Source: a virus
IMG/VR virus record: IMGVR_UViG_3300008267_000276
Coordinates: 1 to 27,384 of that record
Strand: one strand, 5' to 3'
Length of the DNA stretch: 27,384 nt
Made by a program: the position numbers and the translations under genes. Shown one piece after another: positions 1-27,384 of the stretch; position 1 is the first letter of the stretch; each line of letters starts with the position of its first letter. The notes under the pieces are model-generated. The model ran no database searches and had not been told where the DNA came from. It saw only the letters and a program-made list of their open reading frames with translations.

Positions 1-894
1 TGGGATTATCCAGTTAATAAAACAATTATTCCAGCAAACTACGAATTCCCAGAGCCTCAGATAAAATTTGAAGATGCTTGCAGAAAGCTTCACTCCGCTA
101 TAAATAATTGGTATTTAGCCGTCGAAAAAACACTTAACTTCGAAGAAAACAAAAATATCTTTAACTTTATACCTAAAATAAATAAGATTGGAAGCACTCT
201 AGTAGATCAATATAGCGGTTTAGGGCTCAACACTCGTAAAGATGTTTTTGATAGCATCAAAGATTTATTGAAGACTATACGGGAACATAATCAAGACCGT
301 TCTCTTCCAGCTTCAGCCTTACAATTAGAATGGTGGTTTGCTCCAGAAGAGCTTTTCCATTTCTTATCTCCTACTTCTCCTAGCGGGATAGCTAAAGACC
401 AAATAAAGTATATGATAAAATATATTAGAATGGGATCTAAGAGAATAAACAATGCTTTAAATGCCTTAGAAGATCTCTCTACAGAAAATGCCTATACAGA
501 GATGGATGAAATTAGAGAGATTATTGACCCTGCTATGGAATTGGTTTCCAGTCTTAAAGAGATCTCCGATCGACTTATTAAAGAAGTCTTCCAGGCAGCA
601 AGAGAGCTTTCCTTTGTCAAGGATGATTCAAAATCCTATCCAAGAGGATCTCAATACCTACTTCCACCTGTTCCAAGAGGATCTACTCATCCAGATGGAT
701 GGAGTAGAATCCAAGATACATCACCAGCTCAAGCTAGATTTGAAGAGTCTCAGATTCTAATGGGAGATATGATGGATATGGATATAGTTCATCCAGATGA
801 GTTAGATTTCTACATGAATCCTAGTGATTATGATGGTGATGATGATTATGATGATGATGATGATGATGATGATGATCGTAAGGAATGGGATTGA
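1..894 (+). CDS. Partial acidic-tailed protein of unknown function (5' end outside window)
   Basis: The reading frame is open from base 1 to the TGA at 892-894, so 297 codons are visible and the true start lies upstream. The TTG at 268 is internal and should not be taken as a start, because the frame before it is well-formed coding sequence. The visible protein is mostly alpha-helical, with charged helices around residues 20-60 and 120-200 of the visible part. A proline- and serine-rich linker follows, then a strongly acidic C-terminus of mostly Asp with a final RKEWD. Acidic low-complexity tails are common in phage structural and scaffold proteins, but I recognise no family here. It is the last gene before a strong terminator, so it probably ends an operon that lies mostly outside the window. 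Confidence 0.75.
   Translation, partial: WDYPVNKTIIPANYEFPEPQIKFEDACRKLHSAINNWYLAVEKTLNFEENKNIFNFIPKINKIGSTLVDQYSGLGLNTRKDVFDSIKDLLKTIREHNQDRSLPASALQLEWWFAPEELFHFLSPTSPSGIAKDQIKYMIKYIRMGSKRINNALNALEDLSTENAYTEMDEIREIIDPAMELVSSLKEISDRLIKEVFQAARELSFVKDDSKSYPRGSQYLLPPVPRGSTHPDGWSRIQDTSPAQARFEESQILMGDMMDMDIVHPDELDFYMNPSDYDGDDDYDDDDDDDDDRKEWD
850..876 (+). repeat. (GAT)9 trinucleotide repeat encoding a poly-Asp tract
   Basis: Nine perfect GAT codons run in frame near the end of the preceding coding region. Further GAT codons at 838-846 are separated from them by one TAT. A unit of three bases keeps the frame when the copy number changes, so slippage would alter only the length of the acidic tail. 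Confidence 0.9.
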
Positions 895-931
895 TTATTT
901 AAAAAAATAAATTAAAAAAAATCTCTTATAT

Positions 932-967
932 AAAAAGAGAGGAAATATCTCCTCTCTTTTTATTTTT
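932..967. terminator. Strong intrinsic terminator, possibly bidirectional
   Basis: An 11-bp perfect stem pairs AAAAAGAGAGG (932-942) with its complement (951-961) around an 8-base loop, followed by a T-rich run. The A-run on the 5' side gives a U-run on the other strand, so it can end both the plus-strand gene stopping at 894 and the minus-strand operon ending at 1115. Confidence 0.85.
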
Positions 968-1114
968 AGATTTTAATTTTTAAAATAAATAACATGTTTT
1001 TACTTTTACTATACTCCATATTATCTATAGAAGAAGTTACTATAGAAAATAATAAATGGTCTAACCTAGAATATTCATCAAATAAATTAGAAGAAAATTA
1101 TGATTCTAAATTTA

Positions 1115-1765
1115 TTATTTTGACTCTAGAAACTCTAGAAGATCTTGATGACAAGAAATTAGAGTTAGGTGATTAAAGTCTCTTAAAACAGAAGAGACTA
1201 CACCTACCACCTCTCCTCTTTCATTGACTACCGCAGCCCCGGATGATCCGCTAGATACTGGAATTGTAACTAAGCATTTGTTATTCTCTATCAATCTACC
1301 TGACCATCTACCATCATAAATTGGTAGAATTCCTGGGTTAAAGATACCTGCCGGATAGGCTACTGCGGAAACTATTTCACCTGGATTTGGATTTTTTTTT
1401 GCAATAGCCTTAAACTTATCAGGCTTGGCTCTTAAGATACAAAGATCTTTTTCATGGTCAATCTTAACAATCTCTGTTCCCTCTATAGCTCCAGAGCCAG
1501 CCACCATAGCTTCAATCTCGCTCTCCAACACTATAGAGCCTTCAAATTTAGAACTGCAAACATGTCCAGCAGTTAACCAGTAATACTCTTCGTTCCAAAA
1601 AATACGAGAGGCAGTACCAGTGGTTCTACCTCCCATCATTTTGCAACCTTCTTTTTCATCACATATCAAAATGAGTTCCTTCTTGGTTATCATGGCATTT
1701 GACTCTATAGCTTGACTCCTAGAGTAGCATCCGGTTAACGCCAATAACCAAAAAAGTATTTTCAT
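1115..1765 (-). CDS. Trypsin-like serine protease, predicted lipoprotein
   Basis: This 216-residue protein has a chymotrypsin-fold protease layout. His68 lies in TAGHVC, Asp107 in EKDLCIL and Ser175 in SSGSSGAAV, giving a complete catalytic triad. The N-terminus is a signal peptide ending in the lipobox LTGC (Cys13), so the product should be exported and lipid-anchored in the host envelope. It has one protease domain and no PDZ domain, unlike HtrA/DegP proteins. The ATG follows a GGGGAG ribosome site. It is the last of three minus-strand genes. A phage-borne envelope protease could act in host lysis, receptor alteration or exclusion of other phages, but the target cannot be told from sequence. 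The family call is firm and the role is inferred. Confidence 0.88.
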   Translation of the reverse strand: MKILFWLLALTGCYSRSQAIESNAMITKKELILICDEKEGCKMMGGRTTGTASRIFWNEEYYWLTAGHVCSSKFEGSIVLESEIEAMVAGSGAIEGTEIVKIDHEKDLCILRAKPDKFKAIAKKNPNPGEIVSAVAYPAGIFNPGILPIYDGRWSGRLIENNKCLVTIPVSSGSSGAAVVNERGEVVGVVSSVLRDFNHLTLISCHQDLLEFLESK

Positions 1766-1821
1766 ATTTCTCCCCTAATATTATTACCTTAATTAGTATT
1801 AGGTTTTTTATTGCAAACTTT

Positions 1822-2325
1822 TTATTCTTTAACGACCCAAGCCTTACAAGTTCTTTGTGCTGCACATTTAAAGTCTAGAAAATTGCAATAACCTAGCTTT
1901 CCAGCTTTTATTGTATCCCAGGAATCTTTACCTTTATCTTTACCATCCATTCCTTTTTCAATGCAGTTCTTTATTTTAGCTGAAGTATCAAAAGCGGCAC
2001 AGTTAGAGCATCTCATTGTTTTGGCCTGATCTAAGGTAACCTTTACTTTTGATTTACCAGACCAGACTTTGGCAATTTTTTCCCAAAAGGTATCGTTATT
2101 TTCTTTTCCTGATGCTTTATCTAAGGCTGGATTCATAGGTCCATAAAGATATTTATCAATAGCCTTCTGTCTATTTTTTAGATTTAAATCTAAATCTTGA
2201 GTTGCCTTGGGGCAATCATTTTCTTTTTTAGCCATCTTAAAAAGAATCTGATCTAGTAAATCTGCTTCTTTTGTTAAGCCTTTCCTGTCTAGACTATTGG
2301 CCAATCTAATTATCTCTTTAATCAT
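1822..2325 (-). CDS. Cys-rich phage protein with short helical N-terminal motif
   Basis: The ATG at 2325 is chosen over an in-frame TTG at 2352 because it has AGGA seven bases upstream. The product is 167 residues. Residues 1-30 form an amphipathic helix with the pattern LANSLDRKGLTKEADLLD, a kind of N-terminus I recall from proteins of large uncultured phages. The C-terminal half holds seven cysteines (38, 106, 109, 121, 147, 154, 160) in a CxxC...C...C...C...C arrangement, ending RTCKAWV. This suggests a metal site or small Fe-S-like fold. I cannot name the family. It sits between the SGNH hydrolase and the protease and is probably co-transcribed with both. A virion-associated role is plausible. 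Confidence 0.75.
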   Translation of the reverse strand: MIKEIIRLANSLDRKGLTKEADLLDQILFKMAKKENDCPKATQDLDLNLKNRQKAIDKYLYGPMNPALDKASGKENNDTFWEKIAKVWSGKSKVKVTLDQAKTMRCSNCAAFDTSAKIKNCIEKGMDGKDKGKDSWDTIKAGKLGYCNFLDFKCAAQRTCKAWVVKE

Positions 2326-2376
2326 AAGTATTCCTAAATTTTTATTTATCAAATAAAATATTTTTATCTTTTAATT

Positions 2377-3261
2377 TTAAGCATAGTATGATTGAGCGAC
2401 AGACTTTGGAACGTGAACTCCATCACAACTCTTACATCTATAGGGCTCCACAGTCTCTGTTGAGACTCTAAAGATTTCATCGAATGGATCAATAAAAACA
2501 CCATTCATACCAGATGCTGCCAACATGCCGGCTACTGTATCATTATTTGATTTTCTAGTTTTATTAAAAGAAATTAATTTTTCTGGAGATTTAACTGCTG
2601 CATAACTTGAGTTTTGCCTCAATGTTGCTGGAGGTGATCCATACCAGGTAATCTCTGATCCTGGTGTTATCCTCTTTATCTTTTTCAATAACTCTGAGGT
2701 TCCGGCAATTCCGTTTCCATTTAGCTGGATAACAATCTTTTTTGGTTTCTTTTTTAACTCTAGTTCTAACTCAGAATTAGATACCCAATATTTTGCTGAT
2801 GATCCAGCTTTGGATAGTCTCTTCCCGCCAAACTTGCTATGCAGCACCTCTCCGATTCCACCCTGCATTTGACTATCTCCAAATAGTAGTGCTGTATCTG
2901 AATATGAACTAGTATCAGGATTTGGGCTAGGCAAGGCAATCTCTTTGCCTAGCCCTGCAATCTCTGAAGATACTGGTGCTGGCATCTTTCTGACAGAAAC
3001 TTTGTTTTTGTTTATTCCCTTCAAGATATTGAGTTCTTCTTCTGATAGAGTTGATGTGTCAGCAAGGCCATTTTCTTTTTTAAATTTAGATAAAGCCATA
3101 TAGGTTTCTTTGCCCAGGCGACCATCTGCTCCGAAATTTGGCAATGGATAACCAGCATCTATTAGAGCCTGTTGAACTTCTCTTGTTTTAGTTTTTAGAA
3201 TATTACTGAAATCTGCTGCTTCTTTATATAAAGAAATAATTTTTTTAGTTCTAATATTCAT
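2377..3261 (-). CDS. Peptidoglycan-binding SGNH-family hydrolase
   Basis: The 294-residue product has two parts. Residues about 25-75 match a PG_binding_1 domain (GADGRLGKETYMALSKFKKENG). Residues about 122-294 match an SGNH/GDSL hydrolase. Block I is FGDSQ with Ser130, block II has Gly153, block III has LNGNG with Asn181 or Asn183, and block V is CDGVH with Asp280 and His283. All catalytic positions are present. Such enzymes remove acyl groups from sugars or peptidoglycan. The binding domain points to the cell wall, so wall processing during entry or lysis is likely. No signal peptide is seen, which fits a virion-carried or holin-released enzyme. The start has a good AAGGAA ribosome site. 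It is the first gene of the minus-strand operon. Confidence 0.85.
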   Translation of the reverse strand: MNIRTKKIISLYKEAADFSNILKTKTREVQQALIDAGYPLPNFGADGRLGKETYMALSKFKKENGLADTSTLSEEELNILKGINKNKVSVRKMPAPVSSEIAGLGKEIALPSPNPDTSSYSDTALLFGDSQMQGGIGEVLHSKFGGKRLSKAGSSAKYWVSNSELELELKKKPKKIVIQLNGNGIAGTSELLKKIKRITPGSEITWYGSPPATLRQNSSYAAVKSPEKLISFNKTRKSNNDTVAGMLAASGMNGVFIDPFDEIFRVSTETVEPYRCKSCDGVHVPKSVAQSYYA

Positions 3262-3299
3262 TTTAAATTCCTTTTATTAATATTAAAATATTAATTGAA

Positions 3300-3788
3300 A
3301 TGCATAATAATCATAACATTAAAATAGCTTTTTATAAAGGTAGTAAAAAAAGTTATCATCATCGCTTTATAAGGTGGTGGACCAATAGCAAATACTCTCA
3401 TGCTGAAATAGTTTTAAATAATGGAGAGCTTTGGGCCTCTATTTCTCCATTCTTATATTCAAAGGTAATTACTAGAATAAAGGTAGAATGGGACTCTGAA
3501 GATTGGGATTTTTTAGAGTTCAATATTACTGACTCACAAATGATGTCTTTAAAAGACTTTATCGCAGAAACAACCGGGGATGGATACGACTGGCCTGGAA
3601 TGTTGTTATCTCAAGTACTACCATGTATTATCAAATCTAGAGGTAAATGGTATTGCTCCTCTTGGATTGCCCATGCACTTTCTCACTCTAGTATTATTAG
3701 TTTTAGAAAAGCTGGAATTTATGAAGTTCCAGATCTACATCCAGGAAGGCTTTACTTGATCTTGGAAAAGATCATATCATCTAAATAA
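3300..3788 (+). CDS. Permuted papain-like (YaeF/YiiX, NlpC/P60-type) hydrolase
   Basis: The 162-residue product has the layout of circularly permuted NlpC/P60 enzymes. The catalytic His34 comes first in SKYSHAEIV, and the catalytic Cys119 comes later in GKWYCSSW, with a GDGYDWPG segment before it. These enzymes are cysteine amidases or thioesterases that cut peptide or amide bonds, often in the cell wall. Its start is only 38 bases from the divergent SGNH hydrolase, so both hydrolases may share a control region. No Shine-Dalgarno site is evident before the ATG. I cannot tell whether it acts in the virion, in lysis or on a host molecule. Confidence 0.75.
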   Translation: MHNNHNIKIAFYKGSKKSYHHRFIRWWTNSKYSHAEIVLNNGELWASISPFLYSKVITRIKVEWDSEDWDFLEFNITDSQMMSLKDFIAETTGDGYDWPGMLLSQVLPCIIKSRGKWYCSSWIAHALSHSSIISFRKAGIYEVPDLHPGRLYLILEKIISSK

Positions 3789-3789
3789 A

Positions 3790-4272
3790 ATGTTAGAATA
3801 TCTCTCTATTATTATAACTATCATTCCTGGTCTTTGGATTTTATGGAACTATCTTTTCAAAAGATCTTTTGCCCCCAAGGTTAAGATGACTCTGACCGGA
3901 GAAGTTATAGCAAAAGATTTTTCTGGACAAAGGCTATTAAGAACTTGCTTGGGAGTTAGTAACATTGGAGAGGTCAGGTTAAAAGCCTCTCAGATTAGAT
4001 TGACAATTAGAGGCATAAAAAGAAATTCCCTACTTAAAATAGGAGGGGAAGAGATTCTATATCAAGTAGATTTTGATCAAAAAATTTATCAGGAAGAACT
4101 AATACCAATTGAGTGGGAATATACTTTTGTTGATCCAGGAATTACTCAGGATTATCAGTATAGTATACTAATACCAAAAGATATTGAATATCTCCTAATA
4201 GAAGGTAAGATTTATTTTAAATCATCAAAAGATTTTCAATTAACATCGATCATTATAAAGCTAGATAAATGA
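3790..4272 (+). CDS. Membrane-anchored protein of unknown function
   Basis: The 160-residue product begins with one hydrophobic helix (residues about 4-23), followed by a basic patch and then a beta-rich soluble domain of about 130 residues. I do not recognise the family. The gene starts one base after the stop of the papain-like hydrolase gene and its end overlaps the next start by ATGA, so the three are probably translated from one mRNA. A single N-terminal anchor with a beta domain could place it at the inner membrane. Confidence 0.6.
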   Translation: MLEYLSIIITIIPGLWILWNYLFKRSFAPKVKMTLTGEVIAKDFSGQRLLRTCLGVSNIGEVRLKASQIRLTIRGIKRNSLLKIGGEEILYQVDFDQKIYQEELIPIEWEYTFVDPGITQDYQYSILIPKDIEYLLIEGKIYFKSSKDFQLTSIIIKLDK

Positions 4273-4727
4273 GAAAACAAAAAATTATTTATTTTTATAA
4301 AATGGCAAAAAAGAAAATAATTGTTAAAACAATGAAAGATTTATTCTTTCAGTTAAAGAAAAATCCTAGCCCAAAGGTTTATCTAGACAATCCAATGGGA
4401 ACCAAGAAGGGTTTTGGCTCAAAAAAAAGAGAGTTACCATTTGATTATGGTGAAATTTCCGATTGGATCAACCCTGCTGACGATATGGGTTGGGATATAA
4501 TATTGCCACCATCCAACAGAAAGCAAGATAATTTGATTCCCGTTGGATATGTCAAAGTAAATGATGATAAAAAAATCTGGAAAGAAAAAGGCGACAGGAG
4601 CCCGCCCATAGGAAATGATAAAATTATCGTTGCAAACTCTGGTAATATTAGTGAAGAAGATAAAGTAGTTATAGAAGATTTTTTCTCTTCTATGTGGCAA
4701 TTTAAAAAAATTAAATGGATCTTATAA
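4269..4727 (+). CDS. Inorganic pyrophosphatase-like phage protein
   Basis: This 152-residue protein resembles soluble family I pyrophosphatases in order of motifs. LDNPMGTKKGFGS (39-51) is followed by PFDYGEI (57-63), then ADDMGWDIILPP (70-81), which sits where pyrophosphatases carry DGDPLDVLV. IPVGYVKVNDDKKIW (90-104) and GNDKIIVA (115-122) match the RPIG...DDKIIAV region. Only two of the three Asp of the metal-binding triplet align, so activity is uncertain. If active it would clear pyrophosphate made by DNA or RNA synthesis. The start could be the ATG at 4269, which overlaps the upstream stop, or the ATG at 4302; neither has a clear ribosome site. Confidence 0.6.
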   Translation: MRKQKIIYFYKMAKKKIIVKTMKDLFFQLKKNPSPKVYLDNPMGTKKGFGSKKRELPFDYGEISDWINPADDMGWDIILPPSNRKQDNLIPVGYVKVNDDKKIWKEKGDRSPPIGNDKIIVANSGNISEEDKVVIEDFFSSMWQFKKIKWIL

Positions 4728-5878
4728 TGAAGAATAAAGTTCAAAACTTTATAAGCAAAAAAGCACATAGTGCTTCTTATGAATTTCCAAAAAGATATTT
4801 TGAAGACGGACTCTCTGATTTGGAACGTTTAAATGTTGTAAGAGGGCAATCAGGAACAGATCACTTTCAAGTAGTTACAACTGATTATTTTAAAAATAAT
4901 ATTTTAAACCCAAAAGTTTTAGATCGATTGCCAGATGGTAGCATCAGAAGTGTTAAAGATGGTGTTGTTATAAACGGAAGAGTACTAACTTTATTTGCCA
5001 CACTAGATGTAAAGAAAGGCGGAATTTACGGCGGTAGCGCAGCATCTTGGGAAGCATTACTAGTCAGTTTATATTTGCTCTGCAGACCAACAGAAGAAGG
5101 CAGAAAGATTAGATCAAAAATCCTTGAAATATTTACAAGATGCTTTTCAACAAATATTATGGAATCTACTTTTATGAAGAGATTAGAGGTAGATTCCATG
5201 CTTGGAAAATCCAAAGACATTATCATAACAAATCAGCTTCTTTTAAATGATTATATTATAGATTATATAAAAAGATTTAAGCAAAAAATAGAATCAGGGG
5301 AAAGGCCAAATATTAAAAAAGATATCAATATTATTGATACAATTTATTTTAGGCCACTTCTAGAAAGTTCTATAGGTAGTGAAAAAGAAGAAATTACAAG
5401 TCAAATTAATGATGCAAAAAATACTTTAGAAAAAATATTCAAGAACATATCTGAGGCAGTTTTTGATAAGCCAAAGATTATTTCAAACCCGATATCAGAA
5501 GATTTTGAAAAAGATATGGAAATCATAGCGTCAATTGTTAAAATGAACGATAAAAGTATATTTTCCTCAGAAGATTTTTTTACTGTATATAAACATCTTT
5601 TACCAGAAAAGTTGTCATCATTTAAATCAAATTATATTTCCGATGAGGAAAAAATAAATGATATTGATATAGAATTAGAGTTTGAAAAACTTTTCAAAGA
5701 AGAGCTTGATAAAATTGCTGATAAGAATATTGTTGTCTCAAAACAAGGTGATGATAAATACTCAATTTTAGCTTTGAAGGATAAAGTACTTGAATCTCTA
5801 GCAAAACTCTATAAGTTCCTTCCAACCCTCGAGAAAAAAGCTCTGATAAGAGAGGTCTTTAAATATTCTAAAGGATGA
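4727..5878 (+). CDS. Large helical protein of unknown function
   Basis: The 383-residue reading uses the ATG that overlaps the upstream TAA (TAATG). An ATG at 4715 in the same frame would add four residues. The N-terminus has a helical KKAHSAS segment. A Gly-rich stretch GGIYGGSAASWEALL lies about residue 100, and the rest is charged helix with likely coiled coil around residues 220-260. I recognise no domain. Its position at the end of a co-directional group and before a promoter-like region suggests it closes that unit. A structural or scaffold role is possible but not shown. Confidence 0.65.
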   Translation: MKNKVQNFISKKAHSASYEFPKRYFEDGLSDLERLNVVRGQSGTDHFQVVTTDYFKNNILNPKVLDRLPDGSIRSVKDGVVINGRVLTLFATLDVKKGGIYGGSAASWEALLVSLYLLCRPTEEGRKIRSKILEIFTRCFSTNIMESTFMKRLEVDSMLGKSKDIIITNQLLLNDYIIDYIKRFKQKIESGERPNIKKDINIIDTIYFRPLLESSIGSEKEEITSQINDAKNTLEKIFKNISEAVFDKPKIISNPISEDFEKDMEIIASIVKMNDKSIFSSEDFFTVYKHLLPEKLSSFKSNYISDEEKINDIDIELEFEKLFKEELDKIADKNIVVSKQGDDKYSILALKDKVLESLAKLYKFLPTLEKKALIREVFKYSKG

Positions 5879-5902
5879 CTTAATTGAAATATTTATTATA
5901 AT
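5875..5902 (+). promoter_or_regulatory. Candidate sigma70-type promoter
   Basis: ATGACT (5875-5880), a 16-base spacer and a perfect TATAAT (5897-5902) precede the gene at 5968. The spacing matches the three stronger promoters at 12831, 22674 and 25324. Predicted initiation near 5909 leaves a leader of about 60 bases that keeps the AGGAG ribosome site. Confidence 0.5.
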
Positions 5903-5967
5903 ATTATGCAAAATATGTGGTGGTGATTAGATTTATATAAATCACTTTCAAAATATAGGAGTGGAAT

Positions 5968-6627
5968 ATGAGTGGGAATAGGATCAAGATACTTGCAGGA
6001 ATACTTAAAACAGCTAACGACGAAAGTAGTCTACCACCAAAGACTGCAGGGGATGTCTCTTGCTCTGCAGAGCTACAATATCATATAGACCTAGGGCTCC
6101 CTCTTGGCAACAATATTTTTAGAATTTATTCCAAAGCATTCTATAATCTCTTTAATGAATCTAGAGAATTATGGAAGGTTGGCTCTCTAAAGGTTTCTGA
6201 TGATGACGCTTTCTTTTTAAGAACTGATATTGGAAAATTTGCAGAGGTTGATGGTAAAATGGTTCCATTGGATCTTCCAATTCCAATGGATTTATATGGC
6301 GAGATTATTTTGGACAAGACTGCTGCAGATAAAAAGAAAAGGACTCCAAAGCTAAACTCCCCTAGAAGAGTTGGTAAAAATGATCCTGGGTATGGAAGGA
6401 AGAAGTTCATTGTTCATGTTAGAGATCCTTCTACTGGTAATATCAAAACTGTTACCTTTGGTGATCCAAATCTTTCCATTAAGGCCAACTCTCCTGAGAG
6501 AAGAAAGTCTTTCTTAGCCAGACATAATTGTGATAATCCAGGACCAAGGACTAAGGCAAGGTGGTGGTCCTGTAATTTACATAGATATAAGAAGCAGTTG
6601 GGGCTCTCCTTTGAAGGTAGATGGTAG
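5968..6627 (+). CDS. Phage protein with conserved GDPN...RRKSF...HNCDNPGP C-terminus
   Basis: The 219-residue product has a helical N-terminus (KILAGILKTANDES), a middle region of unknown fold, and a basic C-terminal module from about residue 135. That module contains VTFGDPN, ERRKSFLARHNCDNPG and KARWWSCN. I recall this C-terminal block, with its two Cys and conserved basic residues, as recurring in many tailed-phage and some large-virus proteins (possibly DUF5872); its function is not known to me. A nucleic-acid or virion-assembly role would fit the basic charge. The start has AGGAG six bases upstream. Confidence 0.7.
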   Translation: MSGNRIKILAGILKTANDESSLPPKTAGDVSCSAELQYHIDLGLPLGNNIFRIYSKAFYNLFNESRELWKVGSLKVSDDDAFFLRTDIGKFAEVDGKMVPLDLPIPMDLYGEIILDKTAADKKKRTPKLNSPRRVGKNDPGYGRKKFIVHVRDPSTGNIKTVTFGDPNLSIKANSPERRKSFLARHNCDNPGPRTKARWWSCNLHRYKKQLGLSFEGRW

Positions 6628-6886
6628 GCCATACTCTCAATCAGGTTCGGGCAAAAGCTTCACAAGAACCTTCTCCCCTCTAGAGTCTCCCGATGAATTC
6701 AAGTGGCATCGAGATGAAAGAAGGAGGGTTATCTCCATTGTATCTGGAAAAGGATGGAGATTTCAATTTGACGATTCGGTGCCATTCGAGCTAATTCCTG
6801 GGGATGTATTTGTTATTAGTGCTGACGCTTGGCATCGAATTTTCCCAGGTATATCCGACCTAATGATAAAAATAGAAGAAGATTAA
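6611..6886 (+). CDS. Small cupin-fold protein
   Basis: The supported part of this frame encodes EFKWHRDERRRVISIVSG, then GWRFQFDD and a segment with PGDVFVISADAWHRIFPG. This is the two-motif pattern of a single cupin barrel of about 90 residues, like small proteins seen in T4-like and other large phages. His and Asp residues of WHRD and the His of AWHR could form a metal site. The start is uncertain. TTG at 6611 overlaps the upstream gene by 17 bases, while GTG at 6530 would overlap it by 98. The function is unknown. Confidence 0.6.
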   Translation: MKVDGRPYSQSGSGKSFTRTFSPLESPDEFKWHRDERRRVISIVSGKGWRFQFDDSVPFELIPGDVFVISADAWHRIFPGISDLMIKIEED

Positions 6887-6894
6887 AAAAAAAA

Positions 6895-6922
6895 TTGTTC
6901 CATTTTCTCCCGTGGCTATACC
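6895..6922 (+). promoter_or_regulatory. Weak candidate promoter before the deaminase-like gene
   Basis: TTGTTC (6895-6900), a 16-base spacer and TATACC (6917-6922) sit in the 91-base gap before the gene at 6978. The spacer length matches the stronger promoters of this window, but both hexamers are imperfect. Confidence 0.3.
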
Positions 6923-6977
6923 CTGTTCGTACTGGCATTTTTTCCAATAAGCCGGTCAAAGGAGTCCTTTATGGAAG

Positions 6978-7340
6978 GTGTACTATCCAACTGAGCTGAG
7001 AGAAAAGGCTCTAAATAACTCCCATGTTTTCCACCTTACCGCTTGGGCTAAGGTGGGAAAGTCTTATGTTTATGGGGTTAACTCAGATCGTTGTTCCGTG
7101 AAGTTTGCAAGGCGATATGCAGATGGAATTGTAGGTTATCACCTTCACGCAGAAATGGATCTTCTTAGAAAGATTAGAGGTACTGATATTACTGAAATCA
7201 ATGTGGTGAGATTCAGTAAGCGTGGTGTGCCGACTATGGCAAAGCCCTGTAAGTATTGTCAGGCTTTTTTGAAAGATAATGGAATTAAGAAGGTTCACTA
7301 TACCAATTGGGATGGTGAATGGGAAATGATGAAGCTCTAA
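6978..7340 (+). CDS. Cytidine/deoxycytidylate deaminase-fold protein
   Basis: The 120-residue product carries the zinc signature of the cytidine deaminase superfamily: HAEMD with His57 and catalytic Glu59, then PCKYC with Cys91 and Cys94. It is shorter than typical dCMP deaminases and lacks their allosteric insert. The likely role is deamination of a cytosine nucleotide or another amine base, helping set the dUMP/dTMP supply, but the substrate cannot be read from sequence. The GTG start follows no ideally spaced ribosome site. A strong AAAGGAG instead fits an out-of-frame ATG at 6971, so the start region deserves checking. Confidence 0.75.
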   Translation: MYYPTELREKALNNSHVFHLTAWAKVGKSYVYGVNSDRCSVKFARRYADGIVGYHLHAEMDLLRKIRGTDITEINVVRFSKRGVPTMAKPCKYCQAFLKDNGIKKVHYTNWDGEWEMMKL

Positions 7341-7354
7341 CCAAGGATGGAAAA

Positions 7355-7750
7355 ATGTCTAGATCAGTATGGGTTATTAACGGTATTGGCTGGGAATATG
7401 ACGATAATAACTATTATAAGTCAGGTGGTGGCAGACCATTACAAGCTTACACGGACAAGGAGATCGCCCTTTCATTTTGGAGGGAGTTAGAGGCTGGAGA
7501 AATTAGGAGTGTGGGCAACACATTTTTTAGAGACTTTGTTTCAGAGTATATGCTTACAGAGCTTAGCGCAATTTATGACTCCGATCAGATGTCGGCCACT
7601 CTAAAAGACTTAGAAGTTAATCATGATGGTGATGGTGACTTTTCTTTTGCAAAGTCAGTTCATTCTTATTCTGATGAAAAGTTGTTAAATATTGCCAAAA
7701 CATTTGGTGTTCAGTTTTATGAACTAATTGAAGTGGAGCTGGTAGCTTGA
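7355..7750 (+). CDS. Hypothetical protein
   Basis: The ATG at 7355 is chosen because AAGGA lies seven bases upstream; the open frame extends back to 7319, inside the deaminase gene. The 131-residue product begins SRSVWVINGIGWEYDDNNYY, continues with SGGGRPLQAYTDKEIA, and is otherwise mixed helix and strand with an acidic HDGDGD stretch. I do not recognise the family. Its end overlaps the next start by four bases (TTGA). Confidence 0.65.
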   Translation: MSRSVWVINGIGWEYDDNNYYKSGGGRPLQAYTDKEIALSFWRELEAGEIRSVGNTFFRDFVSEYMLTELSAIYDSDQMSATLKDLEVNHDGDGDFSFAKSVHSYSDEKLLNIAKTFGVQFYELIEVELVA

Positions 7751-8199
7751 AGCCCTCAGTTCATTCTAATCTAACTGTTAGAAAGTACGGTGGTATTTCC
7801 TCTGACTACCAGGAGGTTCATGACTTCTTAGATATGTCTAAGATGACTCATTCTGACTTAAGGCATCGGTGTATTCTGCATAACACTCTTGGTCCCTTCC
7901 TAGCAGAGAAGGGCATTGGAGTTAATCATACAAGGGCAGAACACCTTAAGAAGAAATGGTCATGGACAGAAGAAGAATATCAGGATATTTTAGCCCTGGC
8001 AGCAGATCGCTCAGGTACTACTATCTTAAACTCTGATGGAGTAAAAGTCTCAGTTAGGGATGTTGCTGAACAACATATCATTCAAGATATGGGAGAAATT
8101 CCTTCTGTTTCTAAATATCTAGAGGGGATGCCAGTTTATGATTGGCTGGGTCATGGACATAAAACTATTAAGAAGCTGGTAATGAAGGTTTCTGAATGA
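7747..8199 (+). CDS. DUF6915-like phage protein
   Basis: The 150-residue product has the pattern I associate with DUF6915. It includes HDFLDMSKMTHSDLRHRCILHNTLGP near the N-terminus, then a GVKVSVRDVAEQHIIQDMGEIPSV block and a C-terminal MPVYDWLG. The conserved His and Asp residues suggest a metal site, but no function is established to my knowledge. It starts with TTG, overlapping the upstream TGA, with GGAG eight bases before. Translational coupling with both neighbours is likely. Confidence 0.7.
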   Translation: MKPSVHSNLTVRKYGGISSDYQEVHDFLDMSKMTHSDLRHRCILHNTLGPFLAEKGIGVNHTRAEHLKKKWSWTEEEYQDILALAADRSGTTILNSDGVKVSVRDVAEQHIIQDMGEIPSVSKYLEGMPVYDWLGHGHKTIKKLVMKVSE

Positions 8200-8663
8200 T
8201 GAGGGATATCATAACTAGCGGAGCGTTTCTTCCTGATGGTGATAGTATAGATTATTCTATCTGTCTCGCTACAGCGATAGAAGATATCTCTTTATTTAAA
8301 GAGGTAGCTAAATCTAGACTTTCTCTGCTAGACTCTTCCTCTAGTTATGAAATAATAGAGTTCTTCGATATTAAAGTAGAAGATGATTTGAGTCCACTTA
8401 CTACAGAAGTAGAAGATTTATTTCACTTAGAAGATTATGAAAAATATTTTGAATTAAAAACGTTAAAGAGTATAATGGTTAATGCGATTGATCATGTTGC
8501 TGAAAAAATAGAATTGCAGAGAATCGCAGTATGTCGAAGTCCGCTCGGAAAGGGTAATGGCCATATTTTGGTCTTTTCTTCACAAGATAGATCCGATTTG
8601 GAGGGAAGTGGTATAACCCACTATTGCCTCGATTTAATTGAAATGTCGGGCATCTTAAAATAG
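8196..8663 (+). CDS. Hypothetical protein
   Basis: The 155-residue product is acidic and mostly helical with no motif I recognise. Residues about 25-90 contain several acidic helices, and the C-terminal part includes CRSPLGKGNGHILVFSS, which looks like a beta hairpin. The start overlaps the upstream TGA as ATGATGA, so it is probably coupled to the DUF6915-like gene. It is followed by a 62-base gap that is more GC-rich than its surroundings. Confidence 0.6.
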   Translation: MMRDIITSGAFLPDGDSIDYSICLATAIEDISLFKEVAKSRLSLLDSSSSYEIIEFFDIKVEDDLSPLTTEVEDLFHLEDYEKYFELKTLKSIMVNAIDHVAEKIELQRIAVCRSPLGKGNGHILVFSSQDRSDLEGSGITHYCLDLIEMSGILK

Positions 8664-8675
8664 TGTTTGCACCCC

Positions 8676-8708
8676 TTGACGACCGCTTCGCCGTGATTAA
8701 GGTATATC
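8676..8708 (+). promoter_or_regulatory. Promoter-like GC-rich intergenic segment
   Basis: TTGACG (8676-8681) and TATATC (8703-8708) are separated by 21 bases, too long for an ordinary sigma70 site. The surrounding gap is GC-rich for this genome and contains flanking ACCCC and GGGGT arms. It may be a promoter with unusual spacing or a small structured leader. Confidence 0.2.
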
Positions 8709-8725
8709 GTGCGGGGTTCTAGGAA

Positions 8726-8935
8726 TTGGATACAAATTTAAAGTTTATTACAATCAGACGGTTTGCCAATTTAGAATGGGAAACTTATCAAGACAAAAAA
8801 GATAATAGTTTTGTCGCTTTATGTCATAAGTATTCTATAAGTGTTCAATCAGATAGTTGGGACGGAATCTGGATTGAGATTATGAAAGCCTCAAAGGAGA
8901 TGTTTCAAAAACAGAAGGGTGAAAAGGTGAGATAA
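8726..8935 (+). CDS. Small protein, possibly HicB-like fold
   Basis: The 69-residue product has an N-terminal beta part (LEWETYQDKKDNSFVALCHK) and a C-terminal helix (GIWIEIMKASKEMFQKQKGE). This resembles the partial RNase-H-like fold of HicB/DUF1902 proteins, where a strand pair ending in wVAlc is followed by SvqgdT and a helix. The match is weak, and no HicA-like toxin gene is adjacent. The start is TTG with no well-spaced ribosome site, so the N-terminus is uncertain. Confidence 0.5.
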   Translation: MDTNLKFITIRRFANLEWETYQDKKDNSFVALCHKYSISVQSDSWDGIWIEIMKASKEMFQKQKGEKVR

Positions 8936-8936
8936 C

Positions 8937-9152
8937 ATGGATAAATTTAAGATTAATTGGATAGAAAAAAATGCAAGAGAAGAGATAACTTGTGTCTCTG
9001 GTTTTGAATATCAAGTTGATAACTGGAGTCGAGATTTTATTCGGAATTCTTCTAAAGAAAATTATGTAGTTAAAAAGGGAAGTAGAATTCTAAACAAAGA
9101 TGGAACTATAACAGCAACTTTTATTAAAACAAAAAATACAAAGGAAAGCTAA
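8937..9152 (+). CDS. Hypothetical small protein
   Basis: The 71-residue product starts with ATG preceded by AAGGTGAG. It is basic at the C-terminus and beta-rich, with no recognised motif. It begins one base after the upstream stop and is followed six bases later by the next gene. It is probably part of the mRNA that ends with the sigma factor. Confidence 0.55.
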   Translation: MDKFKINWIEKNAREEITCVSGFEYQVDNWSRDFIRNSSKENYVVKKGSRILNKDGTITATFIKTKNTKES

Positions 9153-9158
9153 AGACCA

Positions 9159-9350
9159 ATGTCATCACTAAAGAATATTTTTGCTCCAACAGAAGAGATC
9201 GAAGAGCAAGATTTTAATGAAGAAATTGAGGAAGATGAAGATGAGGATTATGGCTGGGAAGATAGATGGGAAAGAATGCAAGAAAATGCAGTAAAAGAAA
9301 AAAGAAGGGAAAAAGCCATTAAAAGACAAAAGTCTATCGGAGAATACTGA
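9159..9350 (+). CDS. Small charged protein upstream of the sigma factor
   Basis: The 63-residue product has an acidic first half (EEIEEQDFNEEIEEDEDEDYG) and a basic C-terminal helix (KEKRREKAIKRQKSIGEY). No family is recognised. Its stop overlaps the start of the sigma factor gene (TGATG), so the two are translationally coupled. A small acidic partner encoded directly before a sigma factor could modulate it, but this rests on position only. Confidence 0.6.
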   Translation: MSSLKNIFAPTEEIEEQDFNEEIEEDEDEDYGWEDRWERMQENAVKEKRREKAIKRQKSIGEY

Positions 9351-10186
9351 TGCTTGGAAACAAGATGCTAGATTCTGCTTGTCGCCAATATCCTGTGATT
9401 CCTGCTGCTAAGCAGTTGTCACTTATTCAGATGTGGAAGGATACTGGTGATAAGAAATATCTGGATCAGCTCATACTCTCTAATATGAAGCTGGTTATCT
9501 CTGAAACTCATAAGATTAGGATGTATAATCCAAACTTATCTTATGATGATCTTTTTCAAGAGGGTTTAAGTGGACTGCTCAAAGCGGCATCAAAGTTTGA
9601 TAGTTCGAAAGAAGCTAACTTTGCCACATATGCTATGTGGTGGATTAGGGCATACCAAAAAAGATATACGATGGATAACAGATCTCTAGTTAGACTTGGA
9701 ACTACTAGAGATGGTAGAGTGATGTTTGCTAACTTGGCAAAAGCAAAAGCAAAAGCAGAGTCTCTAGGTCTGGAGGGCTATGACAAAATTAAAAAGATTT
9801 CTGAAATCATTGGAGTAGAAGTAGATGCTGTAGAACAGATGATGTCTATTCTCTCCGGCTATGATTCAAGTCTGGATACTCCAATTGGAGAGGATAAGGA
9901 CACTCTTGTTATAGATACTATACCAGATTATCGCGAAGAGCATTTGGCCGTTGGTAATGCCATAGAAGATGCTTTCTCTAGCAAGATTCACCTAGCCGTT
10001 AAAGACTTGCCAGATAATGAGCGGTTTATTGTAGAGAATAGGTTTTTGTCACAAGATCCTATGACTTTTAGGGACTTGGCTAAGAAGCTAAAGATTTCTA
10101 GAGAATGGGTTAGAAAATTAGAGATTAGAGCCTTAGAGAGAATGAGAAGGTATCTGGCAAGAGAGTATGATATTAGAGAGATTTGA
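9350..10186 (+). CDS. RpoH-like sigma-70 family RNA polymerase sigma factor
   Basis: The 278-residue product has region 2 at about residues 40-125. LSYDDLFQEGLSGLLKAA and FATYAMWWIRAYQKRYTMDN match core-binding and -10 recognition segments. The following RSLVRLGTTRDGR is typical of the RpoH (sigma32) branch rather than RpoD. Region 4, with a helix-turn-helix for -35 recognition, lies at about 220-270 (TFRDLAKKLKISREWVRKLEIRALERM). Region 1.1 is absent. It should direct host RNA polymerase to phage promoters, probably for a late or middle class. GGAG lies seven bases before the ATG, and a strong terminator follows the stop. Confidence 0.92.
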   Translation: MLGNKMLDSACRQYPVIPAAKQLSLIQMWKDTGDKKYLDQLILSNMKLVISETHKIRMYNPNLSYDDLFQEGLSGLLKAASKFDSSKEANFATYAMWWIRAYQKRYTMDNRSLVRLGTTRDGRVMFANLAKAKAKAESLGLEGYDKIKKISEIIGVEVDAVEQMMSILSGYDSSLDTPIGEDKDTLVIDTIPDYREEHLAVGNAIEDAFSSKIHLAVKDLPDNERFIVENRFLSQDPMTFRDLAKKLKISREWVRKLEIRALERMRRYLAREYDIREI

Positions 10187-10203
10187 AAATACTAAAAGTT
10201 GAT

Positions 10204-10234
10204 AAAAACCCCGATGATTTCATCGGGGTTTTTT
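10204..10234 (+). terminator. Strong intrinsic terminator after the sigma factor gene
   Basis: A 13-bp stem with core ACCCCGATG (10208-10216) pairs with CATCGGGGT (10221-10229) around a four-base loop. A-runs and T-runs extend the stem and the T-run continues past it. This is a textbook rho-independent terminator. Confidence 0.92.
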
Positions 10235-10286
10235 CATGATTAATGCATCTACTATTAATATTCATCTTAATGATAGGGTAACTTAA

Positions 10287-10952
10287 ATGATTAGAAAACT
10301 TTTAGTATTAAAAAATATTATCAAAAGCTCTACTGAAATAAAAATGTTAGATTCTCTTATTAAAGAGGCTAGCGCAGAAATGGGATCTTTTACCACTAAA
10401 TTAATGAACAATGCAGAAGTACCTAATTCATTAATTAATGCTTTATCATTTAAAATAGGAACAATTCTTCCAGGTATTTTATCGGAATTTTATCCAAACA
10501 AATCAGAAAGTGAAATTAATAATTATGTTAATAATAACAAAACATTAATTTTATTTGAAGAAATTGAGCTATCAGAAGATCTAGAGCAAGGCAATGAAAT
10601 GTCTATTTTAGATCATTATTTATTTAAATCTTCAGAAGAATCCGCTTTACCGCCAGCTATTGATGTTGACGCACCACCAGCAGCTAGAGATAGTGGTCCT
10701 TTAAAATTAATGCCAGAAGGATTGGGAGAAGATGACTTTAATCTAGAATATGATGAAGAAATTTCTGAACAAATTTTAAGAGATTTATTATATACCTTTG
10801 TAGAGCAAGAAGAACCGCTTGGTGATTTCCGTCACATTTTTGATGAAGATGAGGAATTTCATGATCTTGACGAATATGGAGGTCCAGATGAACTTAATGA
10901 AGATGAGGTGGATAGATTCTTAGAGTTTATGAGAAGTTCTAATAAACGATAA
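10287..10952 (+). CDS. Acidic protein with Pro-rich linker, unknown function
   Basis: The 221-residue product has a basic helical N-terminus (MIRKLLVLKNIIK) and the segment SLIKEASAEM. A helical domain runs to about residue 110, then comes a Pro/Ala linker (SALPPAIDVDAPPAARDSGP). The C-terminal domain is very acidic, with many Asp and Glu between 145 and 215. The N-terminal KEA motif followed by an LPP linker resembles the layout of the product at 5968. No family is recognised. A virion or scaffold protein with an acidic tail would fit. It is the first gene after the sigma-factor terminator, but I see no convincing promoter in the gap. Confidence 0.65.
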   Translation: MIRKLLVLKNIIKSSTEIKMLDSLIKEASAEMGSFTTKLMNNAEVPNSLINALSFKIGTILPGILSEFYPNKSESEINNYVNNNKTLILFEEIELSEDLEQGNEMSILDHYLFKSSEESALPPAIDVDAPPAARDSGPLKLMPEGLGEDDFNLEYDEEISEQILRDLLYTFVEQEEPLGDFRHIFDEDEEFHDLDEYGGPDELNEDEVDRFLEFMRSSNKR

Positions 10953-10962
10953 TTTATTAATT

Positions 10963-11634
10963 ATGAAAGATAGATTTTTTATAGAAAGCGGAATACATCC
11001 CTTTATTTTTGAGGGAGAGTATGAGACAAAATCTTTAGATTGCTGTGATTTGTTATTTAAGTTAACTTCTAAAAAAAAATTATTCTTTCAAAAACAAATT
11101 AGTTATAATCTTAAAGAATTACACCCTGCTTCAGATGTACCATCTATAGTTAAAGTTTTTAAAGTTATAGATGATAAAACTTTGACTAAAATTATGTCTC
11201 TTGATTTATTTTTATGGAATTTAAATAAGGTAGATCAGGCCTCGACTTTGGAATATGATTTATATTTTGTGGGCCTAGACTTATCGGGGGCTACAATCTA
11301 TGTGAAGACAATGATGAACGACAATGTTTTCAAGGTAAATATTCCTCTGGAGTCTACAATGGGAAGAGAAGCAGTTAACCATCCTGATCACTATGGCGGA
11401 AGGGACAATCCATATGAGGCAATTAAGGTAATTGAAGCTACTGGTCTTGGCTTCCATCTTGGAAATGTCTATAAATACATTTCTAGGGCTGGAAAAAAGA
11501 TAGATGAATTAAATCAATCACAGCAACTTGCCCTGCTGAAAGATTTAAAGAAAGCAAGATGGTATCTAGATAGATATATCTCTATTGTAGAATCATCTGC
11601 AGAAAAAAACATTACAGATGATAAAGCTAAATAA
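10963..11634 (+). CDS. Protein with C-terminal DUF3310 domain
   Basis: Residues about 137-207 match DUF3310, common in phages. VNHPDHYGG, an EAIKVIEATG helix, GNVYKYISRAGKK and LKDLKKARWYLDRYI are all present. The N-terminal 130 residues are a separate, beta-rich region with no recognised family. DUF3310 proteins are often annotated as nucleotide-kinase-like, but their function is unproven. An internal ATG at 11359 has GGAG six bases upstream and would give a stand-alone DUF3310 protein of about 91 residues, so two products from one gene are possible. The gene overlaps its downstream neighbour by 17 bases. Confidence 0.8.
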   Translation: MKDRFFIESGIHPFIFEGEYETKSLDCCDLLFKLTSKKKLFFQKQISYNLKELHPASDVPSIVKVFKVIDDKTLTKIMSLDLFLWNLNKVDQASTLEYDLYFVGLDLSGATIYVKTMMNDNVFKVNIPLESTMGREAVNHPDHYGGRDNPYEAIKVIEATGLGFHLGNVYKYISRAGKKIDELNQSQQLALLKDLKKARWYLDRYISIVESSAEKNITDDKAK

Positions 11635-12106
11635 AGATAAGGCCTTAGAAATAGTTAATGCCTTAAAAGAATATTCATTTCCTGCTTATACCAATTGGAC
11701 TGATTATATAACTATCTCAAATAAAGAATATCTAATTTTAGATAGCGGAGATATTTCTTTTGACTTCTTCTTTAAGAAGAGAGAGTTTTATTTTCTAAAA
11801 GAAAAGTTTTTAGGAAAAAAACCAATTAACTATGGAATTGTATTTCACCTGCCAATACAATCTTCGGAAAAAGAAGACTTTTCTATAATAAAAAGATATA
11901 CATATAATTATGCTGAGCTTGCTTTTGTAAAATATCCTAACTTAGAGCCATCTGGAGTTGGTGAAATTATTTTTCAAAGCCAATCAATAATCTTGGACGA
12001 AAATTCTAAAATTAGTGTTATAGATTTTCTAGAGACAGATATTCCAGATAAAATAAAAGATATATTTCTTTTTAACATAAATGAACTTAAAATGGAGCAA
12101 AAATGA
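11618..12106 (+). CDS. Hypothetical protein
   Basis: The 162-residue product is rich in aromatic residues and beta strands (DYITISNKEYLILDSGDISFDFFF). No motif is recognised. The start at 11618 overlaps the DUF3310 gene and lacks a clear ribosome site, so it may be coupled. Its stop overlaps the ClpP start by ATGA, placing it in the same operon as clpP. Confidence 0.6.
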   Translation: MIKLNKDKALEIVNALKEYSFPAYTNWTDYITISNKEYLILDSGDISFDFFFKKREFYFLKEKFLGKKPINYGIVFHLPIQSSEKEDFSIIKRYTYNYAELAFVKYPNLEPSGVGEIIFQSQSIILDENSKISVIDFLETDIPDKIKDIFLFNINELKMEQK

Positions 12107-12774
12107 TATTTAATAAATCTAAAGTGTCTAAAAGAGTTTCTGAAGATCTAGAAGATGATGCTGACGAAAAAAGCCAGTCAGTTTCTATTCCTGCAATTAT
12201 AAAAGAAGATGGCGATGTAAGAATGGTTGGTCTTTATGGAGAGGTTGAAGAGCTAAAGGCATCACAGATTGTTGGACTCTTACTAGACATGGGAGAGACT
12301 GCAATAGAAGAGGTTCCAAAAGATCCTTCAAATCCAGACTCCGAACTCGAAGAGGTAAAGAGGCCAATTGAATTTATTATTTCTACTCCTGGCGGAAGTG
12401 CAGATGATATGTTTGCAATATATGATATAATGAGAGTTGTTCGTGATAAGTGTGATATTGTTACCTACGGAATAGGTAAGGTTATGTCTGCTGGAGTCCT
12501 ATTATTAGCCTCTGGTACTAAGGGTCAGAGAAAAATTGGCAAGAATTGCAGAGTAATGATTCATTCTGTAATTGCTGGATCTTCTGGATCATTCCATTCA
12601 TTAGAGAATGAAATGTCAGAAATCAAACATATGCAGAAAGCCTATCTTAAAGCCCTTTCTGAAGAAACTAATATGTCTGTCAAGCAACTTAATACCATGA
12701 TCAATAGAAAAGTAAATATTTATCTTTCAGCAGAAGAAGCGGTTAAGTTGGGTATCGCAGACATTATTGTTTAG
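12103..12774 (+). CDS. clpP: ClpP-family serine protease subunit
   Basis: The 223-residue product follows the ClpP fold. STPGGSADDMFAIYDIM (94-110) is the oxyanion and substrate region. GKVMSAGVLLLASG (125-138) holds the nucleophile Ser129, and RVMIHSV holds His154. The third catalytic position, Asp in host ClpP before xFLSAxEA, is Asn205 here in VNIYLSAEEA. An insertion of about 20 residues with Pro, Asp and Glu precedes the STPGG region. The N-terminal 25 residues are acidic and unlike host ClpP. It could form a barrel with or without the host ClpX or ClpA, or process phage proteins. The fold is clear; activity is uncertain because of the Asn. Confidence 0.88.
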   Translation: MIFNKSKVSKRVSEDLEDDADEKSQSVSIPAIIKEDGDVRMVGLYGEVEELKASQIVGLLLDMGETAIEEVPKDPSNPDSELEEVKRPIEFIISTPGGSADDMFAIYDIMRVVRDKCDIVTYGIGKVMSAGVLLLASGTKGQRKIGKNCRVMIHSVIAGSSGSFHSLENEMSEIKHMQKAYLKALSEETNMSVKQLNTMINRKVNIYLSAEEAVKLGIADIIV

Positions 12775-12830
12775 GATTAATCTCTAAAAACATAAAAAGT
12801 ATTGGCCTAGAGATAAAAAAAGTTGCCTAG

Positions 12831-12858
12831 TTGACCCCATCTGCTTGGTGCTTATATT
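12831..12858 (+). promoter_or_regulatory. Sigma70-type promoter
   Basis: TTGACC (12831-12836), a 16-base spacer and TATATT (12853-12858) followed by AG form a good promoter. Predicted initiation is near 12865. It has the same layout as the sites at 22674 and 25324. It starts the unit beginning at 12911. Confidence 0.75.
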
Positions 12859-12862
12859 AGAG

Positions 12863-12892
12863 GGAACGGATGGTAGTCCTCCGTTCCTTTTC
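12863..12892 (+). other. Promoter-proximal hairpin with T-run (attenuator-like or 5' stabiliser)
   Basis: GGAACGGA (12863-12870) pairs with TCCGTTCC (12880-12887) around a nine-base loop, followed by TTTTCG. The predicted transcription start falls at the base of the stem. The hairpin would therefore form the very 5' end of the mRNA, either as an early terminator or as a protective cap. Confidence 0.6.
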
Positions 12893-12910
12893 GTATTTCT
12901 GGAGCCACAA

Positions 12911-13456
12911 ATGCAGGTAACAAAGGATAAGATTAGGTCGGCATTAGAGGTACTTTCACATGCTTCAAAATCAGACTACGATGGAATAGAGGCAGAATAT
13001 TTTGCTACAATAGCAAAACTATCTAACGATTATGATAATTATATAAAGTTTAATATTGTCAAAAATAAAATTGGTAATTTTATAAAAGCAAAAATGCCAT
13101 CATGTCCATCATGTAATGATGGTCGTAATGTTTTTATTGTTGATTTGAATATTAATTTATTGTTTTTTGATCCATTCATATCTGATAAAGAAAATATTGT
13201 TCAATTGTATACAGATACTAATGATATATATAGCATTATTGACTTTAAATCACCAGACTTTTTGTCACTACTTTCTTTTGTAAAAAAAGAAAATCCAGAA
13301 CTATATTATTTATTTGATAATCATGCTTATTGTAAAAAGTGTAAAATTTCTTTTAAGGGAAATGATTTTATAGCTTCTGGTATCGGAGATACAATTCCCT
13401 TTGAAGATATAATTTCTTGGTCAAAAGAAAACGTAGAGTCTAATGACTTGGAGTAA
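12911..13456 (+). CDS. Putative zinc-binding protein, unknown function
   Basis: The ATG at 12911 has GGAG six bases upstream. The GTG at 12845 in the same frame lies inside the promoter and is rejected. The 181-residue product has two CxxC pairs, CPSC near residue 65 and CKKC near residue 142, which could together bind one zinc across a beta domain. The middle is rich in Asp, Ile and Phe. No family is recognised. Confidence 0.65.
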   Translation: MQVTKDKIRSALEVLSHASKSDYDGIEAEYFATIAKLSNDYDNYIKFNIVKNKIGNFIKAKMPSCPSCNDGRNVFIVDLNINLLFFDPFISDKENIVQLYTDTNDIYSIIDFKSPDFLSLLSFVKKENPELYYLFDNHAYCKKCKISFKGNDFIASGIGDTIPFEDIISWSKENVESNDLE

Positions 13457-13571
13457 AAACTTAATTCTTATCAACAAGAAGTAGGATTATATAGACAATT
13501 GGTGAAATAATTATAGAAGTTTTATCAGATTATCAATATGATAACAACCTCTAAGGCATAGGATATATAAT

Positions 13572-14114
13572 ATGCATCGTACAGAAACTCGTCGTCAGCG
13601 TTATGATAAGAAAAAACAGCAGGCACATATTATGCCAGTCTCTGTTTGTATGGTCAATTTTGGTATTGATGAAAATATCGCCTTGACCATTAGGGCTGCC
13701 GCTTGTTATGGTGCAGAATCTGTTATGGTGATTGGATCTGTTCCAGATGCCTCTTTTTTGAGGCCACGCTCTGGAACTACTGTTGATTATATTGATATGA
13801 TCAAATTTTCTAGTCCACATGATTTTCTAGAGTTTGCTAGAGAAAATGATTATCATCTTGTATCGGCAGAAATTTGCGAAGGCTCTATAGATATTAATGA
13901 TTATCATTTTCCAATGAATAAAAAGACAATCATTGTTATGGGAAATGAATATACTGGAGTTCCTGCTGAAATTATTTACAATTCAGATTCCGTGCATATT
14001 ACCATGCGTGGTCCTGGTTTCTGCCTAAATACAATGCAGGCCGGCACAGTCTTTCTAAATGAATATTCTAGACAATATTTGATTCATTCAAAAAATAACG
14101 TTTTGGCAGCATGA
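13572..14114 (+). CDS. SPOUT (TrmH/SpoU-family) RNA 2'-O-methyltransferase
   Basis: The 180-residue product has the three SpoU motifs. NIALTIRAAACYGAESVMVIG contains Asn35 and Arg41. TIIVMGNEYTGVP contains the GxExxG-type turn around Glu126. VHITMRGPGFCLNTMQAG is the knot motif with Asn153. These enzymes methylate ribose 2'-OH of tRNA or rRNA using S-adenosylmethionine. The length is close to a minimal catalytic domain, with no extra RNA-binding domain apart from a basic N-terminus (RRQRYDKKKQQ). A phage copy may modify host or phage tRNA to keep translation going. Confidence 0.9.
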   Translation: MHRTETRRQRYDKKKQQAHIMPVSVCMVNFGIDENIALTIRAAACYGAESVMVIGSVPDASFLRPRSGTTVDYIDMIKFSSPHDFLEFARENDYHLVSAEICEGSIDINDYHFPMNKKTIIVMGNEYTGVPAEIIYNSDSVHITMRGPGFCLNTMQAGTVFLNEYSRQYLIHSKNNVLAA

Positions 14115-14121
14115 GGATAAA

Positions 14122-14295
14122 ATGAATAAAGTTATTGCAAATATAATGTATTACCTTTCAATATGTTTTTCTACTATTTTTCTTGTGGATTTCTTTAACC
14201 CCAGTCCATTGGTATCCCTCCTAATGGGGATTGCTGTAGGAGTATTTTTCACTACATTTATTCGACCAATATTTAACCTATATATTAGGGATTGA
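14122..14295 (+). CDS. Small two-helix membrane protein (57 aa)
   Basis: A short frame between the methylase and phosphoesterase genes starts with ATG after TGAGGATAAA, a good ribosome site, and ends one base before the next start. The product has two hydrophobic segments, about residues 7-24 (IMYYLSICFSTIFLVDFF) and 29-48 (LVSLLMGIAVGVFFTTFI), with a short polar turn containing NPSP. It is clearly spaced as a gene. The function is unknown; small bitopic or hairpin membrane proteins in phages include holin and exclusion proteins, but nothing shows this here. Confidence 0.7.
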   Translation: MNKVIANIMYYLSICFSTIFLVDFFNPSPLVSLLMGIAVGVFFTTFIRPIFNLYIRD

Positions 14296-14296
14296 T

Positions 14297-14863
14297 ATGG
14301 GAAAGGTTTTTCTAGTTTCAGATACCCACTTTGGGCATAATAATATCTGTAATTTTACCACAGATAGCGGAGAGAAACTAAGACCCTGGGAAAGTGCCGC
14401 TGAAATGGACGAGGCTATGGTGGAGTCTTGGAATCAAACGGTTAAGCCAGATGATAAGGTCTATCACTTGGGTGACGTAGTGATTGCCAAAAGACATCTT
14501 GCCACCCTGTCTAGGCTCAATGGAAAAAAGATTCTGATTAGGGGAAATCACGATATTTTTGAGGCCAAAGACTATCTACAATATTTTAAAGATATTCGTG
14601 GAGTTCACGTTCTAAATGGTATGATTCTAAGTCATATTCCGATTCACGAAGAGTCTTTGGCTAGATTTTCAATTAATGTTCACGGGCATCTTCACTCTCG
14701 TCGCGTGATGAAGGATGGTCTAATTGATCCAAGGTATTATTCCGTCTGCGTAGAACAAATTGGATTCAAGCCAATTGAAATGAATGAGCTAGTGGAAAGG
14801 ATCAAGCTTCAAGGAGGCTCAATTGAATTGAGACCAAAAGAGATTAATGATTGTCCAACCTAA
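14297..14863 (+). CDS. Calcineurin-like metallophosphoesterase
   Basis: The 188-residue product has all the family motifs. SDTHFGH holds Asp9 and His11, HLGDVV holds Asp60, RGNHDIF holds Asn84 and His85, LSHIPIHE holds His113, and VHGHLHS holds His131 and His133. These bind two metal ions and cut phosphoester bonds. Compact enzymes of this length are frequent in phages and are often annotated simply as phosphoesterases. The substrate could be a nucleotide, cyclic nucleotide or nucleic-acid end. It is in the unit started at 12831. Confidence 0.92.
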   Translation: MGKVFLVSDTHFGHNNICNFTTDSGEKLRPWESAAEMDEAMVESWNQTVKPDDKVYHLGDVVIAKRHLATLSRLNGKKILIRGNHDIFEAKDYLQYFKDIRGVHVLNGMILSHIPIHEESLARFSINVHGHLHSRRVMKDGLIDPRYYSVCVEQIGFKPIEMNELVERIKLQGGSIELRPKEINDCPT

Positions 14864-15218
14864 TTTTTCAGATCCGAAAATAGTACCTCTATTTGGCAGA
14901 GATATTCATGCCAATGAACATATTCATTATGTCAATGATTTTAAAAATGAATACTTTATCTCTATTTATGTTGATACAATAGATGTAGGTTTTATTTTAT
15001 CTTTTTATAAAAACTCAACTAGGCTTGGTGTTATTAAATACTATTCTGTCAAAAATCCAAATGGAATTGGTTATGTAATTAATAATGCAGAATATTTTTT
15101 ATTAGAGCAGGCATCTAAGCCGTCTTTTGGTGATTCTGGTGTAACACAAGATGTTTTTAGAGAATGGTTGATAAATACACCGGAATATGCTGAATGGTCA
15201 ATATGGAATCATGTATGA
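14847..15218 (+). CDS. Hypothetical protein with C-terminal PExAEW motif
   Basis: The 123-residue product is beta-rich and ends in NTPEYAEWSIWN. A related ending, YPECAEWLLFN, occurs in the product at 15502, so these may be diverged copies. The start overlaps the phosphoesterase gene by 17 bases and the end overlaps the next gene by ATGA. I recall endings of this type in other phage proteins, with no known function. Confidence 0.6.
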   Translation: MIVQPNFSDPKIVPLFGRDIHANEHIHYVNDFKNEYFISIYVDTIDVGFILSFYKNSTRLGVIKYYSVKNPNGIGYVINNAEYFLLEQASKPSFGDSGVTQDVFREWLINTPEYAEWSIWNHV

Positions 15219-15472
15219 TTGAAGCGGCAAAACATCCAGCAGAGTGTTTTTGGCATTGTGATTGGCACGCTTGTAATTGTGGATTATTTGGAGTTCTAGT
15301 ATACTCAGAGCTAGATGAAGAGTCCGGCTCTAAAATAGTTAGAGTTACTGTAGAAGACGCAATAAATGCTCAGATTAAATATGCCAAAAATATGGGATAT
15401 TTTTATCAGAATCAGAGCGAAGCATTGGGTGAATTCATTTCTCTGCATTGGGCTAGATACGAGATTCTCTAG
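15215..15472 (+). CDS. Small Cys/His-rich protein
   Basis: The ATG at 15215 overlaps the upstream TGA and is preferred. ATGs at 15194 and 15203 in the same frame would extend it. The 85-residue product has an N-terminal cluster CFWHCDWHACNCG, with four Cys and two His within 13 residues, suggesting a metal-binding knuckle. The rest is helical, with VEDAINAQIKYAKNMGYFY. No family is recognised. Confidence 0.6.
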   Translation: MIEAAKHPAECFWHCDWHACNCGLFGVLVYSELDEESGSKIVRVTVEDAINAQIKYAKNMGYFYQNQSEALGEFISLHWARYEIL

Positions 15473-15501
15473 ATGCAAATAACTTTTTGTAAAGGAGAGC
15501 C

Positions 15502-15807
15502 ATGGTAGACATACCCGTATTTAGCGCAAAAGATATAATAGGTAACGAAAATATTGTTGATAAAAAAATATTAGTTATTAGCTCAACAAAAGAAGTTATA
15601 TCATATCAATATATTGTATCTTATGATTTTATATTAAAAATGCCAAAAGCAAAAATACTATGGCTAATAGATTGTCGTAAAAAATGGAGCGCAAGTATAA
15701 ACGGTTCTTATTTTGAAGAGAGTAATAAAGATTTATTTATTTCGAATTTAAATAAAATGTACCCAGAATGTGCAGAATGGCTACTGTTTAACATGGAGTG
15801 GATCTAA
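15502..15807 (+). CDS. Hypothetical protein, likely relative of the 14847 product
   Basis: The 101-residue product starts after AAGGAG with five-base spacing, the strongest ribosome site in this group. Its C-terminus, YPECAEWLLFNMEW, resembles the end of the protein at 14847. The central part is beta-rich (KILVISSTKEVISYQYIVSYDF). It abuts purB with no gap, so purB translation may be coupled to it. The function is unknown. Confidence 0.65.
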   Translation: MVDIPVFSAKDIIGNENIVDKKILVISSTKEVISYQYIVSYDFILKMPKAKILWLIDCRKKWSASINGSYFEESNKDLFISNLNKMYPECAEWLLFNMEWI

Positions 15808-17088
15808 ATGTTATCAGCACTAGACTCTAGATATTTTGGTCAAATGGATTATTTGAATTCAATTTTCTCAGAAGAATCACAACTTAAATTAAAATATAAT
15901 CTAGAAATAGATTATTTAACAGCCATTGCAAAGACACTATCTCTTAAAATAGATGAAGAATTTTCTGACAAGATTAAATCTATGTTTAATTCTTCTGCAA
16001 TCAATAAAATTGAACTAGAAGAAACTAAGCATGATATTAAGGCTATAGAAAATTATATAGCTAGAGGTGCCAGGATTTATGGTCAGGAGAATCTAATACC
16101 TTATATCCATTTTGGACTAACTAGTCAGGATATCAATTCTCTTGCAACTTCAATTAGTATTCTAAAATATAGAAAATATTTATTAAAGAAAATTAATGAG
16201 CTTAGCTCATCTCTTTTCGGATTGATTAGTCAAAGTTATTTTCCAATGCTGGGTAGAACTCACGGTCAGCCTGCTGTAACTACATCTTTGGCTAAAGAGC
16301 TAGATGTTTTTAAATATAGGCTTGATATGGAGGCAGAGAAAATTTCCAATATTAAAATTATGACCAAGTGTGGTGGTGCCTTAGGAAACTTATCTGCTCA
16401 CTATCTTTCTTTTCCAGAAATAAATTGGATAGATTTTATGAGTAGCTTTTCAAGTTCTTATGGCTTAGAAAGATTAGAAGTTACTACACAAGTAGATGGA
16501 AACGATTGGCTGGCAGAATTTATGCAAGCACAAATTAGAATTAATAATATTCTTCTAGACTTAACTAGAGATATCTGGATGTATTTTTCCTTTGGATATT
16601 TTTCAAAGAAAATAACTGGAGAAGAAATCGGCTCATCTACCATGCCTCAGAAGATAAACCCAATTGAATTTGAAAATGCAGAAGGAAATCTAGAGCTATC
16701 TAGCTCTATTTTGTCTTTTATGTCTAGTAAATTTCAAGTCTCTAGGCTTCAAAGAGATTTGAGCGACTCAACTGTTATGAGAAATCTAGGAGTTCCATTT
16801 GGACATTTTATTGTTGCTTGCAACTCTATTTGTAATGGTCTAAATAAAATATATCCAAATAAAGACATTATTACTAGAGACCTCTTATCACATCCAGAGA
16901 TCTTGGCAGAGGCTGTTCAGATTCTTCTAAGAAAGGAAGGAATAGAAAATGCTTACGATATTACCAAAAATATGATTATGGCCAACAAAAGTCTTTCTAG
17001 AAAAGAATATGAAGAGTTTGTTTTCAAACTTCAAGGTTCTGAGGCATTGAAAATTAAACTTTTAAAACTAGATGTATTGGGTTACTAA
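15808..17088 (+). CDS. purB: Adenylosuccinate lyase
   Basis: The 426-residue product is a full-length member of the fumarase/aspartase superfamily, closest in motifs to the E. coli-type PurB. It has ETKHDIKAIE (72-81), FGLTSQDINS (102-111) and GRTHGQPA with His152. The signature loop is GEEIGSSTMPQKINPIEFE, with the catalytic Ser at 276-277 and Gln where host PurB has His. A C-terminal SRLQRDLSDSTVMRNLG segment is also typical. It should split adenylosuccinate to AMP plus fumarate, and SAICAR to AICAR, in purine synthesis. No purA or other purine gene is in the window, so it probably boosts a host pathway to supply A nucleotides. Confidence 0.95.
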   Translation: MLSALDSRYFGQMDYLNSIFSEESQLKLKYNLEIDYLTAIAKTLSLKIDEEFSDKIKSMFNSSAINKIELEETKHDIKAIENYIARGARIYGQENLIPYIHFGLTSQDINSLATSISILKYRKYLLKKINELSSSLFGLISQSYFPMLGRTHGQPAVTTSLAKELDVFKYRLDMEAEKISNIKIMTKCGGALGNLSAHYLSFPEINWIDFMSSFSSSYGLERLEVTTQVDGNDWLAEFMQAQIRINNILLDLTRDIWMYFSFGYFSKKITGEEIGSSTMPQKINPIEFENAEGNLELSSSILSFMSSKFQVSRLQRDLSDSTVMRNLGVPFGHFIVACNSICNGLNKIYPNKDIITRDLLSHPEILAEAVQILLRKEGIENAYDITKNMIMANKSLSRKEYEEFVFKLQGSEALKIKLLKLDVLGY

Positions 17089-17388
17089 ATGAAAAAACAA
17101 TATATGATTTATCATCCTGAAACTAATAGTTCTCCACTTAGGGCCTTTTATCTTAAGGATCACTTTATTAATTTAGATAGTGAGAAATTTTCTCCTTTTT
17201 TATATAAAAGTATTGGAGCAGCAAAAGCTGCCATTTCATTTGCCTTAAATCAGGCCAGATATAATCCAAAGAATCTGATGGAACTAAAAAACTTCCTTGT
17301 GGGAGTTCAGATTGTAGAGGTCGATGTTGTTGTTAAACAGATAGCCCACGAATATTTATTTGATTTGGAAAAAATCTCTAGAAACTAG
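17089..17388 (+). CDS. Hypothetical protein
   Basis: The 99-residue product directly follows the purB stop with no gap. It begins KKQYMIYHPETNSSPLRAFYL and has a helical middle (SIGAAKAAISFALNQARYNP) and a beta-rich C-terminus. I do not recognise it. Its helix-strand alternation suggests a small globular domain. Confidence 0.6.
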   Translation: MKKQYMIYHPETNSSPLRAFYLKDHFINLDSEKFSPFLYKSIGAAKAAISFALNQARYNPKNLMELKNFLVGVQIVEVDVVVKQIAHEYLFDLEKISRN

Positions 17389-17398
17389 GAGTTTGATC

Positions 17399-17677
17399 AT
17401 GCATTGGCGATATGGAATTGTAAGATACAGGCATAAAGCGAAGCCAGAGCATAGATTTTACGGTGTTGGCGAGCTTTATTATGATAAAGATCCTCTGACA
17501 CCACATTCTTGCACAGAAGAGCCTGTAGAGCCCTATCTTGATGAAGATGATGGTGATACAGAGGATGATGTCAAGGAGGGTATGAATCGCATTCTAGAGA
17601 GAATGATGAAGGATTGTATGAAGTATCCCATCTTTGATATTGATGGACCTTATGCAAAAACTACTTGGGATGGATAG
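17399..17677 (+). CDS. Small phage protein (HWRYGIVRY... family)
   Basis: The ATG at 17399 has AGGAG eight bases upstream; the open frame starting at 17360 runs inside the upstream gene and is not used. The 92-residue product starts MHWRYGIVRYRHKAKPEHRFYGVGELYYD. It then has an acidic stretch (LDEDDGDTEDDVKEG), a helix (MNRILERMMKDCMKYPIFD) and ends TTWDG. I recall small phage proteins with a similar layout of unknown function. Confidence 0.65.
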   Translation: MHWRYGIVRYRHKAKPEHRFYGVGELYYDKDPLTPHSCTEEPVEPYLDEDDGDTEDDVKEGMNRILERMMKDCMKYPIFDIDGPYAKTTWDG

Positions 17678-17739
17678 AGGGATTTAAATGATCTTTCTTT
17701 AGAGTAGCTAAATACAATGATTGATGAGGAGATAGATTT

Positions 17740-17991
17740 ATGGCTAAAGGAAAAATAGACGAGGGGGTACTGAACAATATGCTGGGATCATGGAAAATAC
17801 ATGGACCACCACGAAACCCCGAGAGAATAGATGAGATCTTAAATCTACTATCTACCTATTGGAGTAAAAATCCAGATCTAAGGTTAGGTCAGATATTAGA
17901 AAATATTGCTGGCAGATCAGGCTCTCATACTTTTTATATGGAAGACTCAATAGTAATTGAGTGGCTTAAAAAAGACCTAGAAAAAAAATAA
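17740..17991 (+). CDS. Small phage protein with PDLRLGQ motif
   Basis: The 83-residue product contains RIDEILNLLSTYWSKNPDLRLGQILENI and FYMEDSIVIEWLKK. The order helix, PDLRLGQ, then FYxED, then a C-terminal helix is one I know from many phage and bacterial small proteins of unknown function. GAGGAG lies before the ATG. It is the last gene before a 255-base non-coding stretch. Confidence 0.75.
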   Translation: MAKGKIDEGVLNNMLGSWKIHGPPRNPERIDEILNLLSTYWSKNPDLRLGQILENIAGRSGSHTFYMEDSIVIEWLKKDLEKK

Positions 17992-18091
17992 TATCCTGCT
18001 AATATAATGTTTATAAATTATGGTTGTACTTTTATTAATATCATTTTCATTCAGGGCTTCACTCGCCTCTGACGAAGAACGAGCGGGCAAA

Positions 18092-18150
18092 AGCTTTTCT
18101 ACAAGTCGAGAGCCGAAATAAACTTCGAAGTTTTGTAGAAAAAAAGCATT
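18092..18150 (+). other. Stable intergenic hairpin, candidate structured RNA
   Basis: TTTTCTACAA (18095-18104) pairs perfectly with TTGTAGAAAA (18133-18142), extended by GC pairs at 18093-18094 and 18146-18147 across a three-base bulge. The 28-base interior contains two TCGA tetramers and a CTTCGAAG palindrome. It lies in the 17992-18246 gap, whose 18050-18115 part is GC-richer than the genes around it. No T-run follows, so it is not a simple terminator. Apart from a TATAAT at 18003 and a doubtful 33-codon frame at 18020, I see nothing else in the gap. Confidence 0.45.
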
Positions 18151-18246
18151 CTTCAAAAACCAATCCTCCCAGGTCTTGATTATTTACAAATACTTTTAAG
18201 CTAAAAATACTGAAGTGGTTGTAGCTACAGATAGTTAGGAGCTAAT

Positions 18247-18612
18247 TTGATAGCAAAAATCAAAGAAGTAAAAGAAGTAGTATTTGATGGGAAAAGAGAT
18301 TGGAGTCAAAAGAGATCTCCAGATTGGCCTAAAATAAGAGAGGCTCATCTGAAAGATCATCCAATTTGCGATGTTTGTGGTTGTAATGTTGGTGTAGAAG
18401 TTCATCATATTAAGCCATTTCATCTATATCCAGAGCTAGAATTAGAGCCTTCAAATTTGATTTCTTTATGTGAAACAAAGAAGTATGGTGTTAATTGTCA
18501 TCTATTTTTTGGACACCTAGGAAATTATAAGACAGAAAATCTCCATATACTTGAAGATGTAAAGATATGGAAGAAAAGATTTGAAGAAAGAAAGAGGCAG
18601 CTTAAAAAATAA
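18247..18612 (+). CDS. HNH endonuclease
   Basis: The 121-residue product has a zinc-supported HNH fold. Cys41 and Cys44 lie in CDVC, EVHHIKPFHLYPELELEP holds His53 and His54, and NLISLC holds Asn70 and Cys75. GVNCHLFFGHLGN holds Cys84, His85 and His90. These small HNH enzymes are common in phages, as homing-type nickases or as terminase-associated nucleases. No terminase gene is adjacent, so a free-standing endonuclease is more likely. The start is TTG with AGGAG five bases upstream. Confidence 0.9.
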   Translation: MIAKIKEVKEVVFDGKRDWSQKRSPDWPKIREAHLKDHPICDVCGCNVGVEVHHIKPFHLYPELELEPSNLISLCETKKYGVNCHLFFGHLGNYKTENLHILEDVKIWKKRFEERKRQLKK

Positions 18613-18752
18613 AGTCTTCTTTTTGTATTTGAGGCATAATCCTGTGGATACTATGGAGGCATGGGCAGGCGGTAGCAAATTAGGTCTAAAAGTATTATTG
18701 GTTGGCTACTTAAAGTCATAAATACTTAAACTATTAAATAATATAAACAAAA

Positions 18753-19265
18753 ATGTATCTAAGTGAAAATAAGAGAAGTCAAGAGATGCCAGTATCAGTA
18801 GATAGATATTCAACTTCAAAATTCATCTTGAAAGATGATGAAGCAGTAGGGCACATAAAGAGTCTAGTAAGACTGCTACAACATGAGTCAAACCTAAGCT
18901 CTGGATTCTTAATGGAAGAATCCTATGCCAAGCTTCTCCAATGTGGAGATAGAACTTTCAAATTTATGGCAGGAGGTTACGCTAATTCTAATCTAGAATT
19001 AAGATACTCTTCCATTCATAATATGAAGAATGAAATCTTGGAAGATGATGATCCTGATTATAATTCAGTCTCTCTATTTTCAGAGATACAAAAAAATCTT
19101 CAAGAGGGTGCTTGGTTTTTTGTAGAAAATCATTCCATAGAAGATTACGATTTATCTTCTTATATAGCCATCTACCATCAGGACGGTAGAGTAGTTTATC
19201 GAAGCTCTTATGATTCTAAAATAGATATACTAAAGAGTATAAACTTAGAAGGAGTAGCAAGATAA
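18753..19265 (+). CDS. Hypothetical protein
   Basis: The 170-residue product is mixed helix and strand with no recognised motif. The N-terminal half contains SLVRLLQHESNLSSGFLMEE, and the C-terminal half includes an acidic DDDPDYN turn and FFVENHSIEDYDLSSYIAIYHQDG. The A-rich leader before the ATG has no clear ribosome site. Its stop overlaps the next start (TAATG), so it is coupled to the zinc protein that follows. Confidence 0.6.
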   Translation: MYLSENKRSQEMPVSVDRYSTSKFILKDDEAVGHIKSLVRLLQHESNLSSGFLMEESYAKLLQCGDRTFKFMAGGYANSNLELRYSSIHNMKNEILEDDDPDYNSVSLFSEIQKNLQEGAWFFVENHSIEDYDLSSYIAIYHQDGRVVYRSSYDSKIDILKSINLEGVAR

Positions 19266-19687
19266 TGTCTCCAGAATTAGAAGAGGAAATATTTAAAAAA
19301 TACCCAAGACTCTTTCAAAGGGAGGATCCCGATGGACAGAGATTTGGCTCGAGTTGCTATGAGTTTTCCTGTGGTGATGGATGGTTTCATATTATAGATA
19401 CTCTGTGTCGAAATATTCAAAACTATTCTGACAATCATCAAGATGGACTTGACCAAGAAGATGCGGAGTATTATCAAGTTACTGTACAGCAGGTTAAGGA
19501 AAAATTTGGATCACTTAGATTTTATATAAGTGGTGGTGACGATTATATATATGGTATGATCTCAATGGCAGAGGCTATTTCTGAAAAAACTTGTGAAGAT
19601 TGTGGCGCAAAAGCAGAGGTTACCACTAAAGGTTGGATTAGAAATCTTTGTTTTAAATGTAATGATAAACCTAAGGAAGAGGAATAA
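19265..19687 (+). CDS. Phage protein with KFGSLRFY core and C-terminal zinc finger
   Basis: The 140-residue product has KYPRLF near the start, a GDGWFHII segment, and the core VKEKFGSLRFYISGGDD. A MISMAEAISEKTCEDCG block follows, ending with GWIRNLCFKC. Cys110, Cys113, Cys129 and Cys132 should form a zinc finger. I know this pattern as a widespread phage protein without assigned function. The start overlaps the upstream stop, and the thioredoxin gene follows closely. Confidence 0.8.
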   Translation: MSPELEEEIFKKYPRLFQREDPDGQRFGSSCYEFSCGDGWFHIIDTLCRNIQNYSDNHQDGLDQEDAEYYQVTVQQVKEKFGSLRFYISGGDDYIYGMISMAEAISEKTCEDCGAKAEVTTKGWIRNLCFKCNDKPKEEE

Positions 19688-19689
19688 TA

Positions 19690-20013
19690 ATGTCCATAAA
19701 AACAGCAGATGATAAAAATTTTAGTTTATTCTTAAAAGATAATAAAGCAGTACTGCTAAAGATGGGGGCGCTATGGTGCGGCCCTTGTAAGGCTATTAAA
19801 CCAACGCTAGAGGCTGTGGCCCAGGAGAGATCTGACTCTCTATTGGTTTTAGACATGGATATTGATGATAGTCCAATGGTCCCACGTTCACTGAAGGTTA
19901 TGAGCGTCCCTACAATGATTCTCTTTTTAGATGGAAAGGAAGTATCTAGAAGGGCTGGAAATATATCAAAGCAAGAACTCAACTCATGGATTGATTTAGA
20001 AATAAAGAAGTAG
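19690..20013 (+). CDS. Thioredoxin
   Basis: The 107-residue product has the thioredoxin fold with active site WCGPC (29-33) and the cis-Pro motif SVPTM (Pro74). The buried Asp of E. coli thioredoxin (VDFWAEWC) is Lys here (LKMGALWC), a change also recalled in other phage and plant-type thioredoxins. It likely reduces disulfides in the cytoplasm, for example to recycle ribonucleotide reductase or to act as a polymerase factor. No signal peptide is seen. The ribosome site is GAGGAA. Confidence 0.92.
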   Translation: MSIKTADDKNFSLFLKDNKAVLLKMGALWCGPCKAIKPTLEAVAQERSDSLLVLDMDIDDSPMVPRSLKVMSVPTMILFLDGKEVSRRAGNISKQELNSWIDLEIKK

Positions 20014-20015
20014 AT

Positions 20016-20309
20016 ATGAGTAACGATTCAGATCAAATCAAAAAAGTAACTGCTAAAAAATTAGCAGTTATTTTTTGCTTTTCCCTAGTGGCTAATTTCT
20101 TGGGTTCATGGTATGGATATGCCATGACTCATGGGCAAATTGTAGTTCAGGCAATACTGGGCATTTGTATTCCATTTTCAAACTTATTTTATTCCAATGC
20201 CTTTATTGAAGCAAAATCTTTTAAAGATAGAGTAAAGATTACATTTGCAGCAGGCTTGGCACTATCTATTGGAAGTACATTGATGCTTCTACTGCAAGAG
20301 TATATCTAG
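20016..20309 (+). CDS. Small integral membrane protein
   Basis: The 97-residue product has a basic N-terminus and three likely membrane segments at about residues 16-33, 42-60 and 74-93. The middle contains the sequence YGYAMTHGQIVVQ. It follows thioredoxin by two bases and precedes the next start by 15 bases, in the same frame, separated by TAG. The function is unknown; a holin-like role is possible from size and topology only. Confidence 0.65.
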   Translation: MSNDSDQIKKVTAKKLAVIFCFSLVANFLGSWYGYAMTHGQIVVQAILGICIPFSNLFYSNAFIEAKSFKDRVKITFAAGLALSIGSTLMLLLQEYI

Positions 20310-20324
20310 ATTAGGATAGTATCA

Positions 20325-20669
20325 ATGGGAATGTTTGATTTAATATCTGTTGAGAATATTGTATTAGTAAAAAATAATACTATTCCAATTTTACCATTAC
20401 AATATCAGACGAAAAACTTAGATTGCAGGCTAAAAAAATACTCTCTTGAAGAAGCACTGGAAAAATTTAAGTTACGAGAACTTATAATATATGCTGTTTT
20501 TGATCAAGATTACTTTCTAAAACTTCTAGAAAATGATACCTTAAAAAGTGATATTTTATTCTCAATTAATGATTTTTCAAGAGCTGCTGACTCAAGATGG
20601 CTAGAGTATAGATTGAAAATATCCAAAAGAAAAATTACTAATATAGATCTAGTAATATATAAATATTGA
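20325..20669 (+). CDS. Phage protein of the MGMFD...QTKxLDC type
   Basis: The 114-residue product starts MGMFDLISVEN and contains LQYQTKNLDCRLKKYSL at about 27-42. I recall small phage proteins with the MGMFD start and a FQTKdLDC motif, often with extra Cys pairs; here only one Cys remains. The C-terminus is diverged, with a SINDFSRAADSRWLEYRLK segment. AGGA lies eight bases before the ATG. The function is not known. Confidence 0.65.
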   Translation: MGMFDLISVENIVLVKNNTIPILPLQYQTKNLDCRLKKYSLEEALEKFKLRELIIYAVFDQDYFLKLLENDTLKSDILFSINDFSRAADSRWLEYRLKISKRKITNIDLVIYKY

Positions 20670-20727
20670 TGGGTAAACCTACAATAATTTTACTATTGAT
20701 AAAATATCCTTATTATAGGAAGTTAAT

Positions 20728-21096
20728 ATGAGCACTAGAGTATTTGAGATATCAGGAATTACATCAGCAGATTTTTCTGCAGCATCAGAGCTAGAGTTGC
20801 AGCTAGATCAGTCTGGAGATGAGCTGGCCTGTATAGAGATTCTGAGAGTGATGGCAAAGTTTGAATCAGGTTCTGCCACAGAGTATCAGGTTTCAATTGG
20901 AAATGAACCAGGATTTGCAGAATACTCTATGGAACAAAAGTATTTAGGATCAGCAACTTTGATTTCAGATACATTTGATGAATCAGATGTTAGAGCTTAC
21001 GGTAATACATCGGCAGATGGTAAAATCTATGTTAGATTTACTCCAAATGTAGGCTCTAATAATCAATTTTCTTATGCTATAAGTTATAGAATTTAA
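20728..21096 (+). CDS. Putative virion (fibre-associated) protein
   Basis: The 122-residue product is beta-rich, low in charge and Ser/Gly-rich, with TSADGKIYVRFTPNVGSNNQFSYAISYRI at the end. This composition and the Asn/Gly turn near the end are typical of phage structural or fibre proteins. AGGAAG lies before the ATG. It is followed 31 bases later by a long fibre-like gene, so both probably form parts of one surface structure. Confidence 0.65.
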   Translation: MSTRVFEISGITSADFSAASELELQLDQSGDELACIEILRVMAKFESGSATEYQVSIGNEPGFAEYSMEQKYLGSATLISDTFDESDVRAYGNTSADGKIYVRFTPNVGSNNQFSYAISYRI

Positions 21097-21127
21097 ATAG
21101 TATTGAGCCATACAGTGGAGATAAAAC

Positions 21128-22666
21128 ATGTCAACAATTAGGCCAAATAGGTCATATGGATCTGCAAGTGGCGAATCAGGTCAATCTATAACGGAAATAT
21201 CTGGACCACTTTCTGGATTTGGAGAATTAGAAATAATTTCTCCAACTCCAACTTCTCAGGTTTCTTTTGTTTATGGCATAAATCCATTATTGGCAACCAG
21301 TCAGACGTATGGAGCTGGATCCACAGTTTCCTCTAGTGGTGGTGAAGTAATTGTTTCTAGCGGAACAGCATCCAATAGTTATGCTAGGGTTCTTTCAAAG
21401 AAAGTGGCAAAGTACAGACCCGGACAGGCAACTCTAGCCAGATGGACTGCTAGGTATAGTGCTGGGGTATCAAACAATAGACAGATGTCTGGAGTCTATA
21501 ATATAGAGGGCGGATATAGATTTGGATATAATGGTGAACAATTTGGTATTTTATATACAGAATCTGCAACTATAGAGGTTCAGACTCTCACAATTACTAC
21601 CAAATCATCTGCTGCCACAAATGTTACTGTAACCCTAGATGGTGGGCCGGGAGTTATAGTTCCAGTAACAAATGGTGCCAATACATCTATTACAGCCTAT
21701 GAGATAAGCCTAGCAGATTATTCACAGGTAGCCGGCGGCTGGGATGCAATTGCCATACAGAATGTTGTTTATTTTACTAGAAGGATAGCCGGTCCTGCTG
21801 GAGCAAGCTCTTTTAATCCAGGGGTTAGCGGTGCTGTAGGATCTTTTGCAATACTGACTACTGGTGTTGCTCCCTCTGATGTTTTTATTGCACAACAAGA
21901 TTGGAATAGAGATACCTGTAATGGTGCTGGACTGAGTAGGGTAAATATAGATCATACAAAAGGAAATATTTATCAGGTTCAATTTCAATATCTTGGATAT
22001 GGAAATGCATTTTTCTCAGTTATAAATGGAGAAACTGGAAGGCCAGTTCTCTGCCATGTTATAGAAAATGCAAATACAAGAACATCTACAAACTTAAGAA
22101 ATCCAAATTTATATCTTTCTTGGGAAAGTGTCAATAATGGCTCAACAACTCCTGTGTCATTAAGAGGAGCATCTGGAGGAACATTTGTTGAGGGGGCGAT
22201 TAAGTATCTTGGGGCTCAGTTTTCTGTAACTGGAACAAGATCAATTGGAGCCTCAGTTGAAACGCCAATTCTTACCTTGAGGGCTAGCAATGTTTTACAA
22301 GGTAGAAAATCAATGGCCCAACTACAAATAGATAGAATATCCGTAGCTTGTGATGGTGCAAAACCAGTTGACATTAAAGTTTACAAAAATGGAAATTTAG
22401 TCGGAGCACAATTTCAAAAGGCCAATCTTATAGCCTCTGCCTCAGATGTAGATTCGGCTGCATCTTCTTTCTCCATTGGATCTGGGGTACAAATTTTTGG
22501 ATTTTCTGTCTCAAAAACTGGAAATTCAACAGAAAGTCTTACTGATTTAGATCTATTCTTGCAGTCTGGTGATACAGTTACAGTTACCGCCTTTACAGCT
22601 AACCCTGGAGGCGGCGGCGGTGGAAGCGATGTTAGTGCATCTATTGTCTGGATAGAAGATATCTAA
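21128..22666 (+). CDS. Putative tail fibre or surface structural protein
   Basis: The 512-residue product is almost wholly beta-structure, rich in Ser, Thr, Gly and Asn, and poor in Cys. The N-terminal part has a typical virion start (MSTIRPNRSYGSASGESG). A middle domain contains RVNIDHTKGNIYQVQFQYLG and VSLRGASGGTFVEG, which I associate with fibre proteins of large uncultured phages. The C-terminus ends in a GGGGGG linker and SIVWIEDI. It probably takes part in host recognition or decorates the capsid. The ribosome site is GGAG. Confidence 0.75.
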   Translation: MSTIRPNRSYGSASGESGQSITEISGPLSGFGELEIISPTPTSQVSFVYGINPLLATSQTYGAGSTVSSSGGEVIVSSGTASNSYARVLSKKVAKYRPGQATLARWTARYSAGVSNNRQMSGVYNIEGGYRFGYNGEQFGILYTESATIEVQTLTITTKSSAATNVTVTLDGGPGVIVPVTNGANTSITAYEISLADYSQVAGGWDAIAIQNVVYFTRRIAGPAGASSFNPGVSGAVGSFAILTTGVAPSDVFIAQQDWNRDTCNGAGLSRVNIDHTKGNIYQVQFQYLGYGNAFFSVINGETGRPVLCHVIENANTRTSTNLRNPNLYLSWESVNNGSTTPVSLRGASGGTFVEGAIKYLGAQFSVTGTRSIGASVETPILTLRASNVLQGRKSMAQLQIDRISVACDGAKPVDIKVYKNGNLVGAQFQKANLIASASDVDSAASSFSIGSGVQIFGFSVSKTGNSTESLTDLDLFLQSGDTVTVTAFTANPGGGGGGSDVSASIVWIEDI

Positions 22667-22673
22667 AGTAATA

Positions 22674-22701
22674 TTGACAAAATTTTAAAAGTGTCTATAT
22701 T
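22674..22701 (+). promoter_or_regulatory. Sigma70-type promoter of the peroxidase gene
   Basis: A perfect TTGACA (22674-22679), a 16-base spacer and TATATT (22696-22701) followed by AG form the best promoter in the window. Predicted initiation is near 22708, giving a leader of about 84 bases before the ATG at 22792. Confidence 0.82.
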
Positions 22702-22791
22702 AGAAATAATATTCTAGTTAATTAGATATGAATTTATATCTAAAATAATTAGAATTATAAAATTGTTTTTGTAAAGCAAAGGAGTTGCTAG

Positions 22792-23769
22792 ATGATATTA
22801 TTTCTGTTATCCTTAATGGCCTGTCATGTCAAAGAGGATTATTCTAGGCCTAAAGATGTTGTAGTAGAGATTACTTCGCAAGATCTGGAGGGATATAGTC
22901 CATTACCTACCGACTTCTTTTTACCTGGAGAAGAGGTAAACATAGAGTTAATTTCTCTAGGAAAAAAGCTTTTTAATGAAAAATCACTCTCAGCTAGCAA
23001 TGAGATATCTTGCAGTTCTTGTCATGATTTAACTAAAGCTGGAACAGATCTTCAACAATTTTCAAAGGGACACAACAACTCTTTGACTGGAAGAAACTCC
23101 CCTACAGTATTAAATGCTGCTGGTCATGCTTTCCAGTTTTGGGATGGTAGGGTTATGACTGTAGAGGATCAGGCTTTAGGTCCAATCTTAGCTGCGGGAG
23201 AAATGGCCATGCCAAATGAAGAGTCAGTAGTAGCCCTCTTGAAGTCAAAGCCTGAATATATAGATGGCTTTAAGAAAGCATTTCCAGACCAAATGAATCC
23301 AATTACATTTAAAAATGTTGGAATAGCAATAGGATCATATGAGAGAACCTTGTCTACACCAAGTAGGTGGGATATGTTTCTGGATGGTGACAAGAATGCT
23401 CTTTCAGATGATGAAAAGAAAGGATTTATTACTTTCAATAAGACCGGCTGCGGAACATGTCATAGTGGATCACTACTTGGCGGCCATATGTTTATGAAGG
23501 TAGGAGTGGTTCATCCCTGGCCAAATCAAAGCGATCTAGGCAGATTTGAGGTTACTAAAAATGAAACCGACAAGATGGTGTTCAAAGTACCTTCTTTAAG
23601 AAATGTGGCAGTAACTGGACCATATTTCCACGATGGCTCTGTAGCCAATTTGAATGCAGCAGTAAAAATGATGGCATATTATCAATTAGGAAAAGATCTA
23701 ACAGATGAAGAGGTAGGGCTAATAGAGGTCTGGCTCGGCAGCACATCTGGCGTACTTACAGGAGAATAA
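22792..23769 (+). CDS. Di-haem cytochrome c peroxidase, predicted lipoprotein
   Basis: The 325-residue product has two c-type haem sites, CSSCH (74-78) and CGTCH (220-224), as in bacterial CcpA/MauG-family peroxidases. Other family features are FWDGR (116-120), LGPILAAGEMAM (129-140) and VPSLRNVAVTGPYFHDGS (266-283). The N-terminus is a short hydrophobic leader ending LMAC (Cys11), a lipobox-like site. The enzyme should sit in the periplasm, reduce hydrogen peroxide to water using electrons from cytochrome c, and need the host haem-attachment machinery. It has its own promoter and an AAAGGAG ribosome site. Its presence in a phage-like region is unusual. The family call is firm. Confidence 0.93.
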   Translation: MILFLLSLMACHVKEDYSRPKDVVVEITSQDLEGYSPLPTDFFLPGEEVNIELISLGKKLFNEKSLSASNEISCSSCHDLTKAGTDLQQFSKGHNNSLTGRNSPTVLNAAGHAFQFWDGRVMTVEDQALGPILAAGEMAMPNEESVVALLKSKPEYIDGFKKAFPDQMNPITFKNVGIAIGSYERTLSTPSRWDMFLDGDKNALSDDEKKGFITFNKTGCGTCHSGSLLGGHMFMKVGVVHPWPNQSDLGRFEVTKNETDKMVFKVPSLRNVAVTGPYFHDGSVANLNAAVKMMAYYQLGKDLTDEEVGLIEVWLGSTSGVLTGE

Positions 23770-23771
23770 CT

Positions 23772-24056
23772 ATGGATGATATGGTTCAGGTAGAAGATAA
23801 GGTTGAAACTATAGAGAAAGAAGTTTATACAGTTCTTGCTCAGCAAGATTCTGGGTCAGGCAAATCTTTATTATTCTCTTACACTTCTTTTGATAAGAAA
23901 AGTGCAATGAGTATTGCTAAATCTTTAGCAGAAGAGCATGGTCTAGTAAAAACATCTGGCGACTATTGGACTGACAGAAAAGGTAATAGTATCTCTGTTT
24001 TTAAATTAGAATTAAATAAAAAGCCAATTACAAAAGATTTATTTCCTTTTAACTAG
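23772..24056 (+). CDS. Hypothetical protein downstream of the peroxidase
   Basis: The 94-residue product starts two bases after the peroxidase stop, with GGAG seven bases upstream, so it should be on the same mRNA. It has an acidic N-terminus (MDDMVQVEDKVETIEKEVY), then a beta-alpha-beta pattern with a helix KKSAMSIAKSLAEEHGL. No signal peptide or Cys is seen, so it is probably cytoplasmic and not part of the peroxidase itself. Function unknown. Confidence 0.6.
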   Translation: MDDMVQVEDKVETIEKEVYTVLAQQDSGSGKSLLFSYTSFDKKSAMSIAKSLAEEHGLVKTSGDYWTDRKGNSISVFKLELNKKPITKDLFPFN

Positions 24057-24138
24057 CCCTCTAATGGTATACCGTTATGGATCGAAGATGGAACTATCCT
24101 GAAAGCAATTGTTCTCCGAATCGTATGTCGGCATAGTT

Positions 24139-24181
24139 TGCGGCTTCTAGGGTTAATTTAAAAAGCCGCACTTTTACTCTT
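24139..24181 (+). terminator. Probable intrinsic terminator after the peroxidase unit
   Basis: TGCGGCTT (24139-24146) pairs with AAGCCGCA (24163-24170) around a 16-base loop, followed by CTTTTACTCTTTT. The loop is long, but the stem is GC-rich and the T-rich tail is clear. Confidence 0.65.
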
Positions 24182-24207
24182 TTCTAGGTTTTGATATCTG
24201 GCTATAC

Positions 24208-24221
24208 TACCCCTAGGGGTA
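24208..24221. promoter_or_regulatory. Perfect 14-base palindrome overlapping a ribosome site
   Basis: TACCCCTAGGGGTA is a perfect palindrome directly downstream of TATACT (24203-24208) and ends three bases before the ATG at 24225. Its AGGGG also serves as the ribosome site. It could be an operator for a dimeric repressor or a translational block. Confidence 0.4.
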
Positions 24222-24224
24222 AGA

Positions 24225-24617
24225 ATGAATGATCTGAAATACGAATTTATCGGATGGTGTAAAGATGGTCAGAGCGATAAAATTTGGGGTATCATAGAGT
24301 TATTAGCCCCTCAGGTTCGGGGCACCATACCCATTTCTGGTAAATATCTTGTTTTTTGGGGCAGAAGAGGCGCTAGGTATCAAACAAAAATAATGAAATC
24401 TTTATGTCCAATACGTTATTATTGGCATTCTACCGTCGCCAAAAAGATAGAAGAAAAAATAAAAAAGAAATATATAAAAGTTGATAAACATAAATTAAAA
24501 GATATATACCCAAACTTTGAAAAAGATTTACAAGATCTGACCTTTTGGTCAATGATGACAAAGACAGATAAGCTTTCCATAGAAGAATGGGAAGAGATTA
24601 GAAGAAATATTTTTTAA
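24225..24617 (+). CDS. WGR-like domain protein
   Basis: The 130-residue product has FIGWCKDGQSDKIWGIIEL at the start, KYLVFWGRRGARYQTKI at about 42-58, then a basic helical part and an acidic C-terminal helix. The WGR-RGxxxQTKI block resembles the WGR fold found with PARP and other nucleic-acid proteins and in small phage proteins. The role may be nucleic-acid binding, but this is inference. The ribosome site AGGGG lies inside the palindrome described separately. Confidence 0.65.
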   Translation: MNDLKYEFIGWCKDGQSDKIWGIIELLAPQVRGTIPISGKYLVFWGRRGARYQTKIMKSLCPIRYYWHSTVAKKIEEKIKKKYIKVDKHKLKDIYPNFEKDLQDLTFWSMMTKTDKLSIEEWEEIRRNIF

Positions 24618-24640
24618 ATAAATATATAAAGATAAGAAAA

Positions 24641-24916
24641 ATGATTGAAAAAATTATCTCATGCTCATGTCGCTCACCAGAGCATACATTAACTTATAAT
24701 CTTAATACAGAGGATAGAGAAGTCTATACATCTGTTTTTTTACACCAGTATAGACCATTCTATCAAAGAGTATGGATTGCCGTAAAATATATTTTTGGAT
24801 ATAAATCTAGGTATGGTCATTGGGATTGCTTCTCTGCCGATAGAGAGAAGATTTTAGAGCTAAAAGAATTCTTTGATCTGGCCGTAGAAAAAACAGGAGG
24901 TATCCGTGAGCAATAA
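24641..24916 (+). CDS. Small phage protein with RVWIAVKYIFGY motif
   Basis: The 91-residue product begins with a CSCRSPEH segment, followed by YTSVFLHQYRPFYQRVWIAV and then KYIFGYKSRYGHWDC. I recall this block, from an EH-containing start to a GHWD motif, as a recurrent small phage protein of unknown function. Two Cys and a His near the N-terminus could bind metal. It overlaps the next gene by 11 bases. Confidence 0.7.
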   Translation: MIEKIISCSCRSPEHTLTYNLNTEDREVYTSVFLHQYRPFYQRVWIAVKYIFGYKSRYGHWDCFSADREKILELKEFFDLAVEKTGGIREQ

Positions 24917-25286
24917 TCAAGATTTGTCATTCTACGACTTGATGGGAAATGAGGTAAAGGTTGGAGATACCTTTGTAATTGCCTCTCTAAGCTATAGGAC
25001 GCCTGTTCTAAATCTAGGACTCTTAAAAGAGATTAAGATTTGTAATAAAGTTGCTAGAGTTTATTATCAGGCAGTTGGTAACAGCTATTATAGTGGCGAT
25101 ATTTATTCTTCAAAAACTTACTTTCAATTGGATAAGAAAGTATTTTTAGAAGTAGGAAGTCCAGATTCAAGAAAGATTGAGTGGATATTAAAAATATCAG
25201 ATATAGAATTCCATTTGAATAATAAGAGATTCTCAAAACTTTTCGAAGAAAAAATTAAGCATACAGAGTTAGAGCAGAAGTCCTAG
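24906..25286 (+). CDS. Hypothetical protein
   Basis: The 126-residue product starts with GTG after GGAGG (five-base spacing), inside the end of the upstream gene. It contains DLMGNEVKVGDTFVIASLSYRTPVLNLG, an SH3-like or small beta-barrel pattern near the start, then RVYYQAVGNSYYSGDIYSS and a basic helical C-terminus. I recognise similar starts in small phage proteins but no named family. Confidence 0.65.
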   Translation: MSNNQDLSFYDLMGNEVKVGDTFVIASLSYRTPVLNLGLLKEIKICNKVARVYYQAVGNSYYSGDIYSSKTYFQLDKKVFLEVGSPDSRKIEWILKISDIEFHLNNKRFSKLFEEKIKHTELEQKS

Positions 25287-25318
25287 CCATCAGATGGGAT
25301 TTGAAAAATATAAGTTCG

Positions 25319-25354
25319 CCACCTTGACTTGATCAAGGTGGTGTTTATATTTTT
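25319..25354 (+). terminator. Hairpin terminator overlapping a promoter
   Basis: CCACCTTGA (25319-25327) pairs with TCAAGGTGG (25333-25341) around a five-base loop, followed by TGTTTATATTTTTA. It should end transcription from the genes stopping at 25286. Its left arm contains part of the -35 box of the next promoter. Confidence 0.7.
25324..25351 (+). promoter_or_regulatory. Sigma70-type promoter of the lysS unit
   Basis: TTGACT (25324-25329), a 16-base spacer and TATATT (25346-25351) match the sites at 12831 and 22674 in both sequence and spacing. Predicted initiation near 25358 gives a short leader that keeps the AGGAGG site at 25365. Confidence 0.7.
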
Positions 25355-25375
25355 AGGGAGCCATAGGAGGTCTTA

Positions 25376-25642
25376 TTGAACTTCTGCCCTCCCCTATTTC
25401 ATCCTAAATACTTACCGCTATTTCTCAATAAATATTTTGAAATACAAATAGGTAGATTAAAAGATAGCTGTAGCTATCTTGATATCCATATAAAGTGGAA
25501 TAAAAATACGCATCATGCTGGTTTAGGCTTTGGTATAGAAGTGCTATCTTATTTTCTTGCAATAGATATTTACGATAATCGCCATTGGAATTATGAAGAA
25601 TCAAGATGGGAAGATTACAGCAAGGAGAAATATCATGATTAA
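25376..25642 (+). CDS. Small phage protein upstream of lysyl-tRNA synthetase
   Basis: The 88-residue product starts with TTG after a strong AGGAGG (five-base spacing). It contains NKYFEIQIGRLKDSCSYLDI, then HHAGLGFGIEVLSYFLAIDIYD and RHWNYEESRWEDY. I recall this pattern, with a HAGL turn and a DxRHWNY block, from many small phage proteins without function. Its end overlaps the LysRS start by eight bases, so LysRS may be coupled to it. Confidence 0.7.
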   Translation: MNFCPPLFHPKYLPLFLNKYFEIQIGRLKDSCSYLDIHIKWNKNTHHAGLGFGIEVLSYFLAIDIYDNRHWNYEESRWEDYSKEKYHD

Positions 25643-26924
25643 GAATCAGACTATCTCTGCGATAATTAATGATTCAACCTGGACAGAAACTTCTACTGCT
25701 GGCAGAGTCTTGTCTCATAAGAAGATGGGGTCTGTTTGCTTTGGGTTTATTTCCGATGCAACAGGAAAGATTCAGTATTGCATAAAGAGAGATTCGTTTC
25801 CAGGAGATTACAAGGAGGCTTGCAACTCTGTTACTCGCGGTCAACACATTGCAATAAATGGCACTAGATTTGTTACTGCCGCAGGAGAGCTCACTATTAA
25901 TGTGGTATCCGTTAAGGTTGTTCAGCCATCTTGCTCTGGCCTTGGCGATAAGCATAATGGCATCAGAGATATTGAGACAATCTATCGAGCAAGGTACAAG
26001 GAAACCGCAATTGATTCTGATGCGGCAAAGGTATTTTTGACTCGCTCCGAAATAATTAAGAACCTTAGGATCTATCTTTGGGGCAAGGGATTTATTGAAG
26101 TAGAGACTCCAATACTTACTCCTGTTGCGTCTGGAGCTATGGCAAAGCCGTTTGTCACGCATCACAATGATCTTGATAAGGACTTTTACCTTCGTATTGC
26201 ACCAGAGACAGCACTAAAGGCCATGACTGCTGGCGGGTTTGATAAGATTTTTGAGTGTTCTAAGTCTTTTAGAAATGAAGGATCGGATCGCAGTCATATT
26301 CAAGAATTTACCAGCCTAGAACTATACAATTGTTACGCTGATTATCAGGACAATAAGACTCTATTTCTTGATATGATGCGACACCTACTAACATCTCTTG
26401 GTCACTCAAATCAAAAGATCCATTATGATAATATTGAGCTGGACTTTTCTAATATTCCAACTCTTTTGTATAGAGATCTTTTTGCTCAGCATGGGCTTCC
26501 ATCGCCAGATACTATGGTGCCTTCATATGCAGATGAAGTATTCAAGAAGGTTATCAGGCCAACTATCGTTCAGCCAACAATTATAGAGGACTATCCAGCC
26601 AGAATGTCACCTATGGCAAAGAGAAGGGATGACGACGAAACAACCTGTGAACAATGGCAGCTAATTGTTTGCGGCTGGGAGATTGCAAAGTGCTATTCCG
26701 AAATTGTTTCTGAGTCAATCCAGCGTCAGCTTCTTGAAGATCAGATGTCTCAAAGGGCAAATGGCGACGAAGAGACTATGATGCTTGATGAGAGTTTCCT
26801 TGATGCTCTAGGTTTTGGTGCGCCTCCACAGTCAGGAATTGGCATTGGAATTTGTCGGTTGGTAGCAATTCTGACTAATCAAATTAGCCTTCGTGACGTA
26901 ACTTATTTCCCTCTTATGAGATAG
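25635..26924 (+). CDS. lysS: Lysyl-tRNA synthetase, class II, compact form
   Basis: The ATG at 25635 has AAGGAG seven bases upstream; the ATG at 25593 lies inside the upstream gene. The 429-residue product has an N-terminal OB-fold anticodon domain (about 15-105), and class II motif 1 (about 140-162, ending VETPILTP). Motif 2 is FRNEGSDRSHIQEFTSLELY (212-231) and motif 3 is GIGIGICRL (401-409). PFVTHHNDLDKDFYLRIAPE is a clear LysRS segment. It is shorter than E. coli LysS, lacking the N-terminal helix region and most of the catalytic insert. Several usually fixed residues differ: Lys352 where E. coli has Asn424, Tyr354 for Phe426, and Cys407 for the motif 3 Asp. It should charge tRNA-Lys. Confidence 0.92.
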   Translation: MIKNQTISAIINDSTWTETSTAGRVLSHKKMGSVCFGFISDATGKIQYCIKRDSFPGDYKEACNSVTRGQHIAINGTRFVTAAGELTINVVSVKVVQPSCSGLGDKHNGIRDIETIYRARYKETAIDSDAAKVFLTRSEIIKNLRIYLWGKGFIEVETPILTPVASGAMAKPFVTHHNDLDKDFYLRIAPETALKAMTAGGFDKIFECSKSFRNEGSDRSHIQEFTSLELYNCYADYQDNKTLFLDMMRHLLTSLGHSNQKIHYDNIELDFSNIPTLLYRDLFAQHGLPSPDTMVPSYADEVFKKVIRPTIVQPTIIEDYPARMSPMAKRRDDDETTCEQWQLIVCGWEIAKCYSEIVSESIQRQLLEDQMSQRANGDEETMMLDESFLDALGFGAPPQSGIGIGICRLVAILTNQISLRDVTYFPLMR

Positions 26925-26954
26925 TATATATCGGTATTTTTGGTAATATTTTTG

Positions 26955-26963
26955 TGTTATAAT
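26955..26963 (+). promoter_or_regulatory. Candidate extended -10 promoter
   Basis: TGT followed by TATAAT (26958-26963) is a perfect extended -10 element in the gap after lysS. No good -35 box is present. It would start a short leader before the gene at 27004. Confidence 0.4.
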
Positions 26964-27003
26964 TATATAATGATTCAAATAATTTATTTTCAATGGTTAG
27001 GTT

Positions 27004-27171
27004 ATGTTTCAAAGTCTTGGATGGGATAAGAATAAAAAGCCTAGCTCAAAGCCATGCATTAAAAGCGGACCAAATAAAGGCTATCATCATCCAGAAGGTA
27101 AAGGAGAGTGGGTCTATATTTCTGGAGCATCTTATGAAGAAGTTGACAGGAGAGTGAATAACATGGCCTAG
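27004..27171 (+). CDS. Small hypothetical protein (55 aa)
   Basis: A frame from ATG at 27004 to TAG at 27169-27171 encodes a basic peptide with SKPCIKSGPNKGYHHPEGKG and a C-terminal GEWVYISGASYEEVDRRV. It has a promoter-like element 41 bases upstream, but the ribosome site is weak. The same frame stays open for 31 codons after the TAG. No family is recognised. Confidence 0.5.
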   Translation: MFQSLGWDKNKKPSSKPCIKSGPNKGYHHPEGKGEWVYISGASYEEVDRRVNNMA

Positions 27172-27253
27172 ATAAAGAAACTTGAACCTTTTGGGCTAAG
27201 ATTTGGCGTGACAAATTTAGACGGCGTGGAGTCTATCTGGGTGTGGAGGGAGA

Positions 27254-27384
27254 GTGGGAAAAAGTAAGGCAACAGCCATTGGAAAGATTACGTCTTTAAG
27301 ACGGATAAATGCCGAAGGATTACTTTTTCATGGAGAAGGAACCAGGTTAGTTTCTAACTTTGTCTATGATGAATATAGCGATCA
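27254..27384 (+). CDS. Possible start of a further gene, cut by the window end
   Basis: A frame from GTG at 27254 is open to the last base, with GGAGGG a few bases upstream. The visible product starts MGKSKATAIGKITSLRRINA and contains GLLFHGEGTR. Only 43 codons are visible and the start spacing is short, so this is tentative. The stretch 27172-27253 holds only the in-frame extension discussed under findings. Confidence 0.35.
   Translation, partial: MGKSKATAIGKITSLRRINAEGLLFHGEGTRLVSNFVYDEYSD

Follow-up and report, generated by a model that had tools for sequence, protein, structure and literature searches.

A di-haem cytochrome c peroxidase as probable auxiliary cargo in a lineage of large T4-type phages

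Most of the metabolic genes known from viruses encode cytoplasmic enzymes or parts of photosystems. Catalase-peroxidase, the product of katG, is a cytoplasmic haem b enzyme and not an exported c-type lipoprotein. A viral katG auxiliary gene appears in a review (PMC12713726); it resembles the gene described here in that a virus carries a peroxide-removing enzyme, but the two belong to unrelated protein families. Closer in kind are the classical bacterial di-haem cytochrome c peroxidases (CCPs) of Neisseria gonorrhoeae (6fu3, 7zs8) and Pseudomonas aeruginosa (1eb7), with which our protein shares the fold, two CxxCH motifs, a His/Met-ligated E-haem, a distal P-haem histidine (His94), a tryptophan, a Gln/Glu pair, and the residues of the Ca site. 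A structural paper names the functional residues of the gonococcal enzyme, including the E-haem axial Met280, and likewise describes a modified cysteine at its N terminus (PMC10094543). Unlike these classical enzymes, our CCP is encoded by a phage, has an uncharged leader of 10 residues, and falls in a viral clade of its own. The MauG and MbnH di-haem enzymes belong to the same Pfam family and have a related fold, but our protein lies far below their cut-offs and has Met at the E-haem ligand position. Finally, Phage C48C1 (Kyanoviridae, OQ984149) carries in its complete 156-kb genome, directly beside a tRNA gene, a MauG-like "hypothetical protein" (PF03150). That protein differs from ours in length (473 aa), in sequence (24.5% identity), and in its best NCBIfam match, which is another MauG-like model, and judging from these comparisons it is a different capture. 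The enzyme family is known, then, and what appears new is a conserved viral clade of CCPs; no published phage CCP was found in the literature searched, which does not prove absence.

Our analysis concerns one viral record of 27,384 bases (the window), which has no end repeats and is probably a fragment. We put at roughly 0.8 the probability that it encodes a classical bacterial di-haem CCP serving as auxiliary cargo of a lineage of large T4-type phages. An earlier note on this DNA had proposed such an enzyme with the motifs CSSCH and CGTCH, and both motifs were located (Table 1), in an open reading frame that matches the Pfam CCP_MauG family at 2.2e-51 (174.9 bits, cut-off 25.6). Among solved relatives, the classical CCPs 6fu3 and 6qkn are best at about 1e-75, with MauG at about 1e-21, and identity to the aligned solved CCPs is 44-47%. 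The best Foldseek matches of the predicted fold, a model of moderate quality (mean pLDDT 68), are to N. gonorrhoeae CCP (TM 0.76, E 5e-22). The residues named for the gonococcal enzyme map to H78, N102, F116, W117, Q127, P131, E137, M138, H224, T275, P277, and M294, all of which are invariant both in an alignment of five CCPs and in every one of ten viral CCPs. They include the P-haem ligand His78, the E-haem ligands His224 and Met294, the Ca ligands Asn102, Thr275, and Pro277, the bridging Trp117, and the active-site pair Gln127 and Glu137. By these features the gene appears intact, and it encodes a complete classical di-haem CCP.

Table 1. Coordinates of the CCP locus and its surroundings in the window
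Feature	Position	Strand	Details
Left anchor, phage backbone colinear with G002	17360..20013	+	identities by gene: 17360, 74%; HNH 18247, 81%; 18753, 48%; 19265, 48%; thioredoxin 19690, 54%
Block with CCP and fibre-like virion protein, missing here in G001/G002	20016..24905	+	
Fibre-like virion structural protein, phrog_1645	21128..22666	+	36% to 485-kb huge phage LR745208.1 (best phage match)
Sigma-70-type promoter-like site TTGACA-16-TATATT, in 125-bp intergenic gap	22674..22701	+	best match in 20 kb
Ribosome-binding site AGGAG, 7 nt 5' of CCP ATG	22780..22784	+	
Classical di-haem CCP, predicted lipoprotein, 325 aa	22792..23769	+	Pfam, solved relatives, alignments, tree, Foldseek
Uncharged 10-residue lipoprotein leader (MILFLLSLMA) and lipobox Cys	22792..22824	+	
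CSSCH, P-haem attachment motif, residues 74-78	23011..23025	+	
CGTCH, E-haem attachment motif, residues 220-224	23449..23463	+	
Orphan 94-aa ORF directly 3' of CCP, probably co-transcribed	23772..24056	+	
Right anchor, phage backbone colinear with G001 and G002	24906..26924	+	identities by gene: 24906, 43%; 25376, 60-61%; LysRS-like 25593, 52-54%

Viral relatives of the CCP came to light only with an alignment that included solved CCPs; scanning the viral contigs with the single protein gave no matches. The alignment scan recovered nine loci (L003-L011), on contigs of 49-172 kb, with 42-61% identity to the window CCP. Phylogenetic analysis of 92 CCPs places the window with L003-L008 in a clade of seven sequences (clade A, support 100/100) and the three viral sequences L009-L011 in another (clade B, 100/99). 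A search and a tree had been proposed in the earlier note, and in both the closest CCPs are viral. Clade A falls among sequences from Myxococcota, Acidobacteriota, and Verrucomicrobiota with no resolved sister. The free tree favours two captures, one for each clade, and a single capture is compatible as well, as a topology uniting the two has an AU p of 0.121. The distal P-haem His94 is kept in the window and throughout clade A, and is Ala in clade B, whose enzymes may, on this substitution, work without reductive activation. Pairwise dN/dS values among viral CCPs are 0.12, 0.08, 0.10, and 0.19, the wider pairs being rough estimates with synonymous sites near saturation, and they indicate that the genes are kept under purifying selection. 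That related viruses share a gene under selection suggests that they retain it to be used in the cells they infect. As for the host, L003 has an acyl-CoA dehydrogenase with a 63% identical counterpart in a Myxococcota MAG, and no short leaders of the kind described below were found in 182 kb of that MAG; Myxococcota is a weak lead.

The surroundings of the gene, like the tree, are those of a phage. Immediately upstream lies a virion protein of phrog_1645, in keeping with the place among fibre-like and small phage genes that had been claimed for the CCP; a scan of the viral contigs with this fibre-like protein found no viral relatives. Elsewhere the window encodes a sigma factor, a ClpP-like protease, a SpoU-type methylase, an adenylosuccinate lyase, a thioredoxin, a LysRS-like protein, an HNH endonuclease, and many small ORFs. 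We saw no ribosomal or core-chromosomal gene cluster in it, the small ORFs having been only partly searched against family libraries, and recognised no terminase, portal, or capsid genes. A look for such hallmark genes in the rest of the contig had been suggested earlier, and the relatives were searched for them as well. T4-type portal, terminase (TerL), gp23 capsid, and sheath genes are present on G005 (L007) and G006 (L008), contigs of 164-172 kb whose CCPs belong to the same clade as the window's, and on G010 (L012), which carries a more distant CCP; on the fragmentary contigs G001-G004 and G007-G009, searches for T4 portal, terminase, gp23, and sheath had no matches. The window itself is tied to phages by its virion-protein families and by colinearity. 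It has many genes in common with G001 (L003) and G002 (L004), including those for ClpP (58-62% identity), LysRS (52-54%), and thioredoxin (52-54%), and with G002 the SpoU-type methylase (67%) and HNH endonuclease (81%).

Gene order between 17.4 and 26.9 kb of the window is kept in G002 except for the one block that holds the CCP, and the genes of 12.8-15.5 kb lie nearby in G002 in a locally rearranged order. From thioredoxin to the 24906 gene the distance is about 4.9 kb in the window versus about 0.7 kb in G001 and G002. The additional DNA holds a membrane protein, two small ORFs, the virion protein, the CCP, the 94-aa ORF, and the genes at 24225 and 24641, the last of which has a relative located elsewhere in G001 and G002. 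The two contigs have their CCP about 18 kb from this place, beyond thioredoxin, where it follows an acyl-CoA dehydrogenase gene (L003 763-2655, L004 8036-9991) at a distance of 9 nt. In L005, L006, L007, and L012, the CCP lies in or beside the phage tRNA array. Because its position differs among related phages, the CCP appears to be recurrent cargo. Gene context, colinear viral contigs, phylogeny, and selection all support the original claim that the enzyme is phage-borne. Two smaller observations concern neighbouring genes. A GIY-YIG-like homing endonuclease ORF (G001:C1:56454-57419) stands, by eye, between the relative of the 25376 gene and the LysRS-like gene, and is not in the window. In addition, 97-aa small membrane proteins that are 26% identical occur near the CCP in the window (20016-20309) and in L005 (11001-11294).

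A lipobox-like leader had also been noted, and the sequence LMAC does follow a hydrophobic stretch of 10 residues that has no positive charge (MILFLLSLMAC). An in-frame TAG directly precedes the ATG, so a misplaced start codon does not account for the short length. Such a leader is shared by all ten CCPs of the two viral clades: their lipobox Cys is residue 9-12, and the residues before it include no K, R, D, or E. Among 80 bacterial CCPs whose loci were scanned, none has such a short uncharged leader; the scan gave three short-leader matches, all at other genes. Unusually short as it is, the leader would be expected to work in export. A minimal leader in 10 of 10 viral enzymes offers a clean case for how phages refit captured export signals.

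These features outline how the enzyme might act. The phage would express the CCP from its own host-type promoter, and the host's Sec/Lgt/Lsp route would export the protein and anchor it by lipid in the envelope, as its leader implies. From the motifs, both haems would be attached by the cytochrome c maturation system of the host. The His/Met E-haem could then take up electrons from a cytochrome c or cupredoxin of the host, from which electrons would pass via Trp117 to the P-haem, where Gln127 and Glu137, as in the family at large, would assist the cleavage of H2O2 to water. The electron donor would be the host's because no cytochrome c match other than the CCP itself was found on the CCP contigs. 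Judged from its sequence, then, the protein is most likely a lipoprotein that is exported and reduces peroxide in the periplasm, with haem and electron donors supplied by the host. Peroxide protection and altered respiration are both plausible roles, and the benefit during infection would most likely be either that periplasmic peroxide is removed or that it accepts electrons and so sustains electron transport. A wider reading, which we hold with rather more doubt than belief, is that the large-phage lineage has repeatedly acquired periplasmic di-haem peroxidases and refitted them with a minimal lipoprotein leader, and that with these enzymes it controls peroxide or electron flow in the envelope of infected cells. 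If true, this would amount to viral intervention in periplasmic respiration by way of a haem enzyme that needs host haem attachment. With a conserved viral clade of haem-c peroxidases that are exported, phages would be investing in the periplasm and relying on the haem-attachment and electron-donor systems of their hosts. Peroxide, or peroxide respiration, also becomes a testable limit on infection by large phages.

Other explanations can be weighed against this evidence. Phage envelope lipoproteins that serve in exclusion are known, and the CCP could be one in which peroxidase activity is not needed, acting, say, by excluding superinfecting phages or by serving as a decoy at the surface. The very short leaders would fit such a role, as would the fibre-like neighbour in the window. 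However, a decoy would not need the haem motifs and catalytic residues that are invariant in ten viral CCPs only 41-61% identical to that of the window, dN/dS of 0.08-0.19 counts against it too, and in the relatives the CCP is not adjacent to a fibre-like gene. We regard this explanation as very unlikely, even if it ranks first among the rivals. Next comes a MauG- or MbnH-like function, namely the peroxide-driven oxidation of a partner protein, with the 94-aa ORF as a possible substrate. It draws on the fact that the best NCBIfam matches are the MbnH and MauG models; the scores, however, at 175 bits for MbnH (cut-off 363) and 148 bits for MauG (cut-off 444), fall far short, and the closest solved relatives are CCPs. 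Furthermore, the E-haem ligand of MauG is not Met (it is Tyr), whereas the aligned residue of the window is M294, as in classical CCPs. On the scores and this ligand we rejected a MauG or MbnH identity, and the putative substrate has no obvious leader and no relatives. The functional variant is likewise very improbable.

Least probable of all is that the window is a fragment of bacterial chromosome, or an assembly chimera, that looks viral and carries an ordinary host CCP. CCPs are common in bacteria, and some matches among the viral contigs (L013-L015) do look bacterial, having long leaders of the standard kind or a YhjA-like form with an N-terminal extension; these, together with the Salmonella and E. 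coli phage-record matches H1-H4, were set aside for that reason. Nevertheless, colinearity with G002 extends over both flanks of the CCP block in the window, the CCP adjoins a virion protein, and the nearest CCPs are viral and form one clade with that of the window. Since that clade includes contigs with phage hallmark genes, a chromosomal origin is already refuted for it by G005 and G006, and we rejected the chromosomal fragment. The earlier note had named a chromosomal contig as the outcome that would refute its claim, and the window does not show this.

The promoter proposed for the CCP was examined as well. The region marked out in the earlier note was correct in its coordinates, and its start at 22674 is that of the promoter-like site. 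This site, claimed as the best sigma70 promoter, is the sole 11/12 match in the 20 kb scanned, and the chance of such a match inside the 125-bp gap is about 0.004. Yet the relatives do not conserve the site upstream of their CCPs, and promoter-like sites in the same 20 kb are near expectation overall (90 versus 79 +/- 9 by chance). The 94-aa ORF begins 2 nt past the CCP stop, and the two genes are probably co-transcribed. Its product, described earlier as having no known role, still has no family, relative, or confident fold in family libraries, the viral-contig scan, and structure prediction.

Several other observations on these phages were made. A second predicted exported lipoprotein is encoded at 1115-1765 on the minus strand of the window (leader MKILFWLLALTGC), with relatives on two CCP-bearing phage contigs: L008 7816-8427 (45%, a trypsin-like protease by Pfam) and L007 20112-20762 (29%). 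By eye, unrelated phage proteins begin with common short modules, MLKNLVKIAQELDKAGFKKESDIVDxII and MKxTRRQLRRLIxE among them, which occur in the window at 1822-2352, 2377-3261, 5968-6627, and 10287-10952 and also in L003, L004, and L009-L011; these are perhaps capsid-targeting leaders cleaved by the prohead protease. L123 (G001:C1:1-20000) encodes GroEL and a dehydrogenase resembling IMP dehydrogenase, as well as a protein similar to adenylosuccinate synthase with a further match, under the cut-off, to PurZ. Along with the PurB-like gene of the window, these genes suggest phage purine synthesis and, possibly, modified DNA. Finally, a tmRNA gene with the tag ANNNNYFEVAQAA is predicted at L010 8394-8779, on a CCP-bearing phage contig.
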